Assembly: GCF_900182835.1 (NCBI RefSeq)
Contig: NZ_FXUB01000001.1
Span: 372,001-436,000 of the forward strand
Source of the DNA: Desulfurobacterium pacificum
Lineage (GTDB): Bacteria; Aquificota; Aquificia; Desulfurobacteriales; Desulfurobacteriaceae
Direction of reading: 5' to 3'
Length of the DNA stretch: 64,000 nucleotides
In this document: positions 1-64,000 of the stretch, piece by piece
How positions within the stretch are numbered: position 1 is the stretch's first letter
How the letters are laid out: each line of letters begins with the position of its first letter
The notes under the pieces: model-generated
Databases searched by the model: none
What the model was told of the DNA's origin: nothing
The model's input: only the letters and a program-made list of their open reading frames with translations
Translations under genes and position numbers: made by a program

Positions 1-2
1 TG

Positions 3-68
3 GAATTTGAGATAGACCTTCCTGAAGGTTATAGAAGCGTTTTAAACTACCTTAAAGGTAACTCTTAG
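3..68 (+). CDS. C-terminal tail of a gene entering from the left edge
   Basis: One plus-strand frame is open from the first bases and stops at TAG 66-68, giving the tail EFEIDLPEGYRSVLNYLKGNS. Only 21 residues are visible, so no family can be assigned. It would overlap the 3' end of the convergent hepT gene by 17 bp. It may also be a chance open frame; the acidic and aliphatic composition suits a real C-terminus, but confidence is low. Confidence 0.3.
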   Translation, partial: EFEIDLPEGYRSVLNYLKGNS

Positions 69-492
69 CAAAGTTTATTACATTATCGCTTATTTTGAAA
101 ACAACCGGTGTTTTTTCAAGAACGGCAAAAAATAAATCGTTTAGATTTTCAAATATGTATTCATGAGCTATGAGATTCCTTATATCTCTTAACTCTAAAA
201 ACTCATCTGCACTGTCCACAAGACCTAACTTTTCAAGGTAATTGGCAACATCTATAAGCGTTCTCTTTTCTTCTCTTAAATAGTTGAGCAAGGAACGAAT
301 GAAACGTGAAGTTAAGATATCAACGCTTCTGGCAAAGCGTGACGTCAGCGCTTCAAACTCCACTAACTCTTCTGAAGAATAGGAATCTTTCAAACCTATT
401 TTTCTACATCGGTTATACGATTCTTCAAGAACTGAAAGGCTTTTTTCTAAAAGAGATATATTGTCAAGAAGAATTTCTTTTAAATCTTTCAC
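52..492 (-). CDS. hepT: HepT-family (DUF86) toxin of a MntA/HepT toxin-antitoxin pair
   Basis: This 146-residue, largely helical protein carries the HEPN-type RX4HXY motif as R105-N-L-I-A-H110-E-Y112, the catalytic and AMPylation signature of HepT ribonuclease toxins. It starts at GTG 492, overlapping the TGA stop of mntA (GTGA), so the two are translationally coupled in the usual antitoxin-first order. In known pairs, MntA AMPylates the HepT tyrosine and silences the RNase. The motif is intact, so the toxin is probably active. The family call is firm; activity is inferred. The 3' end overlaps the partial gene at the left edge, suggesting insertion into a compact site. Confidence 0.88.
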   Translation of the reverse strand: MKDLKEILLDNISLLEKSLSVLEESYNRCRKIGLKDSYSSEELVEFEALTSRFARSVDILTSRFIRSLLNYLREEKRTLIDVANYLEKLGLVDSADEFLELRDIRNLIAHEYIFENLNDLFFAVLEKTPVVFKISDNVINFAKSYL

Positions 493-776
493 AGTTTCAC
501 CCCTTCTTTGAGGGCGAGGGTTTTGAAGGGGGGATTTTCTTCTCTGGTAAAGGAAACTATATCTAATTTTTGTTCACCAAATTGTTTGTAAAACGCAGTC
601 CTGATTTTAACCTTTTCCATCAAAGAAAGTCTCCTGTTACCAACAACTAAAATATCTATATCACCACCCTTCTTTTTATCATCCACTCTTGAACCGAAAA
701 GATAAACTTCTGCATCAGGAAGGAATCTCTTAATTTCTTCCTTCAAAAATTCGGCAATCTCTTTTCCTAACCGCAT
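489..776 (-). CDS. mntA: MntA-type minimal nucleotidyltransferase antitoxin
   Basis: This 95-residue protein has the nucleotidyltransferase signature G28-S29-X9-D39-I-D41, which forms the metal and ATP site of minimal nucleotidyltransferases that AMPylate HepT. The start was placed at ATG 776 and not at the longer upstream possibility (812), because GGAG lies 6 nt upstream and family homology begins at this Met. The stop overlaps the hepT start. The motif is intact, so an AMPylating antitoxin is likely. A plain MNT-domain protein without toxin partner is excluded by the coupled HepT gene. Confidence 0.87.
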   Translation of the reverse strand: MRLGKEIAEFLKEEIKRFLPDAEVYLFGSRVDDKKKGGDIDILVVGNRRLSLMEKVKIRTAFYKQFGEQKLDIVSFTREENPPFKTLALKEGVKL

Positions 777-795
777 TTTGAACTCCAATAAAAGG

Positions 796-824
796 ATTAT
801 ACTAAAGAACAAAATTTACAATTC
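796..824 (-). promoter_or_regulatory. Candidate sigma-70 promoter of mntA-hepT
   Basis: On the minus strand a perfect TATAAT (796-801) lies 17 bp from GAATTG (819-824), a weak -35. Transcription would begin about 12 nt before the mntA ATG, leaving a very short leader. The -10 is strong and the -35 poor, so the call rests on position and the -10. Confidence 0.4.
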
Positions 825-891
825 GCGACACACTTGTTGACAAAATTCGTCACAAAAGCACTATAAACACTTGAAAGATAACGAAAATTTT

Positions 892-908
892 TGGCACAAC
901 TATTGCTA
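892..908 (+). promoter_or_regulatory. Sigma-54 (RpoN) -24/-12 promoter of the pilin gene
   Basis: The sequence TTGGCACAACTATTGCTA has the invariant GG (893-894) and GC (905-906) exactly 10 bp apart, with TGGCAC and TTGCT matching the sigma-54 consensus almost perfectly. It lies about 50 bp upstream of the major-pilin start, leaving a normal leader with AGGAGGT. Pilin genes in many bacteria are driven by sigma-54 with the PilS/PilR two-component system, so this site predicts an enhancer-binding activator elsewhere in the genome. Confidence 0.85.
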
Positions 909-955
909 TAATTAAAGTTAGAAAACAAAAACTTTACTTAGACAGGAGGTCTAAA

Positions 956-1336
956 ATGAGAAAGGCGTTTACACTTGTAGAACTATTAATCGTAATTGCA
1001 ATCATCGCGATTCTGGCAGCGATTGCTATCCCACAGTATACAAAGTATGTTAAAAAAGCAGCAGCAGCAAATGCACAATCTGCATTATCAGCTTGTCTCT
1101 CTGAAGCAATGGCGGAATTTGCCGACAATGGAAGCTTAAATTATACCTGCAACTTGCAAGATTCAACTCCTTCAAGCATAACGATAAAACTTAATACAGA
1201 TGGAAATCTATCAGGTTTTATTACTTCAAACGGAACAAATAGCACCGAATCAACTTCTGTTGATATCACAATTAAAGGGCATACTGTAACTTGCACAGCA
1301 AACACAAATACAAACACAATTACATGTAGTGAATAA
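956..1336 (+). CDS. pilA: Type IV major pilin (PilA-like)
   Basis: This 126-residue prepilin has a four-residue leader (MRKA) followed by the class III signal FTLVELLIVIAI, with Glu at mature position 5 and a long hydrophobic helix to about residue 27. The -1 residue is Ala instead of the usual Gly, which prepilin peptidase can tolerate. The globular part is Thr/Asn-rich with Cys pairs (ACLSEAMAEF...YTC, then C near residues 114 and 124) likely forming disulfides. AGGAGGT precedes ATG 956. The strong sigma-54 promoter and terminator suggest high, regulated expression of the main pilus subunit. Confidence 0.9.
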   Translation: MRKAFTLVELLIVIAIIAILAAIAIPQYTKYVKKAAAANAQSALSACLSEAMAEFADNGSLNYTCNLQDSTPSSITIKLNTDGNLSGFITSNGTNSTESTSVDITIKGHTVTCTANTNTNTITCSE

Positions 1337-1345
1337 ATGTAGTTA

Positions 1346-1373
1346 AGGGAGGGTTTCCCTCCCTCTTTCTTTA
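1346..1373 (+). terminator. Intrinsic terminator after the major pilin gene
   Basis: AGGGAGGG (1346-1353), a TTT loop and CCCTCCCT (1357-1364) form a perfect 8-bp GC-rich stem followed by a pyrimidine/T-rich tract. It lies 10 bp after the pilA stop and 31 bp before the next pilin, so it probably reduces read-through and keeps the second pilin at a lower level. Confidence 0.85.
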
Positions 1374-1394
1374 TCTTACAAACAGGAGAAAGGT

Positions 1395-1766
1395 TTGAAA
1401 GTAAAGGCTTTCTCTTTGATAGAACTTCTCATTACCATAACTATTCTTTCCATTCTCACTGCGATAGCCATACCTTCCTATATGAAATACAGACAAAAAG
1501 CTATAGTTTCCAGAATTCAAGGTGACTTAGTAGCATGCGCTGGAGAATTAATGGCAGAATACGCAAACAACGGAACAACAACAAAAACATGTAAAGTTTA
1601 TAAAAGTAGCGATAATTGTACCTTAGTAATAGATAAATTAAACGATAAAATTAAAATAGAGAATTCTTACTGTGATTTCAATATAAATAGTAAAGTTGTC
1701 CGCTGTGAAATCCACACAAATTACGGAAACGTCAACGGTTATATAGACTGCTATTACAAAGAATAA
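1395..1766 (+). CDS. Second type IV pilin-like protein (paralogue of the upstream pilin)
   Basis: This 123-residue prepilin has the leader MKVKA and then FSLIELLITITILSILTAIAIP, again with Ala at -1 and Glu at mature +5. The region ACAGELMAEYANNGT...KTC parallels ACLSEAMAEFADNGS...YTC of the first pilin, so the genes arose by tandem duplication and diverged, and both keep Cys pairs. It begins at TTG 1395 with AGGAGA 6 nt upstream. It has no good promoter of its own and sits behind the pilA terminator, suggesting low expression as a minor pilin, though a specialised alternative subunit is possible. Confidence 0.85.
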   Translation: MKVKAFSLIELLITITILSILTAIAIPSYMKYRQKAIVSRIQGDLVACAGELMAEYANNGTTTKTCKVYKSSDNCTLVIDKLNDKIKIENSYCDFNINSKVVRCEIHTNYGNVNGYIDCYYKE

Positions 1767-1776
1767 ACTAATTCAA

Positions 1777-3756
1777 TTAATCCTCTTTCCTTCCCGCAAA
1801 CCTATACCCATAACTTCCCAACTTAAGCAAATTCACCACAAACATAACCTGATAATCTATAGAGCCGTCGTAGTTTTTAACCCATCTGTAAGAAATTCTT
1901 CCGTTCCAGCATCCTCTGTTGATATTTATTGCATAATCTCTTTCTCTATCCATAGAATACTTAACATCATACCGTTGCTGGAAAGAAAAACTTACATATT
2001 TACCAATCGGAATATTCGTCCCCCACCTTACATACTTAACCTGTGGCTCTTCTTTTTGATAATAAAAATCCACCCAACCTCTTCCCCCTTCCAAACCATA
2101 TCCATCTACTTCCAAAGGAAATCCCAAATAAGTATTTGCAATCTTTAAACTCCCATCATCGGAAGAAAGCTTCAAATCCTGCTGAAGCGTCAAATTAGAA
2201 ACAGGAGTAAGGCTCAACTGAACTCTCCAGTCTTTCCAGTTATCTTCACCTTTAAAATCATACCCACCGCTAACATTTAACCTTCCAAGTTGCCTTCCAG
2301 AAGCGTAAAGGTAAGTTTCCGCACCCCAAAACGCTTCTCTCCTACTTTCAACCTTATCGTTCAGGTCGAAAATCACGTTATTCCCCAAACCCATAACATC
2401 AACAACCCTAAAACCAAACTTAGGAGTAACCGAAAAATCCCCCACCCTTCCCACCTTCTCAGCAACGTTAAAACTATTCAAATTCTCAAACTTAAAAATC
2501 CTACTTGTCCCGCCAATCTCATAATCACTAACCAAATAACTAACCTGCGTAGAACTCTTAAACTTTCTAAACGCCTTAACGTACCTCAAGCCAGGTTCAA
2601 GACTAACTCTATAACTGCTCCCCCCAGCTTTCCTGTAAAAGTAAGTAGCATCTCCGCTAAAGTTAAACGTAAACGGAAATCGGGAAACAGGAACATCCAT
2701 AAGATAAAACTGCAAATCCGGCAACTTCTGATAAACCCTATCGGTAGAACCATCAAGATAATCAAGGTAAACAAGGTTAGCATTAATTACAGCGTGCTCC
2801 CACAACTTCGAAAGGTTGGCGTCAGATTTCGTATAAACCTGCGTCTTTTCCTCTACGTCAAAGGTAGTAGTGGCTTTATAATAACTTCTACTATTTACCA
2901 TTTCAGCGTGAGCAGTCCCGTAAACGTAATCGGAAGGTCTATAAGAATGGTTAAAAGTAAATTTCCAGCTCTTTTCCGAAGGCAAATCCAATTTATTCAC
3001 CCAAATATCACCGCTGGAATAAGGAGAAAGAACGTATCTAAACTCTGCTGATTTCCCATTTCCACCTTTAAAACGCTTTTCATAAGCAAGTGTCAAATCA
3101 GCGCTTCTTCCTAACACTAAATAAAATGGCTGCCTGTAATAAAATCCCCCCTCACTCACATACCCTATCCTTGGCGTCAAAAATCCGCTCTTTCTCCCTC
3201 TCACAACAGGACCGGTCAAAACAGGCGTGACCAAAACAGGAATCTCTTTTATCCTGAAAGTAACCCACCTACCTGCAAAACTCTCTCCCAATAGAACTCT
3301 AAACTTCTTTGCTCCAATAGACCAATCAGGACAAACCTGCCCCGTGCAAGGCGTATACTCTCCATCATAAGCAATCCACTCTTTCTCAGATAACCTTTCT
3401 ATCCTATCCGCCCTTATATAATCTGTTGGAGAAAGTTTCCCACTAACCCTTTCAAGAACCGCCCTTTTACTCTTCAAATCGTAAATCAGCGACTTACACT
3501 TTAAATCAACATCTCCCTCCACAACTTCTACGTTACCCCATACCCTCAAAATCCCGCTTACTCTATCGTAACTTGCATTATCACCTTTAACCACAACATC
3601 CTTAAACCTTACAACAACCTTTCCGTGTGCTTCCACTTTCTTATTAATATTTCCGCAGAGCTTTTCAGCAGAAAGCCTTACAGGAACTTCCTGAGCATTC
3701 GCCGACGCCAAATAAAAACAAAAAATCAAGAGAATAATCGATAATTCCCTTCTCAA
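1777..3756 (-). CDS. lptD: LPS assembly outer-membrane protein LptD
   Basis: This 659-residue protein begins with a signal peptide (hydrophobic run to about residue 21, ending ASANA), followed by an OstA/LptA-like beta-jellyroll (about 25-120) and a long C-terminal beta-barrel rich in alternating aromatic residues. The family segment YTPCTGQVCPDWSIGA, with two cysteines, is clear near residues 135-150. LptD with LptE forms the translocon that inserts LPS into the outer leaflet. It is encoded alone here, divergent from the phasin-like gene, while lptA, lptB and lptC lie about 31 kb away. It is somewhat shorter than the E. coli protein. Confidence 0.9.
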   Translation of the reverse strand: MRRELSIILLIFCFYLASANAQEVPVRLSAEKLCGNINKKVEAHGKVVVRFKDVVVKGDNASYDRVSGILRVWGNVEVVEGDVDLKCKSLIYDLKSKRAVLERVSGKLSPTDYIRADRIERLSEKEWIAYDGEYTPCTGQVCPDWSIGAKKFRVLLGESFAGRWVTFRIKEIPVLVTPVLTGPVVRGRKSGFLTPRIGYVSEGGFYYRQPFYLVLGRSADLTLAYEKRFKGGNGKSAEFRYVLSPYSSGDIWVNKLDLPSEKSWKFTFNHSYRPSDYVYGTAHAEMVNSRSYYKATTTFDVEEKTQVYTKSDANLSKLWEHAVINANLVYLDYLDGSTDRVYQKLPDLQFYLMDVPVSRFPFTFNFSGDATYFYRKAGGSSYRVSLEPGLRYVKAFRKFKSSTQVSYLVSDYEIGGTSRIFKFENLNSFNVAEKVGRVGDFSVTPKFGFRVVDVMGLGNNVIFDLNDKVESRREAFWGAETYLYASGRQLGRLNVSGGYDFKGEDNWKDWRVQLSLTPVSNLTLQQDLKLSSDDGSLKIANTYLGFPLEVDGYGLEGGRGWVDFYYQKEEPQVKYVRWGTNIPIGKYVSFSFQQRYDVKYSMDRERDYAININRGCWNGRISYRWVKNYDGSIDYQVMFVVNLLKLGSYGYRFAGRKED

Positions 3757-3866
3757 AACTTTCCCCTTTACCGAAAACTCACTAAAATTTTAAACGATTT
3801 AACCTCCATTTGTCCTCAAAAGCCATATAATTATTTTTAGTAAAACCTCATTTACAGGAGAAAACC

Positions 3867-4175
3867 ATGAAGCTCACAGAACTCTTAAGAAAAATAAACC
3901 TCCTCCACGCTGGTATAGTCTCTTTCACTTTAGATAAACTTGACGAATTCATAAAAGAGTTAGAAGAAAAAGGGAAACTGACAGAAGCAGAAGGAAAGGA
4001 GCTAATTCAAAAGCTAAAGAAAATAGCAGAAAAACAGAAAGAAGAATTCAAAAAGGAAATTGAAGAAACGTTTAAAGAATTAAAACCTGCCACAAAAGAA
4101 GAAATAGAAGAACTCAAAAAAGAGATTGAAAAGCTAAAGGAAGAAATTGAAGAATTAAAAGAGGAAAAGTTCTAA
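3867..4175 (+). CDS. Phasin-like coiled-coil protein upstream of UbiB
   Basis: This 102-residue protein has a short hydrophobic N-terminal helix (residues 5-25, LRKINLLHAGIVSFTLDKL) and then an almost pure Lys/Glu coiled coil ending in heptads such as EIEELKKEIEKLKEE. This matches small phasin-superfamily (PhaF/PhaI-like) proteins often found beside AarF/UbiB kinases. It starts at ATG 3867 with AGGAG upstream and is followed 3 nt later by the kinase gene, so the two form an operon. A kinase-accessory or membrane-associated role is inferred from context only. Confidence 0.7.
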   Translation: MKLTELLRKINLLHAGIVSFTLDKLDEFIKELEEKGKLTEAEGKELIQKLKKIAEKQKEEFKKEIEETFKELKPATKEEIEELKKEIEKLKEEIEELKEEKF

Positions 4176-4178
4176 CCA

Positions 4179-5636
4179 ATGATAAAAAGGCTCTACCAGA
4201 TAACAGGAACGCTCTTTTTCTGCTTCTATGAAAAAATCCCCCTCTCTTTCCTCCTCTTCCCTCTCTTCCTCCCTTACAGGAAACTCCTCCGCCACCCACC
4301 GCCCCAAAGGCTCAGAACAGCATGCGAAAACTTAGGTGCAACCTTTATAAAATTAGGACAGATACTCTCAACAAGAGTTGACCTACTTCCGCCCGAATAC
4401 ATAAAAGAACTCCAAAAACTGCAAGATAGCGTCCCCCCTGTCCCTTTGAAAACTCTACTACCAAAAGATTTCTACAAAAACTTCACAGAGATAGAAGAAA
4501 CTCCCATAGGTTCAGGTTCCGTCGCTCAAGTCCACAGAGCAAAACTCAAAACAGGCGAAGAAGTTGCAGTAAAAATAATCAAGCCAGATGCAGAAAAAAC
4601 AATCAAAACCGACATGAAAATCCTCAAAACCACACTCTCTCTCCTCTCCTTCCTACCAATAGTCAGAGAACTAAAACTCAAACAGGTTGCAGAAGAGTTA
4701 GAAACCATCCTGTTAGACGAGTTAGACCTTTCAAGAGAAGCTTCCTATCTTGAAATGTTCAAAAACTTTTCAAAAGAAGAAAAATATCTCTACGTCCCAA
4801 AAGTTATCTGGAGACTTACAAACGAAAAAATCTTAGTTACAGAATTCATAAACGGAATAAAACTAACAGAATTCATAGAAAAGTACGGAACAGACAAAGA
4901 ATTAGCCGAAAACTTCGTCAAATTGGTAAATAAAATGGTTTTTGAGTTTAACGTCTTTCACGGAGACCTTCACCCCGGAAATATCTTCATAACAAAAGAT
5001 AAGAAATTCGCCCTCGTAGATTTCGGAATAGTAGGAAGGTTAACCCCAGACACTGCTTCCCACTTCTTTCTTTTCTCCTTAGGCGTAATGGAAAAAGACC
5101 CGGATATAATTGTAGAAGCCCTTGAAAGAATTAACGTTCTTCCACCAAATATTAACGTTCCCCTTCTAAAAAGAGAAATTCTCAAATTTTTAGATAAGTA
5201 CTACAACCGCCCCCTATCATCAATAGACGCAGAAAAAATCTTTTACGAAGAACTCTCAGCAGCAAGAAAGTTCAAAATAGTTCTACCGGAAGAATTGGTA
5301 ATACTCATGAAAACCATAGCACACACCGAATCAATAGCAAGATTAATATACCCTGACTTCAGACTCCCTCCACTACTTAAACCCTACCTCAAAAAACTAC
5401 TACCCAAATTTGCCGTAAAAGAAATCAAAAGAAGAACCATAAAAACAGCTCTTTTTATTGACAAAACGTTAAACAGCCTATTAGAACGAAAAACAGAAAA
5501 AGGAACAAACCAGAATTCTCTGATACTTCCCGCTCTACTGATAAGCTACGGCATAGTATTAGCCATTAAGCCTATTATGTTCCTACCCTTTATTCTCATC
5601 TCTACTGCTACCTACAAACTCTTTAAAAGCAGTTAA
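4179..5636 (+). CDS. ubiB: ABC1/AarF/UbiB-family atypical protein kinase-like ATPase
   Basis: This 485-residue protein has the UbiB hallmarks in order: the KxGQ motif (FIKLGQILSTR, residues 57-67), the Ala-rich-type loop GSGSVAQVH (111-119), VAVKI with the ATP-binding Lys near 132, the catalytic-loop motif HGDLHPGN near 261, the metal-binding DFG near 279, and two C-terminal membrane helices (about 448-480). UbiB proteins support isoprenoid-quinone biosynthesis or lipid-quinone handling at the membrane. It is 3 nt downstream of the phasin-like gene, and its last 54 bp overlap the convergent aroK. Confidence 0.88.
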   Translation: MIKRLYQITGTLFFCFYEKIPLSFLLFPLFLPYRKLLRHPPPQRLRTACENLGATFIKLGQILSTRVDLLPPEYIKELQKLQDSVPPVPLKTLLPKDFYKNFTEIEETPIGSGSVAQVHRAKLKTGEEVAVKIIKPDAEKTIKTDMKILKTTLSLLSFLPIVRELKLKQVAEELETILLDELDLSREASYLEMFKNFSKEEKYLYVPKVIWRLTNEKILVTEFINGIKLTEFIEKYGTDKELAENFVKLVNKMVFEFNVFHGDLHPGNIFITKDKKFALVDFGIVGRLTPDTASHFFLFSLGVMEKDPDIIVEALERINVLPPNINVPLLKREILKFLDKYYNRPLSSIDAEKIFYEELSAARKFKIVLPEELVILMKTIAHTESIARLIYPDFRLPPLLKPYLKKLLPKFAVKEIKRRTIKTALFIDKTLNSLLERKTEKGTNQNSLILPALLISYGIVLAIKPIMFLPFILISTATYKLFKSS

Positions 5637-6113
5637 AACTTCCTCAGCCACATCCTCAACAGACTTACCTGAAGTATCAACAATTAAATCCGCCTCTTCG
5701 TAAAACTTCTTCCTCCTCTCAAACAAGGCTTTCACTTTCTCCTTTCCCAAAGAGGCAAGCGGTCTCTCTCTATCTCCCTCTATCCTTTTCCATAAAACGT
5801 CAAAAGGCGTATCAAGGTAAATCAACAACGCTTTCTCCTTCAACAAGGACAGATTATCCCCCCACGTAGGCGTTCCTCCACCTAACGAAATAACAAGGTT
5901 ACCTTCCCTATTCAAAACACTTTCCAATACTTCTCTTTCCACCCTTCTAAACTTTTCCTCTCCACCACTTTCAAAAATTTCCCTTATTTTCTTACCTGTA
6001 ACTCTCTCAATCTCTTCATCAAGGTCTAAAAACTTCCACCCTAACTCTTTTGCAACTACTTTACCAACGCTACTTTTTCCACATCCCATAAACCCAGCTA
6101 AAGCAATTTTCAT
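5583..6113 (-). CDS. aroK: Shikimate kinase
   Basis: This 176-residue kinase phosphorylates shikimate in the chorismate pathway. It has the P-loop GFMGCGKSS (residues 7-15), shikimate-binding acidic residues in FLDLDEEIE (29-37), the GGG motif (SLGGGTP, about 79-85) and the lid Arg in GDRERPLAS. The start overlaps the stop of the upstream unknown gene (ATGA), making it the last gene of the phosphohexomutase-KaiC operon. The C-terminus overlaps the convergent ubiB by 54 bp. The EPSP synthase gene aroA lies 34 kb away in the same window. Confidence 0.93.
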   Translation of the reverse strand: MKIALAGFMGCGKSSVGKVVAKELGWKFLDLDEEIERVTGKKIREIFESGGEEKFRRVEREVLESVLNREGNLVISLGGGTPTWGDNLSLLKEKALLIYLDTPFDVLWKRIEGDRERPLASLGKEKVKALFERRKKFYEEADLIVDTSGKSVEDVAEEVLTAFKEFVGSSRDENKG

Positions 6114-6922
6114 TTCGCAGGCACCTCAAAAAACGGAACATAACCACTCTTTGGAAGTTGACCTACAAAATATCTACCAAACTTAGTTTCAATAAATACT
6201 TTACCTCCTTCTACCATTAGCTTTCCACTACAAACAGCCGACTTATCAATCGGTTTTTCCAAAACCTTTTTAACCAAAATTTCATTCATAATCTCATTCC
6301 TCTTCTCTAAAACAGCCAACCTATCATAGTTTTTAGGTAAAACAACAAGAACTAATACAACCAACAACAGAACTGAAAAAACAACCCTAAAAACCGCATT
6401 GGCAAAAGCCCCTTCCTTGTAAGGCTTAATAGTAACTACTTTTTCATCTATCCAATCTACAAGGTCCAACAAAGAAACACCGTGAGAATGTAAATCTTCA
6501 AAAGTAATAGGCTTCTGAGCCAACTGCACAGCCTTTAAAAATTTTGGCACAGAATTTCCCACTTTTTCAACAACAAATTCTCTTGGCAACGAGTTCAACC
6601 TTTTTAAATTCTGCGCTGAAACAAATTTCTTCAAATCATCAATAGTAACAAAAGAGTTCCAGCTACAAACAACATCCTTAGAAACCTTAAAATAAGGATG
6701 CCTTTTATTTAACCACCAATCTTCAACCAAAATCTTTAAATAAACATCTGCAGGTAACTTATCTTCCCCATTAAAATACACTTTTCCATCTTTCACGCAG
6801 AACTTAACTTCTTTGAAAGGATGAAGAAAAGATAGGATTAAACAACCTTCTCCTTTCTCATTTAACAAATCAATCAACTCAACCACATCATCCGGTTTAA
6901 AAAGCTTTCCTGTTAACTGCAC
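6110..6922 (-). CDS. Unknown protein with one transmembrane helix
   Basis: This 270-residue protein starts at GTG 6922 inside the end of the preceding gene and ends in an ATGA overlap with aroK. The first 60 residues have the rhythm of a DUF4388/PATAN-like beta domain (LTGKLFKPDDVVELIDLL then a short VKDGKVYF turn), a weak resemblance. A single membrane helix lies at about 176-195, followed by a charged region and a beta-rich tail of about 70 residues. It may bridge cytoplasm and envelope for the upstream KaiC/TPR gene set. No enzymatic motif is visible. Confidence 0.6.
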   Translation of the reverse strand: MQLTGKLFKPDDVVELIDLLNEKGEGCLILSFLHPFKEVKFCVKDGKVYFNGEDKLPADVYLKILVEDWWLNKRHPYFKVSKDVVCSWNSFVTIDDLKKFVSAQNLKRLNSLPREFVVEKVGNSVPKFLKAVQLAQKPITFEDLHSHGVSLLDLVDWIDEKVVTIKPYKEGAFANAVFRVVFSVLLLVVLVLVVLPKNYDRLAVLEKRNEIMNEILVKKVLEKPIDKSAVCSGKLMVEGGKVFIETKFGRYFVGQLPKSGYVPFFEVPAK

Positions 6923-8172
6923 ATTAGAACCCCAAAAAGTAGATTTAAAGCCGCCACAAATAAAGGTAAAACCACAAATGGCTTCATTTCGGCATTTATA
7001 AAACTAACTGTTCCTGGCACTTTTAAAATATCTTCTCTAAAGTAACCATAATTTATTGGAATGAATTTCAAAATTAACATTCCAAGAATAAGTCCCAAAA
7101 CTACACTTATTAAATGGGGCAAAAGAACTGAAAAAAAAGAAACTCTTGAAGGATAAAGATGCATAGGAATAGGTATTCCTTTCGCTATAAGAGGAATATT
7201 TCTTATCTTATCTGCAAGACGCCCTGCATTAACAGAAGTATCAAGCATAGCAGAACGCGTCAAAAACAAATTATACTCAACAATAGAAGCCCTTTTTTCC
7301 CTTAAAGCTTCAGAAAAAAGCTTCCTTGCTTTTTCAAGCTTTCCTTCCATAAAAGAAATAACCCCCAAATCATTCAACAATACCACTTTTTCTTCAGAAT
7401 TTGACACTTTTTTCAAAAGGTTTCTCAATCTAAAAGCAACGGTATAGTTTCCCCAAGATATTCTATTCGTGAGCTTCTCTATCTCTGCACGTATTGGGAA
7501 ACCCCCAAAAGCTTCTTCAACCAAATAATCAGGAGCATACCAATCTCTATCAACTTTAACAGTAAACTCCTCTGCTGGTGAATTTATTAAGCGCTCTAAA
7601 AATCCCTCTCCAACTACACAACACCCCAAAACTGCTAACAATCCAAAATAAAAATAAACAAAATTCCACTTCTTAAAAGAAAAAAGAAAGACTCCAGAAC
7701 ACGCAAATAGAAACAGAAGCAACAAGAATTTTTCCTCAAGGATTAAAAAAAACACCAAAAGAAGAAAGGCAACAACAAAAACCTGTACCCAATAGCCAAA
7801 CTTTTTAACCTGCTGAAAGAAAAACAACACCGAAAAGAAAGCAAGAATCACTAAACCACAAAGGGAATATACCTTTAAAGGCTGGATAACTTTTAAAATT
7901 CTTACAAAAAGAGAAAGCTCGGTAGAAGGTAATTTTTCTATTTCCCTACCTGTTAAATAATTTAACTCTGGAACATAAATAACAGGCAATTCTCCTTTCT
8001 TTTTTAAGATGCAAGAAACATCTTCATTTATTACAACACTACTTTTATTAGCTTTTAGGTCCCGTTCAAGCTTATAAACAAGTTCATCTAACGAAGATGA
8101 GAAAGCTGACCTCAAAAAGAAAAAATTAAATGTTATTAGTAACAGCACTAAGAAAAGAACCCCTCTCCTCAT
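6913..8172 (-). CDS. Polytopic membrane protein with an embedded TPR-like helical segment
   Basis: This is a 419-residue protein if started at ATG 8172 (AAGGA about 10 nt upstream; TTG 8181 is the alternative). It has a signal-like N-terminus, a luminal stretch of about 60 residues, a cluster of hydrophobic helices (about 90-190), a soluble segment containing a TPR-like pair (FMEGKLEKARKLFSEAL, about 275-295), and two more membrane helices at the end. This arrangement resembles BatE/aerotolerance-type membrane TPR proteins, but the match is not secure. It overlaps the SLOG gene by 47 bp and the next gene by 10 bp, so it is tightly coupled in the operon. Confidence 0.6.
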   Translation of the reverse strand: MRRGVLFLVLLLITFNFFFLRSAFSSSLDELVYKLERDLKANKSSVVINEDVSCILKKKGELPVIYVPELNYLTGREIEKLPSTELSLFVRILKVIQPLKVYSLCGLVILAFFSVLFFFQQVKKFGYWVQVFVVAFLLLVFFLILEEKFLLLLFLFACSGVFLFSFKKWNFVYFYFGLLAVLGCCVVGEGFLERLINSPAEEFTVKVDRDWYAPDYLVEEAFGGFPIRAEIEKLTNRISWGNYTVAFRLRNLLKKVSNSEEKVVLLNDLGVISFMEGKLEKARKLFSEALREKRASIVEYNLFLTRSAMLDTSVNAGRLADKIRNIPLIAKGIPIPMHLYPSRVSFFSVLLPHLISVVLGLILGMLILKFIPINYGYFREDILKVPGTVSFINAEMKPFVVLPLFVAALNLLFGVLMCS

Positions 8173-8572
8173 ACCTTTCAATTCCTTTTATCCCCCAAGT
8201 TTTATAACCGATAACCTTTTTCCCCAACTTCAAAGCATGACCTATTTCACTCAACGTTCCGTAACTACCACCAACGGCAATTATAACTTTTGAAGAAGCA
8301 ACAACCAACACGTTCCTCGCTTGATACATACCGGTAGGAATTTGAACATCTATGTAAGGATTAGCGTTAAACTCATAACCTGGTAATATCCCAACCGTTA
8401 ATCCCCCTCCCATCTTCGCACCTTTAGCAGCAGCTTCCATAACCCCATAAAGACCCCCACAAACTAAAACGTATCCTCTCTTCGCTATCAATTTTCCAAC
8501 TTCAAAAGCCACATTATAAAGCTCACTACCTGGTTCAACGTTCCCATCACCTATAACTGCTACGTTCCTCAC
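8126..8572 (-). CDS. SLOG-fold TIGR00725-type protein (LOG/lysine-decarboxylase-like)
   Basis: This 148-residue Rossmann-like protein has an N-terminal VAVIGDGN strand-turn, CGGLYGVMEAAAKGA (about 38-53) and the loop IIAVGGSYGTLSEIGHAL (about 97-114), which match the TIGR00725/SLOG family related to cytokinin-riboside phosphoribohydrolases. The family's PGGxGTxxE motif is replaced by GGSYGTLSE. Nucleotide binding is likely; the substrate is unknown. It starts at GTG 8572, overlapping the KaiC-like stop (GTGA). SLOG proteins often sense or make nucleotide signals, which is notable beside a KaiC-like ATPase. Confidence 0.82.
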   Translation of the reverse strand: MRNVAVIGDGNVEPGSELYNVAFEVGKLIAKRGYVLVCGGLYGVMEAAAKGAKMGGGLTVGILPGYEFNANPYIDVQIPTGMYQARNVLVVASSKVIIAVGGSYGTLSEIGHALKLGKKVIGYKTWGIKGIERYEERGSFLSAVTNNI

Positions 8573-9462
8573 TTAGCCTTACCCCTCAGGTAGTCAACAA
8601 GTGGTTCCTTTATCTCAACAAGCCCTAACTCCGTAATCTCCATTAAATGAATCTTAGTATCATGACCACACAATCTACAACCATCAATTCTGAACAGCCT
8701 CAAGATATCCCCTAACTCTTTCTTAAACGCTTTTGCCCTTGAAGGAGAAAGAAGAATCTCTTTAGAAAGTACCATAGTGCAGTCAACTATATGACCTACT
8801 GCGTAGCCTCCAGCAGCCTCAGCCGAAAGCTCATCATGCCCACTTCTTTTCTGAGAAACGAAAATTGCTGTCTGATACCACTTCTTCATAAAGTTAAAGA
8901 AAGCTCTAACAATGGAACGAGCAAGCATCTCCTTAGCCTCGTAAAGTCCAGTAATAGAATCAATTACAGTTCTATGACAACGATAGGTTCTATAAACGTA
9001 AGCAAGAGTATCAAGCATCGTAGGAACATCATCTCTCAAACGAGCATTACTTGCAGCATCTATCAGTATGATATTGTTCTCTATTTCTTCAAAATTTACT
9101 CCCATAGCCGTTGCTCTTTCCCTTAAACCTGCTGCAACGAACGAAGCAGGACTTTCCACTGTTACAAAACATACCTTCTGCCCCAAAGAAGCCTGTTTTA
9201 TAGTAAACTGCTCAGCAATCAAACTCTTACCTGTATCTGGCATGCCCGTCAAGTTAACAACAGCGTATTCAGGAATTCCACCAAGAGACTTCCTAACAGG
9301 CTTACCGTCTTCCCACTCTACTTTAAAAAACAAATCATCAAGCCCTTTAACTCCCGTAGGCACGCCTCTTAGTTCAGGCGCTTTCTTAACAGCTTCCCCT
9401 AAAACGTAAACGTAGTCTTTCATTACCTGCGGTTGCCTGTCGGAAAACTGATAATCCGCCAT
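8569..9462 (-). CDS. KaiC-like RecA-fold ATPase
   Basis: This 297-residue single-domain RecA/KaiC-family ATPase has Walker A GMPDTGKS (residues 73-80), a catalytic Glu in the TVESP segment (about 101-105) and Walker B TVIDS (165-169). The family opening PTGVKGLDDLF is at 35-45. A CxxCGH motif (CRLCGHDT) near residue 258 could bind metal. Such KaiC-like proteins are common in thermophiles and have no settled function; clock function is not implied. ATG 9462 has GAGGGG upstream. It follows the phosphohexomutase by 11 nt and overlaps the SLOG gene, so its partners are likely in this operon. Confidence 0.83.
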   Translation of the reverse strand: MADYQFSDRQPQVMKDYVYVLGEAVKKAPELRGVPTGVKGLDDLFFKVEWEDGKPVRKSLGGIPEYAVVNLTGMPDTGKSLIAEQFTIKQASLGQKVCFVTVESPASFVAAGLRERATAMGVNFEEIENNIILIDAASNARLRDDVPTMLDTLAYVYRTYRCHRTVIDSITGLYEAKEMLARSIVRAFFNFMKKWYQTAIFVSQKRSGHDELSAEAAGGYAVGHIVDCTMVLSKEILLSPSRAKAFKKELGDILRLFRIDGCRLCGHDTKIHLMEITELGLVEIKEPLVDYLRGKAK

Positions 9463-9473
9463 ATCTATCCCCT

Positions 9474-10868
9474 CTAATTAGATTTCACTAATTTACAACC
9501 CCACTCCAACAGTTCCCTCGTTCTTTCAACACTCGGAGTTTCAGCGTAAACCCTGAATACCGGTTCTGTACCAGAAGGTCTAAACAGTATCCAGGAATCA
9601 TCTTTAAATATAATCTTTAAACCATCAATCGTTATTACCCTGTCAACAACCAAATCGTTCCACTTTTCAGGAGGATTCTTTTTTAACTTTTCTAAGTTCT
9701 CTCTTTCTTCTTCAGTAACAGGCAGGTCTCTCCTCAGGTAGTAAGCTTCTCCGAACTCTTTAAAGAGTGCCTTAACCATTTCAGAAACGCTTTTACCTTC
9801 TGCAAGCATCTTCTCAACTATCAAAAGTCCCATTAAAAGACCATCTCTTTCTGGCAAGTAGTCCATAAAAGCATAACCACCACTTTCCTCTCCACCAAAC
9901 ATAACCTTTTCTTTTAAAGCAACTTCAGAAATATTCTTAAATCCAACAGGTACCTCTTTCAACTCAATACCTTCAGCTCTACAAACCCTATCAACTAAAT
10001 AACCTGTTGAAACAGTTTTTACCACAATTCCATTTCTTACCCCTTTGTTCCTTATAACATGCTGAAGCAAAAGAGTGTAAACAATTTGAGAATTAACAAA
10101 ACTTCCTTTTTCATCAACTATACCAACTCTATCCCCATCTCCATCGTGAGCAATACCTACATCCGCTCTTTTAGCCCTAACAACCTCTTTTAAAGCTAAA
10201 ATATTTTTTTCAACTATAGGCTCAGGATGCTTACCGCCAAACAGCGGGTCTCTATAGGAATGAATAGAAACAACCCTTGTTTTTGTTCCTTCAACAGCTC
10301 TTGAAAGTAGTCCTTGCTGAGCACCAAACATGGGGTCATGAACTATCTCTACAGCTTTCTCTTTAAAAAGGGATAACTCCAATTGCTGTCTAACTCCTTC
10401 AACGTAAGGAGTGACAATATCTTCAACTTCAAAATCCCCACTTCCCTTCACTTCATCCAAAAACTTTTCCGCCTCTTCTAACTTACTTTCTATTCCCCTT
10501 GTAAACTCTGTAGTCGCAGCCCCACCGAAAGATTCTTTTACTTTATAGCCGTTATACTTACCGTGGTTATGAGAAGCAGTAATAACTATCCCATTATCAA
10601 AACCAGCATATTTAGTAGCGTGAGAAACTGCAGGAGTAGGTGAAAAAGTCTTGGATAGAACAACCTCAAATCCCATGTCTGCAAAAATCCCCGCCACAAA
10701 CCTCCCATACTCTTCAGACAGAAACCTTAAATCGTAACCAACAACAACCCTTTCAGCGCCCAACTCTTTCAGGTAAAGCGCATGCGCAACGGCAACCTTT
10801 TTCAGATTATCAAACGTAAAATCCTTTGATATAACGCCCCTCCAGCCGTCAGTTCCAAACTTTATCAT
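9474..10868 (-). CDS. Phosphoglucomutase/phosphomannomutase family enzyme
   Basis: This 464-residue alpha-D-phosphohexomutase interconverts hexose 1- and 6-phosphates. The start was set at ATG 10868 (MIKFGTDGWRG) because GGAGG lies 7 nt upstream. The active-site serine is in TASHN (Ser about 99), the Mg-binding loop is HDGDGDRVG (about 241-249), the sugar loop GGEESGG is present and the phosphate loop is RPSGTEP near the C-terminus. The usual Pro after TASHN is His here. Which sugar it prefers cannot be read from the sequence. It heads the operon running to aroK and would supply precursors for LPS and flagellar glycans. Confidence 0.88.
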   Translation of the reverse strand: MIKFGTDGWRGVISKDFTFDNLKKVAVAHALYLKELGAERVVVGYDLRFLSEEYGRFVAGIFADMGFEVVLSKTFSPTPAVSHATKYAGFDNGIVITASHNHGKYNGYKVKESFGGAATTEFTRGIESKLEEAEKFLDEVKGSGDFEVEDIVTPYVEGVRQQLELSLFKEKAVEIVHDPMFGAQQGLLSRAVEGTKTRVVSIHSYRDPLFGGKHPEPIVEKNILALKEVVRAKRADVGIAHDGDGDRVGIVDEKGSFVNSQIVYTLLLQHVIRNKGVRNGIVVKTVSTGYLVDRVCRAEGIELKEVPVGFKNISEVALKEKVMFGGEESGGYAFMDYLPERDGLLMGLLIVEKMLAEGKSVSEMVKALFKEFGEAYYLRRDLPVTEEERENLEKLKKNPPEKWNDLVVDRVITIDGLKIIFKDDSWILFRPSGTEPVFRVYAETPSVERTRELLEWGCKLVKSN

Positions 10869-10948
10869 TCTACTTCCTCCGCTTTTCAAATGGCATAAAG
10901 CTAAATTTTTTAATAGATTATAGCTTACAATCAGCAGACGGAGGAAAG

Positions 10949-11668
10949 ATGGAATCCATAACTATCCTTTACGATAACAAAGCAGTAGAAGGCTTTACAG
11001 CAGATTGGGGATTCAGCGCCTTAATTGAAACAGACGAAGAAACTCTCCTCTTCGATACAGGCGCAAAACCCGAAATTCTCAAAGAAAATGGAGAAAAAGC
11101 TGGCGTTGACTGGCAATCAATAGACTTTATCTTCATTTCCCACAACCATTGGGACCACACCGGCGGTCTCCCGTTCATCTTACAGGTAACAAACCAGCCT
11201 GAGCTTGTTATTCCAGAAACAGACTTAGAATACTTTGAAGAGTTAGCCGGAGAAAAAGCCATTTGCGTTCCCGTAAACGCTCCAACATACATAAGCGAAA
11301 AGTTCATATCAACAGGAATAATGGCAACCGGCATGGAAAACCCGGCTGCCGAACACTCCCTGATTTTCCAATCTTCCAAAGGCTTCATTCTCATAACAGG
11401 ATGCTCACATCCCGGAATAGTTGAAATAGCAAAAAGAGCAACAACCATCTGCGGAGAAAAACTCCTGCTAACCATAGGCGGTTTCCACCTCTACAAAAAA
11501 GACGCAGCAGAAATAGAAGAAATAGCGCAACAACTTAAAAATTTCACAGAATACGTAGCGCCCTGCCACTGCACAGGCGATTTAGGAATAGAAATATTTA
11601 AAACTCTCTGGAAAGAACGTTTCATAGAAGCCAAAGCCGGCGTAGAAATTCCCCTACAGGAGGCATAA
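10949..11668 (+). CDS. MBL-fold metallohydrolase (dihydropterin-ribofuranosyl-type subfamily)
   Basis: This 239-residue metallo-beta-lactamase-fold protein has the HXHXDH metal motif as H65-N-H67-W-D69-H70, followed by GCSHPGI (third metal ligand) and GGFHL and PCHCTG near the C-terminus. This pattern matches the archaeal-like 'beta-RFAP-related' MBL group more than glyoxalase II. The substrate is unknown. GGAGGAAAG precedes ATG 10949. The stop abuts the ffh start (AATG spacing), so the gene heads an ffh operon and may only share expression with it. Confidence 0.82.
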   Translation: MESITILYDNKAVEGFTADWGFSALIETDEETLLFDTGAKPEILKENGEKAGVDWQSIDFIFISHNHWDHTGGLPFILQVTNQPELVIPETDLEYFEELAGEKAICVPVNAPTYISEKFISTGIMATGMENPAAEHSLIFQSSKGFILITGCSHPGIVEIAKRATTICGEKLLLTIGGFHLYKKDAAEIEEIAQQLKNFTEYVAPCHCTGDLGIEIFKTLWKERFIEAKAGVEIPLQEA

Positions 11669-13021
11669 ATGTTTGACGCTTTAGCAGAAAAGATTCAATC
11701 AACGATAGAAAAATTAGGAAGAAAAGGCAAGATAGATAAAGAAACATTAGAAAAAGGATTAAGAGAAATAAAGTTAGCTCTCCTTGAAGCAGACGTTAAC
11801 TATAAAGTTGTCGCAAAGTTTATAAACGACATAAAAGAAAAAGCTTTAGGTGCAGACGTAACCAAAGGCGTTACCGCAGCACAGCAATTAGTAAAAATCG
11901 TTTACGACGAATTAGTTCAAGCATTAGGTGGAGAAGAGGCAAAACTAAACCTAAAAAACAAGCCGGCAGTTATCTTGCTGATAGGTCTTCAAGGTTCAGG
12001 AAAAACCACAACAGCTGCCAAATTAGCTAAATATCTAAAGAAGCAGGGCAAAAAAGTTCTCCTCACATCGGCAGACGTTTACCGTCCTGCAGCAATGCTT
12101 CAGCTTAAAAAGTTAGGTGACCAGATAGGCGTTCCCGTATTCTTAGAAGAAAACGAAAAAGATGCAGTAAAAATAGCTAAAGACGCCCTGAACAAAGCAA
12201 AAAGTGAAGATTACGACGTTCTAATCATTGATACCGCAGGAAGACTTCACATAGATGAAGAACTCTTAGAGGAAGCAAGAAAAATTAAGGAAGCTACAAA
12301 TCCCGATGAAACGCTCTTTGTAATTGACTCAATGACCGGTCAAGAATCGGTAAACATAGCCAAAGCCTTTGACGAAGCCGTAGGAATGACCGGAATTATT
12401 CTTACAAAGATGGATTCCGACGCAAGAGGTGGCGTAGCTTTATCTGTCAAAGGCGTTACCGGTAAACCTATAAAGTTTGCAGGCGTCGGAGAAAAAATAG
12501 ACGATTTCCAACCTTTCTATCCAGATAGAGTCGCTTCAAGAATCTTAGGCATGGGAGACGTCGTAACGCTCGTAGAAAAAGCGCAGGAAGTTATAGACGA
12601 AAAAGAAGCTCTATCAATGCAAGAAAAACTCCTCTCCGGCGAGTTCACCCTTGAAGATTTCCGCAAACAACTAAAAATGATTCAAAAGTTAGGACCTTTA
12701 CATCAAATAATGAGAATGATTCCAGGACTCGGCAGCCAGAAGATACTGAAACAGTTAGAACAGGCAATAGACGACAAAAAGCTCAAAAGGATAGAAGCAA
12801 TCATAGATTCAATGACTCCTGAAGAGAGAAGAAACCACGCAATAATCAATGCAAGCAGAAAGAGAAGAATAGCAAGAGGAAGCGGAACAAGCGTCAAAGA
12901 AGTGGACGCCCTGTTAAAGCAGTTCGTTCAGGCAAAAATGGCTATGAAACAGATGAGAAAGATGCAGAAGAAGATGGCTAAAAAGGGTGGAGGCGGAAAG
13001 TTTCCATTTCCCTTCTTTTAA
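11669..13021 (+). CDS. ffh: Signal recognition particle protein Ffh (SRP54)
   Basis: This 450-residue GTPase has the N-domain helical bundle (1-90), G-domain with G1 GLQGSGKTTT (about 106-115), DTAGR (about 190), TKMD (about 248) and a Met-rich M-domain (about 300-450) with the SGS-type RNA-binding segment RRIARGSG. Ffh with 4.5S RNA delivers nascent membrane proteins to FtsY and SecYEG. It starts immediately after the MBL gene with AGGAGG. The tail ends in a Gly/Phe-rich run. No SRP RNA gene was recognised nearby. Confidence 0.97.
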   Translation: MFDALAEKIQSTIEKLGRKGKIDKETLEKGLREIKLALLEADVNYKVVAKFINDIKEKALGADVTKGVTAAQQLVKIVYDELVQALGGEEAKLNLKNKPAVILLIGLQGSGKTTTAAKLAKYLKKQGKKVLLTSADVYRPAAMLQLKKLGDQIGVPVFLEENEKDAVKIAKDALNKAKSEDYDVLIIDTAGRLHIDEELLEEARKIKEATNPDETLFVIDSMTGQESVNIAKAFDEAVGMTGIILTKMDSDARGGVALSVKGVTGKPIKFAGVGEKIDDFQPFYPDRVASRILGMGDVVTLVEKAQEVIDEKEALSMQEKLLSGEFTLEDFRKQLKMIQKLGPLHQIMRMIPGLGSQKILKQLEQAIDDKKLKRIEAIIDSMTPEERRNHAIINASRKRRIARGSGTSVKEVDALLKQFVQAKMAMKQMRKMQKKMAKKGGGGKFPFPFF

Positions 13022-13024
13022 ACC

Positions 13025-13052
13025 TTGATTAAATCCAAATTTGGAATAAAAT
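13025..13052 (+). promoter_or_regulatory. Sigma-70 promoter for rpsP-khpA
   Basis: TTGATT (13025-13030) and TAAAAT (13047-13052) are separated by 16 bp in the 64-bp gap between ffh and rpsP, with AGGAGG and the TTG start of rpsP about 25 bp further on. Both boxes match the consensus well for an AT-rich genome. Confidence 0.6.
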
Positions 13053-13085
13053 TCTCCCACAAAACTTGATATTAGGAGGAAAGCG

Positions 13086-13316
13086 TTGGTAAAGATAAGA
13101 CTCAAAAAGATGGGAAGAAAGAAACTTCCAGTTTATAAAATCGTGGTAATGGAAGCTATGTCAAAAAGAGATGGAAAGGCTGTAGATATCTTAGGAACTT
13201 ACAACCCTAAATCCAAAGAACTTCAGGTTGATGTAGAGAAAGTTAAAGAATGGCTCTCTAAAGGTGCTCAACCTACAGAAAGAGTTGCTTCTCTTCTCAA
13301 GAAGGTAGTTCAATAA
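13086..13316 (+). CDS. rpsP: 30S ribosomal protein S16
   Basis: This 76-residue protein matches bS16 along its whole length ([20 protein letters not shown], then LGTYNPKS and the [12 protein letters not shown] segment). It starts at TTG 13086 with AGGAGG 6 nt upstream. It is followed by a KH-domain gene as in many bacteria, but rimM, trmD and rplS, which usually follow, are absent here because a terminator ends the unit after the KH gene. Confidence 0.97.
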
Positions 13317-13327
13317 GGAGGTGGAAA

Positions 13328-13567
13328 ATGTCTGCTCTCAAAGAAATGGTAGAGTGTGTAGCTAAAAGATTAGTTGACAATCCTGATGCTGTATCTGTAA
13401 CAGAAACGGAAGGTGAAAGAACTATTGTTATTGAACTCAAAGTTGATGCAAAAGACTTAGGAAAAGTTATTGGAAGACAGGGAAGAACCGCAAAAGCATT
13501 GAGAACCCTTCTTTCTGCCGCTGCAACAAAAATGGGCAAAAGAGCTGTTCTTGAAATAATTGAGTAG
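13328..13567 (+). CDS. khpA: KH-domain RNA-binding protein KhpA
   Basis: This 79-residue protein is a single type-II KH domain with the RNA-binding loop IGRQGRT (about 46-52) and the opening [19 protein letters not shown] typical of KhpA/YlqC. KhpA with KhpB binds RNA and affects cell-envelope gene expression. It lies 11 bp after rpsP with AGGAGGTGG before ATG 13328. The stop codon is inside the left arm of the downstream terminator. Confidence 0.92.
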
Positions 13568-13592
13568 CGGGCTTTCCCGCTACTCTTATTTA
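13562..13592. terminator. Bidirectional terminator between khpA and the convergent GGDEF-like gene
   Basis: GAGTAGCGGG (13562-13571), loop CTTT, and CCCGCTACTC (13576-13585) make a perfect 10-bp stem with TTATTT after it on plus and CAATTATT-type T-rich sequence on minus. It begins within the khpA stop region and ends at the stop of the convergent gene, serving both. Confidence 0.9.
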
Positions 13593-14140
13593 ACTAACTT
13601 TTCAAAAATTAGGTCCGCTGTCATATCCGGTGTTACATCAAGATGTCTTATATCAAAATTAACAAGCACTTTTTGCGTACTATAGGTTTGTGCTTTCAAA
13701 TTTAAAAGCATCGCTTCCAATCTTCTAACAATAGCTTCTGCCTGTTCTTTTCCGCCAGCGAAAAAAACCATACCCAAAGAAGCATCGGACAGCTTAAACA
13801 ACAAATCACCAGGTCTAATTCTCCTGTCAAGATAAATAGCTATTTGATTCATTATCTGTTTTTCTTCTCTTTCTGGAATAGGCTCAACTAAAGAAAGGTT
13901 CACGCCAACAGCTAACAAATGGTCCTCGGGCGAATACTTTATCCTATCTATTAACCTGTTTATCTTTTGTTTAACAAACTTAGCTTTAGGTAAAAGCGTC
14001 TCCCTATCCACAAGCTCTCTGTACTCGTTTAACTCTTTTTCTAACAGTTCAATAGCATACTCAACCTGTTCAAGCTCGTGTAAACTCTCCTTAAAAAGCC
14101 TAAAAACTTCTTTTATTTTCTTTATTCCCGTATTTTCCAA
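13586..14140 (-). CDS. Coiled-coil protein with a degenerate GGDEF-like domain
   Basis: This 184-residue protein has an N-terminal coiled coil (about 10-55) followed by a fold that tracks a diguanylate cyclase: DRETLLPKAKFVK stands where DXLTXLXNR would be, and RPGDLLFKLSDASLGMVFF where the RXGGDEF strand-turn-strand would be. The GGDEF residues are replaced by DASLG, so catalysis is not expected. It may be a structural or c-di-GMP-blind remnant. It starts at TTG 14140 behind a strong GGGAGGGAAGG. It runs just downstream of the transaldolase gene and ends on the shared terminator. Confidence 0.62.
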   Translation of the reverse strand: MENTGIKKIKEVFRLFKESLHELEQVEYAIELLEKELNEYRELVDRETLLPKAKFVKQKINRLIDRIKYSPEDHLLAVGVNLSLVEPIPEREEKQIMNQIAIYLDRRIRPGDLLFKLSDASLGMVFFAGGKEQAEAIVRRLEAMLLNLKAQTYSTQKVLVNFDIRHLDVTPDMTADLIFEKLVK

Positions 14141-14161
14141 CCTTCCCTCCCCTTATAGCAG

Positions 14162-14824
14162 TTAACCAAATATAGAATCCTTATCAGGAACTTTTGCCCA
14201 GTCTTCTAAAAATCTCTCAATACCAACATCGGTAAGAGGATGCTTCGCAAGTTGCTTCACAACTTTAAACGGAATAGTAGCGATATCTGCCCCTAAAAGC
14301 GCAGACTGAAGTACATGTTGAGGATGTCTAACGCTTGCAACAATAATTTCAGTGTCAAAACCATAGTTGTCATAAATCTGAACAATCTGAGCAATCAATT
14401 CCATACCATCGTGACCGATATCGTCAAGCCTTCCCACAAAAGGAGAAACATAAGTAGCACCAGCCTTTGCTGCAAGCAACGCTTGCAACGGAGAAAACAC
14501 AAGAGTCACATTTGTCTTTATACCTTCTTCAGAAAGAATCTTAACAGCTTTTATGCCCTCAACAGTCATAGGTATCTTAATAACAACGTTATCTCCCAAC
14601 TTCGCCAACTGTTTTGCTTCATCCACCATTCCTTGTGTATCAAGACTAACTACTTCAAGGCTAACAGGACCAGGAACCGTCTCCACAATCTCCTTAGCAA
14701 CTTCCATAAAAGGTCTTCCCGTTTTTGAAATAAGCGTCGGATTGGTTGTCACTCCATCTACCATTCCCATTTCCATTGCTGCTTTTATCTCGTTTATATC
14801 AGCAGTATCAATAAAGAATTTCAT
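14162..14824 (-). CDS. tal: Transaldolase / fructose-6-phosphate aldolase (TalC family)
   Basis: This 220-residue TIM-barrel matches the short MipB/TalC transaldolases: [14 protein letters not shown] at the N-terminus, GVTTNPTLI (24-32), the Schiff-base Lys in NVVIKIPMT (about 79-87), [17 protein letters not shown] and ASVRHPQHV. It transfers a dihydroxyacetone unit in the non-oxidative pentose-phosphate pathway. The start overlaps the stop of the membrane hydrolase gene upstream (ATGA). Confidence 0.93.
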
Positions 14825-15333
14825 CTACAAACCTCCTCCACAAGATTTTTTATCAAATGCACCAATTTCCCATCGAAAGAAAAACCTAAAATTTGAAAAT
14901 CCTCCACGCTAACAGCAGCTAACAGCGTAGATATCAAGAGAAGTATAACAAATATCTCTCCCAATTTTCCCGTCTTCATCAACTTCAAAGTTAAACGGGG
15001 ATAGTAAGAAAACTTATAAGGAATCCCCAAAGGATTAAGCACGTCCAAAAGAAGATGTGAAATATAACCTACTGTAAAAGACAACAGATAGACGGAAACG
15101 CCATAAAACCCTTTCATTCTAAGGAAAAACACCAATAGCAACAAACATAAAGGAATAACAGGATGGTGAGTTATCCCTCTATGACTATTTAAAAGATTCC
15201 TCTTATAAGGAGGGGGTAATCCTTTACCTACATCAATGTCAGGAAATATACTTCCTACAGCTGCTGGCAAAACAGGTAACTTTAAAAGCGTAGCTACCAA
15301 TATTCCAGCCAATATATGCGTTCCAGCTGTCAT
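14821..15333 (-). CDS. Membrane-bound metal-dependent hydrolase family protein (YdjM/DUF457)
   Basis: This 170-residue multi-pass protein carries the family's conserved polar residues: [10 protein letters not shown] at the N-terminus, FPDIDV (about 29-34) and [10 protein letters not shown] (about 48-57), which resemble a metal site at the membrane face, followed by several hydrophobic helices and [12 protein letters not shown] (about 92-103). Enzymatic activity has not been shown for the family. It is coupled by ATGA overlaps both to the upstream MBL gene and to tal. Confidence 0.82.
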
Positions 15334-15977
15334 CCTACAAGTTCTGCTATAAAAGGATTGTTCTTCAACTCTTCTGAAATAGTCGTTTTTTCGCCATGCC
15401 CAGGAAATAAAACAGTATCACCTTCAAGAACATTGAGAACTTTCAAAATAGATTTCTTTAAGTCATTATAATTGCTCATAGGCAAGTCATACCTTCCTAT
15501 ACTTCCCTTGAAAATCAAATCCCCTACCAAAGCAAACTTTTTACCACTATCAAAAACAACAATACTACCCGGAGAGTGACCCGGCGTATGAAGCACCTGA
15601 AAAATAACGTTTCCCAACGCGAATTTACTCCCTTCAGACAAAGTCTCATCGGGAGGAGGAGAATATTCAGCTCCCGCCATTCTTCCTATTTCACTCTCTA
15701 TCCAAAAGTTTAAATATTTAGCCGCCTCCTCATGCATTATCAGTTTAGCTTCCGGAAACTCAAGCTTAGCCCAAACGTTCGCTGCCGTATGGTCTGGATG
15801 CTCGTGAGTATTCAAGATATACTTAACAACCAGCTCGTTTCTATCAATCTCATCCCTCAACTCCTCAACAGCTTCCCTGCTTCCTGGGTCTACTACCATA
15901 GCTTCTTTAGATTCTTCATCCCAAACAAGATAGGTATTTACCAAAAAACTCCCTGACGGATAAATAGTTATCTTCAT
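15330..15977 (-). CDS. MBL-fold hydrolase, hydroxyacylglutathione-hydrolase-like
   Basis: This 215-residue protein has the glyoxalase-II-type order of metal ligands: NTHEHPDHTA (H57, H59, D61, H62 region), HTPGHSPGSI (about 133-142), LVGDLIF (about 152-158) and FPGHGEKTT near the C-terminus. It would hydrolyse a thioester or persulfide-type substrate. It lacks the C-terminal substrate domain of true GloB, so YcbL-like or general MBL is safer. It ends in an ATGA overlap with the membrane hydrolase gene. Confidence 0.85.
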   Translation of the reverse strand: MKITIYPSGSFLVNTYLVWDEESKEAMVVDPGSREAVEELRDEIDRNELVVKYILNTHEHPDHTAANVWAKLEFPEAKLIMHEEAAKYLNFWIESEIGRMAGAEYSPPPDETLSEGSKFALGNVIFQVLHTPGHSPGSIVVFDSGKKFALVGDLIFKGSIGRYDLPMSNYNDLKKSILKVLNVLEGDTVLFPGHGEKTTISEELKNNPFIAELVG

Positions 15978-15981
15978 AACA

Positions 15982-16524
15982 CTACTCCTTCAAAGATATG
16001 AATTCTCCAATTTCTTCAAGGTCTACATATTCATTTGCAGCCTGAATAATCTCTTTCGCCGTTATTGATTTAAAAGAAACAACCTCTACCTTAATACCTT
16101 TGGCTTTCAAATAATTAATTAAATCAACAAAATCCCCATCTCCACTCATTATAACAACCACATCTGCCTTTCCATTTTCCGTTATAGCAATAGCATCAAT
16201 AGCAATACCCATATCCCAATCAGCCTTATATTCCACCCTATCCCAGTTATAAAACTTCTTAGGCTCTTTAAGTTTTATTTCATAACCTATACTTTTCAAA
16301 ACGTAAATAAAACTGTCCTGATTAACTCTATCCAAATCAACTAAATAAGCTATAGCCCTTACTAACTTCCTTCCTCTAACACCTACTTCTAAAAGTTTCC
16401 TGAAGTCAACTTTTTTCTTCAAAGCATTTTTTGAACCATAGTAAATGTTCTGCATATCAACAAATACAGCAACTCTCAGGTGAGAAAATACACTATCCCT
16501 TTCTATCAGGTCTTCCGCCTTCAC
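15982..16524 (-). CDS. NYN-domain (LabA-like/DUF88) putative RNase
   Basis: This 180-residue protein has the PIN-like NYN fold: the first acidic strand VAVFVDMQNIYYG (near residue 20), a second WDMGIAID (about 99) and the signature MSGDGDFVDLINYL (about 115-128). The start was placed at GTG 16524, because GGAGG lies 8 nt upstream and the longer form would overlap the CDF gene by 83 bp with no ribosome site. NYN proteins are Mg-dependent nucleases acting on structured RNA. The target is unknown. It still overlaps the transporter gene by 32 bp. Confidence 0.82.
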   Translation of the reverse strand: MKAEDLIERDSVFSHLRVAVFVDMQNIYYGSKNALKKKVDFRKLLEVGVRGRKLVRAIAYLVDLDRVNQDSFIYVLKSIGYEIKLKEPKKFYNWDRVEYKADWDMGIAIDAIAITENGKADVVVIMSGDGDFVDLINYLKAKGIKVEVVSFKSITAKEIIQAANEYVDLEEIGEFISLKE

Positions 16525-17770
16525 TCTTAACTCCTCCAGAATTGATGTCACAGGCGTAACTATTCCAAACGGCAAGTGGTGGTTGACATTCCGGCTCTTT
16601 TCTCAAAACTTCAAGAAACCTCTCAAGGTTAGACTCCGGAATCAATTTCATTCCAATACCGTAATGAGAAAGCGCAAATATTACACCTTTACCTAAAGGA
16701 AGAGTATTGACAGCGATACAATCAACTCCTCTATCAGCCAAGGCTTCAACTAACTCTATACACTTTCCAGCTTTAAAGTCCTTAGCCGGATTCTCTATCC
16801 TCCCCAAAATCTTAAAGCCATCAGCGTCTCTCTTCAATATCAACAACTCTGGACACTCACCGAACTTTCCACACACCTTATCCCCTTCAACAGGAACCGC
16901 GTAAATAGATGAAGTCTTTTCCTCCGGTTCAAAATGAATAATTATTTTTTCTATAAATGGAATATCTCTCTTTATCTCCGCTTCAATTTCATGGACTATA
17001 CTATGAGCTTTTTCAAGGCTATCGGTGGAAATCCCTACTTCAACTTCTATAAACCTATAACTTCCTGAACTTCTTCCTGTAATACTTTTAACCGAAGAAA
17101 CCATAGGATGAGAGAGTATTATTTCTTTTATCTTGTCAAGCGTCTCTTTATCAACAGAAGCATCAAGCAAAACTTTTAAGGCTTCTACCAATATCTCATA
17201 TCCTGAGTGGAATATGAACAGAACGATAATTAACACCGCTACTTTCTCAACTATAGGATAGCCAAAATAGTTACCTAAAACACCTGCAAGAACAACAATA
17301 GAAGACAACATATCGGTTTTCACGTGTTCCGAATCTGCAATCAGGCTTGGAGAGTTTAACTCCTCTCCTTTTCTCCTCTCAAAGCGGGAAAAGAGAAAAG
17401 TAGAAACAATTGTTATCAGAATTGCCCCAACAGCAACAGGTAAATTTTTAATATGAAGAGTTTCATTTTTAAACAGAACATCTCTTGCTATCTCATAACC
17501 TGCAAAGAATATGGCAAACGCACTGGCAAGAGAAATAATGTTCTCAACCTTATACAGACCATAAGGAAATTCTTTCAATTTCATATTGGAAATAACAATT
17601 CCAGCGTAAACAGAAAGAGCAGCAGCAAGGTCAGCAACAGAGTGAATACCATCAGCTATAAGCGAAGCTGAACCTGACAAGAATCCTGCAACAATCTTTA
17701 ATACAGAAAGAAAAAGGTTTAACAGAACTGAATAAAGAGCAATCTTCTTTTTCTCTGTAACCAATTCCAT
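16493..17770 (-). CDS. Cation diffusion facilitator transporter fused to a NifX/NafY-like metallocofactor domain
   Basis: This 425-residue protein has six membrane helices with CDF metal residues H43-x3-D47 (ADGIHSVAD) in helix 2 and H149-x3-D153 (SEHVKTD) in helix 5, then the cytoplasmic dimerisation domain (about 205-290). From about residue 295 a further domain of about 110 residues reads AVPVEGDKVCGKFGECPELL...VEALADRGVDCIAVNTLPLG, matching the dinitrogenase iron-molybdenum cofactor (NifX/NafY/IscU-like) domain. CDF proteins export Zn, Fe, Mn or similar metals by proton antiport. The His-Asp/His-Asp site resembles zinc-type members. The extra domain may sense metal or a cluster. Confidence 0.85.
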   Translation of the reverse strand: MELVTEKKKIALYSVLLNLFLSVLKIVAGFLSGSASLIADGIHSVADLAAALSVYAGIVISNMKLKEFPYGLYKVENIISLASAFAIFFAGYEIARDVLFKNETLHIKNLPVAVGAILITIVSTFLFSRFERRKGEELNSPSLIADSEHVKTDMLSSIVVLAGVLGNYFGYPIVEKVAVLIIVLFIFHSGYEILVEALKVLLDASVDKETLDKIKEIILSHPMVSSVKSITGRSSGSYRFIEVEVGISTDSLEKAHSIVHEIEAEIKRDIPFIEKIIIHFEPEEKTSSIYAVPVEGDKVCGKFGECPELLILKRDADGFKILGRIENPAKDFKAGKCIELVEALADRGVDCIAVNTLPLGKGVIFALSHYGIGMKLIPESNLERFLEVLRKEPECQPPLAVWNSYACDINSGGVKSEGGRPDRKG

Positions 17771-17771
17771 A

Positions 17772-19283
17772 CTAAAACTCCATATCTTCCATATTCATAA
17801 GGTCTTCAAGTTTTTGTTTAGTTTCTGACGCTTGCTCTCTATACTTAGCCCACTCTTCAACTGCGCTAATATCGTTTCCAGACCTTTTCATCTTAGCAAG
17901 GTCTATCTTAACAAGCGCCGGTACAGGTATCATCTTTCCCATTACCAACGCTTCTCCAACGTTCAACGAAGGTAGCTGTTCTACCAAGTCGCTGCTCAAA
18001 GACTCCGATGCCTGTTGAACGTGCCTTTGGTCTCCAGGTTCTATAAGTCTTAAAATAATCATATTGTTTGCCTGAGAAAGAGCGTTAGAATCAAGAGCTT
18101 TCGGTCTTTGAGTTACAAGGCACAAACCCAATCCAAACTTCCTTCCCTCTCTTGCTATTCTGGATATCCAGTACCTTGAACGCGTGTTAATAGTGGACGA
18201 AGCCAAAATGTGAGCTTCTTCAAGAACGGTAAACAGAGGAAAAGGTAACCCGCTACCATAACGAACGTAAGACTTTCTATTCTCAAGAACATTCCTTAAA
18301 ACGTGGCTTACCACGATGTCAGCTATTTTTTCATCAACGTGAGACAAGTCAACAACGTTTAACTTTCCAAACTCAATCTGGTCAACTATAGGCGTAGCAA
18401 GAGGGTCAAAAAGTTCACCGTAAAACTCTTTCATATCCTCCACTTTATTAATAACCCCAGTAATAGACTTCCAATCATCTTTAAAGGCTTCATCACTTCT
18501 ATACTTTTGAAGTTCCAGTTCAAGCCTTGCCCAGAATTCTTCCGCCGGAGTTTTAAAATCTTCTGTGATTTCCTTAACAACTTCTTTAAACGCTTTCCTT
18601 AAATACCTGTCCTGTATATAAGCACTATCATCAACGTTCGCAAATATCCTAAACTCCTGATAACTGAGTCTCAAAGGATTTAAAACCAGGTCTATTCTTT
18701 TAAGCTTTTCCCCATCTCCAAAGTCTACATATTCTCCGTGCATATCAAAAACAAGAATCGTTCCACTCTTTGAAAGGAGTCCTTCCAAAATCACAGAAAC
18801 AGTATTGGACTTACCACCACCTGTAACAGCAAGTATGGCAAGATGCCTGCTAACTATACTATCTACATCAATATAAACACTAACATCAGGTCTCGTTAAA
18901 AGATGACCTATCTTAATTTTTTTCTCATCTCCTTCACCAAAGACCTTTTTAAGAATTTCAGCCGATGCCCTATAAACTTTCGTGCCAGGTTCAGGAGGAA
19001 TCCTCGGTACAAACATACCTCTAGTAGGATCCCCTAAAATAGATATCGTCCCCTTAAAGAAAGAATCTTGTGAAGTAAGTTTCTTTATGCTTTCAACTTC
19101 TTCAGGCTGGAATATACCTTCTATATGTTTATTAATTCTTCTAACGCTTCTTACAAATCCTAAAACTCTATACCCCTCATAGTTAATCTCCACATAATCA
19201 CCCAAAGAAACCTTTTGAGAAGCAACAAACTCCACTTCTCTCGTTCCCGGCTCTCCAACGCAAACACCCAAAACGTCGGACAC
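17772..19283 (-). CDS. herA: HerA-type bipolar DNA translocase/helicase
   Basis: This 503-residue FtsK/HerA ATPase has an N-terminal HAS-like barrel (1-100), Walker A AVTGGGKSNT (about 154-163), Walker B TVLEEAHIL (about 350-358) and the sensor TQRPKALDSNALSQANNMIILR (about 386-407) typical of HerA. HerA normally works with NurA nuclease in end resection or antiphage defence, but no NurA gene is visible here. It is followed after 1 nt by the CDF gene. Housekeeping DNA repair is the simplest reading. Confidence 0.85.
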   Translation of the reverse strand: MSDVLGVCVGEPGTREVEFVASQKVSLGDYVEINYEGYRVLGFVRSVRRINKHIEGIFQPEEVESIKKLTSQDSFFKGTISILGDPTRGMFVPRIPPEPGTKVYRASAEILKKVFGEGDEKKIKIGHLLTRPDVSVYIDVDSIVSRHLAILAVTGGGKSNTVSVILEGLLSKSGTILVFDMHGEYVDFGDGEKLKRIDLVLNPLRLSYQEFRIFANVDDSAYIQDRYLRKAFKEVVKEITEDFKTPAEEFWARLELELQKYRSDEAFKDDWKSITGVINKVEDMKEFYGELFDPLATPIVDQIEFGKLNVVDLSHVDEKIADIVVSHVLRNVLENRKSYVRYGSGLPFPLFTVLEEAHILASSTINTRSRYWISRIAREGRKFGLGLCLVTQRPKALDSNALSQANNMIILRLIEPGDQRHVQQASESLSSDLVEQLPSLNVGEALVMGKMIPVPALVKIDLAKMKRSGNDISAVEEWAKYREQASETKQKLEDLMNMEDMEF

Positions 19284-19389
19284 AGCAACCTCCAGAAAAA
19301 AAGAAAAAAATTACCACTAAGTATAGAATACAAAATCTGTTTTACCACTATTAGAATTTAGAAAACGTTCAAAGGAGAAAAACTTAGAC

Positions 19390-19887
19390 CTAAAGTGAAA
19401 CTGTATAGTTAATTATGCAAAAATCCCCCTCCTTCACCAACGGGCACCTTTCCAACCCCTGATACTCCAACTTAAAATCCAAATCACACAAGCTATTTAT
19501 AAAAGACTCAAAAAGTTTTGGAAAAGGACACAAAGTTCCTTCCAACTCTGCTTCCCCTATCCCTTTAGGACAGAACCGACAGGAAGAAGAAAGAATTTTT
19601 ACCTTTACCTTTCCATCGCTGCCTTCAACGCTGAGCTTTCCTATTCCTAATTCTTCATTCAATCTGTTTAAAACTTTCTCCACTCTTTCCTCAACAGAAC
19701 AATCCCCTTCTACACCACTATCCACAGCTTTCAAATAATTAACCAAGTACTTCCCCGCCCTTTCTGCTGAAAAATCCACGATAGCCTGGTTAAGCACTCC
19801 AAACTCGTTAAGCCCAGCAATAAAAGAAGCGATAAAAACGTTTTCCGCCCTTAAATTTCTACTTTTAACCTTTTCTTCAAAACCCAT
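19390..19887 (-). CDS. Unknown cysteine-containing protein, V4R-like character
   Basis: This 165-residue protein has a helical N-terminal half and a beta-rich half with cysteines in SSCRFCPKGIG (about 109-119), TLCPFP (about 128-133), a mid-helix SLCDLD and ERCPLV. The pattern C-x2-CP...CPFP recalls the small-ligand or zinc-binding V4R/heme-NO-type domains, but I do not recognise a family with certainty. It has its own promoter and SD (GGGGAGGGAAG). It stands alone between herA and cmk on the same strand. Confidence 0.6.
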   Translation of the reverse strand: MGFEEKVKSRNLRAENVFIASFIAGLNEFGVLNQAIVDFSAERAGKYLVNYLKAVDSGVEGDCSVEERVEKVLNRLNEELGIGKLSVEGSDGKVKVKILSSSCRFCPKGIGEAELEGTLCPFPKLFESFINSLCDLDFKLEYQGLERCPLVKEGDFCIINYTVSL

Positions 19888-19916
19888 ACTTCCCTCCCCA
19901 AATTGCGATATTTATT

Positions 19917-19946
19917 ATTATCCTAAATTACACTAACAGTAGTCAA
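19917..19946 (-). promoter_or_regulatory. Sigma-70 promoter of the cysteine-containing unknown gene
   Basis: On the minus strand TTGACT (19941-19946) and GATAAT (19917-19922) are 18 bp apart, about 30 bp before the ATG at 19887. Both boxes are close to consensus. Confidence 0.62.
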
Positions 19947-19959
19947 GAATAACAATTTT

Positions 19960-20613
19960 TTATTTGTTCTTAATTAACCCCTCAATAATCCCCATAACCT
20001 CTTCAAAAGTTTTACCTGTAGTATCAACAACTACCGCCCCCTCAGGAACTACAAGCGGTGCAAATTCCCTTCTTTTATCCGATTCATCCCTATCTAAAAC
20101 TTCTCTTAACACCTCCTCATAAGAAGCACTTTCTCCTTTCCTCAAAAGTTCCAAGTATCTTCTTTTTGCCCTCTCTTCTGGAGATGCAGTTAGATAGATT
20201 TTTAGCTCCGCCTCAGGAAATATATAACTTCCAGCATCTCTACCATCTATAACCACTCTCCTACCTTTTGCTACTTTTCTCAAAATCCTCACTACAATCT
20301 CTCTAACTTCTCTAAACTTAGCAACTTTTGAAGCCAACTTTCCCGCTTCAAGAGTCCTTATCTTCTCACTATAATCTTCTCCGTCAACCAAAACCCTTCC
20401 ACTATCCGTTAACTCAACGCTCAAATCACTTGCACACTCAACAACTGCCTTTTCATCATTAAGGTCAACTCCCCTTTCGCTACAAACCACACCAATGGCT
20501 CTATACACAGCTCCAGAATCAAGATGCAAATACCCATAACGCTTAGCAATCTCTTTAGCAACACTACTCTTTCCAGCACCAGCAGGACCATCTATAGTAA
20601 TAATCTCAGGCAT
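19960..20613 (-). CDS. cmk: Cytidylate kinase
   Basis: This 217-residue kinase phosphorylates CMP/dCMP to the diphosphate. It has the P-loop GPAGAGKSSVAK (about 8-19), HLDSGAVYRA (about 31-40), the CMP-binding GRDAGSYIFPEA (about 122-133) and the lid Arg segment RAKRRYLEL. ATG 20613 overlaps the pncB stop by one base (TGATG); the TTG three bases earlier has no room for an SD. The gene order pncB-cmk implies one nucleotide-metabolism operon. Confidence 0.95.
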   Translation of the reverse strand: MPEIITIDGPAGAGKSSVAKEIAKRYGYLHLDSGAVYRAIGVVCSERGVDLNDEKAVVECASDLSVELTDSGRVLVDGEDYSEKIRTLEAGKLASKVAKFREVREIVVRILRKVAKGRRVVIDGRDAGSYIFPEAELKIYLTASPEERAKRRYLELLRKGESASYEEVLREVLDRDESDKRREFAPLVVPEGAVVVDTTGKTFEEVMGIIEGLIKNK

Positions 20614-21938
20614 CAACTCCTACTACCTCCCAACAACCTCTCTCTCAACTCTTTATAAAGCCTATTTAAACTGTCAGAAATATCAACGCGATAGTTAACC
20701 TTTCTATCTATGGACAACACGCTTTCAGGCAAAGAATGCAGTTGCTCTATCGTGTATTCTCTAACCTCATTCAAAGAAGGTAAGCTCTCAACAACTCTTC
20801 CATCTTTCATAAACTGTTTTAACAGCGGCTTTCCGTCAAACTGCTCTCCCCACAGAGAAACAACGTCGTAACCTTCCAAACGGAAGACCTGTTTTCTGCC
20901 CGGATACATTTTCTTTCCGCTACTCGTTTTCATAACAGGCTGTCCATCAAATTCAACAAGCTTGTAAACAAAATCTATATAAGGCGCATCAGCTGACGTT
21001 CCTACCTTCGTTCCAACTCCAAACCCATCAACAGGCGCACCAGAGGAGATAATTTCTTTAATCCTGTATTCATCAAGACCACCGCTAACGATAATTTTGA
21101 CGTAATCCATTCCAGCTTCGTCTAAAAGCCTCCGCGCTATTTTCGCAAGCTCTTCCACATTACCACTATCAAGCCTTATACCTTTTAACCTGAAACCTCT
21201 CTTTAAAAGCTCCTCCCCAACTTCTATCGCTTTCTTAACGCCTTCAACTGTATCGTAGGTATCGACCAAAAGTACCGTATTATTGGGGAAAACCTTAGCG
21301 TAAGCTCTAAAAGCTTCTTCTTCACTTTCAAAAGACATAATGAAAGAATGAGCAACCGTTCCAACAACTGGAACGCCGTAAATTTTTCCTGCAAGAACGT
21401 TAGAAGTCGCATCAAATCCCGCCAAATAACAGCTTCTCGCGACTTTCAAACCTGCATCAATACCGTGAGTTCTCCTTAAAGAAAAATCCGCCAAAACCCT
21501 CCCCTCAGCAACAGAATAAACACGCGCTGCTTTAGAAGCTATCAGCGAAGAAATATGAATCTGGTTCATCACAAACGTTTCAAGGAGCTGCGCTTCCGCT
21601 ATCGGCGCTTCCACCCTTAAAACCGGTTCATACTGAAAGAACGGCGTTCCTTCATCCATAGCATAGACATCACCAGAAAAAGAAAATTCCTTTAAGTAAT
21701 CCAAAAACCAGTCAGGAAAAATCTTCAAAGAGAATAGGTAATCAATGTCATCTTTTGAGAAATGAAACTCTTCCAAAGCCTTCAGAACTTCCTCTAAACC
21801 TGCAAAAACCAAATAATTACGCTTTTCAGGAAGCTCTCTTACAAACAGCTCAAACGCAGCCCTTTCTTTCTTCCCGTTCTCAAGGTAAGCACACATCATC
21901 GTCAGTTGATAAAGGTCTGTAAAAAGCGGAGAAACCAT
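20613..21938 (-). CDS. pncB: Nicotinate phosphoribosyltransferase
   Basis: This 441-residue type II phosphoribosyltransferase has the N-terminal LFTDLYQLTMMCAYLENGK motif, the catalytic His region FSLRRTHGIDAG (about 147-158), RLDSGN (about 255-260) and GVGTKVGTS (about 308-316). It makes nicotinate mononucleotide from nicotinate and PRPP in the Preiss-Handler route to NAD. It lies 2 nt downstream of nth and is coupled to cmk. Confidence 0.93.
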   Translation of the reverse strand: MVSPLFTDLYQLTMMCAYLENGKKERAAFELFVRELPEKRNYLVFAGLEEVLKALEEFHFSKDDIDYLFSLKIFPDWFLDYLKEFSFSGDVYAMDEGTPFFQYEPVLRVEAPIAEAQLLETFVMNQIHISSLIASKAARVYSVAEGRVLADFSLRRTHGIDAGLKVARSCYLAGFDATSNVLAGKIYGVPVVGTVAHSFIMSFESEEEAFRAYAKVFPNNTVLLVDTYDTVEGVKKAIEVGEELLKRGFRLKGIRLDSGNVEELAKIARRLLDEAGMDYVKIIVSGGLDEYRIKEIISSGAPVDGFGVGTKVGTSADAPYIDFVYKLVEFDGQPVMKTSSGKKMYPGRKQVFRLEGYDVVSLWGEQFDGKPLLKQFMKDGRVVESLPSLNEVREYTIEQLHSLPESVLSIDRKVNYRVDISDSLNRLYKELRERLLGGSRS

Positions 21939-21940
21939 AA

Positions 21941-23390
<1,450 letters not shown>

Positions 23391-23395
23391 CTAAA

Positions 23396-24157
23396 TCAGT
23401 TTCCTTTAGAAGCGTAAGATTCCACCGCTTTCTTCAACTTTTCCACTTCTTCCTTTGTCAGTTCTCTATATCTTCCCTTCGGCAAGTCACCCAACTTTAA
23501 AGGTCCTACAGCAACCCTTTTAAGCTTTAAAACGCCGTGGTCAAAACGGTCAAAAAATCTCCTAACAACTCTGTTCTTTCCCTGGTCTATCGTTATCTGC
23601 ACGTAAGTATTTCTACCCGTTTTTGAAGGATGAAGCAACTTTACATCAAGAGGCTTTATAAAAAACTTTTTACCTTTATCATCAACGAGCAAAGCCCCCT
23701 TTCTCATCCTATCAACCTCGGCAGGCGTTACGCGCCCCTTTACTTTTGCAATGTAAGTTTTAGGAACGTGATAACGAGGATGCATAAGTTTCTCCGCCAA
23801 CTCTCCATCGTTCGTCATTAAAAGTAAACCTTCTGTGTTGTAATCAAGTCTTCCAACAGGGAAAAGCCTTACAGGATACTTCCTGAAATAATCTGCAACG
23901 ATAGGTCTCTTATCACCTGGTGCCCTCTCCATAGCCGTTAAAACGCCCTGCGGTTTATTAAACATGATATAAACAAACTTTTTCGGAAGCCTTACCCTCT
24001 CTCCATCAACTTCTATCCTATCTTTCTTCGGGTCTACCTCAACCGCCGGAGACGTTACCTCCTCTCCGTTTACAGTTACCCTTCCCTGCTTTATTATCTC
24101 CTCAACCTTTCGCCTTGCCCCAAATCCTGCATAAGCTAAAAATTTATTCAAACGCAT
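23396..24157 (-). CDS. rluB: RluB/RsuA-family 23S rRNA pseudouridine synthase
   Basis: This 253-residue protein has an N-terminal S4 RNA-binding domain (MRLNKFLAYAGFGARRKVEEII) and a catalytic domain with GRLDYNTEGLLLMTND (about 101-116), where the Asp is the nucleophile, and MHPRYHVPKTY. It is predicted to isomerise a uridine in helix 89-type regions of 23S rRNA. It lies 14 bp upstream of kdsA on the same strand and is divergent from deoC. Confidence 0.88.
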   Translation of the reverse strand: MRLNKFLAYAGFGARRKVEEIIKQGRVTVNGEEVTSPAVEVDPKKDRIEVDGERVRLPKKFVYIMFNKPQGVLTAMERAPGDKRPIVADYFRKYPVRLFPVGRLDYNTEGLLLMTNDGELAEKLMHPRYHVPKTYIAKVKGRVTPAEVDRMRKGALLVDDKGKKFFIKPLDVKLLHPSKTGRNTYVQITIDQGKNRVVRRFFDRFDHGVLKLKRVAVGPLKLGDLPKGRYRELTKEEVEKLKKAVESYASKGN

Positions 24158-24211
24158 CCTTTCCTCCTTAATAACTTAATTAGAAGCATAATGCTCTAAA
24201 TATTGAAACTA

Positions 24212-24239
24212 AATTTAAAAACTATTTTAATTCGGTCAA
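24212..24239 (-). promoter_or_regulatory. Candidate promoter upstream of rluB-kdsA-nth-pncB-cmk
   Basis: On the minus strand TTGACC (24234-24239) is followed after 16 bp by TAAATT (24212-24217), 55 bp before the rluB start. The -35 is good and the -10 moderate. The opposite strand has GATAAT (24256-24261) in front of deoC without a convincing -35. Confidence 0.4.
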
Positions 24240-24288
24240 CATGGCTTAATTTTTTGATAATATTAGGATAAACACTTAGAGGTAAGCA

Positions 24289-24948
24289 ATGAAAGAGATA
24301 CTTACCAAGATAGACCTGGCTGTATTAAAAGCTACAACAACTCCAGGAACAGTATTAGAAGCTGCAGAAGCAGTTAAATATTATAACTTTGCCACCGTTT
24401 GCGTTTTTCCAAAACACGTTGAAGTAGCAAGAACAATACTTCCACCAGAAAAAATCTCTGCCGTCGTTGGATTCCCTCTCTCACCTACACCGCTAACAAT
24501 CAAACTAAAAGAAGCAGTCTATTCCATAGAAAAAGGAGCAGGAGAATTAGACGTAGTTGTAAATATCAGCGCTGTTAAATGTGGTGACTGGAACAAAGTT
24601 GAAGAAGAACTCAGAGAAATAAGAAAAGAGATACCACTCGCCGTTTTAAAGCTTATATTTGAATGCTGTTACCTCACTGAAGAAGAAAAAATAACCCTGT
24701 GCAGATTAGCGGTAGAAAACGGTTGGGACTATTTAAAAACATCAACAGGTTACGGAAGTTACGGCGCCACCTTTGAGGACGTTGAACTTTTGGTAAAGTG
24801 TGCAAACGGAAGAGCTAAAGTCAAAGCAGCAGGAGGGATAAGAACTTTAGAGGACGTTAAGAAATTCATTTCTTTAGGAGCAGAAAGAATAGGAACGAGC
24901 AATGGAAAAGAAATCGCAAAACAAGTGCTGCATAGTGGGAAAATTTGA
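24289..24948 (+). CDS. deoC: Deoxyribose-phosphate aldolase
   Basis: This 219-residue TIM-barrel cleaves 2-deoxyribose 5-phosphate to acetaldehyde and glyceraldehyde 3-phosphate. It has the N-terminal IDLAVLKATTTP (usually DHTLLKP), VVGFPLSP (about 63-70), GAGELDVVVNIS (about 83-94), the Schiff-base Lys in YLKTSTGYG and the proton-relay Lys in VKAAGGIRT. The start at ATG 24289 follows AGAGG. Its last 47 bp overlap ribF. Confidence 0.92.
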   Translation: MKEILTKIDLAVLKATTTPGTVLEAAEAVKYYNFATVCVFPKHVEVARTILPPEKISAVVGFPLSPTPLTIKLKEAVYSIEKGAGELDVVVNISAVKCGDWNKVEEELREIRKEIPLAVLKLIFECCYLTEEEKITLCRLAVENGWDYLKTSTGYGSYGATFEDVELLVKCANGRAKVKAAGGIRTLEDVKKFISLGAERIGTSNGKEIAKQVLHSGKI

Positions 24949-25777
24949 ATCCCTCCACAGGGGGCACCAATTCTTGATTGAAAAAGCGAAAAAACTCTGC
25001 AATCAAGTAAACGTTATATCAATAAACAAATTTTTACAAAATCCCCTCTTCACCCCCGAAGAAAGAAACAAAATCGCAGAAAATTTAGGAGTAAAACTAA
25101 CAAACCTTAAATTTGAAGAGATAAAAGACAAAACCCCTGAAGAATTCTTTCAGATACTGAGAAATTTAGGTTGTTCAAGACTTTTAGCAGGTAAAGACTG
25201 GAAGTTTGGCAAAAACAGGAGCGGTAATATTGAAACCGCCAAAAAGTTAGGCAAAAAGTACAACATAGAAGTTTTAGAAGTTCCCCTCATAACCAATAGC
25301 GGCGAAAAAATAGGAACGTCAACCATCAAAGCACTACTTAAAGAAGGTAAATTGGAAGAAGCCAATAAACTCTTAGGATTTCCCTACTTCTGCTTTGGCA
25401 GAACGGTAAAAGGAGACGGTAGAGGTAAAGAGTTGGGATTCCCAACCATTAACGTTAAACCAGAAAAAAGACTTCTCATACCTTACGGAGTTTACGCGGT
25501 AAACTTAAAAGTAAACGGCAAATACTACAGAGGAATAGCCAACTACGGTGTAAAACCAACTTTTGGAGAAAACGAGCCAATAATAGAAATCCACATTCCG
25601 AACGAAAAACTCCCTCCCCTCCCACTCCACACCCCAGCAACGGTAGAATTCCTGAAATTTTTCCGCAGAGAAAAACAGTTCAACAACGTTGAAGAACTAA
25701 AAAAACAGATTAAATTTGATTTAGAAAATCTAAAACAATTTTGGAGGAATGGTCTTGGAAGAGACACAGAAATTTAA
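24902..25777 (+). CDS. ribF: Bifunctional riboflavin kinase/FAD synthetase
   Basis: This 291-residue protein has an N-terminal nucleotidyltransferase domain (FAD synthetase, about 1-150) with LHRGHQ and LAGKDWKFGKNRSGN, and a C-terminal riboflavin kinase barrel (about 160-285) with GRTVKGDGRGKELGFPTIN, YGVYAV and NYGVKPTF. The usual GNFDGVH of the first motif is GKFESLH here, an uncommon substitution. AGGA lies 6 nt before ATG 24902, supporting this start despite the 47-bp overlap with deoC. It makes FMN and FAD. The era start overlaps its 3' end. Confidence 0.9.
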   Translation: MEKKSQNKCCIVGKFESLHRGHQFLIEKAKKLCNQVNVISINKFLQNPLFTPEERNKIAENLGVKLTNLKFEEIKDKTPEEFFQILRNLGCSRLLAGKDWKFGKNRSGNIETAKKLGKKYNIEVLEVPLITNSGEKIGTSTIKALLKEGKLEEANKLLGFPYFCFGRTVKGDGRGKELGFPTINVKPEKRLLIPYGVYAVNLKVNGKYYRGIANYGVKPTFGENEPIIEIHIPNEKLPPLPLHTPATVEFLKFFRREKQFNNVEELKKQIKFDLENLKQFWRNGLGRDTEI

Positions 25778-26672
25778 ATCAGGATACGTCGCTATTTTAG
25801 GAAGACCGAACGTAGGAAAATCCACCCTTCTCAACAGCCTATTAGGAACAAAAGTGGCAATCGTCACAGACAAACCTCAAACAACAAGACACAGAATCAT
25901 CGGCGTCAAGCACTTAAAAGACGCCCAAATCGTATTCCTTGACACGCCAGGTATTCACAAAGAAAAATTTGAACTCAACCGCTACATGAACGAAATAGCT
26001 TTCAGCGTAATACCGGACGCCGACGTAATCCTGTTCTTAATTGACGCAAGAGCAGGACTAACAGAAGCCGACAGGAAAATACTTCAAAAAATAGGAGAAG
26101 AGAAAAGGAAAGATTCAAAAGTCTTAGTCCTGATTAACAAAATAGACGGCGTTCCCAAAGAAGAACTCCTGCCTCTAATAGAAGAGATAAGCAAAGAATT
26201 TCCTTTCGTCTCCGACATAGTCCCCATCTCAGCAACGAGAGGAACAAACTTAGACAGACTCCTTGACCTGATAGTTTCCTACCTACCTGAAGGTCCCAAG
26301 TACTACGAAGAACACATGGTAACAGATATGCCTTTAGAACAGTTCGTTGCAGAGATAATCAGAGAAAAAATAATGCTACTCACCAGAGACGAAATCCCCC
26401 ACGCAACAACCGTTCAGGTAGTAAACATACAGCCAGGAGATAAAAACCCGAACATGCTTGTAATAGATGCAGATATAATCGTAGAAAGAGACTCACAAAA
26501 GGCAATAATCATCGGTAAAGGCGGACAGAAACTCAAAAAAATAGGAAAGTTAGCAAGAGAAGAATTAGAACAACTCTTAGGTAAAAGAGTTTACTTGAGG
26601 CTTTGGGTCAAAGTTAAAGAAGACTGGAGACAGAGGGCAGACCAACTAAGAAGCTTAGGATACTCCTACTAA
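25749..26672 (+). CDS. era: GTPase Era
   Basis: This 307-residue GTPase has G1 GRPNVGKST (about 17-25), the G2 region KPQTTRH, G3 DTPG, G4 NKID and a C-terminal KH domain with IGKGGQKLKKIG (about 255-266). Era binds the 3' end of 16S rRNA during 30S maturation. The ATG at 25749 is only one base past GGAGG; TTG 25755 has the ideal 7-nt spacing and may be the actual start. It overlaps ribF by 29 bp. Confidence 0.96.
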   Translation: MVLEETQKFKSGYVAILGRPNVGKSTLLNSLLGTKVAIVTDKPQTTRHRIIGVKHLKDAQIVFLDTPGIHKEKFELNRYMNEIAFSVIPDADVILFLIDARAGLTEADRKILQKIGEEKRKDSKVLVLINKIDGVPKEELLPLIEEISKEFPFVSDIVPISATRGTNLDRLLDLIVSYLPEGPKYYEEHMVTDMPLEQFVAEIIREKIMLLTRDEIPHATTVQVVNIQPGDKNPNMLVIDADIIVERDSQKAIIIGKGGQKLKKIGKLAREELEQLLGKRVYLRLWVKVKEDWRQRADQLRSLGYSY

Positions 26673-26682
26673 AGAGAAAACA

Positions 26683-27681
26683 ATGGCTTTCAAGAAAATC
26701 CTCATTTTCCAGACAGCATTTTTGGGGGACTTAATTCTCACGTCCCCCCTCATCAAAAGCGTTAAAAAAAGTTTTCCTGAAACTGAAGTTTCATTAGTCG
26801 TAAGAAAAGGATTCAAAAGCGTATTCGCCCAAAGCCCTTACCTATCAGAAATAATAGAGTTTGATAAAAAAGGCATCTTCAGGTTTTCCTCTTTCCTTAA
26901 GAGTAAAAACTTTGACTTGGTTATCTCTCCACACCGCTCCCACAGAACTTCTTTAATTCTTTTTTTGAGTGGCATTAGAAGAAGAATAGGATTTGACAAA
27001 AGCGGCTTCGCCTTCCTTTACACAGATAGAGTTAAACATAAAATGGAAAAGAGAGTACACGAGATAGACAGAAACCTAAACCTTTTAACTCCTCTCAAAA
27101 ACTATTCCTTAATAGTAGATAATGAACCAGAACTCCCCATATCTGATGAAGAAGCCGAAAAAACCGCTAAAAAATTTAAGTTAGAAAAACCATTCATCGT
27201 TTTAGCACCGGGTTCTGTTTGGAAAACGAAAGCTTGGCTATCAGAAAACTTCGCAAAGGTAGGAGACTACTTCTACAAACAAGGTTTCCAAGTGGTAATC
27301 GTAGGCTCCAATAAAGACGCCCCTTACTGCCAAGTCACAGAAGAAAATATGAAAGGCAAAGCCAAAAACTTATGCGGAAAAACAACTTTAAGAGAATTTT
27401 TTTCAATAATAAAGAGAGCTTCTTTAGTAATTTCCAACGACTCATCTCCCGTTCACGCAGCTGTCTCTTTCAATACACCCGTTGTAGAAATATACGGTGC
27501 AACCGTTCCAGATTTCGGATTTTTTCCCTACAGAAACGGCATTTACGTAGAACCGCCCATTGAACTACCCTGCCGCCCATGTGGAATTCACGGCAGAAAG
27601 GAATGTCCAGAAAAGCACTTCAAATGTATGAAGTCAATAACCCCAGAAATGGTAATAACTACTGCAGAAAGTTTGATTTAA
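26683..27681 (+). CDS. ADP-heptose:LPS heptosyltransferase (glycosyltransferase family 9)
   Basis: This 332-residue GT9 enzyme opens with KILIFQTAFLGDLILTSPLI and has the C-terminal nucleotide-binding ILAPGSVWKTKAW (about 174-186) and SNDSSPVHAAVSFNTPVVEIYGA (about 253-275), the RfaF/WaaF signature. The short tail is Cys-rich (CRPCGIHGRKECPEKHFKCM), as is common in bacterial heptosyltransferase II. It adds heptose to the LPS inner core, joining kdsA, kdsC and the Lpt genes. It is 11 nt after era, and its 3' end overlaps the promoter of the downstream toxin-antitoxin unit. Confidence 0.88.
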   Translation: MAFKKILIFQTAFLGDLILTSPLIKSVKKSFPETEVSLVVRKGFKSVFAQSPYLSEIIEFDKKGIFRFSSFLKSKNFDLVISPHRSHRTSLILFLSGIRRRIGFDKSGFAFLYTDRVKHKMEKRVHEIDRNLNLLTPLKNYSLIVDNEPELPISDEEAEKTAKKFKLEKPFIVLAPGSVWKTKAWLSENFAKVGDYFYKQGFQVVIVGSNKDAPYCQVTEENMKGKAKNLCGKTTLREFFSIIKRASLVISNDSSPVHAAVSFNTPVVEIYGATVPDFGFFPYRNGIYVEPPIELPCRPCGIHGRKECPEKHFKCMKSITPEMVITTAESLI

Positions 27682-27700
27682 CACCAAACAGCACTATAAT
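27673..27700 (+). promoter_or_regulatory. Promoter of the RelB/RelE-type toxin-antitoxin pair with repeated operator-like octamers
   Basis: TTGATT (27673-27678) and TATAAT (27695-27700) are 16 bp apart, overlapping the stop codon of the heptosyltransferase gene. The octamer AAACAGCA occurs at 27686-27693 (in the spacer) and again at 27722-27729, and TTAACAG at 27709 is a related third half-site, as expected for antitoxin autorepression. Operator function is inferred. Confidence 0.6.
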
Positions 27701-27743
27701 TAAAACCGTTAACAGTACTTTAAACAGCATTCTGGAGGGAAAA

Positions 27744-27992
27744 GTGATAGTCTCCGCAAACGACCTTAAAAGAAAAGGCATTTCTTACGTGGGCAAACTC
27801 TTAAAGGAGTTTGAAAGCGTTTTCATCTCCGTTAGAGGTAAGAAAAAATACGTAATACTTCCCATAGAAGAATATGAAAGATTAAAAGAACTGGAACTTG
27901 AAAACGCCATTAGAGAAGCTGAAGAAGACCTGAAAAAAGGTAACTACGTGATAGAAAGTGCTGAAGAACACTTTAAAAGGTTAGGAATTTGA
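27744..27992 (+). CDS. Phd/RelB-type antitoxin
   Basis: This 82-residue protein begins at GTG 27744 with GGAGGG 5 nt upstream; the longer reading frame to the left runs through the heptosyltransferase gene and has no ribosome site. Residues 1-50 (IVSANDLKRKGISYVGKLL...ILPIEEYERLKELE) match the Phd/YefM-like DNA-binding antitoxin fold, and the acidic C-terminal helix should wrap the toxin. Its stop overlaps the toxin start (TTGA). Confidence 0.82.
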   Translation: MIVSANDLKRKGISYVGKLLKEFESVFISVRGKKKYVILPIEEYERLKELELENAIREAEEDLKKGNYVIESAEEHFKRLGI

Positions 27993-28270
27993 AACCTTAC
28001 AGATTGATATTTACAGAATCTTACCTTAAAAGGGAAAAGAAATTTATTAAGAAACATCCAGAGCTTCTAGAAAGATACAAAAAAGTTTTACGTCTATTAG
28101 AACTAAACCCAAATCATCCTTCACTTAGACTCCACAAACTAAAAGGCAAACTGTCAGGTAAGTACTCAGTTTCTATTACTATGAGTTATCGTATTATTCT
28201 GACATTCGCCGTAACGGAAAAAGGCATAGTTCTAATAGACATCGGAAGCCATGAAATTTACGAGAAATAA
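27989..28270 (+). CDS. RelE/ParE-superfamily mRNA interferase toxin
   Basis: This 93-residue protein starts at TTG 27989 overlapping the antitoxin stop. It has the RelE/YafQ-like elements FIKKHPELLERYKKVLRLLE (helices), HKLKGKLSGKYSVSI, SYRIILTF and a C-terminal IDIGSHEIYEK. The conserved Tyr-Arg-Ile and the final His-Glu-x-Tyr fit ribosome-dependent mRNA cleavage, but catalytic residues vary in this family, so the activity is not certain. Together with the preceding gene it forms a complete type II pair inserted between LPS and SAM-synthetase genes. Confidence 0.85.
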   Translation: MKPYRLIFTESYLKREKKFIKKHPELLERYKKVLRLLELNPNHPSLRLHKLKGKLSGKYSVSITMSYRIILTFAVTEKGIVLIDIGSHEIYEK

Positions 28271-28324
28271 TTATACAATCTGTGATATATTTCTCTCATC
28301 CAATTTTCTGCGGGAGGCGGTTAA

Positions 28325-29521
28325 ATGAACATAAGAGTTACTCCTTTAGACATCCAGCCCGTTTCCACTTCCGAAATTGAAATAGTGGAAAGAAAAGGGT
28401 TGGGGCATCCAGACACAATCTGTGACGCTTTGGCTGAAAAGCTATCAGCAGAACTCTGTAAACTTTACTACGAAAACTTCGGTTTTGTTCTCCACCACAA
28501 CGTTGATAAAAACCTTTTAGTTGGTGGAAGCGCTACTCCTAAATTTGGCGGCGGAGAAGTAACAGAACCGATAGAAATCTACCTTTCAGGTAGGGCAATC
28601 AAAGAATACAAAGGTAAGAAAATCCCCGTTGACGAAATCGCCATAGAAAGCGCTAAAGAATGGTTAAAAGAGAATATCCACGCTATTGACCCAGAGAACC
28701 ACGTAAGAATTTACCCTCACATACGTCCAGGCTCCGTTGACCTTGTAGATATCTACATGAGACAATTAAGAGACGGCGTCCCTCTTTCAAACGATACCTC
28801 TTTCGGCGTAGGATACGCTCCATTTGATGACCTTGAAAACGTAGTTTTCCAGATAGAGAAGAAACTCAACAGTAAAGAAATAAAGAAACTACATCCAGAA
28901 ATCGGTGAAGACATCAAGGTAATGGGCGTAAGGATAGGTGAAAAAATCACTATAACAATAGCCTGCGCCTTTGTAGACAGATTTGTAAAAGACATCAACG
29001 ATTACGTAGAAAAGAGAGAAAACGTTAGAAAATTAGCATACGAAGTGGCAAAAGAGTTCACAAATAGAGAAGTTGAAATCCACATAAACACAGGCGACGA
29101 CGTAGAAAACGCAAACGTCTATATAACTGTCACAGGAACTTCTGCAGAAGCTGGAGACGACGGAGAAGTAGGTAGAGGGAACAGAGTTAACGGTCTTATC
29201 ACTCCTTACAGACCTATGAGTCTTGAAGCAGCAGCAGGTAAAAACCCAATCACTCACGTAGGAAAGCTCTACAACATCACATCCAACGATATAGCAAAAG
29301 CTGTGGTAAACGAGATTCCAGAAATAGAAGAAGCCTACGTTTACATGGTAAGCCAGATAGGAAAACCAGTTAACCAACCTTTAGCCGTTGACGTTAAAGT
29401 AAGAACTCCAGAAAACTCAGCTAAATTCCAGACAAAGATAGAAGAAATCGTCAACGAATGCCTCGCCGATATGAAAAACATATGGAAAAGACTTATGAAT
29501 GGAGAGATAACCGTTTATTAA
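28325..29521 (+). CDS. Archaeal-type S-adenosylmethionine synthetase (AdoMet synthetase, MAT family)
   Basis: This 398-residue protein is the archaeal MAT family: IEIVERKGLGHPDTICDALAE (18-38), KFGGGEVTEPIEIYLSGRA (about 76-94), and a central GSVDLVDIYMRQL and NDTSFGVGYAP, with GDDGEVGRGNRVNGLITPYRP (about 277-297). It lacks the order of motifs of bacterial MetK. It makes S-adenosylmethionine from ATP and methionine. GGGAGGCGG precedes ATG 28325. Its presence in a bacterium suggests ancient transfer from archaea. No second, bacterial-type MetK is in the window. Confidence 0.93.
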   Translation: MNIRVTPLDIQPVSTSEIEIVERKGLGHPDTICDALAEKLSAELCKLYYENFGFVLHHNVDKNLLVGGSATPKFGGGEVTEPIEIYLSGRAIKEYKGKKIPVDEIAIESAKEWLKENIHAIDPENHVRIYPHIRPGSVDLVDIYMRQLRDGVPLSNDTSFGVGYAPFDDLENVVFQIEKKLNSKEIKKLHPEIGEDIKVMGVRIGEKITITIACAFVDRFVKDINDYVEKRENVRKLAYEVAKEFTNREVEIHINTGDDVENANVYITVTGTSAEAGDDGEVGRGNRVNGLITPYRPMSLEAAAGKNPITHVGKLYNITSNDIAKAVVNEIPEIEEAYVYMVSQIGKPVNQPLAVDVKVRTPENSAKFQTKIEEIVNECLADMKNIWKRLMNGEITVY

Positions 29522-29524
29522 TAT

Positions 29525-30568
29525 CTATTCCCCCTTCGGGGGGAATTCATCTTCCATAATCACCTTTCTGCCATTAAAAGTTTCCAAAACAAATTTATCT
29601 CCTTCTTTCCTATACCTTTCAGGCATTAAAGGAACTTTCCCCAACCCTCCCGGCACGTCAACAGCGTAGTAGGGAATGGCAAGAGGGGAAATTCTTCTAA
29701 AAAGCGTTCTGATTATTTCTATTCCCTTTGATATAGGAGTTGAAAAGTGAAGCACCCCTTTAACAGGGTCGCATCTAAACAGGTAGTACGGTCTAACCCT
29801 TATACTCTGAAGTTTCCTGAACAAGTTTTCTAAAATATCAGCTGAATCGTTAATCCCTTTCAAAAGAACCGTTTGGTTGTTAATTGGAATACCACACTTC
29901 TGCAATTCTCTAACTGCAGAAGTAGAAAGCTCTGTAATTTCATCAGGATGGTTGTAGTGGACGTTAACCCACACCTTAGAAGTTTCCTTCAAAACTTCAC
30001 AAATATCGCTTTTTAACACCCATTCCGGGTCTGTAACAGGTGAACGAGTACCGATGCGGACGATTTCAACGTGGGGGATTTTTTCAAGAGAAGAAATTAA
30101 ATACTCTAAACGTTCCAACTCAAGGTAAAAAGGGTCACCACCAGAGATAAGAACATCTCTAACGGTTTCATTAGCCGAAACGTAACGTAAAACGTTTTCA
30201 ATTTCTTCCTCCGTAATAAAGAAACGCGGTTTTAACCAGTTTCTTTTCCTCATACAGAACCTGCACAAAACAGGACAGTAGTTCGTTACAACAACTAAAA
30301 CTCTATCAGGATACCTATGAGTTAAGTAAGACGTCTTTTTATGTTCTTCTTCTCTTAAAGGGTCATCTTCTCCAAAAGACTGCAAAACCGGGTCAATCTC
30401 TTCAAGTGAAGGAAAAAGCATTTTCCTAACAGCTTTACTTCTTAAAGCCAAATCAAGGTAATAATCGGTTGTAGAAAAGGGATAAATAGGCGTCACCTGT
30501 CTAAACGCTTCTTTCTCCTCTCCTGAAAGGAAAGGAAAAATCCTACTCAAACTTCCAGCCACAGGCAT
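29525..30568 (-). CDS. KamA-family radical-SAM enzyme (lysine 2,3-aminomutase-like)
   Basis: This 347-residue protein carries the radical-SAM cluster motif CPVLCRFC (C-x3-C-x2-C, near residue 105), PLP and substrate segments including HYNHPDE, and the two Asp residues that hold lysine in lysine 2,3-aminomutase: YLFRCDPVKG and AVDVPGGLGKVPL. The start at ATG 30568 follows AGGAG; an earlier Met overlaps the coiled-coil gene more. It could be a lysine 2,3-aminomutase (beta-lysine as osmolyte) or an EpmB-like enzyme; retained C-terminal motif favours the aminomutase. It is cotranscribed with the coiled-coil gene upstream. Confidence 0.85.
   Translation of the reverse strand: MPVAGSLSRIFPFLSGEEKEAFRQVTPIYPFSTTDYYLDLALRSKAVRKMLFPSLEEIDPVLQSFGEDDPLREEEHKKTSYLTHRYPDRVLVVVTNYCPVLCRFCMRKRNWLKPRFFITEEEIENVLRYVSANETVRDVLISGGDPFYLELERLEYLISSLEKIPHVEIVRIGTRSPVTDPEWVLKSDICEVLKETSKVWVNVHYNHPDEITELSTSAVRELQKCGIPINNQTVLLKGINDSADILENLFRKLQSIRVRPYYLFRCDPVKGVLHFSTPISKGIEIIRTLFRRISPLAIPYYAVDVPGGLGKVPLMPERYRKEGDKFVLETFNGRKVIMEDEFPPKGE
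29527..29546. terminator. Perfect hairpin with UUCG loop at the convergent end of the SAM synthetase and KamA genes
   Basis: ATTCCCCC (29527-29534), TTCG and GGGGGAAT (29539-29546) form a perfect 8-bp stem with the very stable UUCG tetraloop. It overlaps the last codons of the KamA gene and lies 6 bp after the SAM synthetase stop. T-runs are weak on both sides, so it may act as a stability or blocking hairpin as much as a terminator. Confidence 0.55.
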
Positions 30569-31283
30569 CAAGCTCCTGATATATTGAATCTCTCTGACCG
30601 AAACGAACAAATTTCAACGTCTTTGAATCCATTTTTAGATATATAGCTCTATACTCACCGTAAGGAGATGTAACCCGCAACCTGTAAATATCGTGTTTTG
30701 TATCTCTCTTTAAAAGCCTTGAAGTTGAATTAATTCTGGAAAGAGCAGAGATAAAACTATCAAAAAGGAAAGGTTTAACAGAAACTTCTTTAACCATATC
30801 TTTCCTAAACCTTTTTGAAAAAAGAACTTTATACTCCTCCTTCCCTGCAGCAAGAGAAGACAAGGCGTTTAAAGCAACTTCTATAAAAAGCTCAACTCTA
30901 CTCTTCGGTAACTCCTGTGCCTTCAGATTTTCTATTTCCCTCTCTTTCTTAGCAACTTCTCCTTTCAGTGAAGCTATCTCCTGTTTCAAATTCTCAATAC
31001 TTCTTTTATAGTCCTCAATTTTCTCTATTTCTCTCTTAAACTCTTCAAATTTCTTTTCCCTCTCTTTCAGCTTAGAAATGGTACTTCTCAACTCAGCTAT
31101 TTCGGCGAAAAGCTCCTTTATCTTTCTATCCTTTCCTCTTAACTTTTCGTTAAGGTTTTTTATCTGTAAAGCAAGGTTTTCCTTCTTCTTAACAACGTTC
31201 CTTTTCTGCTGAACCCTCTGTTGAAGCGCCTTCGCCTCAGCCTGTAGAAAGTATTCTTCTATATCCTTAAATCCTTTTTTCAT
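30543..31283 (-). CDS. Coiled-coil protein with a RelE/ParE-like C-terminal domain
   Basis: This 246-residue protein (start ATG 31283, GGGG upstream) is a long Lys/Glu coiled coil over about residues 20-125, followed by a linker and a compact domain of about 95 residues: VLFSKRFRKDMVKEV, then DIYRLRVTSPYGEYRAIYLKMD and VRFGQRDSIYQEL. The strands YRLRV, YRAIYLK and FVRFGQRDSIY follow the order of RelE/HigB-type toxins, where R-Y-R and G-x-R-x-x-x-Y are common. The resemblance is by eye and moderate. It overlaps the KamA gene by 26 bp, forming an operon. No antitoxin gene is adjacent. Confidence 0.55.
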   Translation of the reverse strand: MKKGFKDIEEYFLQAEAKALQQRVQQKRNVVKKKENLALQIKNLNEKLRGKDRKIKELFAEIAELRSTISKLKEREKKFEEFKREIEKIEDYKRSIENLKQEIASLKGEVAKKEREIENLKAQELPKSRVELFIEVALNALSSLAAGKEEYKVLFSKRFRKDMVKEVSVKPFLFDSFISALSRINSTSRLLKRDTKHDIYRLRVTSPYGEYRAIYLKMDSKTLKFVRFGQRDSIYQELDACGWKFE

Positions 31284-31383
31284 GACCAACCCCTTGATGA
31301 AATTCAAGTAGATTTACGGTTAAAGCAAAATTAAAATTTATAACTACCTATCCCATCAGTAAATCCCTATCTATCAAACGTTG

Positions 31384-31442
31384 AAATAGCTCCTACTTTA
31401 AGCTATATTTCAGACTGGAATTTAAGTTGTAGGAGTTGCTAC
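31384..31442 (+). promoter_or_regulatory. Structured leader that can mask the ribosome site of the SecM-like gene
   Basis: CTCCTAC (31390-31396) is the complement of GTAGGAG (31429-31435), which is the SD of the TTG start at 31443. The same left arm also lies between AAATAGCT and AGCTATATTT, so two mutually exclusive hairpins are possible. Related motifs with the form GCTAC...AAGCTA recur at about 31389-31406, 31437-31451 and 31495-31513. Confidence 0.5.
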
Positions 31443-31727
31443 TTGAAGCTAAATAAAATATTAGTAAATATAATCATCGTCACCGTACTAACCTGTAGCT
31501 ACTCAGAAGCTACAAGTTTACTGCTACACCAGATAAAAGCAGAAGAAACCGTATCAATAAAGCAACACACCAAAGAGACACAGAAGAAAATAATATCCCT
31601 ACAAAAGCAAATTCAACAGGTTACCGATTCTTCTGAAAGAGTAACGTTTCAAACTGAAAAAAACTGCGAGATTTATAACTTTTTAACGTTAAAATCCGCC
31701 CCCCCTCGCGCCTCCCCAAACTGCTAA
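31443..31727 (+). CDS. Putative SecM-like secretion-monitor (arrest) peptide upstream of secA
   Basis: This 94-residue protein starts at TTG 31443 (AGGAG, 7-nt spacing). It has a signal peptide: Lys at 2 and 5, hydrophobic ILVNIIIVTVLT, likely cleavage near SEA. A Lys/Gln-rich helical middle leads to the tail FLTLKSAPPRASPNC. The end R-A-S-P is like the R-A-G-P end of E. coli SecM and the R-A-P-P tails of other arrest peptides, and it lies two residues before the stop. secA begins 55 nt later. The last codons use GC-rich forms (GCC CCC CCT CGC GCC TCC) unlike the AT-rich neighbours, and CCTCCCC there pairs with the secA SD. Function as a monitor is inferred; the family is not identified. Confidence 0.72.
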   Translation: MKLNKILVNIIIVTVLTCSYSEATSLLLHQIKAEETVSIKQHTKETQKKIISLQKQIQQVTDSSERVTFQTEKNCEIYNFLTLKSAPPRASPNC

Positions 31728-31775
31728 ACGCTCAAAACTCCAAACCGCTCAAAACCACAAACCAATCGGGGAGGT
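31710..31775 (+). promoter_or_regulatory. SD-sequestering hairpin controlling secA translation
   Basis: CCTCCCC (31711-31717), inside the R-A-S-P codons of the upstream gene, is the exact complement of GGGGAGG (31768-31774), the secA ribosome-binding site; a G-U pair extends it to 8 bp. The 50-nt loop between is nearly free of G and contains the decamer CGCTCAAAAC twice (31729-31738 and 31746-31755), so it should stay open. A ribosome halted on the last codons would cover the left arm and expose the secA SD. Confidence 0.68.
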
Positions 31776-31782
31776 AACAAAG

Positions 31783-34398
31783 ATGATAAATACAATACTT
31801 ACGAAAATCATAGGCAGCAAGAACGAAAGAGAAATAAAAAAACTAAAGCCTTTAGTTGAAAAGATAAACGCCCTTGAACCGGAATTTGAAAAGAAAAGCA
31901 AGGAAGAATTACAGGCTTTAACTGCAAAGTGGAAAGAGGAGCTTGCAAAGATAGAAAAGGACGAAGACAAGTTTAAGTACATGGACAAAATCCTCCCAGA
32001 AGCTTTTGCAGCCGTCAGAGAAGCAGCAAAAAGAACGTTAGGAATGAGGCACTACGACGTCCAGCTCATAGGCGGTATCGTTCTCCATCAAGGCAAAATC
32101 GCAGAAATGAAAACAGGTGAGGGTAAAACGCTTGTCGCAACGCTCCCTGTTTACTTAAACGCTCTCGCAGGGAAAGGCGTTCACGTTGTAACGGTAAACG
32201 ACTACTTGGCAAAAAGAGACGCCGAATGGATGGGACCAGTCTACAACTACCTTGGAATTACCGTCGGATACCTCCAAAACCAGATGGAAAACCCTCAACG
32301 AAAAGAGATGTACGCGAGAGACGTAACCTACGGAACAAACTCTGAGTTTGGTTTTGATTATTTAAGAGACAACATGGCGTTTTCAAAAGAGGAAAAAGTT
32401 CAAAGAGAACTCTTTTACGCAATAGTTGACGAAGCAGACTCAATCCTCATAGACGAAGCGAGAACTCCACTAATCATTTCAGGACCTTCAGAAGAAAATG
32501 TTGACGTTTACTACATAGCAGATACGTTAGTCCAAACGCTCAAAAAAGACGTTGACTTTAAAGTTGATGAAAAGACAAAAACAGCCACACTTACAGACGA
32601 AGGCATCAAAAAGCTTGAAAAGATGATAGCCGAAATGTCGGGAACGAAAGACTTTAACCTCTACGACCCCAACTTCTCCGACCTTCTGCACGCAATAATC
32701 CAGTCAATCAGGGCACACCACTTATTCAAAAAAGACGTTGACTACGTAGTCCAGTACGACCCGAAAGAGAGAAAGAAAAAAGTCATAATCGTTGACGAGT
32801 TCACAGGAAGGATAATGCCCGGAAGGCGCTGGAGTGACGGTCTCCACCAGGCAGTAGAAGCAAAGGAAGGACTTGACGTAGAAGCAGAAAACCAAACCCT
32901 TGCGACAATTACGCTCCAGAACTACTTCCGCCTCTACAAGAAGCTCGCAGGAATGACAGGAACAGCAGAAACAGAAGCTGCAGAGCTCAAAGAGATTTAC
33001 GGACTTGACGTTGTGGTAATTCCAACGAACAAACCGGTAATTAGAAAAGACCACCCAGATTTAATATTCAAAACGATGAAGGCAAAGTACAACGCCGTTG
33101 TTAAAGAGATAGAGAAAAACTACAAAATCGGAAGACCTGTCTTAGTTGGAACAAACTCTATTGAAGCTTCAGAATACCTGTCAAAACTGCTGAAAAGGAA
33201 AGGAATTCCCCACCAGGTCCTCAACGCAAAACATCACGAAAAGGAAGCAGAAATAGTAGCTCAGGCTGGAAGGTTGGGTGCAGTAACAATCGCCACAAAC
33301 ATGGCAGGAAGGGGAACGGACATCCTTTTAGGTGGGAACCCCGAATTTATGGCTAAGAAGGAATTGGAGAAAAAAGGAATAACGCCTGAAAAGGTCGGCG
33401 AAGAAAAGTATCAGGAAATCTACAGAGAAACTCTTGAAAAGTACAAAAAGCTTACAGAGGAAGAGAAAAAGAAAGTTATTGAACTTGGCGGTTTGTACAT
33501 AATCGGAACAGAAAGAAACGAATCAAGACGTATAGACAACCAGCTCAGAGGTAGGGCTGGAAGGCAAGGAGACCCGGGAGAGTCAAGATTTTTCCTCTCT
33601 CTTGAAGACAACCTGCTTAGACTCTTTGGTTCTGACAAGGTAAAGAAAATGATGGAAATGATGAACATACCTGAAGACGAACCAATAGAACACAAGATGG
33701 TTTCCAAAGCCCTTGAAACTGCACAGAGGAGAGTGGAAGAACAGAACTTCCAGATAAGAAAGAGACTCCTTGAGTACGATGAGGTTTACAACATTCAGAG
33801 AAAAGTAATATACGAACAGAGAAACAAAATACTTGAAGGAGAGAACTTTAAGGAAGAAATTCTTACCTTCTTTGAAAACGTTGCATGGGAAATGGTTGAT
33901 ACTTTCGCTCCAGAGAATATTCTGCCCGATGAGTGGGATCTGAAGAAACTAAAAGAGATATTAAAGCAGCGGTTCGGCTTTGAATTTGAAATTCCTGATA
34001 CCTACGAAAAGCTAATGGAAATGGAAGTTGAAGGTGCTTTCAGCGATAGAGAGAAATTAGCCAAAATAATCTACAACAGGTTAGTTAAAGAACACCAGAA
34101 GATGGAGGAACTCTTAGGCGAAGAACAGATGAGAGAAATTGAAAGGATGGTTCTACTCCAAAGCCTTGACCACTACTGGAGACAGCACCTTAAAGCCTTA
34201 GACCACATTAAAGAAAGTATAGGCTGGAGAGGGTACGGACAGAGAGACCCTGTTGTTGAATTTAAGAAAGAAGCTTTCAGGTTATTTGAAGAGCTGATAT
34301 CAAACATTGAAAACGGAACAGTTGACGGACTCTTCAACTATTACAGATTCCTCCAGAGTCAACTTCAGCAGGAACAGTTAGCTGCGAGGGGAGAATAG
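31783..34398 (+). CDS. secA: Preprotein translocase ATPase SecA
   Basis: This 871-residue motor drives proteins through SecYEG. It has Walker A MKTGEGKTLVA (about 106-116), DEAD-like VDEADSILIDEARTPLIISG (about 212-231), the SF2 motifs TNMAGRGTDILLGG (about 506-519), RGRAGRQGDPG and the helical-scaffold region. The C-terminus ends in QLQQEQLAARGE with no CXCX8CH zinc-binding tail, so the SecB-binding zinc finger is absent. Its SD GGGGAGGT can be hidden by the end of the upstream SecM-like gene, predicting secretion-dependent control. Confidence 0.98.
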   Translation: MINTILTKIIGSKNEREIKKLKPLVEKINALEPEFEKKSKEELQALTAKWKEELAKIEKDEDKFKYMDKILPEAFAAVREAAKRTLGMRHYDVQLIGGIVLHQGKIAEMKTGEGKTLVATLPVYLNALAGKGVHVVTVNDYLAKRDAEWMGPVYNYLGITVGYLQNQMENPQRKEMYARDVTYGTNSEFGFDYLRDNMAFSKEEKVQRELFYAIVDEADSILIDEARTPLIISGPSEENVDVYYIADTLVQTLKKDVDFKVDEKTKTATLTDEGIKKLEKMIAEMSGTKDFNLYDPNFSDLLHAIIQSIRAHHLFKKDVDYVVQYDPKERKKKVIIVDEFTGRIMPGRRWSDGLHQAVEAKEGLDVEAENQTLATITLQNYFRLYKKLAGMTGTAETEAAELKEIYGLDVVVIPTNKPVIRKDHPDLIFKTMKAKYNAVVKEIEKNYKIGRPVLVGTNSIEASEYLSKLLKRKGIPHQVLNAKHHEKEAEIVAQAGRLGAVTIATNMAGRGTDILLGGNPEFMAKKELEKKGITPEKVGEEKYQEIYRETLEKYKKLTEEEKKKVIELGGLYIIGTERNESRRIDNQLRGRAGRQGDPGESRFFLSLEDNLLRLFGSDKVKKMMEMMNIPEDEPIEHKMVSKALETAQRRVEEQNFQIRKRLLEYDEVYNIQRKVIYEQRNKILEGENFKEEILTFFENVAWEMVDTFAPENILPDEWDLKKLKEILKQRFGFEFEIPDTYEKLMEMEVEGAFSDREKLAKIIYNRLVKEHQKMEELLGEEQMREIERMVLLQSLDHYWRQHLKALDHIKESIGWRGYGQRDPVVEFKKEAFRLFEELISNIENGTVDGLFNYYRFLQSQLQQEQLAARGE

Positions 34399-34413
34399 TT
34401 CTCCCTTCGCTTT
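34384..34413 (+). terminator. Hairpin at the end of secA with the stop codon as its loop
   Basis: GCGAGGGGAGAA (34384-34395) pairs with TTCTCCCTTCGC (34399-34410) with one G-U, and the 3-nt loop is the TAG stop of secA. TTT follows, a weak T-run. It lies 2 bp before the convergent lptB stop. Confidence 0.6.
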
Positions 34414-35152
34414 ACAACTCAAACTGTTCGCCTAAATAAACCTTTCTGACTATTTCCTGATTTGCAACTTCTTCAGGAGTTCCAGAAGCTATCACTTTAC
34501 CGTGACCAATTATGTAAGCTCTGTCTATTATCCTTAAAGTTTCTCTAACGTTGTGGTCCGTAATGAGAATACCGATGTTCATCTCTTTTAGCTCTTTTAT
34601 AAGCCCCTGAATCTCGTAAACTGCTATGGGGTCAATACCTGCAAAAGGTTCATCAAGGAGGAGAAACTTTGGGTCTATACTCAAAGCTCTTGCTATTTCC
34701 AGCCTTCTCCTCTCTCCTCCCGAAAGTGAGTTGGCTTTCTGTTTTCTCAAATCGGCTATACCAAAGCGTTCAAGCAGAAAATCTGTTTTCTCCTTAATCT
34801 CCTTTTCGGACAAGCCGTGCATTTCCAAAACCGCTTTAATATTTTCTTCTACTGTAAGTTTTCTAAAGATAGAAGGTTCTTGTGGAAGGTAGGATATACC
34901 TTTCTGCGCCCTCACGTACGTAGGTTCATCTGTAAGGTCAACTTCACCTAAAAGTACTCTGCCACCATCAGGTTTCACTATTCCAACGATGCAATAGAAG
35001 GTAGTTGTCTTTCCAGCACCGTTAGGACCTAAAAGTCCTACAACTTCTCCCTCTTTCACTTCAACGGTTACTCCGTCAACGACCTTTCTTTTGTTGTATA
35101 TTTTGGTTATCTTTTCCGCTCTTAGAAGATTCAAGTCCAATGGCTTGCTCAC
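34412..35152 (-). CDS. lptB: LPS export ABC transporter ATPase LptB
   Basis: This 246-residue ATPase has Walker [10 protein letters not shown] (about 39-47), Q-loop [13 protein letters not shown] signature [15 protein letters not shown] (about 143-157) and Walker [14 protein letters not shown] (about 163-175). With LptFG it pulls LPS from the inner membrane. It starts at GTG 35152 with AGGAGA 5 nt upstream and overlaps lptA by 77 bp. The order kdsC-lptC-lptA-lptB is the standard Lpt operon. Confidence 0.95.
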
Positions 35153-35618
35153 TTTTCTCTCCTGGATAGATGACTGTTTTTACTCTCTGCTTAATACCTT
35201 CAACAATTACTCTGCCATCTTTATAGGCAATTATCTTGTCACCTACTATAACGTTCTTGCCCTGTTTAAGTTTAGCGTTACCTAATAAAACAGCTTTTTC
35301 CTGTGCAGGATAGTAATAGAGAGTATTGCACCAACCTTCCCCCCTTGGGTCAACTATGTGAACGTTTCCTATGACTTCTATTTTCTCTATATACTTCCCT
35401 GTCTTGTCAAAGAAGACCAAAAGCTTATCTCCCGTCATTACAGTTTTTCCCCTTTGGGCAACAACGTGCCCGATGTAAGTGGCAACCTTTTTCTGGTCAT
35501 CATAGGTAAGTTTCCTTGCTTCTATAACTAAAGGAAGGTTTTGCTGAGGAGAAGGTTGAGAAGCTGCAGCGTAAAGGGGAATAAGGAATAAAGCAACCAA
35601 GATAGCTATTTTTTTCAT
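35076..35618 (-). CDS. lptA: Periplasmic LPS transport protein LptA
   Basis: This 180-residue protein has a signal peptide ([20 protein letters not shown]) and the OstA beta-jellyroll (about 25-165), with [29 protein letters not shown] and repeating strand-turn units such as [18 protein letters not shown]. It forms the periplasmic bridge between LptC and LptD. It starts in an ATGA overlap with lptC, and its 3' end overlaps lptB. Confidence 0.9.
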
Positions 35619-36151
35619 CTTTTCACCTCTCTAAAAACCGATTTAACGTTGTTAGATATTGTAATTTTTTTCTCTCTCAGGTTAAGAGTGCAAATTTTAC
35701 CAGTAATGGAGTTTGCTCCTTTGAGGAGGATTTTGCAGCCACAATCGGTTTTAAATAAAGCAGAATCAACGTAATAGACTCCACAGGGACTTTCTGCAGT
35801 AAGGTTGTCGGTTTGAAGAAGTACATGCTTGAGTTCTATCCTTTTTTCTTTCCTGAAGTAAAGAGCAGAAGGCGATTTAATCGTTATGGGAGGTTGGTGT
35901 TTGAGGAGAATGAGAAGGCGGGGATTTTTAAGGAAAATAACGTTATCTCCTTTAAACTCGGCTTCTGGAGCCGTAAGTTCCCACTCTATTTTTTCTTTTG
36001 ATTCCAACCTAAACTGTTTTATTACCTGCTTCCTATGAGTTTCAACCTTTATCTTTTCAGGAGGAGATTCTCTACCCGCTATAAAAACAATTAGAGGAAT
36101 AAAAGCTACAACTGCTATAACAATGGCAATCCTATAAAGGTTCTTCCTCAC
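35615..36151 (-). CDS. lptC: LPS export protein LptC
   Basis: This 178-residue protein has an N-terminal membrane anchor (YRIAIVIAVVAFIPLIVFIAG, about 6-26) and a jellyroll domain like LptA (KQFRLESKEKIEWELTAPEAEFKGD, then strand repeats). It accepts LPS from LptBFG. It starts at GTG 36151, overlapping the kdsC TAG by one base, and overlaps lptA by ATGA. Sequence identity of LptC proteins is low, so the call relies on fold and operon. Confidence 0.85.
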   Translation of the reverse strand: MRKNLYRIAIVIAVVAFIPLIVFIAGRESPPEKIKVETHRKQVIKQFRLESKEKIEWELTAPEAEFKGDNVIFLKNPRLLILLKHQPPITIKSPSALYFRKEKRIELKHVLLQTDNLTAESPCGVYYVDSALFKTDCGCKILLKGANSITGKICTLNLREKKITISNNVKSVFREVKR

Positions 36152-36621
36152 TACTGTTTCCCGTTTAGAGAAAGAATGTAATCAATAAACTCTCTCACAG
36201 CTCCTCTACCACCTTCTCTTTTAGAAACGAAATTTACAACCTCTTTCACTTCTTCAACAGCATCAATAGGAGCAGCTGAAAATCCCACACTTTTAAGAAT
36301 AGGAATATCAGGGATATCATCCCCCATAGCAGCCACTTCTTCAAACGAAATTTTCATCTCATTACACAATTTCTCCAACACTTCCAACTTATTGGAAACT
36401 CCCTGAAAAACTTTACTGACTCCCAACTCTTCACACCTTTTCTCAACCGCTTTTGACCGCCTGCCAGAAATAATCGCCACTTCTACGTTAGAAGATAATG
36501 CCCTTTTTATAGCATAACCATCTTTAACGTTAAAACCTTTATACTCATTCCCAAAGTTATCGTAAAAAACAGTTCCGTCGGTCAAAACACCATCAACGTC
36601 CAAAACAATAAGCTTTATCAA
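36151..36621 (-). CDS. kdsC: Kdo-8-phosphate phosphatase KdsC
   Basis: This 156-residue C0-type HAD phosphatase has the nucleophile motif LDVDGVLTDG (7-16), Thr/Ser motif IISGRRS (about 49-55), Lys in the NKLEVL segment and the Asp pair AAMGDDIPDI (about 98-107). It dephosphorylates Kdo-8-P made by KdsA (23 kb). It is the first gene of the kdsC-lptC-lptA-lptB unit. Confidence 0.93.
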   Translation of the reverse strand: MIKLIVLDVDGVLTDGTVFYDNFGNEYKGFNVKDGYAIKRALSSNVEVAIISGRRSKAVEKRCEELGVSKVFQGVSNKLEVLEKLCNEMKISFEEVAAMGDDIPDIPILKSVGFSAAPIDAVEEVKEVVNFVSKREGGRGAVREFIDYILSLNGKQ

Positions 36622-36658
36622 GATGAACCTCCCAAACGTCAGGTTTATTATAGCGCCT

Positions 36659-36690
36659 TGAAATAGAAAAAGCCGCCTTTAAGGCGGCTT
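36659..36690 (-). terminator. Terminator downstream of the cytochrome c peroxidase gene
   Basis: AAGCCGCC and GGCGGCTT (36670-36690) form a stem around TTTAA. On the minus strand it is followed by TTTTTCTATTTC, a strong T-run, placing it 34 bp beyond the stop of the peroxidase gene and just before the kdsC start. Confidence 0.88.
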
Positions 36691-36723
36691 CAAAAGAAGT
36701 TAAACCAAAACGATTTTCACAAA

Positions 36724-37899
36724 TTACGGAAGTTGCGGAACAGTTCTCGCTTCAAGAGGTACTTCACCTGTAAGAGATTCAAGAAAAGCTTTTATTTTCT
36801 CAACATCACTATCTGAAAGCGTCTTTCCTAACTCTTGCTGCGCCATTCTCTTTATAGCTTCTCCAAGCGTTTTGGCAGAACCATCGTGGAAGTAAGGAGC
36901 AGTTACCGCTACGTTGAGAAGCTGAGGTGTTCTGAACTTATACTTATCCGCTGGATTTTTCGTTACTCTGTATCTTCCTGTATCGTCGTTAGACTTGAAC
37001 CTATGGAACATTCCATCGGAAAGAACCGGACCGTTATGGCAGGCTATACAACCGTACTTAACAAAAAGTTTCATACCTTCTTTTTGAACAGGAGTAAGGG
37101 CATTGTCATCCCCCAAGAGATACCTCTGGAAAGGAGAATTTGGAGTGTTTAACGTCCTTTCAAAAGCAGCTATGGCTTTAACAACGTTTTCAAACGTTAC
37201 AGGGTCTTTTTCGTTTGGAAAAGCTTCTTTGAAGAGTTTGACGTAGGTGGGGATTTTTTTAAGCCTTTCTACAACCAACTCCGGAGTTGAATTCATCTCA
37301 ACGTGAGCCTGAAGTGGACCTTTAGCCTGCTCTTCTAACGTAGGCGCTCTACCGTCCCAGAACTGAACTCTCAGAAAGCCGGAGTTAAGAGTTGTAGGAG
37401 CGTTTCTGCCACCTGTTCTCCAATGGTCACCGCGGGAAGATTTGAGGTTATCATCGCCTCCTATAGCCAAGTTGTGACACGTGTTACAGGAAATCAAATT
37501 ACTTCTTGAAAGCCTTGGGTCGTAATAGAGCATCTTACCTAACTTTACCTTAACAGGAGTTAAAGAGTTATCCTTAGGAATCGGAGGTAAAGCAGGTAAA
37601 GGCGTAAAGAATTTCCTGAAATCTTGAGTTCCTTTAGTAATAGCTGCAGTTCTCACCGGTTTAGAAAAGAGTTCTCTTGCTGCTATTCCAAAAGCAAGTT
37701 GTGAAGGCATTCTTCCTTCTTTTACTTTCTTTTTGGCAGCAGAAAGTAACTCTTTAGGTGTTCTGAACTTAGCAAGAAGTTGTTCCTTTGAAGGAGCAAT
37801 CTTACCGTGACAGTTGGAACAGGTAGTTTCCCAAACACCTGCAGAAGCAAAAGTTGCTCCCATTAAGGTTAAAGTCATAGCTACTAAAAACTTCCTCAT
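36724..37899 (-). CDS. Three-heme cytochrome c peroxidase
   Basis: This 391-residue exported protein has a signal peptide (residues 1-20) and three CXXCH heme motifs: CSNCH at 27-31 in an extra N-terminal domain, CNTCH at 138-142 and CIACH at 284-288 in the standard di-heme CcpA/MauG-type core (LGKMLYYDPRLSRSN, WDGRAPTLEEQAKGP). Peroxidases of this type reduce hydrogen peroxide in the periplasm with electrons from c-type cytochromes. The added heme likely serves as electron entry, as in other tri-heme members. A terminator and own promoter make it a single unit. Confidence 0.9.
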   Translation of the reverse strand: MRKFLVAMTLTLMGATFASAGVWETTCSNCHGKIAPSKEQLLAKFRTPKELLSAAKKKVKEGRMPSQLAFGIAARELFSKPVRTAAITKGTQDFRKFFTPLPALPPIPKDNSLTPVKVKLGKMLYYDPRLSRSNLISCNTCHNLAIGGDDNLKSSRGDHWRTGGRNAPTTLNSGFLRVQFWDGRAPTLEEQAKGPLQAHVEMNSTPELVVERLKKIPTYVKLFKEAFPNEKDPVTFENVVKAIAAFERTLNTPNSPFQRYLLGDDNALTPVQKEGMKLFVKYGCIACHNGPVLSDGMFHRFKSNDDTGRYRVTKNPADKYKFRTPQLLNVAVTAPYFHDGSAKTLGEAIKRMAQQELGKTLSDSDVEKIKAFLESLTGEVPLEARTVPQLP

Positions 37900-37930
37900 A
37901 CTCCCTCCTTCCTATCAGTATTTGGATAAA

Positions 37931-37958
37931 AATATAGGTAATTGCAAATAATTTTCAA
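37931..37958 (-). promoter_or_regulatory. Sigma-70 promoter of the cytochrome c peroxidase gene
   Basis: On the minus strand TTGAAA (37953-37958) and TATATT (37931-37936) are 16 bp apart, with the AAGGAGGGAG ribosome site and ATG 37899 downstream. Confidence 0.6.
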
Positions 37959-38010
37959 CTAAACGGGGTATTTGTTAAAATAACAACGCACAAAAAGCCG
38001 GCGAGAAGAT

Positions 38011-39210
38011 ATGAAAGAGAACAAATTCCTATCAAGAAGGAACTTTCTTAAACTTTTAACAGCAGGAAGTATTGTTGGTATACCTTTAGAGGCTGAAGCG
38101 TCCAGATATCCAATAATAAAAAGAATTAGATACTCCTCCACAATAGAGAGAACTCGCATCGTTTTTGACTGCTCAGGAAAAGTTGAGAAAAATTGGATAA
38201 AAACACATCTCAAAGGAAACGTACTCTGGATTACGGTCAAGAATACAAGAACCAACTATATGAAGAGAAAACTTAGAAGTAATTTAGTAAAAGAGGTAAA
38301 AGTCTATCCAATAAACAGGCACCTGAGCAGAATAAAAATAGTTATGAAAGAACCTCACAAGTTTAAGATATTCGCTTTAAAAGCACACTGCGGAAGACCT
38401 TTCAGGTTAGTCGTAGATGTACTTCCTGACTTTTTGACTACCTCCTGCCCCATTAGACATTATCAGAAAAGAATAGTAGTTATTGACCCAGGGCATGGAG
38501 GCAAAGACCCTGGAGCTATTTGGCCCATACACTCTTCACACCCGATAATAAAGGAAAAGAACATAACCCTTGCTATCTCTTTAAGAGTAAGAAGAATTTT
38601 GAGACAGTATCCAAACATAAAAGTAGTAATGACACGAACGAGAGACGTTTACGTACCTCTTCTAAAAAGAGCCGAAATAGCTGCTAAAGCCTGCGCAGAT
38701 GCTTTTGTAAGTATCCATGCAGATTCCATGCCTAACTTTCCCAACTGGAGTGGAGTTACCGTATTCAAAGCATCACCAAAATTATTTGCACAGGCAAAAT
38801 TAATGGCAAGAGAAGTGGCGAAAAAAGTAAGGCTATGTAACGACGTAATGTGCTGGAGTATAAGTCCCTTACTTCTCAATATGTCAACTACAGTAACTTT
38901 TGTAGAGAGCAGCAGATTAGCAGAAGCAATAGTAAAAAGTTTGAAAGCTCACGTTAACGATGACCTCATAAACGGCATCAAAGATATGCAAAGAAATATT
39001 GTAGTTTTGAAAACTCCCGGTAGACCTGCAGTACTCATAGAAACAGGCTTTATAACCAACCGACTTGATAGGAAAAGGCTGGTACAGGGTTGGTATCAAG
39101 AAGAAATAGCAAGAGGGATAGCAAAGGGAATCGTAAACTACTTCCACTCTATGGATAAGGTAGCTTATGAGTCGTTTCCTGAAGTAGAGTACGTTCTGGA
39201 GGAAAGCTAA
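38011..39210 (+). CDS. N-acetylmuramoyl-L-alanine amidase (AmiA/AmiC type), Tat-exported
   Basis: This 399-residue protein has a Tat signal SRRNFLKLL (residues 8-16), an AMIN-like domain (about 35-140: RIRYSSTIERTRIVFDCSG) and a C-terminal amidase_3 domain with zinc and catalytic motifs VIDPGHGGKDPGAI (about 154-167), a conserved Glu in IKEKNITL, DAFVSIHAD (about 231-239) and VLIETGFITN (about 345-354). It cleaves the amide between MurNAc and peptide during daughter-cell separation. The Tat motif, AMIN domain and catalytic order match AmiC. The stop overlaps the aroA start by one base. Confidence 0.9.
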   Translation: MKENKFLSRRNFLKLLTAGSIVGIPLEAEASRYPIIKRIRYSSTIERTRIVFDCSGKVEKNWIKTHLKGNVLWITVKNTRTNYMKRKLRSNLVKEVKVYPINRHLSRIKIVMKEPHKFKIFALKAHCGRPFRLVVDVLPDFLTTSCPIRHYQKRIVVIDPGHGGKDPGAIWPIHSSHPIIKEKNITLAISLRVRRILRQYPNIKVVMTRTRDVYVPLLKRAEIAAKACADAFVSIHADSMPNFPNWSGVTVFKASPKLFAQAKLMAREVAKKVRLCNDVMCWSISPLLLNMSTTVTFVESSRLAEAIVKSLKAHVNDDLINGIKDMQRNIVVLKTPGRPAVLIETGFITNRLDRKRLVQGWYQEEIARGIAKGIVNYFHSMDKVAYESFPEVEYVLEES

Positions 39211-40505
39211 TGAAATTTTCTTTCAAAGGAAAAAGCTTAAAAGGGACTCTAAGAGTTCCTTCCGATAAATCAATATCCCACAGAGCAGTAATGTTAGGTT
39301 CTCTAAACAAAGGGAAAACAATTATCAAAAATTTTCTGCGTTCGGAAGACTGCCTAAACACGCTTAAAGCATTTAAAGAATTAGGAGTTAACATAAAGGA
39401 TAACAACCAAACTGTTGAAATAGCAGGAAAAGGTAAATACGCGTTAAAAGAACCTTTTAATGTAATAGATTTGGGTAATTCCGGCACATCAATAAGGTTA
39501 ATATCTGGAATTCTATCGGGTCAACCTTTCTATTCGGTACTTACAGGAGACCAGTATTTACGCAGAAGACCTATGGATAGGATAGCAATTCCTCTGCGAC
39601 AGATGGGAGCAGAGATATATGGAAGGGAAAGCGGGAAATATCCCCCTCTAACCATTATAGGTAAAGAAAAACTTAAAGGTATAGATTATAAAAGTCCTAA
39701 AGCATCAGCACAGGTAAAGTCGTGTATCTTACTAGCAGGGCTCTTTACCGATGAACCTGTGTCCGTTACCGAACCTGCCAAGAGTAGAGACCACACAGAG
39801 AGAATGTTAAGAGCTTACGGAGTAGAGGTATTGGTTGAAGGCTTAAAAGTTTCTTTAGGAAATCACAGAGAATTAAACGCTCCAGAAATAGAAATAAACG
39901 TTCCAGCCGATATATCTTCAGCAGCCTTTTTTATGGTAGGAGCAGCTATAACCCCTAACTCCGAAGTCATTCTTAGAGATGTAATCCTTAACGAGACGAG
40001 GAAAGGCATATTAGATGTGATGGAAAGAATGAACGTTAACTTTAGCGTTGAAAACGTAAAAGTTTCTTCTGGCGAACCCATCGGAGATATAGTAGTTCAA
40101 TATTCTCCTGAATTAAAGAGCACCATAATAGAAGGTGAAGAGATTCCAAGACTTATAGATGAGATACCTATAATAGCACTACTTGCTTCTCAAGCAGAAG
40201 GAGAAACTGTAATAAGAGATGCTTCAGAACTTCGCGTCAAAGAAAGCGACAGGATTAGCTCAACCGTTGAGAACTTAAAAAATATTGGAGTAGAAGCAGA
40301 AGAATTTCCCGATGGAATGGCAATAAGAGGAAAGAGTAAAATCAAAGGTGGAAAAGTGAAATCTTACGGCGACCACAGGATTGCCATGACTTTCATAATA
40401 GCTTCACTAATATCTGAAGGCGAGATAGAAATAGATGACATTGAATGTATATCAACGTCCTATCCAGACTTTTTAAAAGACCTAAATAGTTTATTAAGTG
40501 ACTAG
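39210..40505 (+). CDS. aroA: 3-phosphoshikimate 1-carboxyvinyltransferase (EPSP synthase)
   Basis: This 431-residue enzyme joins PEP to shikimate 3-phosphate. Motifs include LRVPSDKSISHRAVML (14-29), NSGTSIRLISGIL (about 89-101), the PEP segment RRPMDRI, LRVKESDRI (about 342-350) and the final YGDHRIAMTF (about 389-398). It overlaps the amidase gene by one base and ends overlapping the convergent bioD by 12 bp. Confidence 0.96.
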   Translation: MKFSFKGKSLKGTLRVPSDKSISHRAVMLGSLNKGKTIIKNFLRSEDCLNTLKAFKELGVNIKDNNQTVEIAGKGKYALKEPFNVIDLGNSGTSIRLISGILSGQPFYSVLTGDQYLRRRPMDRIAIPLRQMGAEIYGRESGKYPPLTIIGKEKLKGIDYKSPKASAQVKSCILLAGLFTDEPVSVTEPAKSRDHTERMLRAYGVEVLVEGLKVSLGNHRELNAPEIEINVPADISSAAFFMVGAAITPNSEVILRDVILNETRKGILDVMERMNVNFSVENVKVSSGEPIGDIVVQYSPELKSTIIEGEEIPRLIDEIPIIALLASQAEGETVIRDASELRVKESDRISSTVENLKNIGVEAEEFPDGMAIRGKSKIKGGKVKSYGDHRIAMTFIIASLISEGEIEIDDIECISTSYPDFLKDLNSLLSD

Positions 40506-41123
40506 AGAAAACGCCTTCAGACAATTATAAGAATCAGCAGGATTCCTGAAGGGAACAACCGAAATATCGGGAAGTAGTTTCTTCAAAGAGTGTAAATTTG
40601 TCTTTACGCTTTCATCAAACTCACCTATCATGTTAAGGACAATACCTCTTACCTTTACACCTTCAACTTGACAGGCTTTAACTGTAAGCAAAGTGTGGTT
40701 CAAGACTCCTAACTTATTTAAGGCAACTATAATAACTTCCATATTTAGTGTTTTGGCTAAATCTAAAAAGGTAAAACTCCAAGTAATGGGAACCAATATT
40801 CCACCAGCGCCTTCAAAGAAAACGATATCATACTTTTCAGAAATTTCCCTTGCTTTACCTACTATTTTATCTACAGATATTTTGACTCCTTCAATGTCTG
40901 CTGCAACGGCAGGGGCAAGGGGATTTTTAAAGGCGTATATAGGTAACAAATCCTGCCCTGAAGCTTCTGAAAGCTTTTTGGCGTCTTCACAATCTGGATC
41001 ACAGCCCGTTTCAACAATTTTATAAGCTACTGCATTGATGTTTTTCTCTCTAAGGAACGAAACCAACGATGAAGTTACAAACGTTTTACCAACTCCTGTA
41101 TCGGTTCCTGTAACTAAAAACAT
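40494..41123 (-). CDS. bioD: Dethiobiotin synthetase
   Basis: This 209-residue ligase has the P-loop VTGTDTGVGKTF (about 4-15), the DAPA-binding KIVETGCDP (about 37-45) and FEGAGGILVPI (about 98-108). It closes the ureido ring in biotin synthesis. ATG 41123 shares bases with the stop of the FliT-like gene (TGATG), so bioD is translated from the flagellar operon; other biotin genes are not here. The 3' end overlaps aroA by 12 bp. Confidence 0.92.
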   Translation of the reverse strand: MFLVTGTDTGVGKTFVTSSLVSFLREKNINAVAYKIVETGCDPDCEDAKKLSEASGQDLLPIYAFKNPLAPAVAADIEGVKISVDKIVGKAREISEKYDIVFFEGAGGILVPITWSFTFLDLAKTLNMEVIIVALNKLGVLNHTLLTVKACQVEGVKVRGIVLNMIGEFDESVKTNLHSLKKLLPDISVVPFRNPADSYNCLKAFSLVT

Positions 41124-41380
41124 CACTCCCCTAAATACGCAGACTTAACTTTAGAAGTATCAGAAATAATTTTTTTTAGGTCATCTTCTTCTTTAGCAAG
41201 CTCCTTTTCCATTTCCTGAACAAAACGGAACAGCCTTTGCGCATCTTTTAAAGATAAAGTTTTAATAAATTCCTCTTGATTAATTTTTTTAATTAAGTCT
41301 AAAGCCTCAGAATATTTCTTTTGAGAAATCAGAACTGCCAACTTATCAAGGTTCAAACTCTGTTCTTTATCCCTTCCCAT
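41123..41380 (-). CDS. FliT-like small flagellar chaperone candidate
   Basis: This 85-residue, highly charged helical protein sits directly downstream of FliS (28-bp overlap) with no catalytic motif. Size, helix content (SLNLDKLAVLISQKKYSEALDLIKKIN, then a long Lys/Glu helix) and position match FliT-type export chaperones that bind FliD. Sequence similarity between FliT proteins is poor, so the call rests on context. Confidence 0.5.
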   Translation of the reverse strand: MGRDKEQSLNLDKLAVLISQKKYSEALDLIKKINQEEFIKTLSLKDAQRLFRFVQEMEKELAKEEDDLKKIISDTSKVKSAYLGE

Positions 41381-41715
41381 CCTTCCTTCAAAGTAGTCAG
41401 TATACCAATTAAATCATTTAGCAGTCGCTTATCGTTTTTACCATTGGCAATTACTAAACTATCAAGAATAAAATCGTACAACTTCCTTAAATTCTCAGCT
41501 ATTTCTCCACCCTTTTCCATATCAAGAGAGTTATTCAAAACCCTTATAATCCTGTCAGCCTTAACTATGGCATCAACCTTAGCCTGAACGTCACCTTCTT
41601 CAATTGCCTCAATAGCTTCTTTTAAAAGCAAAATCACCTTTTCATAGAGCAAAATCACATGCTCTACTGGGGATGCCGTTTCTACCTGCATTTTCAAATA
41701 AGGATTAACATTCAT
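41353..41715 (-). CDS. fliS: Flagellar export chaperone FliS
   Basis: This 120-residue helical-bundle protein begins NVNPYLKMQVETASPVEHVILLYEKVILLL, the FliS signature with the conserved Leu-Tyr-Glu. It keeps flagellin monomers unfolded for export. The start was taken at ATG 41715 because the preceding codon is TTG directly after the FliD stop. It is followed by the FliT-like gene. Confidence 0.92.
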   Translation of the reverse strand: MNVNPYLKMQVETASPVEHVILLYEKVILLLKEAIEAIEEGDVQAKVDAIVKADRIIRVLNNSLDMEKGGEIAENLRKLYDFILDSLVIANGKNDKRLLNDLIGILTTLKEGWEGIKNRV

Positions 41716-41718
41716 CAA

Positions 41719-43077
41719 TTACCCCGCTGAAACATCATTAGTTGTTGGAAGTAAAGAAGGAGTTCCAAAGACTGACGTTAATTTAGCTCTAATCTCCGCC
41801 ATCTGCTCCTGTAACAATTGAACTTGTATCAACTGCTGACGGAAATTCTCAATTTGGTCATTTACCAGTTTTTTCATCTCTTCTATTTGGTCATCAAGAG
41901 CTTCTTTCTGATTCTCAAGAGATTTTTCCATGGAACCTATAGGACCAGTAGGGTCTTTAAGCAATATCAAATAATCATAAAGTTCACTTTTTAAATCCGA
42001 AATAACGTTCTCCATTTCTGACGGATTAGAACTTAAGATAGAATCAAGAACGTCTGTTTTCAAAGACAAATGTCCAGTATCTTTATCAACGTCCAATAAA
42101 TTAGCATTAAACAGAGGTTGCAAACGAGAAAGAATTGAAGAACGTATCATCTGCAATGTACTATTTCCCGACAATCTGCCGTCTTTACCTGTTTCTGTTT
42201 GAACGAAATCCACAATATCGTTATACGCTGAAATAAAATCCTCTAATGCAGATTCAAACTTAGAATAATCCTGGGAAATTGAAACGTTAGCTGTTCCCAA
42301 TTCTTTAACAGTCAATTCTACCCCTGGAATTGCATCAGTAAATGTGTTCGTAGAACTTGTAATAGTTGTACCATAAACCGTAATTTCAGCATCCTGTGCA
42401 GTTTGAACGTGACTCGCAGAATAGTTATCCCCTAACTGCAGTTTATCTAATAAATCCCCTCCTCCAACTTCACTTATAGAAATGGTATTATCAGCACCTG
42501 TATCTACTCCAGAAAGCAAAAGTCTGTAAGAAGTACCGTCATAAATAATAGAAGCCTTTACTTTATCTTGAGCGTTATTAATCGCATCTGCTATTTCTTT
42601 CAAAGTAGAAGGGTTCGCCGCATCTGTGGTATCTGTATCATAGTCTATAGTGGCAACAACATTCCCCGCATAAGTTATCTGTATAGTACCTGCTGCTGTT
42701 GCAACAGCAGAATCTAAATCAGAAACCCCAGCTTGAGATAACCACACATCGTTCTGGGCAAGTTGATTTACAGTAACATCTACAGAGCCTGTAACTGCTT
42801 TATCAGCGTCAGTAACAGATGCACTTAAAACATTCTCATTAGATACAGAAACCTGCTTATCATTTAACAAATCACCGGAAATTAGGGTATCAAACTTTTC
42901 ATAAAAAGCTTCAATTTTCGTTTCAAAATCGTTAACAGCAGAAATTTTGGTATTTATAGCATCTTCCTGTTGCTGCAAATACAAAACAGGCTGCATCTGG
43001 GCTTGATAATAAGCCTCAAGAATGGTCTGATAGTCAAACGTTCCTGCTAAATTACTTACATAAAGTTCTCCAGCCAT
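41719..43077 (-). CDS. fliD: Flagellar hook-associated protein 2 (filament cap, FliD)
   Basis: This 452-residue protein has the FliD layout: an N-terminal helical part with LAGTFDYQTILEAYYQAQMQP and KISAVNDFETKIEAFYEKFDTLI, a beta-rich variable middle with Asp/Thr-rich repeats, and a C-terminal heptad helix (VNDQIENFRQQLIQVQLLQEQMAEIRAKL). It caps the filament so that flagellin assembles. It lies 12 bp downstream of flaG and 3 nt before fliS. Confidence 0.93.
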   Translation of the reverse strand: MAGELYVSNLAGTFDYQTILEAYYQAQMQPVLYLQQQEDAINTKISAVNDFETKIEAFYEKFDTLISGDLLNDKQVSVSNENVLSASVTDADKAVTGSVDVTVNQLAQNDVWLSQAGVSDLDSAVATAAGTIQITYAGNVVATIDYDTDTTDAANPSTLKEIADAINNAQDKVKASIIYDGTSYRLLLSGVDTGADNTISISEVGGGDLLDKLQLGDNYSASHVQTAQDAEITVYGTTITSSTNTFTDAIPGVELTVKELGTANVSISQDYSKFESALEDFISAYNDIVDFVQTETGKDGRLSGNSTLQMIRSSILSRLQPLFNANLLDVDKDTGHLSLKTDVLDSILSSNPSEMENVISDLKSELYDYLILLKDPTGPIGSMEKSLENQKEALDDQIEEMKKLVNDQIENFRQQLIQVQLLQEQMAEIRAKLTSVFGTPSLLPTTNDVSAG

Positions 43078-43089
43078 TTTTTTCTCTCT

Positions 43090-43464
43090 TTAAACTTTTT
43101 CGTTGTAAAGTAAACCAGCTATTTCATCAAGGTATTTAGCAATTTTTAAAACATATTCAGGGGGTATCTGTCTTATAACTTTGTTAGTAGTTTTATCAAT
43201 AACCTTTACCACAACCATGTCGGTATCTTTATCTATTTGAATCTTAAGTTGAGTATTTAACATTGAAAGTTTCTTTTTTAGGTCTTCTACTATTTTTTCT
43301 ATTACCTCTGGTGAAGCCTGTTTTTTTTCTAACTTTTGAGTTTGATCCTGATTTTGAAGGTGCTGGTTTTTGTCATTTTGGAGATTTTTCGCAACCTTAA
43401 CATCAAAATTCTGAGAGTTCATCTCAACAGATGTTTGAACATTAGTAATAGCTTTTACATCCAT
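43090..43464 (-). CDS. flaG: FlaG-family flagellar protein
   Basis: This 124-residue protein is Gln/Asn-rich in its first half (residues 1-50) and has a C-terminal domain ending LQIDKDTDMVVVKVIDKTTNKVIRQIPPEYVLKIAKYLDEIAG (about 77-120), the FlaG signature (I-R-Q-I-P). FlaG influences filament length and glycosylation state in some bacteria. It heads the flaG-fliD-fliS unit downstream of fliC. Confidence 0.9.
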   Translation of the reverse strand: MDVKAITNVQTSVEMNSQNFDVKVAKNLQNDKNQHLQNQDQTQKLEKKQASPEVIEKIVEDLKKKLSMLNTQLKIQIDKDTDMVVVKVIDKTTNKVIRQIPPEYVLKIAKYLDEIAGLLYNEKV

Positions 43465-43476
43465 CTTTTACTCCTA

Positions 43477-43512
43477 AAAAACAGTTTAGGGAGGGAATAT
43501 TCCCTCCCTAAA
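43477..43512 (-). terminator. Terminator of the flagellin gene
   Basis: A perfect 28-bp palindrome, TTTAGGGAGGGAAT and its inverse (43485-43512), lies 7 bp past the fliC stop and is followed on the minus strand by CTGTTTTTTAGG. Its symmetry gives a 14-bp stem. It separates the very abundant fliC transcript from flaG-fliD. Confidence 0.92.
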
Positions 43513-43518
43513 ATTCTA

Positions 43519-44379
43519 TTACCTAAGAAGTTGAAGCACAAGTTGTGGTAATTGATTTGCCTGAGCAAGCATAGCAGTACCAGACTGCATAAGAATCTGG
43601 TCTCTTGTAAACTCAGACATTTCTTTAGCGAAGTCAACGTTTCTAATTCTAGATTCAGCTTCCTTAACGTTAATCCTCTGGCTTTCGTTGTTAGTAACGA
43701 TTTTCTCAAGCTCTATCTGATAAGAACCAAACTTGGCGTTCAATTTGTCAACAGCTTTAATCAAAGCGTCAACAGTAGAAATTGTTGCTTCTGCAAGAGT
43801 CTGGCTTGTAACGTTAAGAACGTAAGCTGTGTTACCCAAAGTAATAGTGGATGGAGCGTTTGTATCAGTAGCAGCAGCCGCAGATGCAGTTGCACTCTGC
43901 ATTAACAAGGTCTGCTGTGTTCTACCACCATAGTGGATTGTAAAGCTAACTGCCGTTCCGGAGCTAAAGAGATTAACCCCATTAAACTCAGTATCTTTGA
44001 AGATTTTACCGATTACATCAACAAGCTTGTTAATATCTTGTTGGATAATTTGTCTTGTTGCATCATCCTGAGAGTCGTTAGCAGCTTCAATAGCTTTTGA
44101 CTTGATGTCGTTTAAGATGTTATAAACGTTTGTAAGAGCAGACTGGGCAATCTGAGAAATAGAAATACCATCTTGAGCGTTTCTAGTAGCTTGCTCAAGA
44201 GATACTGCGTAAGTCTTTAGTTGGTCAGCAATGTAAAGACCAGCAGCATCATCAGCAGCTCTGTTAATTCTGTAACCAGTAGCAAGTCTTTCGAGAGCTT
44301 TGTTCATGTCTGCTTCTGTTTGAAGCAAGTTAAAGTGTGTAAAGTCGGCTTGATAGTTGTAGTTAATCCTCAGAGCCAT
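43519..44379 (-). CDS. fliC: Flagellin
   Basis: This 286-residue protein has the conserved N-terminal D0/D1 region (ALRINYN...AERLATGYRINRAADDAAG, and NAQDGISISQIAQSAL) and the C-terminal D0/D1 (VNVKEAESRIRNVDFAKEMSEFTRDQILMQSG, ending QLPQLVLQLLR). The hypervariable centre is short, typical of compact filaments. It is transcribed from a sigma-28 promoter and ends at a strong terminator. The neighbouring glycosyltransferases suggest a glycosylated filament. Confidence 0.96.
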   Translation of the reverse strand: MALRINYNYQADFTHFNLLQTEADMNKALERLATGYRINRAADDAAGLYIADQLKTYAVSLEQATRNAQDGISISQIAQSALTNVYNILNDIKSKAIEAANDSQDDATRQIIQQDINKLVDVIGKIFKDTEFNGVNLFSSGTAVSFTIHYGGRTQQTLLMQSATASAAAATDTNAPSTITLGNTAYVLNVTSQTLAEATISTVDALIKAVDKLNAKFGSYQIELEKIVTNNESQRINVKEAESRIRNVDFAKEMSEFTRDQILMQSGTAMLAQANQLPQLVLQLLR

Positions 44380-44413
44380 GGTTACCTCCTTCTTCCTAAT
44401 GATTTCTTAGCTA

Positions 44414-45859
44414 TTAACTATTATCGGAAGAAGAAGGGAAACTTTTAACTTTATCACGTAAATTTTCGTCTTTTTCTATTAAGGAAAGAGCATGCAGAGC
44501 AATAAATGGATCACCAACAGCAGAAAGAGCTTTATAATAAAAATCCACAGCCTCCCCCACCTTTCCCTGCACTTCCAATAGCTTTGCCCTAACAAAATCT
44601 TTTAAGTATCCCTCAGGATAGATTTTCAATACATCTACCAAAATCTCTTCACTTTTTCTATCTTCCAGCTCTTTCAAGCAAACGCTCAACACAAAAGAAT
44701 CTTCACCAAATTTCCTCAACAGTTTTTTCATTAGAGAACCCTTCTTAGGAAACGGCACAAGCTTAATTACCAACAGCCCCAAATACTTACCTTTTTGCTT
44801 CTTCCAGAGCTTTAAAAGCTCTTCTCCCCTATCTTCAAAAATCCTCAAATCCTCAAAAAGCACCCTCTTAAACTCAATAAACCTATCGCTGGCGAAAGAA
44901 ATACCGTAAGAAAACGGATTAACCTCCACTTCATCTAACAATAAAAACAGCCTTTTAAGAGCTTCAAACGCCTTATCATATTCAAGCTTATCCCTATAAA
45001 AGCTAAAAGCATAAAAGTAAAAATCTGGAACAGGCAACCCTTCTTTCAAAACTTTTTTTAAGTACTTCTCGTAACTAACTTCATCTCCCAAGTTTTTCAA
45101 AACGCTAAACAGATAGTTAAAAACATAAATGTAGAAAAATCCAAACTCCTCCTCTCTTCCCTTAACCAGCTCCAAAAATTCCTCACCAAACCTTTTAGCG
45201 TCTTCAAGGAACCTTTCATCTTCATATCCCAAAATAGTGCAGGTTTGAACCATGTAAAACAGCTTTATAAGGTAAGTCCTAGTTCCCTTTTCAATATTAG
45301 AAAGCTCTTCTTTCAAAAGCTGATAATTTCTTCTAGCCTTATCCAGTTGAACGTTCATATCTGCATAACCGTAGTGATTAACGAAAACCGGTATGCCCAC
45401 CACCTCTCTAACATTAGGCGTTTCGTGAACTTTACCTATCCACCTTATAGAAGGGTCATTTCTGTGAATGAATATGTGAGAAGATATGGACTTTATATCC
45501 CCAGAAGCAGCAAAGTTTCTAACGCCTATAACAACCGCCTTAATGTTAGGAGGAAGCTGTTTCAGACAAACCAAAGCTTTCTTGTATTCTTCGTCTTCTA
45601 ATTCAAAGTCAGCATCAAAGTGCCATATCCAGTCAATATCTTTTGAAACTTCCTCAATAGCCCTATTTCTGGCGTCGGCAAAACCGTTCCAGTTGTGAGC
45701 TACAACCTTACATCCATAAGATTTAGCTATATCTACAGTTCTGTCTTCTGAACCGGTATCAACAAGCACTATTTCGTCAAACCTACCCTTTAAAGAATCA
45801 AGGAGTCTCGGCAAGTTCTTTTCTTCATTTTTAGCTATTATGGCAGCCGCTACTTTCAT
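44414..45859 (-). CDS. Family 2 glycosyltransferase with C-terminal TPR-like repeats
   Basis: This 481-residue protein has an N-terminal GT2 domain: AAAIIAKNEEKNLPRLLDSL (5-24), EIVLVDTGSEDRTVDIA (about 29-45), and the DXD motif HFDADFELED (about 80-89), followed by about 330 residues of paired helices resembling TPRs (ALKRLFLLLDEV, LEVQGKVGEAVDFYYKAL). Such enzymes glycosylate proteins such as flagellin or S-layer. The gene overlaps its upstream neighbour by 29 bp and carries the fliC promoter in its last codons, so flagellin is a likely acceptor (inferred). Confidence 0.85.
   Translation of the reverse strand: MKVAAAIIAKNEEKNLPRLLDSLKGRFDEIVLVDTGSEDRTVDIAKSYGCKVVAHNWNGFADARNRAIEEVSKDIDWIWHFDADFELEDEEYKKALVCLKQLPPNIKAVVIGVRNFAASGDIKSISSHIFIHRNDPSIRWIGKVHETPNVREVVGIPVFVNHYGYADMNVQLDKARRNYQLLKEELSNIEKGTRTYLIKLFYMVQTCTILGYEDERFLEDAKRFGEEFLELVKGREEEFGFFYIYVFNYLFSVLKNLGDEVSYEKYLKKVLKEGLPVPDFYFYAFSFYRDKLEYDKAFEALKRLFLLLDEVEVNPFSYGISFASDRFIEFKRVLFEDLRIFEDRGEELLKLWKKQKGKYLGLLVIKLVPFPKKGSLMKKLLRKFGEDSFVLSVCLKELEDRKSEEILVDVLKIYPEGYLKDFVRAKLLEVQGKVGEAVDFYYKALSAVGDPFIALHALSLIEKDENLRDKVKSFPSSSDNS
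44421..44447 (-). promoter_or_regulatory. Sigma-28 (FliA) promoter of fliC
   Basis: On the minus strand TAAA (44444-44447), exactly 15 bp, and TCCGATAA (44421-44428) match the TAAA-N15-GCCGATAA consensus with one difference. It lies 40 bp before the fliC start, inside the last codons of the upstream glycosyltransferase gene, so filament and glycan genes are partly nested. Confidence 0.85.
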
Positions 45860-47729
45860 TCAACTTCCTCTTCCAGAAAATCTCTGCAAACTCTCTTTTC
45901 CCTTCTTCGTACTTATTGGCTACCCTTAAAATCCTGTCCTTTACTTTTTCAAGCTCCTCTAATTCTTCTTTACTTAAAGAAAATCTAGACAGGTCAAAGA
46001 AAGGATTAATCAAAAGCAGCCTTTTAAGAGAAGCCAGAAATACCTTCCTATCCGCAGATTCAGAAGCAAAAACCTGCAACAACTTTTTATAGTAAACACC
46101 AAGTTTTTCCGAAACGCGTTCAGCCGCTTCTAGCCTATTTAGCCTTAAATACCTCTCAAACTTTGACGCCAACCTTTCGCAGCTATCAGAAATTCCCAAC
46201 ACATTAAGCAACTTCTCCAAAGACGAAAACTTCTCAAACCTCCAAAGGTAATAGGCAGCGTTAAAGTAATCTTGGTGAGCTAAAAGGTCAGAAGCAAAAA
46301 GTTCTTCAGGCTCGTTAGAAAAGTAATAAATGTCCTTTAAGCGAAACCTCTGAAGAAACCGCCTTTTAGCCAAAGACTCAAAAGAATAATCCATAAGTTC
46401 TACAAAAGTAGAAACGTTTCCATCGTGAATCCTGTAAACAAGTCCTTCATAATCAATGCCTTTAATGTCCTCATACGGGAGAATTCTAAACCAAAACTCA
46501 TAATCCTGCGCTCTGTAAAACTCCTCATCGTATAAACCGTACTTATCGTAAACAGATTTCTTTATGCATACTCCGGGGTTAGGCAGAGGAGGAGAAGACA
46601 TAAGGATCCTCACGCAGGCTTTTCTATTTTTAAAGTAGTCTATAATTTGAGACAGTTTCATTTCTTTTGAATTTTCGTACAAAATCCACAGCTTTAAAGG
46701 GTAGAAAACAGAAACAGAAGGAAACCGACTTATCGCAACAGCATAACTGCTTAAAAGGTCCGGCTTCATAACATCATCATCGTCAAGCCAAACAATCCAG
46801 TCTCCTTTTGCAAGGTTTACGCATTGATTTCTCGCGTAAGGTCTTCCTCTATTTTTTTCTCCCTTAAAGTAGCGAATTCTGGAGTCGTTAAATTTTTTTA
46901 CTACTTCAGCAGTAGAATCGGTAGAACCGTCATCGTAAACGATAATCTCAAAATTATCAAAAGTTTGTGAAAGCACGCTTTCAAGAGCTTGTTTCAAGTA
47001 ATGAGCACGATTATAAGTAGGTATGCAAACTGAAAAAAACGGAAGTTCCTTATTTCTAAAAGGTATCTTTTCAAGAATTAGCGTTCCTTTTTCTGTTTCC
47101 GGTTCCCAAGAGGAAAAGACCTGTAGCTCTTTTTTCCACATGTAAGCTACTTCTCTTTCATCTTCTCTTTTAGCATCGTCAAGAATAATCAAGAATTCCT
47201 CTGGCAGAAACTCCTTTAAGAGAGGAAGTATCGGATATCTAATATTTTTCCTAACAGGAGCGGGAGGACCATCCACAAATAAAACGTCAACTTTCCTTTT
47301 TTCTTCCTGCAGCCTTTTCTTAACTTCTTTCAGGTCGTAATACAGCCACTCTCGACCGTTTATCCAGTAGCTAATCAGCGGAGCGTAGAAAACCTCTGCA
47401 AAGCTACCCAAGCGGTGAAATTCAATCTCTTTTTTTGTCTGCTCGTAAAAATCGTAAGAGTGCTCAAGAGAAAAGACCTTCCCTTGAGGAAAAAACTTTT
47501 TCAGCAAGTAGCCAAGAACTACCGTTGAAACTCCGGAACCTGCTTCAACTATTGTAAGGCTGGAATTAGAAGACTTCTTCTTCAAAATTCCTTTCACTGC
47601 TACCAGCAAAAAGTCAGGAGAAGCAGCCCAATCCCTCGTAAAATTTAGAGGAAGCTGGAAATCCAGTAACTTTTGAAGCTGAACGTAAGATTCAATCTGT
47701 TTAAAAAGTTCATCCGGCAGTTCAGGCAA
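45831..47729 (-). CDS. Methyltransferase-glycosyltransferase fusion with TPR-like tail
   Basis: This 632-residue protein joins three parts. Residues about 50-220 form a class I SAM methyltransferase (LTIVEAGSGVSTVVLGYLL, then VLFVDGPPAP). Residues about 235-450 form a GT2 domain (FFSVCIPTYNRAHYLKQAL, VYDDGSTDST, WIVWLDDDD). The rest is helical with TPR-like Leu/Glu spacing. A single chain may add and methylate a sugar. The overlap with the next gene and spacing with the previous one place it in the glycan operon of the flagellar region. Confidence 0.85.
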   Translation of the reverse strand: MPELPDELFKQIESYVQLQKLLDFQLPLNFTRDWAASPDFLLVAVKGILKKKSSNSSLTIVEAGSGVSTVVLGYLLKKFFPQGKVFSLEHSYDFYEQTKKEIEFHRLGSFAEVFYAPLISYWINGREWLYYDLKEVKKRLQEEKRKVDVLFVDGPPAPVRKNIRYPILPLLKEFLPEEFLIILDDAKREDEREVAYMWKKELQVFSSWEPETEKGTLILEKIPFRNKELPFFSVCIPTYNRAHYLKQALESVLSQTFDNFEIIVYDDGSTDSTAEVVKKFNDSRIRYFKGEKNRGRPYARNQCVNLAKGDWIVWLDDDDVMKPDLLSSYAVAISRFPSVSVFYPLKLWILYENSKEMKLSQIIDYFKNRKACVRILMSSPPLPNPGVCIKKSVYDKYGLYDEEFYRAQDYEFWFRILPYEDIKGIDYEGLVYRIHDGNVSTFVELMDYSFESLAKRRFLQRFRLKDIYYFSNEPEELFASDLLAHQDYFNAAYYLWRFEKFSSLEKLLNVLGISDSCERLASKFERYLRLNRLEAAERVSEKLGVYYKKLLQVFASESADRKVFLASLKRLLLINPFFDLSRFSLSKEELEELEKVKDRILRVANKYEEGKREFAEIFWKRKLNESSGCHNS

Positions 47730-47730
47730 C

Positions 47731-48981
47731 TTACCTCCTTTCCTTTAGGTGTCCAACTATTCTATTAATGAGGCCTAATACCTCCTCTTCCTTTTTGAGG
47801 AGCTTCGCCGCTTCTGAAAGGTTGTAGAGATAATCCTCGTTAATCGGATTCATAGTAACGGCTTTGTAAAAAAAGCGGAAAGCTTCCTCCTTTTTATCTT
47901 CCAGCCACTTGATTACCCCAAGAATGTTGTGAATGGGCGCTCCGGAATAGAAAGTAGTAACTTCCTGCAATGCTGCTACTATTTCCACCACTTTGCCCTG
48001 CTCAACAGCCTTTTCCAGCTCGTCAACGAGACTTTTTATCTTTTCGGTAAAGAACTGAAACTTTTCAACTTCTTTGTCTTCCATCCCTTGACTTTTTGAA
48101 ATAAGCTTTTCTGCTTCATCAAATAATCCCATATCAACGTAAGCTTTTATTAGCTGCCTCAAAGTTTCCTGGTTGTGAAATTCCATAAGAGCTCTCCGGT
48201 AGAATTCGGAAGCGTTAAAGTAATCGTAATAAGCCGACAGCCTATTGCCTACTATCGTAAGAGCCGTAGCCATTGCTATCTTTGGGCTTTTATCCCAGGA
48301 AAGAAACGGAAAGATGTCCTTTTCCCAGTTGTAGTTTTTGAGAACAACATTCCTTAAAGCGTAGCTTCTGTAAGAGGTATCGATAAAGTTAGAGCTGGGC
48401 TCGTAAACGGCGTAAGAGACGGAAGCCAGCTTCATCTTTAATTGCTTAACGTTTCTATAAACGTATTCGTAAAAGTCAAATTCGTCGTAGGATTCGTCAA
48501 ACTGACCCAAGCTTTCAAGTAAGCTCTTTTTAAACAGGAGGGCAGATTCAGGAAGACAGTCTTCCACTGCAAGACCGTGAAGAACAGTAAGCTCGTTGTT
48601 AAAAAGGTCAGGATAGTTAACTACTTTTTCTTCATTCCCCGACTTTATTACAAGGTTCGGATAAACAATGTCAGCCTGAGTTTCTTCAAGTTCTTCTAAA
48701 AGCTCTTCTACTAAATCTTCGTCAAGTGAAAAGTCTGTGTGCAGAAGAAGGACATATTCGGTATCAGCCTGCTTTATTAACTTATTTTTTTCTGCTGCAC
48801 AGTTTTTACTTTCCCCAGATACTGTTTTAACGGGAACTTCAAGCTCTTCAAGAACGCTTTTGGCAGGAGAATTTTCAGAAACAATAATTGAGTTTATGAA
48901 GTCTGCGTTGTCTTCTAAAGAAGAGAGGAATTGGGGGGGTGGGGTGGATTTTCCATAAACAACAACATCTACCTTTTCCAT
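47731..48981 (-). CDS. Glycosyltransferase family 2-like protein with TPR-like C-terminus
   Basis: This 416-residue protein has a short GT2-like N-terminal domain (DVVVYGKSTPPPQFLSSLE, IIVSENSPAKSVLEEL, and TEYVLLLHTDFSLDEDLVE as the DXD region, about 75-93) and a helical C-terminal half (about 250-415) with TPR-type repeats such as AYYDYFNASEFYRRAL and EAFRFFYKAVTMNP. The GT motif is HTDFS, a reduced DXD, so activity is less certain. GGAGG precedes ATG 48981, which shares a base with the stop of the decayed gene upstream (TAATG). Confidence 0.75.
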   Translation of the reverse strand: MEKVDVVVYGKSTPPPQFLSSLEDNADFINSIIVSENSPAKSVLEELEVPVKTVSGESKNCAAEKNKLIKQADTEYVLLLHTDFSLDEDLVEELLEELEETQADIVYPNLVIKSGNEEKVVNYPDLFNNELTVLHGLAVEDCLPESALLFKKSLLESLGQFDESYDEFDFYEYVYRNVKQLKMKLASVSYAVYEPSSNFIDTSYRSYALRNVVLKNYNWEKDIFPFLSWDKSPKIAMATALTIVGNRLSAYYDYFNASEFYRRALMEFHNQETLRQLIKAYVDMGLFDEAEKLISKSQGMEDKEVEKFQFFTEKIKSLVDELEKAVEQGKVVEIVAALQEVTTFYSGAPIHNILGVIKWLEDKKEEAFRFFYKAVTMNPINEDYLYNLSEAAKLLKKEEEVLGLINRIVGHLKERR

Positions 48982-49999
48982 TAATTACCTCCATTACTAA
49001 CCGATAACTTTACCAATTTTAAACTATCTTCTACATATTTTTGAAAAATTTCCGAATCTTTAGAAACTGCCAGCAAGTACTTTTTTTCCAAAATCAAGAG
49101 CCAACCTTTTAGAAATCCTACGATACTGTAAAAACTTACTCCTGCATTCAATCACTTCTTCCTCACTCAAACAAGGCTTCAAAAAATCTCCCAAACTACC
49201 CTTCAACTCCACCAACATCGTCATGAACAGCTAAAATTATCGCTCTTAAAATTTTCCTTTTATGCAAATTCTTGTTCCAAAGTTCAAGTAACTTCTTAAT
49301 CCAGATAACTAAGCTTTTCACACTTCTTATAATCCTATTATAATAGAGATAAGTTTCTAACAAAATAGTAAACAGCATCAGGAAAAGAGTGTATAAAACT
49401 AAATATCCTTTTTCCATTAAATCCAAACGCAACTTATTATTCTCAAATTACAGAAAAAAAACTTTCATCAAACCTAACATCAAGCAAAACTTGAATTCTT
49501 GGAAAAATAGAAGAACCAGACAAAAACTTAACAGGATGAACTTCTCGAGGATAATCATTAAATTGTAGTTTAGTTCTTTTAAGAAAATCCTTTATCTTGC
49601 AAACTAACACATCTGCTTTAAAACTTTGATAATTTCTAAACACATTTGAAATTACTTGTTTCGATAATTCAACATCAGGATTCAAAATCCACACATATTT
49701 AAACCCAACTTCTGCTACAATTGACAGTTCCAAGTTATTCCCTCCCGCATACCCGTTATTAATGTTCCTCATAATTTGATATTTTTCCCTATCTAAGAAA
49801 CTTTCAACAACCGAAGATAACTTCTCATATTCTAAATCGTCCTCAAAATTATCAACAATTAACCAACAAAAGCCATTATACTTTTGCTTACTAAGAAAAT
49901 AGGCAAGGGTTCTTATACATGAAGACGAAAATAAGTAACAGTAATTATAACTATTGGAGAAGCAATTTTAAGCTCATTAGTTTTCATTCTTATATTCAT
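48981..49999 (-). pseudogene. Decayed GT2 (rhamnosyltransferase-like) gene with several frameshifts and a nonsense codon
   Basis: Pieces in different minus-strand frames make one ordinary GT2 of about 335 codons. Piece 1 (from ATG 49999) ends SPIVIITVTYFRLH. Piece 2 (to 49443) reads CIRTLAYFLSKQKYNGF...NNGYAGGNN...YVWILNPDVEL...FDESFF. Piece 3 (49432-49196) holds FENNKLRLDLMEKGY...YYNRIIR...LRAIILAVHD. The last parts read GSLGDFLKPCLSEEEV and KYLLAVSKDSEIFQKYVEDS, ending TAA next to the following gene's ATG. Shifts occur at about 49920, an A8 tract near 49454, a GGG near 49197 and an A7/T7 tract near 49085; a TAA replaces the expected Tyr before FENN. The original operon spacing is kept, so this was once an active gene. 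Confidence 0.8.
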
Positions 50000-50002
50000 C
50001 AC

Positions 50003-51148
50003 TTAAACTCTTCCAAAGAAATTAAAAATACCCTTTATTACCTGGGATATTTCTTCTTTTTTAAGTCCATAATACATAGGCAACCTTAGTAGTCTCTCAC
50101 TTTCCTTAGTAGTATAAATGTCACTTCCTACGAATCTACCAAACCTTTTCCCAGCAGGTGATAAGTGAAGAGGAATATAATGAAAAACAGCTAAAATACC
50201 GTTTTCCTTTAGAAAGCTAATAAGCCCATTTCTCGTCTCTAAATCCTTTACCTTTATGTAGAACATATGGGCATTATGAACACATTCGGCAGGTACTACT
50301 GGTAATTCAATAAGCCCTTCTTCTTCTAAAATTTTCAGGCTGTTGTAATAAAACTTCCATGAAGTCATTCTATTTTCGTTTATTTCTTCCGCTTTTTCTA
50401 TCTGTCCCCATAGATACGCAGCACTTACATCGTTCATTAAGTAACTACTACCAATATCTACCCAAGTATACTTATCCACCATCCCTCTAAAAAAGAGGCT
50501 TCTATTTGTTCCTTTTTCTCTTATAATCTCTGCTCTATCTACAAATCTTTCATCATTTATAATTAAAAGCCCTCCTTCTCCAGCACTCGTGTAATTTTTT
50601 GTTTCATGAAAACTATATGCTCCAATGTGACCGATTGTGCCTAAAGGTCTACCTTTGTAACTACTCATCATACCTTGTGCTGCATCTTCAATAACAAACA
50701 AATTGTATTTCTTTGCTATCGCCATTATCGTATCCATTTCACAGCTTACTCCAGCGTAATGAACAACCACAATAGCCTTAGTTTTTTCAGTTATAGCTGC
50801 CTCTATTTTTTTTTCGTCAATATTCATTGTATCCGGCCTAATATCTACAAAAACAACTTTCGCCCCTCTTAATACAAAGGCATTAGCAGTTGAAACAAAA
50901 GTATATGAAGGCATTATTACCTCATCGCCAGGCTTTATATCTATGAGCATGGCTGCCATTTCAAGAGCATGAGTGCATGAAGGCGTGAGTAAAGCTCTTA
51001 TACACCTAAGTTTCTGTTTAAACCAAGTCTGACACTTTTTACTAAAAGGACCATCACCTGAAATATGTGAACTTCGCATAGCTTGCAATACATACTTGTC
51101 TTCATTTCCTGTATAACAGGGCTTATTAAAAGGAATAAGGTACTTCAT
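50003..51148 (-). CDS. DegT/DnrJ/EryC1/StrS aminotransferase, WecE-like
   Basis: This 381-residue PLP enzyme has the DegT fold with VIEDAAQGM (about 155-163) and the Lys-bearing motif YSFHETKNYTSAGEGGLL (about 178-195), whose HETKN form is typical of WecE/RffA and FdtB-type dTDP-4-oxo-6-deoxyhexose transaminases. It would make a dTDP-4-amino-4,6-dideoxyhexose. It overlaps the acetyltransferase stop by ATGA, and with that gene and the WecF-like gene forms a small pathway. Confidence 0.88.
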   Translation of the reverse strand: MKYLIPFNKPCYTGNEDKYVLQAMRSSHISGDGPFSKKCQTWFKQKLRCIRALLTPSCTHALEMAAMLIDIKPGDEVIMPSYTFVSTANAFVLRGAKVVFVDIRPDTMNIDEKKIEAAITEKTKAIVVVHYAGVSCEMDTIMAIAKKYNLFVIEDAAQGMMSSYKGRPLGTIGHIGAYSFHETKNYTSAGEGGLLIINDERFVDRAEIIREKGTNRSLFFRGMVDKYTWVDIGSSYLMNDVSAAYLWGQIEKAEEINENRMTSWKFYYNSLKILEEEGLIELPVVPAECVHNAHMFYIKVKDLETRNGLISFLKENGILAVFHYIPLHLSPAGKRFGRFVGSDIYTTKESERLLRLPMYYGLKKEEISQVIKGIFNFFGRV

Positions 51149-51708
51149 AAATCTTCTTCCTCTATATACTTCTTTTCTAACTCCAATAAATCACGCTTTC
51201 TATCCTTTATTTTTTTTGCAGGTATACCCGCATATATACTCCACGGTTGAGTAGATGTTCTTACAAGACTCATTGCTCCAACAGCAGTTCCTTCTCTGAC
51301 TACCACTCCTGGAAATATTATAGAGTTTGTTCCTATAATAGAATGTTTTTCAACCACAACAGGTTTTTTAATTACATTCCTATATTTCTCAGGGAAAGTA
51401 ACATTTGTTAAAGTACTTCCAGTGTAGTCATCAGAACGAGAAAAAATCCTTACACTATAAGCTAAGGTAGTAAAATCCTCTAAAATTACTCCCTCTTTCC
51501 CTCCAGCTATTAAACAAAAAGGAGCAATATGAACATTACGCCCAATTTTTACTTTACCAGAGATAATACAAAAATCATCAATCCTACTGTTATCTCCAAT
51601 TTCTATAGTTTCTGGGTAATATATACTTACCTTAGTACTAATTTTTACATTCTTTCCTAAATGTTTAAACCCCATTTTTTTAAGTTCTTCTTCAGAAAAA
51701 TACGCCAT
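51145..51708 (-). CDS. Left-handed beta-helix sugar O/N-acetyltransferase
   Basis: This 187-residue protein consists of hexapeptide repeats: IEIGDNSRIDDFCIISGKVKIGRNVHIAPFCLIAGG and ILEDFTTLAYSVRIFSRSDD, then VVEKHSIIGTNSIIFPGVVVREGTAVGAMSLV. A short N-terminal helix precedes. The acceptor is probably the 4-amino sugar made by the WecE-like neighbour, giving 4-acetamido-4,6-dideoxyhexose, but O-acetylation cannot be excluded. It is coupled to the aminotransferase gene. Confidence 0.85.
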   Translation of the reverse strand: MAYFSEEELKKMGFKHLGKNVKISTKVSIYYPETIEIGDNSRIDDFCIISGKVKIGRNVHIAPFCLIAGGKEGVILEDFTTLAYSVRIFSRSDDYTGSTLTNVTFPEKYRNVIKKPVVVEKHSIIGTNSIIFPGVVVREGTAVGAMSLVRTSTQPWSIYAGIPAKKIKDRKRDLLELEKKYIEEEDL

Positions 51709-51735
51709 TGTTATCCCCTTTCTTAATTTTAGATA

Positions 51736-52749
51736 CTACTCAAATAACAATTTTAACTGCCTTTTTAAATTCTCCTCTGAAAAATAAGTGGCCACTTTCT
51801 CTATATTAGACGACATACACTCCTTTTTTAAATGCTTATCAGATAAATCCTTAATATCAAAGATTCTAATCCCCAGCTCATTAAATAATCTCCATTGACT
51901 TGTTCCTCTTTTCATAAAGACCTTCTTTCCCATTCCTAATAAAGCTATAGTATTTCCCATTGCTTGTTGTCTATCATGAGCAAATAAGGCAATATCTATG
52001 GTAAATAGAAATCTGAGATACTCTTCATAAGGTATAAAATCCATTAAAGGATAAAACCTATTGCCGAAAAGCTTCGTTCCCTCGGATATAACATAGTTTG
52101 CATAACGAAAGTCCCCATAAGACAATGGAACATAAACATTAAATATCTTTTTTGTACCTAACTTCTTAATCTTATCAAAAATCCAAATGTGATTATTCTC
52201 TGGAGTAGCAGAATTACCTACCAAAATATTAAGCTCCTCACTTCCTGAACGTAAATTTTCACTTTTAACAATTTGCCTAAACACATTAGACGGATATACT
52301 AAACATTCATGAAATTCTCCCTCTGCTCCATAATACTGTTTTACATATTCGTAATCAGCCTTCAAGTAAGTAACAAAATGCCTAATTCGTTTTATCAGTT
52401 TTTTCTTCACATCACTATGTCTTTCTGGAAAGTAGAAATCACCTCCCCACATTACCCAATAACATTTCTCCAAAAACTCAGGTCTGAAATAAAGCAGTTT
52501 GTTTACCTCTTCCGACCAAAGACCATGCAAAATAATCTTATCTGCCTTCTGCAATTTTCTAAAAAGAAAAATTAATTTTTGTTCGTCATCTATCCACTTT
52601 ACAGGATGTTCCTTGGAAAGACCATATTTATACTGAGGTTTTCCTAAAATAAAGAAATAATGCTGACGAACATTAAAATTATTACTCACAAAATCTATAA
52701 AAGGAGGAATGAATTTGTCTAAAATCATTATATGAAATATTTTTTTCAT
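51736..52749 (-). CDS. WecF-like Fuc4NAc-type glycosyltransferase (GT56)
   Basis: This 337-residue protein has the order of WecF/TDP-Fuc4NAc:lipid glycosyltransferases: HIMILDKFIPPFIDFV, KADKIILHGLWSEEVNKLLYF, and the central CYWVMWGGDFYFPERH (about 96-111), a hallmark of the family. A C-terminal half with NSATPENNH and MGKKVFMKRGTSQW follows. It would transfer a 4-acetamido-4,6-dideoxyhexose to a lipid-linked or protein-bound glycan. The trio WecE-like, acetyltransferase and WecF-like is internally consistent; dTDP-sugar RmlA/B genes are not in view. Confidence 0.82.
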   Translation of the reverse strand: MKKIFHIMILDKFIPPFIDFVSNNFNVRQHYFFILGKPQYKYGLSKEHPVKWIDDEQKLIFLFRKLQKADKIILHGLWSEEVNKLLYFRPEFLEKCYWVMWGGDFYFPERHSDVKKKLIKRIRHFVTYLKADYEYVKQYYGAEGEFHECLVYPSNVFRQIVKSENLRSGSEELNILVGNSATPENNHIWIFDKIKKLGTKKIFNVYVPLSYGDFRYANYVISEGTKLFGNRFYPLMDFIPYEEYLRFLFTIDIALFAHDRQQAMGNTIALLGMGKKVFMKRGTSQWRLFNELGIRIFDIKDLSDKHLKKECMSSNIEKVATYFSEENLKRQLKLLFE

Positions 52750-52768
52750 AATTGTACTTTCCTCTCTA

Positions 52769-53872
52769 TCAGTTTTGCCTAAACATTATCACTAAAAAAT
52801 CCTCCCCCAATCTTTTCACTGATAAAACTTTATAACCTTTTAATCCCTTCCTACTTGAATCAAACAGCTTAATTCCACTTCCAAAAACCTTCATAGCATA
52901 GAACAAATAAAGCTTGTCAATCAAATTATTTTCTAATAGATAACCAGCTAAACCACTACCACCCTCACACATGATAGAGTAAATACCAAACTGCTCTCTC
53001 AGAGTTTTGAAAGCCTCAGTTAAATCAAGATATTTCCCGCTGGAAGAAACAGGAAGCAGCTTAACGCCTAAGTCTTTCAAAATGCCAGCTTTGTAGTTTA
53101 AAAGTGATTTTTCAGACGTTATCACTATCAGTTCACTTGCCCTTCTCTTAATCAATCTCGCATTTAGCGGAATCTTTAAGTCTTTATCAATAACTATCGC
53201 ATCAGGTTGAACTTCAGTTTCTACATACCTAACGTTTAAAAGCGGGTCATCTTTCAAAACCGTGCCGATGCCCACCATTACGGCGTTGTGATAAGAACGG
53301 AGTTTATGAACGTAAGTACGGGATTTTTTTGAAGTAACCCACTTAGAGTCTCCTTTCTCATCAGCAATGAAGCCGTCAAGTGTAGAAGCCAACTTGAGGG
53401 ATACAAAGGGACGAGAATATTTAACGTTAACGATAAAATCCTCTATAAGCTCAAAACAGCGTTTTTTAAAAACGTTTTCCTTTACCTTTATTCCTGCTGC
53501 CTTTAAGCGCTCTACACCGCCAGAAGCTATCGGGTTAGGGTCTCTTATACCAATTACAACTTCTTTTATTCCAGCTTTTATTATCTTTTCGGTGCAGGGA
53601 GGAGTTTTTCCATAATGGTTGCATGGCTCAAGAGTCACGTAGAGAGTTGCTCCCCTTGCTTTATCACCAGCTCTTTCTATAGCCAAAGCCTCTGCGTGAG
53701 GTTGCCCAGCTTTCTCGTGAAATGCTTTTGAAATTACCTTGCCGTTTTTTACTATTACAGCACCAACAGCAGGGTTAGGAAGCGTTTTTCCTTTAGCTTT
53801 GTAAGCCTCTCTAATAGCTAAGCTCATAAATTTCAAGTCTTCAGTTGTTATCTTTTCCATCTTTCGGTTCAT
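52769..53872 (-). CDS. ribD: Bifunctional riboflavin deaminase/reductase RibD
   Basis: This 367-residue protein has an N-terminal cytidine-deaminase-like domain with zinc ligands PHAEALAIERAG and TLEPCNHYGKTPPCTEKII (about 58-103), and a C-terminal HTP reductase domain (about 150-365) with KLASTLDGFIAD and the SRGTRVT-like substrate region. It carries out two steps in riboflavin synthesis. The start is at ATG 53872 or possibly ATG 53860, neither with a strong SD. It overlaps the PBP1A gene by 32 bp. ribF lies at 24.9 kb. Confidence 0.94.
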   Translation of the reverse strand: MNRKMEKITTEDLKFMSLAIREAYKAKGKTLPNPAVGAVIVKNGKVISKAFHEKAGQPHAEALAIERAGDKARGATLYVTLEPCNHYGKTPPCTEKIIKAGIKEVVIGIRDPNPIASGGVERLKAAGIKVKENVFKKRCFELIEDFIVNVKYSRPFVSLKLASTLDGFIADEKGDSKWVTSKKSRTYVHKLRSYHNAVMVGIGTVLKDDPLLNVRYVETEVQPDAIVIDKDLKIPLNARLIKRRASELIVITSEKSLLNYKAGILKDLGVKLLPVSSSGKYLDLTEAFKTLREQFGIYSIMCEGGSGLAGYLLENNLIDKLYLFYAMKVFGSGIKLFDSSRKGLKGYKVLSVKRLGEDFLVIMFRQN

Positions 53873-55793
53873 TAAGTTTATTTATCCATTCATTGTAGTA
53901 AATCTTCTCCATTTCTTCTTCAGGAAAATGAGTAGGTGGAGGATAGTGTTTCACAATTTCTTCGTAAGGCGGTTCAAACTGACCGCATCCGTAAAGCTGA
54001 CATATTTTCTTAGCTATCAATCCCCAAGGAGGAGCAGCTGTTCCACCACCTGTTGCTCCATCCCACATCTTCTGATAGCTGTCTCTTCCAAACCAAACAC
54101 TCATGATAAAGGAAGTAGTAAATCCAGAAAAGTAAACATCTCTAAAATCGTTTGTTGTTCCTGTTTTCCCAGCAACGTCAAACCACTTTGTAAGGTAGGA
54201 AATACTGCGCGCCGTTCCTTTCTTAACAACGTCTTGCATGATAGAGCGAAGTATCTGCACAGACCAGGCATCAGAAACATTCTTCATAACAGGATATCCA
54301 CGATATATCACCTTACCGAATCTATTGGTAACCTTCGTAATTACGTAAGGCTCTTTGAGAATTCCGTTATCCTGAAAGGCAGAATAGGCTCTAACTATAC
54401 GGTAGAGGTTTGAAGGAAAACTACCTAAAACGTAAGAAAGGTCAAAAGGATCGTCAGGTTTAATCATTTCAAACTTTACAAGCGTTTTCCTTATCTTTTG
54501 TGGAAAGTGCATGGCAAGGTGCAATGTAGCAACGTTTATGGATTTCATAAGGGCATAGCGAACCTGAACGAACGGAGTAAACTTTTTACCATAGTTTTCC
54601 GGTTTCCACTCCTTTAAAACCTGAGTTCCGTTTATAGTTATTTCTGTAACCATTTCAAAAGGTTCGTTTGAAACGTAATCCAGAGGCGACCATCCGTTCT
54701 GGAAGGCAGTAAGGTAAGTAAACGGCTTTGCCGTTGAACCTATGGGACGAAGAATCCTGAAGGCTCTATTCAGCGGACTTTCTTTAAAGTCTCTTCCACC
54801 AACGACAAAGAGAACACCACCTTTTTTATCAATAGCCATGCCGGCACACTGGAGGTCATCAAGGTTATGTTTTTGAGAATATTTATCGTCATATTCTTTT
54901 AAGACTTTCTGCGCGTAATCCTGAACTCTTAAATCTAAAGTGGTGTAAATCTTATAACCTGCAGTATAGATAGTATCGTAAGGAACTATACCTTTCCTGG
55001 CTATTTCAAACTTTACCAGGTCAAGGGCATAGCTGGCAGTTCTGGGATAATTAGGGGACTTGAGCGGCGTTAAAGGCTCATTTATCGTTTTTTTATACTC
55101 TTCTTCCGTAATATATCCTAAGTCGAGCATTTTCTTGAGAATAAAGTTTCGTCTTTTTAAAGCTCTCTGTGGATGTTTGAACGGATTGTAATATTCGGGT
55201 CCTCTGATTATTCCCGCCAAAAGGGCACACTGAGCAAGAGTTAAATCACTGAGGTTATCTTTACCGAACAACACCCACGCCGCTGCTTTTACGCCGTAGG
55301 CTCCGTTTGAAAGGTAGATATAGTTAAGGTAAAGCTCTAAAATTTCCTGCTTGGTTAACTTTTTTTCCAATTCTCTGGCAATGGCTATCTCTTTAAGCTT
55401 TCTCTCAAACGTTCTTTTGGGGGAAAGGTAGAGGATTTTTGCAAGCTGCTGAGTTATCGTGCTTCCACCCTGAACGATTTTTCCTTTAGTTATATCAGTA
55501 ACAGCAGCTCTTAAAATACCTAACGGGTCTATACCTTTATGTTCAAAGAACCTTTCATCTTCAGCGGTTATTACGGCGTATATGAGTTTTTTGGGAATTT
55601 CATCGTAAGGGGCGTAAAGGCGGAAATGACCTTTATAGAAAAATCCCACCACCTTCCCGTTCCTGTCATAAACGGTGGTGGCAAAGTCGGGCAACAATCT
55701 CCTTTTGTAAGCCGTTGAAGCAAACGACTTAGAAAACAAAGGGGAAAGCAAAAATAAAACAAAAAAGATTGCCGCGATTTTTTTGAACTTCAA
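53841..55793 (-). CDS. Bifunctional penicillin-binding protein 1A
   Basis: This 650-residue class A PBP has an N-terminal membrane anchor (KIAAIFFVLFLLSPLF), a GT51 glycosyltransferase domain with ITAEDERFFEHKGIDPLGILRA (about 72-93) and GGSTITQQLAK, and a transpeptidase domain with SxxK STAKP (about 340), SIN and KTGTTNDFRD (about 556). It polymerises and cross-links peptidoglycan at the inner membrane. It is divergent from the permease gene and overlaps ribD. Confidence 0.93.
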   Translation of the reverse strand: MKFKKIAAIFFVLFLLSPLFSKSFASTAYKRRLLPDFATTVYDRNGKVVGFFYKGHFRLYAPYDEIPKKLIYAVITAEDERFFEHKGIDPLGILRAAVTDITKGKIVQGGSTITQQLAKILYLSPKRTFERKLKEIAIARELEKKLTKQEILELYLNYIYLSNGAYGVKAAAWVLFGKDNLSDLTLAQCALLAGIIRGPEYYNPFKHPQRALKRRNFILKKMLDLGYITEEEYKKTINEPLTPLKSPNYPRTASYALDLVKFEIARKGIVPYDTIYTAGYKIYTTLDLRVQDYAQKVLKEYDDKYSQKHNLDDLQCAGMAIDKKGGVLFVVGGRDFKESPLNRAFRILRPIGSTAKPFTYLTAFQNGWSPLDYVSNEPFEMVTEITINGTQVLKEWKPENYGKKFTPFVQVRYALMKSINVATLHLAMHFPQKIRKTLVKFEMIKPDDPFDLSYVLGSFPSNLYRIVRAYSAFQDNGILKEPYVITKVTNRFGKVIYRGYPVMKNVSDAWSVQILRSIMQDVVKKGTARSISYLTKWFDVAGKTGTTNDFRDVYFSGFTTSFIMSVWFGRDSYQKMWDGATGGGTAAPPWGLIAKKICQLYGCGQFEPPYEEIVKHYPPPTHFPEEEMEKIYYNEWINKLNEPKDGKDNN

Positions 55794-55921
55794 CGCTCTC
55801 TCCTTGAAGAGTTTTGATAGATAGAATATTAGGTGATAAATTGGGAAGTAGCAAGAAAACGGGAGAAAGCAATTTGAGATGGAAAAAACGTCTCATCAAT
55901 ATAGGGAAAAGGGGAGTTGCG

Positions 55922-56968
55922 TTGGTAGGGGAGGAGTGGATTTTTTTCCTTTCTCTCTTCGGATTAATTCTTTCCTCTTTAATTCTCCACCGCATACCAA
56001 AGTACACGTTAAACGACTTTAAAATATTAATAACCTTAACTATATTCCTCATAATCGTAAAATCGCTGGAAAGAGAAAAAATCCCCCCCTACCTCGCCTC
56101 CAAAATAGAAAAAGGCAGCTACGTTCCCCTAAAACTCCTCCTGTTTACCTTTTTCATCTCCATGTTTATAACGAACGATGTCGCCCTTATGGTTGTAGTC
56201 CCATTCACGCTATCCTTTAACGTTTCCCACGCAGGGTTATTAGTAGCGTTAGAAGCGATGGCAGCAAACGGCGGCTCTGCATTAAGCCCTTTCGGGAACC
56301 CTCAAAACCTCTTCATTTACTACCACTACAAAACTTCCGTTCTTGCTTTCATAAAAACGATTTTCCCTTTCTGGATAACCTCCCTCCTCTTCCTCATTCT
56401 GCTCTTTTTCCTTAAAAGAAACCTTTTCAAAATATCCGCAAGAAGCGAGCCAGTAAGCCTGGGAAAAAACTGGAAAGGAAGCGTTTTAATGTTCCTGTTG
56501 TTTCTCCCCGTAGCTTTAAAGGCAGTTCCATTTTACCTCTGCATCGTTCCCCTTATCTACTATTTAATAAAAGACAGAGAATCCTTCAAAATAGACTACT
56601 TCTTAATCGGCACGTTCTTTGCCTTCTTTGGATTTACAGATAACTTAGCTTACGCCCTTAACTTCTCCATCACAGAACCCTCAAAAGTTTTTCTCTATTC
56701 AGCAGGCGCAAGTCAAGTTATAAGCAACGTTCCGGCTGCACTCCTCTTTGCAGACTTCACAGATAACTGGAAAGCGCTCCTTTGGGGAACCAGCGTCGGC
56801 GGATACGGCAATCTCATCGGCTCTTTAGCAAACCTCATAGCCTACAAGCTCTACGTAAACCACAGAGGTAACAACTGGAAGGTATTGCTACTTTTCCACG
56901 TTATAGGCTACGCGTTCTTTTTCTTAGGAATAGCTTCCTTCTTTTACTTTTACAATTTCGTAAAATAA
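55922..56968 (+). CDS. ArsB/NhaD-type (ion-transporter superfamily) permease
   Basis: This 348-residue multi-pass protein has about ten hydrophobic helices with two inverted-type motifs: FITNDVALMVVVPFTL (about 78-93), NGGSALSPFGNPQNLFIYYHY (about 114-134), and later SQVISNVPAALLFADFTDNW and GTSVGGYGNLIGSLANLIAY. This is the ArsB/NhaD/SLC13 pattern. The start was placed at TTG 55922, where GGGGAG lies 5 nt upstream; the longer frame from 55814 has a poor SD and a charged N-terminus. Substrate is unknown (sodium, arsenite or a carboxylate are possible). Confidence 0.82.
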   Translation: MVGEEWIFFLSLFGLILSSLILHRIPKYTLNDFKILITLTIFLIIVKSLEREKIPPYLASKIEKGSYVPLKLLLFTFFISMFITNDVALMVVVPFTLSFNVSHAGLLVALEAMAANGGSALSPFGNPQNLFIYYHYKTSVLAFIKTIFPFWITSLLFLILLFFLKRNLFKISARSEPVSLGKNWKGSVLMFLLFLPVALKAVPFYLCIVPLIYYLIKDRESFKIDYFLIGTFFAFFGFTDNLAYALNFSITEPSKVFLYSAGASQVISNVPAALLFADFTDNWKALLWGTSVGGYGNLIGSLANLIAYKLYVNHRGNNWKVLLLFHVIGYAFFFLGIASFFYFYNFVK

Positions 56969-56999
56969 TTGTCCACACAATTAAAGCAGGAGAGGAAAA

Positions 57000-58457
57000 A
57001 TGGAATTTGAAGCCGTAATAGGTCTTGAAGTTCACGCTCAACTATTAACAAAAACTAAAATATTCTGTAGCTGCAAAAACGAGTTTGGCGCACCACCAAA
57101 CACAAACGTCTGCCCCGTATGCTTAGGAATGCCCGGTTCTCTGCCAGTTCTCAACAAAAGAGCCGTTGAATACGCTGTAAAGGCAGCTTTAGCACTTAAC
57201 TGCAAAATAAACAAATACTCAATCTTCGCAAGGAAGCACTACTTCTACCCAGACCTACCCAAAGCCTACCAGATAACCCAGTACGAACTGCCCTTTGCAG
57301 AACACGGCTGGATAGAAATAGAAAAACCAGACGGAACGAAGAAAAAAATCAGAATTCGCAGAATCCACATGGAAGAAGACGCCGGAAAAACAATACACGG
57401 CGAAGGTTTAGACCCAAACTCCTACGTTGACCTTAACCGCGCCGGAACGCCGCTGATAGAAATCGTTTCTGAACCGGACATTTCAACTCCTGAAGAAGCA
57501 AGGCTCTACATGCAAAAATTAAGAGATATACTCGTCTGGATAGGCGTAAACGACGGAAACCTTGAAGAAGGTTCTTTAAGGTGCGACGCTAACGTTTCTG
57601 TAAGACCAAAAGGCTCTGAAAAGCTTGGAACGAGAACTGAAATCAAAAACGTAAACTCCTTCCGCTTTATCCAGAAAGCCCTTGAATATGAAATAGAAAG
57701 GCAGATAAACGTAATCAAAAGCGGCGGCGAAGTCGTTCAGGAAACAAGGCTTTTTGACTCCCAAAAAGGCATAACGAAAACCATGAGAACGAAAGAAGAA
57801 GCTGAAGATTACAGATACTTCCCTGAACCTGACCTTCCACCGCTCATAATAGATGACGAATGGCTGGAAGCTATAAAGTCCTCTCTCCCTGAACTTCCAG
57901 ACCAGGTAAAAGAACGCTTCATAAAAGAGTTTGGAATTACTTCTTACGATGCAGACATTTTAACGAGAGATAGAAACTTAGCAGAATTCTTCGAAAGAGC
58001 CGCTAAAAGTTACAGCGGAGAAGCGAAAAAGGTTGCAAACATAATCATTTCAGACTTTTTGGGTATTCTCAACGAAATGAAAACTGACATTTCCGAAACT
58101 CCCGTTAAGCCCGAACAGATAGCAAAACTCCTTGAATTAGTTGACAAAGGCGTAATTTCCTTGAGAGTAGCCAAAGAAGAAGTCCTCCCAGAAATGGCAA
58201 AAGAAGGTAAAGACCCAGAAGCAGTCGTGGAAGAAAAAGGTCTCGTCCAGATTTCCGACGAATCCGCTCTAAAGGAAATAATTAAGAAAGTTTTAGCAGC
58301 AAACGAAAAAGCTGTTAAGCAGTATAAAGAAGGAAACGACAAGCAGAAGCAGAAAGCAGTCAAGTTTTTAATAGGTCAAGTAATGAAGGAAACCCGCGGA
58401 AAAGCCAATCCAAAACTATTAAACGAACTGATACCTCAAGTGCTTGAGGAAGTTTAA
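57000..58457 (+). CDS. gatB: Aspartyl/glutamyl-tRNA amidotransferase subunit B
   Basis: This 485-residue protein has the GatB signature FEAVIGLEVHAQLLTKTKIFCSC (2-24), CPVCLGMPGSLPV (about 37-49), RIHMEEDAGK (about 120-129), DLNRAGTPLIEIV and a C-terminal YqeY-like tail ending KFLIGQVMKETRGKANP. With GatA and GatC it converts misacylated Glu-tRNA(Gln) or Asp-tRNA(Asn) to the correct form. AGGAGAGG precedes ATG 57000. The partner genes are not in this window. Confidence 0.97.
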   Translation: MEFEAVIGLEVHAQLLTKTKIFCSCKNEFGAPPNTNVCPVCLGMPGSLPVLNKRAVEYAVKAALALNCKINKYSIFARKHYFYPDLPKAYQITQYELPFAEHGWIEIEKPDGTKKKIRIRRIHMEEDAGKTIHGEGLDPNSYVDLNRAGTPLIEIVSEPDISTPEEARLYMQKLRDILVWIGVNDGNLEEGSLRCDANVSVRPKGSEKLGTRTEIKNVNSFRFIQKALEYEIERQINVIKSGGEVVQETRLFDSQKGITKTMRTKEEAEDYRYFPEPDLPPLIIDDEWLEAIKSSLPELPDQVKERFIKEFGITSYDADILTRDRNLAEFFERAAKSYSGEAKKVANIIISDFLGILNEMKTDISETPVKPEQIAKLLELVDKGVISLRVAKEEVLPEMAKEGKDPEAVVEEKGLVQISDESALKEIIKKVLAANEKAVKQYKEGNDKQKQKAVKFLIGQVMKETRGKANPKLLNELIPQVLEEV

Positions 58458-58461
58458 TTTA

Positions 58462-58480
58462 GGGGGCACCTCCCCCACTT
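58462..58480 (+). terminator. Weak hairpin after gatB
   Basis: GGGGG (58462-58466), CACCT and CCCCC (58472-58476) form a 5-bp stem followed by ACTTTCC, between gatB and the activase gene. The T-run is poor, so partial attenuation is the most that can be claimed. Confidence 0.35.
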
Positions 58481-58501
58481 TCCCTATCCATCGGAGAACA
58501 A

Positions 58502-61500
58502 ATGTTCAAAGCCGGAATAGACATTGGGTCAACTACCGTAAAGGGCGTCCTTTTAGACGAAAAAAATAACGTTATCTTTAAGCAGTACAAACGCCACGAA
58601 GCAAAACAATCCGAGAAAGTTTTAGAACTTCTAAAAAATTTTGAGAAAGTAGCAGGAAAAAATTTTCATTTATTCTTAACCGGCAGTGGCGGAAAAGACC
58701 TGGCAGAATCGTTAGGCGTAAAGTTCGTTCAGGAAGTCAACGCTGTAGCATTAGCGGTTGAAAACCTCTATCCACAAACCCGTTCTGTCGTTGAATTAGG
58801 CGGACAGGACGCCAAAATGATTTTCTGGATAGAAAAAAACGGGATTATAAGAAAAGTCACCACTATGAACGACAAGTGTGCCGGCGGAACAGGCGCAACG
58901 ATAGATAGAATAATCGCAAAGTTAAAAATCCCCCCCTCCACCGCCTCCAAAATCCACTACGACCCATTAAAAGTCCACCCAATAGCCGCAAAGTGCGGCG
59001 TTTTTGCAGAAACAGACATAAACAGCCTTCAAAAAGCCGGCGTTCCAGAAGATGAACTGCTAATATCTCTTTTTGACGCAATAGTCATTCAAAACTTGGC
59101 TGTCCTCACCCGCGGATACACGCTAAAACCCACAGTTTTACTTTTAGGTGGTCCAAACACATTCTTCCCCGCTTTAGTTGAAGCCTGGAAGCACCACTTA
59201 TCCAAAATCTGGAAAGAAAAAGGAATACCTTTCAGCGAAAACTCCATCATCCTTCCTCAAAACTCCCAATATTTCGCTGCAATAGGCTCAGCCCTGCACC
59301 GCCAGACGGAAGAAAGTCCATACAAAGGAACGGCAGGACTGGAAAAGTTCACTCTTCTAATTTCCCAAATGAAAGAAAAAACAGGCGAAATAGGACTGCT
59401 GAAAGAAGGCGAAAGTTTAGAAGAGTTTAAAAAAAAGTATGCAGTCAAACCTTTCAAACAACCAGAATTCAAAAAAGGCGAAACGATAAAAGCGTTTTTA
59501 GGAATAGACGGCGGTTCAACGTCAACAAAAGGCGTTCTGATAAACAAAAAAGGTGAACTAATAGCCACAGCCTACACCCTTTCCACCGGCAACCCTCTTA
59601 AAGACGTGAAAGAAATCGTTAAACGATTGAAAGAGTCAGTAGAAAAGAGCGGCGCAAAGTTAGAAGTTCTCGCATTCGGAGTGACCGGATACGCCAAAGA
59701 CATGCTGAAAGAAACCCTAAACGCGGACGTTGCAATCGTAGAAACGGTAGCCCACACCATTTCCGCTCTTCACTTTTTCAAAAACGTTGATGTAATAGTT
59801 GACGTAGGCGGACAGGACATAAAAGTAATAATGCTCACCGGCGGCAAAGTAAGAGACTTCAAACTCAATACTCAATGCTCAGCAGGTAACGGGTACTACC
59901 TCCAGTCAACAGCAGAACGCTTCGGTTACAGGGTAGAAGAATACGCAGACGTTGCCTTCACCGCAAAATACGCTCCCAAGTTTAACTTCGGCTGCGCCGT
60001 GTTTTTGGAACAGGACATCGTAAACTTCCAAAGGCTCGGCTGGAAGCCGAACGAAATAATGGCAGGACTTGCAAAAGTTCTACCCAAAAACATATGGCTT
60101 TACGTTGTGAAAGAACCAAACCTTAAAAGATTAGGAAAAACCTTCCTCCTTCAAGGTGGAACGCAGAGAAACTTAGCAGCCGTCAAGGCACAACACGACT
60201 TCATAAAAGAAAGAGTGCCAGACGCCAAAATCTTAGTTCACCCAATTACCGGAGAAGCAGGCGCCTTCGGAGCAGCCATTGAGGCTATGAAAAACTACAA
60301 CGGTAGCTCTTCCTTCATTGGCGTGGAAAACCTTCTAAACCTACAGTTTGAAGTAAAAAGCGACGAAACTACAAGATGTAACTATTGCACGAATCGTTGC
60401 ATAAGAACCTTCATAAAAGTTAAAACGAAAAACGGCGAAAAGCTCTACGTAATAGCGCCCTGCGAAAAAGGAACTGTCCTTAAAAAAGAAGACCTTAAAA
60501 CCGTAATAAACAAATTCAAAGAAATAAAAGAAAAAAATCCCAACATGCAGGAAATCTGCGCAAAAGAAGTCTTTAAAACAGACATAAACGTCCAAAAAGC
60601 CTATAAAGAGAGAGTTTTCATCTTCAGTAGAAAATCTATTTTAGAAAAAAGAAGCTCTCTGAAAGTTGGAATCCCAAGAGTTTTAAACTTTTACTCTTTA
60701 GCACCTTTTTTCATAGGTTATTTTAAATCTTTAGGCGTTCAAAACTTCGTATTTTCAAACTATACAACCGAAAAAATGATAAAAGAAGAACTAATAGGCG
60801 GCGCAATAGACCCATGTTTCCCCAGCAAAGTAGCCCTTGCACACGTAAAAAACCTGCTTAAAAAATCCCTGGATATAATTTTCTTCCCCAAAATCGCCAC
60901 TCTGCAGTCCTGGTTTGAAGATGCAGAAGGCTCTCACGCCTGTCCCACAGTAACGTCAACGCCCATAACCGTTAAATCTGTTCTAACAAAAGAAGAAGAC
61001 GTTTTCTCCAAGAAAGGTATTCTTTATTTAGACCCGCTTCTTTATTTCCACGACGAAGACCTTCTCGAATACGAACTCTACCAATCTTTAGCTGATATTC
61101 TCTCATTAAGAAGAGAAGAAAACCAAAAAGCCGTCAAAGAAGGACTTAAAGCTCTGAACGACTACCTAACCAAAATGAGGAAGATGGGCGAAAAAATATT
61201 AGAAACGGTAGAAAAAGAAAATCGCTACGCCATTTTAGTTTTAGCTCGCCCATACCACAACGACCCGGGAATAAACCACGGAATAGTAGAAGAACTCCAA
61301 AAACGGGGATATCCAATTCTAACAATAGAAAGCCTTCCAACTTCAGAAAAATTCCTGAAGAAAGTCTTCAAAGATAGAAAACCTTTCAAAATAAGAGATG
61401 TCTGGGAAAAAGCTTACAGCGAAAACACGAACAGAAAAGTCTGGGCAGCCCTTTACGCTGCACGCCATCCCAACTTAGCCGTTTTAGACCTCTCTTCATT

Positions 61501-61666
61501 CAGATGCGGGCACGATGCCCCCGTCTATTCACTAATAGAGGAAATACTGAAAGAAAGCGGCACACCTCACTTCACTTTCCACGAAATAGATGAAAACAAA
61601 CCAGCAGGCTCAATAAAAATAAGAGTGGAAACAATTGACTACTTCCTGAAAAACTCCCGCCTTTAA
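58502..61666 (+). CDS. BadF/BadG-family 2-hydroxyacyl-CoA dehydratase activase, large fused form
   Basis: This 1054-residue protein has two ASKHA ATPase domains. The first (about 3-270) begins AGIDIGSTTVKGVLL and has ELGGQDAK and NDKCAGGTGATID. The second (about 320-600) begins AFLGIDGGSTSTKGVLI and has DVGGQDIKVI and NTQCSAGNGYYL. A cysteine cluster CNYCTNRC lies near residue 626, and the rest (about 650-1054) is the DUF2229-like region VGIPRVLNFYSLAPFFIGYFKSLG with DPCFPSKVALAH. Family members reduce dehydratases with [4Fe-4S] and ATP. The partner dehydratase is not present, so the substrate is unknown. Confidence 0.85.
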   Translation: MFKAGIDIGSTTVKGVLLDEKNNVIFKQYKRHEAKQSEKVLELLKNFEKVAGKNFHLFLTGSGGKDLAESLGVKFVQEVNAVALAVENLYPQTRSVVELGGQDAKMIFWIEKNGIIRKVTTMNDKCAGGTGATIDRIIAKLKIPPSTASKIHYDPLKVHPIAAKCGVFAETDINSLQKAGVPEDELLISLFDAIVIQNLAVLTRGYTLKPTVLLLGGPNTFFPALVEAWKHHLSKIWKEKGIPFSENSIILPQNSQYFAAIGSALHRQTEESPYKGTAGLEKFTLLISQMKEKTGEIGLLKEGESLEEFKKKYAVKPFKQPEFKKGETIKAFLGIDGGSTSTKGVLINKKGELIATAYTLSTGNPLKDVKEIVKRLKESVEKSGAKLEVLAFGVTGYAKDMLKETLNADVAIVETVAHTISALHFFKNVDVIVDVGGQDIKVIMLTGGKVRDFKLNTQCSAGNGYYLQSTAERFGYRVEEYADVAFTAKYAPKFNFGCAVFLEQDIVNFQRLGWKPNEIMAGLAKVLPKNIWLYVVKEPNLKRLGKTFLLQGGTQRNLAAVKAQHDFIKERVPDAKILVHPITGEAGAFGAAIEAMKNYNGSSSFIGVENLLNLQFEVKSDETTRCNYCTNRCIRTFIKVKTKNGEKLYVIAPCEKGTVLKKEDLKTVINKFKEIKEKNPNMQEICAKEVFKTDINVQKAYKERVFIFSRKSILEKRSSLKVGIPRVLNFYSLAPFFIGYFKSLGVQNFVFSNYTTEKMIKEELIGGAIDPCFPSKVALAHVKNLLKKSLDIIFFPKIATLQSWFEDAEGSHACPTVTSTPITVKSVLTKEEDVFSKKGILYLDPLLYFHDEDLLEYELYQSLADILSLRREENQKAVKEGLKALNDYLTKMRKMGEKILETVEKENRYAILVLARPYHNDPGINHGIVEELQKRGYPILTIESLPTSEKFLKKVFKDRKPFKIRDVWEKAYSENTNRKVWAALYAARHPNLAVLDLSSFRCGHDAPVYSLIEEILKESGTPHFTFHEIDENKPAGSIKIRVETIDYFLKNSRL

Positions 61667-61685
61667 TAAACTACCCCTTGGAAGA

Positions 61686-62175
61686 AAAAACACCCCTTCT
61701 ACTTTCTAGGGCATTTCAACATGAAGTGGAAAGGGGACAGAAGTAGAAAACTTCACTAAGTTGCAATCCCTCCCGCTTTTCAGGGCATTTCAACACATGT
61801 TCCTCCGCTGCCAGTACCAGTGGTACCTCCGCTAGTCGCAATCCCTTCCACTTTTTAGGGCATTTCAACTTGAACAGGAGCTTTCTGCAAGGGAAGTTCA
61901 GTCAAGATTTCTCGTCGCAATCCCTTCCACTTTTTAGGGCATTTCAACAAGAGAAAATGTAAAAGCAAGAAATACAGCAAATTAGTCGCAATCCCTTCCA
62001 CTTTTTAGGGCATTTCAACAATTCAGAGACAGCGGTCTTGAGTATAAGACCGCTGAAACAACCGTCGCAATCCCTTCCACTTTTTAGGGCATTTCAACAG
62101 CTGGTATCGGTAGGCTTACAAAGGATGCAGAGGTAAAGCAGTCGCAATCCCTTCCACTTTTTAGGGCATTTCAAC
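61686..62175 (-). CRISPR. CRISPR array of seven 35-nt repeats, probably type III or I, transcribed leftward
   Basis: Repeats on the plus strand begin GTCGCAATCCC and end GGGCATTTCAAC: 61686-61720 (degenerate first half), 61760-61794 (four changes), 61835-61869, 61914-61948, 61985-62019, 62064-62098 and 62141-62175, the last five identical. Six spacers of 36-44 nt separate them. On the minus strand the repeat starts GTTGAAATGCCC and ends ATTGCGAC, an 8-nt crRNA handle seen in Thermus-type systems, so transcription is likely leftward. Degenerate repeats at the left end, distal to a right-hand leader, agree. No cas gene is in the window. Confidence 0.93.
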
Positions 62176-62394
62176 AGGTCTTTTTACAAAATATTGATTT
62201 ACAACAGCTTCAAAGTTACATGCTTCATATAATTATCTAATAAGCACTGTAATGCAAAGGCTACGCCCAAACACCCTTTAATCCTTTGATTTGCAACATT
62301 TTATTAATTTGGATTTTAGAATAAAACACCAACCCTTTTTCCCCAAGTCCTTCACCATATTTAACTTTCAAAGAACCTTAAAATATTATAGCAT
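62176..62394 (-). other. AT-rich leader candidate of the CRISPR array
   Basis: About 220 bp without a gene follow the rightmost repeat, with runs of A and T (ATATAATTATCTAATAAGC and ATTTTATTAATTTGG). Transcription toward the array on the minus strand and insertion of new spacers beside this end would fit. The same stretch also holds the 5' region of cstA, so the exact border is not resolved. Confidence 0.5.
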
Positions 62395-62410
62395 AGGAGG
62401 TAAAATAACA

Positions 62411-62443
62411 GTGCAACTAACAAAACGGGAGGCAGCAAAATGA
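62411..62443 (+). CDS. Ten-codon upstream ORF overlapping the cstA start
   Basis: GTG 62411 is preceded by AGGAGG (62395-62400, 10-nt spacing) and reads MQLTKREAAK, stopping at TGA 62441-62443, which overlaps the cstA ATG at 62440. It could act as a leader or coupling peptide. A 10-codon frame may also be chance, but a full SD in front of it is unexplained otherwise, since cstA has its own GGGAGG. Confidence 0.35.
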   Translation: MQLTKREAAK

Positions 62444-64000
62444 TAACGCTCCTTTTCGTTGCAGCCATTCTCATATTCGTCGCAGCTTACGTAATCTACG
62501 GCGGGTTCTTAAAAAAGAAGGTCTTCCAGCTTGACGACAGCAAGAAAACTCCAGCACATACCATGAAAGACGGCGTTGATTACGTTCCTGCACCTGCTCC
62601 AGTTCTTTTAGGTCACCACTTCTCCTCCATAGCAGGAGCAGGTCCCATTGTTGGACCAATAACAGCAGCATCTTCCTGGGGATGGCTTCCAGCTTATCTT
62701 TGGGTTCTCATAGGCAACATCTTTATCGGCGGCGTTCACGACATGAGCGCTCTTGTAGCTTCCATAAGGAACAAGGCAAAATCCATCGCAGAAATCGGTA
62801 ACATCTACCTTTCAAAAAGAGCTGGATTTCTCTTTAAGCTGTTTATCTGGCTTGCCCTCCTCTACGTAGTTGCCGTTTTCATAAACGTAGCTCAAATAAC
62901 GTTCAACGCAAAAGTACCGGTTTTAGTTAACGGAACGGTTAAACACCTCTCCATCGGCGGCGGCGTAGCAACTTCAGCAATCCTATACATAATCCTTGCT
63001 GTTCTTTTCGGTTTTGCCGTCTATCATCTAAAGAAAAGTTTAAAGCTTACAACTTTTATATTCGTATTTTTAGTTTACGCTTCCATCTTCATAGGACAGA
63101 GCTTTCCCATCCACCTACCCCCTCACGTTTGGGACGTTATTCTTCTCATTTACGTAGCCATTGCATCGGTCACACCCGTATGGATTCTGCTACAGCCAAG
63201 AGACTACCTATCAAGCTTCTTACTCTACGGCGCAGTATTAGGTGCAGGAATTGGAATACTCTTATCTTTTGGGAAAGTTTCCTCCAACGTTCCAGCATTT
63301 ATGGGATTTATGAGCGACATAGGACCTCTCTTCCCACTGCTTTTCGTTGTAATAGCATGTGGCTCAATTTCCGGCTTCCACTCTTTAGTAGGTTCTGGAA
63401 CAACCTCAAAGCAGCTTGACAAAGAAAGCGACGCTCTTCCGGTAGGTTACGGTGCAATGCTTTTAGAAGGCATAGTAGCAGTAATGTCCATCATTTTCGT
63501 AATGGCTCTTTCTACCACTGAATTCAGCGTTTTAAAGAAAAACGTTGCTGCTATTTACGGAACAGGAATCGGAAAGTTCATGAGCATTTTAGGAATACCA
63601 GAAACGTTCGGAATAGCGTTTGGAATGCTTGCACTTTCATCCTTCGTCCTTACCAGTACTGACACGGGAACAAGACTTGCAAGATACGTATTTACGGAAC
63701 TTACCGGAATAAAGAACAGATTCATTGCAACTGGCGTGTCTTTAATAATTCCAGCAATTTTAGTTTTCACCAAGTATAAAGACCCTGCAACAGGCAAGCT
63801 CCTTCCCGTCTGGAAAGCATTGTGGCCCGTGTTCGGCGCGACAAACCAGCTTATAGCAGCATTGGCGCTGTTCGTTGTAATGATATGGCTTGTAAAAACC
63901 GGTAAAAGCAAATACTGGTTCGTTGCCGGAATTCCAGCTCTGTTTATGGCGATAATAACCATATGGTCGCTAATTATACTTATGTTAAAGTGGAAGCTAT
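62440..64000 (+). CDS. cstA: CstA-family peptide/pyruvate transporter, incomplete at the right edge
   Basis: The frame from ATG 62440 (GGGAGG 6 nt upstream) stays open for 520 codons to the edge. It has many membrane helices and CstA motifs: TPAHTMKDGVDYVPAPAPVLLGHHFSSIAGAG (about 37-68), GGVHDMSALVAS, SGFHSLVGSGTTSKQLDKESDALPVGYGAML (about 310-340) and TSTDTGTRLARYVF (about 405). CstA/BtsT-type carriers import peptides or pyruvate during carbon shortage. In a chemolithotroph it may scavenge carbon. The 3' end is beyond the window. Confidence 0.92.
   Translation, partial: MITLLFVAAILIFVAAYVIYGGFLKKKVFQLDDSKKTPAHTMKDGVDYVPAPAPVLLGHHFSSIAGAGPIVGPITAASSWGWLPAYLWVLIGNIFIGGVHDMSALVASIRNKAKSIAEIGNIYLSKRAGFLFKLFIWLALLYVVAVFINVAQITFNAKVPVLVNGTVKHLSIGGGVATSAILYIILAVLFGFAVYHLKKSLKLTTFIFVFLVYASIFIGQSFPIHLPPHVWDVILLIYVAIASVTPVWILLQPRDYLSSFLLYGAVLGAGIGILLSFGKVSSNVPAFMGFMSDIGPLFPLLFVVIACGSISGFHSLVGSGTTSKQLDKESDALPVGYGAMLLEGIVAVMSIIFVMALSTTEFSVLKKNVAAIYGTGIGKFMSILGIPETFGIAFGMLALSSFVLTSTDTGTRLARYVFTELTGIKNRFIATGVSLIIPAILVFTKYKDPATGKLLPVWKALWPVFGATNQLIAALALFVVMIWLVKTGKSKYWFVAGIPALFMAIITIWSLIILMLKWKL

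Follow-up and report, generated by a model that had tools for sequence, protein, structure and literature searches.

The small upstream open reading frame (uORF) that precedes secA in Desulfurobacterium pacificum is best explained as a secretion-monitoring arrest peptide that feedback-regulates secA, a reading to which we give a probability of roughly 0.88. Very probably, the exported peptide stalls the ribosome that makes it if export is slow, and secA is thereby switched on. The window analyzed here is a stretch of 64,000 nucleotides (contig NZ_FXUB01000001.1, positions 372,001 to 436,000 of the forward strand), in which the locus has the following features.

31381-31409, + strand: promoter-like site, TTGAAA-N17-TATATT, 5' of the uORF-secA unit (agrees with the consensus at 10 of 12 positions, which is no proof of a promoter)
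31430-31435, + strand: Shine-Dalgarno (SD) sequence of the uORF, TAGGAG (sequence)
31443-31727, + strand: uORF of 94 aa, candidate secretion-monitoring arrest peptide (ORF list; orthologues 5' of secA in 17 other genomes)
31443-31508, + strand: N-terminal signal sequence, with Lys, then a hydrophobic stretch and Cys18 (alignment conservation; inspection)
31701-31718, + strand: arrest motif PPRASP, with a predicted stall at Ser91 (P-site) and Pro92 (A-site) (RASP in 16 genomes, RAPP in 2; position from published RQH toeprints)
31710-31717, + strand: anti-SD arm GCCTCCCC in the Ala-Ser-Pro codons (fold; synonymous-recoding test, p = 0.028)
31768-31775, + strand: secA SD region GGGGAGGT, 3' arm of the helix (fold)
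31783-34398, + strand: secA, the proposed regulated target (Pfam SecA_DEAD, SecA_SW, SecA_PP_bind)

The uORF begins with a TTG codon preceded by TAGGAG, and its full product, translated from 31443-31727, is MKLNKILVNIIIVTVLTCSYSEATSLLLHQIKAEETVSIKQHTKETQKKIISLQKQIQQVTDSSERVTFQTEKNCEIYNFLTLKSAPPRASPNC. By inspection, the N-terminus (MKLNKILVNIIIVTVLTC) carries a lysine and a hydrophobic stretch; a spacer of about 68 residues separates the end of that stretch from Arg89, and the C-terminal tail, FLTLKSAPPRASPNC, ends in SAPPRASPNC. An earlier note on this DNA had described a 94-codon signal-peptide gene with a 55-nt gap to secA, and this is confirmed: the uORF stop lies 55 nt before the secA ATG at 31783, on the same strand, and a scan of the window locus found no terminator-like site between the two genes. 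The gene 3' of the uORF is secA (SecA_DEAD, E = 1e-131), the sole full-length SecA match of the source genome. Searches of Pfam and NCBIfam with the uORF protein gave no match over a family cut-off. Background statistics were taken from 456 kb of the source genome, sampled as stretches. A tail of the form R-[AG]-[SPG]-[PG] within the last 16 residues has four mechanical matches there, including the uORF, which is the only gene-like case. Adjoining secA is an ordinary LPS-transport cluster (34412-36621, - strand) with an LptB-like ABC ATPase, LptA/LptD_N, LptC, and a HAD hydrolase. The window also holds a likely toxin-antitoxin pair (27579-28270, + strand), in which a Phd/YefM antitoxin ORF (PF02604) overlaps a 93-aa ORF that is RelE-like by eye.

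We gathered SecA relatives from 61 genomes; the region upstream of secA is unusable in the assemblies of G001, G013, and G021. A uORF ending 46-78 nt 5' of secA is present in 18 Desulfurobacteriaceae genomes, with a tail motif 0-4 residues from the stop that reads RASP in 16 and RAPP in two (G016 and G019). The earlier note had held that a lack of conservation in relatives would refute its claim of an arrest peptide that resembles SecM and stalls at RASP. A signal-bearing ORF with this tail was found in 17 other genomes, and the comparative data from the 18 genomes support the claim. When a profile of 15 uORF proteins was run against 136 genomes of the phylum, it recovered the same 18 genomes, always at secA; a further profile match in G059 sits inside a 538-aa frame and was rejected as a chance match. 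The region upstream of secA in G008 (locus L007), a 98% complete genome, is devoid of the uORF. There, secA directly follows a promoter (TTGACT-N17-TAGTTT, in the last 150 nt before the gene) and adjoins a divergent gene resembling that beside the window's uORF. Judged by its sequence, this genome is one natural loss of the uORF. A 4-codon ATG frame before its secA may be a uORF remnant. As for the sister family, G022 has no uORF at secA, and the G023 locus is cut at a contig end. No small ORF with such a tail occurs 5' of secA in nine f3 and 19 usable f4 loci, in which secA starts were set by pattern only, and no such uORF was seen at the Aquificales secA loci examined or upstream of secD and yidC in the source genome. 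In most f3 genomes (L024, L026-L031), the upstream neighbor of secA resembles lspA (signal peptidase II, by eye), not a uORF.

The codons of the arrest motif are predicted to hide the SD of secA. The segments GCCTCCCC (31710-31717) and GGGGAGGT (31768-31775) form an 8-bp helix that is present in both the MFE and centroid folds. That note had seen CCTCCCC, complementary to the secA SD, in the last codons of the gene. The complementarity stands as the 8-bp helix, but the placement does not: the anti-SD comprises the Ala and Ser codons and the first two bases of the Pro codon of RASP, with Asn and Cys codons still to come before the stop. The window's secA SD is predicted to be about 1% unpaired at 37 C, rising to 8% at 70 C; in accessibility it ranks within the lowest ~5% of SDs in the sampled genome at 37 C and the lowest 4% at 70 C. 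To model a stalled ribosome, RNA to 16 nt from the P-site codon was counted as covered; under this assumption, the predicted SD is 29% (37 C) and 53% (70 C) unpaired. In the 37 C folds of 14 of the 18 genomes (the window and 13 of the 17 others), most of the predicted pairing of the secA SD is with ribosome-covered RNA; the folds show no SD hairpin in G005, G014, and T. ammonificans (L008), nor in G016 at 37 C. At 70 C, the SD is predicted to be less than 20% unpaired at 12 of the 18 secA loci; among 249 well-placed SDs of the window's genome, 10% fall below that level.

The arrest peptide might also control secA without an SD hairpin, through mRNA stabilization, Rho blocking, or coupling, with the SD complementarity arising as a by-product of Pro and Ser codons rich in C. 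Because such codons are naturally complementary to the SD (GGAGG), 1000 synonymous recodings of each arm served as its control. Pairing of the window's arm is stronger than about 97% of its recodings (p = 0.028); four g6 genomes gave p values of 0.002-0.012, and G006 and G017 gave about 0.05. The remaining genomes are not significant, and T. ammonificans runs in the opposite direction. Overall, the complementarity does not exceed synonymous chance in about half of the genomes and is absent from T. ammonificans, which favors a by-product. The pooled Fisher p is 8e-6 and shuffling of arm partners among genomes gives 1e-4, both inflated by relatedness. What speaks against a by-product is that pairing in the window and g6 is clearly above the recoded controls, that SD burial at 70 C is far commoner than in the genome background, and that the g6 helix reaches beyond the SD core to 12 bp, joining the wobble base of the Arg codon to the base just 5' of the secA start, and includes one double change from G-C to A-U. 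The change concerns this outermost pair, which three genomes have as G-C and two as A-U, by way of a synonymous AGG/AGA change; as covariation of the two arms it is suggestive only, with five sequences and 58 of 500 shuffles reaching the covariation score. A second compensatory change in G006 (Ser wobble base and secA position -7) was rejected, as the alignment shows a deletion there. On balance, we consider control without the hairpin unlikely.

The conservation pattern of the protein points to its two ends. The N-terminal ~20 residues and the last ~10 are conserved, and the middle has ~9-16% pairwise identity. Within a 15-row alignment of RASP members, Thr14, Pro87, Arg89, Ala90, Ser91, and Pro92 are invariant, and Gly9 and Cys18 are at least 90% conserved. 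The motif is encoded by four Arg, four Ala, three Ser, and four Pro codons across members, and since these vary synonymously, the peptide itself, not just the DNA, is under selection. Genus g7 contains one sister pair, G016 (L016) and G019 (L021), in which RASP has become RAPP; xSRAPP replaces PPRASP there, and the Pro pair before Arg is gone where the third motif residue is Pro. By inspection, Lys and the hydrophobic stretch recur in 17 members, and a Cys ends the stretch in 16 of 17 (residue 18, window 31494-31496), usually followed by Gly or Ser and without a standard lipobox. Such an N-terminus might equally belong to an ordinary small exported protein or lipoprotein, its tail conserved for an extracellular function. 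However, the mature part is unconserved save for the last 10-15 residues, and the residue before Cys is usually V, T, or I, a misfit to a lipobox in most members that led us to set the lipoprotein reading aside; the tail, moreover, is a known arrest motif with published in vitro arrest, and the gene is always beside secA. We regard this alternative as very improbable. That the uORF is untranslated and the region merely a cis-acting RNA leader of secA is hardly credible, as the stable predicted helix over the SD would allow it but the tail peptide is kept through synonymous codons in 18 genomes, the signal and start region are conserved, and an Rfam search of the region gave no family match.

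In Escherichia coli, SecM stalls at a C-terminal R-A-G-P, and the stalled ribosome opens a hairpin that hides the secA SD. The window's uORF is similar in its signal sequence, its C-terminal R-A-x-P with the third residue predicted to be in the P-site, and its place upstream of secA; an SD-hiding helix that the stalled ribosome would open is predicted as well, above synonymous chance only in some of the genomes. It differs in being shorter (94 aa), in its PPRASP tail without F-xxxx-WI-xxxx-GIRAGP, in having no sequence homology with SecM, and in holding the anti-SD inside the arrest codons. SecM proper was rejected, as the tail IYNFLTLKSAPPRASPNC is without the FxxxxWIxxxxGIRAGP pattern and there was no SecM family match; that the uORF works like SecM stands. 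With ApdA, ApdP, and ApcA (RAPP/RAPG) it shares a RAPP-like core that lies close to the C-terminus and follows a signal or membrane segment at the N-terminus, and the G016 and G019 uORFs carry RAPP itself. In contrast, ApdA (Actinobacteriota) and ApdP (Alphaproteobacteria) belong to other phyla and have no overall similarity with the window's uORF, RASP has a single Pro, at the A-site, and the target here is secA.

The window's uORF belongs to a group that has been described and tested in part, and the central claim is not new. Fujiwara et al. (2024, Nat Commun 15:2711, PMC10987492) searched 30,175 genomes for uORFs of secA, secDF, and yidC, with RASP among the motif queries, and uA_RQH_Desulfurobacteriales is one group named there; the novelty implied by the earlier note is therefore lost. 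According to that paper, a representative of the group showed efficient arrest with B. subtilis ribosomes in vitro and less with E. coli ribosomes, and its arrest indices were low in cells of both species. For every RQH member, toeprints placed the third motif residue in the P-site, from which Ser of RASP is the predicted P-site residue here. Like the published group, the uORF is a small secA uORF of the same order with an N-terminal localization signal and a RAPP-like C-terminal motif, and no difference from the group was found. Specifically, it lies in the same orientation as secA and encodes a small protein (<300 aa) of unknown function (94 aa, no family match), with an N-terminal secretion signal or TM segment by inspection, a RAPP-like motif near the C-terminus that is conserved in the order (RASP in 16 genomes, RAPP in 2), and a spacer of more than 30 residues from signal to arrest site (about 68). 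A literature search on Desulfurobacteriales and arrest peptides found nothing beyond this paper, whose main text holds no discussion of the group's SD/anti-SD or promoter layout. Our analysis adds the anti-SD within the arrest codons, a promoter at 11 of 17 loci that implies a near-leaderless ORF, the conserved signal Cys, and one natural loss.

The promoter layout concerns 11 of the 17 complete loci (L005, L006, L008-L011, L016-L018, L020, and L021), where an exact TTGACA-N17-TANNNT lies 7-9 nt 5' of the uORF ATG and about 335-413 nt upstream of secA. In the window's genome, 912 kb of strand sequence contain no match to the same pattern. From this spacing, we infer that transcripts of the 11 loci would start ~0-3 nt from the uORF ATG, making the uORF near-leaderless. 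The window's uORF differs: an SD is present, and the leader is roughly 25 nt long. The arrest motif may be doubly coded, the stalling Arg-Ala-Ser-Pro codons serving as the anti-SD arm with wobble bases that co-evolve with the secA leader, and the monitor ORF of many members may be near-leaderless and initiated without an SD while secA needs one; we give this combined proposal an even chance.

Under the arrest-peptide reading, the uORF and secA would be co-transcribed, as their shared strand, 55-nt spacing, and lack of an intervening terminator-like site suggest, and in the predicted fold the secA SD would be hidden by default, paired to the Ala-Ser-Pro codons in the tail of the uORF. The nascent chain would stall the ribosome once Ser of P-P-R-A-S-P occupies the P-site and Pro the A-site, as extended to the window gene from the in vitro arrest that others observed with the order's representative. 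Going by the geometry, the stalled ribosome would cover the anti-SD arm and free the secA SD. By analogy with E. coli SecM, Sec would engage the N-terminal signal and pull the chain, releasing the stall and rehiding the SD, and SecA would then be produced chiefly under limiting export. Support for the SecM-like reading comes from a signal and motif that are conserved while the middle is not, a gene that is always by secA, and an SD predicted to be sequestered in most members. Counting against it are the representative's poor stalling with E. coli ribosomes and low in-cell arrest indices (PMC10987492); the hairpin, which in about half of the genomes does no better than synonymous chance; and G008, which lives without the uORF.

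The family-wide comparison supports probable stalling-peptide secretion feedback in a deep-branching thermophilic phylum, with a RASP motif that recalls that of SecM without recognizable homology. The anti-SD in the arrest codons, the switch from RASP to RAPP, and the loss in G008 are simple handles on the evolution of such circuits.

What the first reader, a model, noticed from the sequence alone, without database searches (positions are those of the whole stretch)
31692..31724. Codon choice at the arrest tail is bent to make the RNA arm
Codons from about 31695 to 31718 are TCC GCC CCC CCT CGC GCC TCC CCA, whereas the surrounding genes prefer A/T-ending codons such as AGA and GCA. A single tract thus serves protein (stall motif) and RNA (anti-SD), which is unlikely by drift in an AT-rich genome and argues that both layers are selected.
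Basis: partly seen in the sequence, partly recalled or inferred. Interest (0 to 1): 0.6.

Follow-up and report, generated by a model that had tools for sequence, protein, structure and literature searches.

The report
SecM-like leader whose mRNA hides secA
Just before the secA gene of this heat-loving vent bacterium lies a small gene of a known ribosome-stalling family, and the letters that spell its stall signal also pair with and hide the secA ribosome-binding site; this is a SecM-type switch, known in kind, with the RNA part well supported in only some relatives.

Summary
The last codons of the 94-codon ORF upstream of secA read TCC GCC CCC CCT CGC GCC TCC CCA (SAPPRASP). They are C-rich for this genome (P = 4e-4 for six or more C-ending codons, given the amino acids), and CCTCCCC 31711-31717 pairs perfectly with GGGGAGG 31768-31774 at the secA Shine-Dalgarno (SD) site. 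The peptide layer is firm: 18 of 19 Desulfurobacteriaceae genomes with a readable secA start carry this ORF, ending in RASP or RAPP. The group is already published (uA_RQH_Desulfurobacteriales, PMC10987492) and stalls ribosomes in vitro. The RNA layer is real but narrower than claimed. Only GCC TCC CCA form the arm. Synonymous recoding matches the observed SD masking in about 2% of cases. A sister genus gives the best support: a 12-14 bp helix from the same R-A-S-P codons over the SD to the start codon, with synonymous wobble changes matched on the other strand. But 11 of 18 orthologues show no excess pairing over recoding. The arm is thus a lineage-dependent part of a SecM-like switch. A Rho-type reading of the C-rich, G-poor leader stays open.

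The parts
31430..31435 (+). Shine-Dalgarno-like TAGGAG of the leader ORF, 7 nt before its TTG start
   Evidence: read from the sequence
31443..31727 (+). 94-codon leader ORF upstream of secA, SecM-like arrest peptide of the uA_RQH_Desulfurobacteriales group
   Evidence: group described in PMC10987492
31695..31718 (+). C-rich codons for SAPPRASP, the conserved C-terminal end
31707..31718 (+). R-A-S-P stall motif; predicted P site at Ser 31713-31715, A site at Pro 31716-31718
   Evidence: conservation; stall position by analogy with the RQH members toeprinted in PMC10987492
31710..31717 (+). 5' arm of the RNA helix (GCCTCCCC), anti-Shine-Dalgarno
31768..31775 (+). 3' arm of the helix (GGGGAGGT), the secA Shine-Dalgarno site
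31783..34398 (+). secA

Best explanation
The tract is the end of a SecM-like secretion-monitor leader peptide. While the leader is made, its N-terminal signal is pulled by the Sec machinery. If export is poor, the ribosome stalls at R-A-S|P with Ser in the P site. In the resting mRNA the Ala-Ser-Pro codons pair with the secA Shine-Dalgarno (SD) site and lower secA translation; a ribosome stalled there covers that arm, frees the SD and raises SecA. Shown here: the conserved ORF, the conserved motif, the pairing, and its dependence on synonymous choice in this genome and in one sister genus. Inferred: stalling by this particular peptide, its control by export, and the effect on SecA.
For: 18 of 19 family genomes with a readable secA start have the ORF, its stop codon 46-78 nt before secA, ending PPRASP (14), PSRASP or PTRASP (2) or SRAPP (2); none of the 114 other Aquificota genomes searched has it, bar one weak N-terminal match. 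A published member of the group stalls B. subtilis ribosomes in vitro, and all RQH members toeprinted stall with the third motif residue in the P site. SD opening energy is 10.6 against 6.0 +- 1.7 kcal/mol for synonymous recodings, p = 0.02, and 5.2 kcal/mol at 70 C. Sister genus g2: recoding p = 0.015-0.04 in four of five genomes; a 14-pair helix with 91% of cells paired and three both-sided changes, among them Arg AGG/AGA with nt -1 C/U and Ser TCA/TCC with U/G. Own tail with own SD beats genus-swapped pairings, p = 0.002, and 0.0125 without g2. The E. coli secM end and secA SD region show the same layout in the sequence. G007 has lost the ORF (126 nt between the divergent neighbour and secA, against 475 here) and its secA SD is weak and mostly unpaired.
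Against: Eleven of 18 orthologues show no excess masking over synonymous recodings, and a test on genus means gives p = 0.11. Only five related sequences carry the covariation, and one of them (G001) needs another register or a bulge. Two other genes in the window have equally or more masked SD sites without a known leader. Published stalling was weak on E. coli ribosomes and low in vivo for this group.
Confidence: 0.7

Rival explanations
1. The peptide is a true arrest peptide, but the pairing in this genome is a by-product: Ser, Ala and Pro codons are rich in CC and TCC and easily look like an anti-SD. The codons are C-rich for other reasons such as local mutation or a C run.
For: Five C-rich codons outside the arm are unexplained. 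p is only about 0.02 for this genome. Eleven of 18 orthologues show no excess pairing. Two genes without a known leader have equally masked SD sites.
Against: The sister-genus helix with matched synonymous changes, the genus-swap test, and the SD ranking third most masked of 38.
Confidence: 0.2
2. The C-rich, G-poor leader end (C 34, G 7 of 78 nt) is a Rho-loading site. When no ribosome stalls, Rho ends transcription before secA; a stalled ribosome covers the site, as in tnaC.
For: C minus G of this stretch is in the top 0.08% of sense-strand gene windows; C exceeds G in all 18 genomes with the leader but not in G007, which lacks it. Rho is encoded in this genome.
Against: C-richness is partly due to Ser and Pro codons and is weak in several orthologues (13-20 C per 78 in g3 and g4). 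No termination data. It does not explain the helix of g2.
Confidence: 0.1

Closest known systems
uA_RQH_Desulfurobacteriales arrest peptides (Fujiwara et al. 2024, PMC10987492)
   Same: Same bacterial order, same place before secA, N-terminal signal, C-terminal RAPP-like motif. By the paper's wording this group is not among those with a di-proline in the motif, which fits RASP.
   Different: The main text describes no SD-masking RNA structure for this group; its supplement could not be read here.
E. coli SecM-secA
   Same: Leader peptide before secA with an R-A-x-P end. The mRNA at and just after the stall codons (CTCAACGCC) can pair with the secA SD region (GGGGCGTTTGAG) (by eye; the mechanism is given in PMC10987492 and PMC7897499).
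   Different: SecM's upstream stall residues (FxxxxWIxxxxGI) are absent here, and the end is RASP instead of RAGP. No overall similarity beyond the short motif (by inspection). The default fold of E. coli did not pick the known helix.
uDF_RQH_Enterobacterales (Alteromonas), VemP, MifM
   Same: Stalling induces a downstream Sec or YidC gene; for the Alteromonas peptide an SD-masking stem-loop was tested by mutation.
   Different: Different downstream genes and stall sequences.

Membership tests
RQH arrest peptides (uA_RQH_Desulfurobacteriales) | Short ORF of no annotated function directly upstream of secA | tested here: met
   94 codons, stop codon ends 55 nt before the secA ATG
RQH arrest peptides (uA_RQH_Desulfurobacteriales) | N-terminal localization signal | tested here: met
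   Hydrophobic N-terminus MKLNKILVNIIIVTVLTC, conserved in 17 aligned sequences; judged by eye, no signal-peptide program was run
RQH arrest peptides (uA_RQH_Desulfurobacteriales) | Conserved C-terminal RAPP-like motif (RASP was among the authors' query motifs) | tested here: met
   R89, A90 and P92 invariant in A1; RASP in 15 and RAPP in 2 of 17 rows
RQH arrest peptides (uA_RQH_Desulfurobacteriales) | More than 30 residues between signal and stall site | tested here: met
   About 65-70 residues between the hydrophobic segment and RASP
RQH arrest peptides (uA_RQH_Desulfurobacteriales) | Order Desulfurobacteriales | tested here: met
   Family genome G018 carries plasmid pTHEAM01 of Thermovibrio ammonificans HB-1 at 100% identity, so the window's family is Desulfurobacteriaceae
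RQH arrest peptides (uA_RQH_Desulfurobacteriales) | Ribosome stalling by this peptide | not testable with these tools
   Shown for a representative in the paper, not for this sequence
SecM | FxxxxWIxxxxGIRAGP stall sequence | tested here: not met
   NFLTLKSAPPRASPNC: R, A and P kept; W, I and G positions not
SecM | mRNA structure masking the secA SD, with one arm at the stall codons | tested here: met
   (prediction and recoding test, p about 0.02); no probing data

The most novel reading that the evidence does not exclude
In Desulfurobacteriaceae the stall codons themselves are the anti-SD arm, and different genera have rebuilt the arm in different registers (A-S-P here; R-A-S-P through to the start codon in g2; P-L-L in G015; S-S-P in G016; P-P-R in G009) on a fixed peptide motif: repeated re-evolution of the RNA half of a dual-coded switch while the protein half stays put.
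Probability: 0.3. Interest if true: 0.55.

Novelty: new member of a known kind. Interest (0 to 1): 0.35.

Why it matters
It ties a published arrest-peptide group of Aquificota, tested only outside its own host, to a concrete regulatory RNA element at secA. It also offers a natural series of genomes with strong, weak and no pairing, and one without the leader, for asking how protein and RNA constraints on one tract trade off. The principle itself (SecM) is well known.

Tried and rejected
Considered that the five C-rich codons before the arm also build it: not supported by partial recoding. Considered that the pairing is a family-wide rule: rejected, 11 of 18 show no excess. Considered a wider spread in Aquificota: the profile found the ORF only in the family; the one hit outside (G097) is an N-terminal match inside a 390-aa frame. 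The genome-contig scan returned only distant SecA genes (at most 64% identical) and was not used. G005, G008 and G014 could not be judged: secA cut by a contig end or absent. A default fold of E. coli secM-secA did not show the known helix, a warning on the limits of such predictions.

Full report
What is there. The codons cited are correct and in frame: they are the last codons of a 94-codon ORF (31443-31727) whose stop codon ends 55 nt before secA (31783-34398). CCTCCCC at 31711-31717 is the exact complement of GGGGAGG at 31768-31774; with a G-U pair it makes 8 bp. The minimum-energy fold contains it, with a mean unpaired probability of the Shine-Dalgarno (SD) site of 0.01 at 37 C and 0.09 at 70 C.

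Codon test. On 58 genes of the window the tract is unusual for its amino acids: P = 3.7e-4 for six or more C-ending codons of eight, 0.004 for GC content, 0.012 for overall codon rarity. These numbers are for a spot picked by eye. The bias is not confined to the arm: only GCC TCC CCA (31710-31718) form it. Random synonymous recoding of just those three lowers the SD opening energy from 10.6 to 5.8 kcal/mol on average (p = 0.027), while recoding the five codons before them leaves 8.8 (p = 0.087). Recoding all eight, or the last 22, gives p = 0.02.

What the peptide is. The window's family is Desulfurobacteriaceae: genome G018 of this family carries plasmid pTHEAM01 of Thermovibrio ammonificans HB-1 at 100% identity. 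In 18 of 19 family genomes with a readable secA start, the same kind of ORF lies before secA, with an N-terminal hydrophobic signal, a variable middle and a C-terminal end PPRASP (14 genomes), PSRASP or PTRASP (G018, G020), or SRAPP (G010, G013). A profile search of 136 Aquificota genomes finds it only in this family. This group is published as uA_RQH_Desulfurobacteriales: a representative stalled B. subtilis ribosomes efficiently in vitro and E. coli ribosomes less, with low effect in vivo, and all RQH members toeprinted stalled with the third motif residue in the P site. Here that would be Ser 31713-31715 with Pro in the A site, so a stalled ribosome would sit on the anti-SD arm (inference).

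Is the RNA layer selected? Synonymous recoding of the last 22 codons in each orthologue, with all else kept, shows excess SD masking in this genome (z = 2.6), G015 (2.5), four of five genomes of genus g2 (1.9 to 3.1) and G013 (1.8); the other 11 of 18 show none. Fisher's p = 0.001 overall, but g2 members are related, and a test on genus means gives p = 0.11. In the predicted folds the SD partner lies in the last dozen codons of the leader in 11 of 18 and elsewhere in 7 (read by eye). Pairing each leader tail with its own SD against the SDs of other genera gives p = 0.0018; 0.0125 without g2; 0.067 without g1 and g2. The secA SD is the third most masked of 38 SD-bearing genes in the window.

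The sister genus g2 is the best evidence. There the arm runs from the last base of the Arg codon through Ala-Ser-Pro and beyond, and pairs with the SD, the spacer and the base before the start codon: for example GGCUUCACCUUUAG with CUGGAGGUGAAGCC in G002. The count over five sequences gives 91% paired cells, three pairs with changes on both sides, and better values than slid registers on cells paired and covariation. Two of these changes are synonymous at the protein: Arg AGG/AGA with nt -1 C/U, and Ser TCA/TCC with U/G; the second rests on G001 alone, whose helix needs a different register or a bulge. Ala GCT and Pro CCT in the arm are identical in all five genomes, while in the first 238 secA codons conserved Ala and Pro residues keep one codon in only 1 of 14 and 0 of 5 cases.

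A natural loss. G007 (genus g3) keeps the divergent neighbour gene but has only 126 nt between it and secA, no leader ORF, a weak SD that is mostly unpaired, and more G than C in the region.

Reading. A SecM-like switch is the best explanation. Its peptide half is conserved across the family; its RNA half is supported in this genome modestly, in g2 strongly, in G015 and G013 weakly, and elsewhere not.

Open point. The leader end is strikingly C-rich and G-poor (C 34, G 7 of 78) beyond what the arm needs. Rho is encoded in this genome. A Rho-dependent attenuator of the tnaC type is possible and untested.

Noticed in passing
window 31690-31767: C-rich, G-poor tract (C 34, G 7 in 78 nt), in the top 0.08% of sense-strand gene windows; looks like a Rho-loading site and is not explained by the SD arm.
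   Followed up: partly
L101 (G007), between the divergent neighbour and secA: The leader ORF is absent in one genome of genus g3 although the divergent neighbour gene is kept: a natural loss.
   Followed up: partly
window 31443-31500 and orthologues in A1: A nearly invariant Cys at the end of the hydrophobic N-terminal segment (LTC, VVCGG, FTCG) with an invariant Thr before it; it resembles but does not match a standard lipobox.
   Followed up: no
L105 (G010), L113 (G013): Two genomes of genus g4 end in SRAPP in place of PPRASP: both stall motifs occur inside one family.
   Followed up: no
window 43519-44379 and 10949-11668: Two genes whose SD sites are as masked as or more masked than that of secA (opening energy 13.0 and 10.8 kcal/mol); possibly leader-controlled.
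   Followed up: no
window 28325-29521: 398-aa ORF that looks like an archaeal-type S-adenosylmethionine synthetase (from memory, not searched).
   Followed up: no
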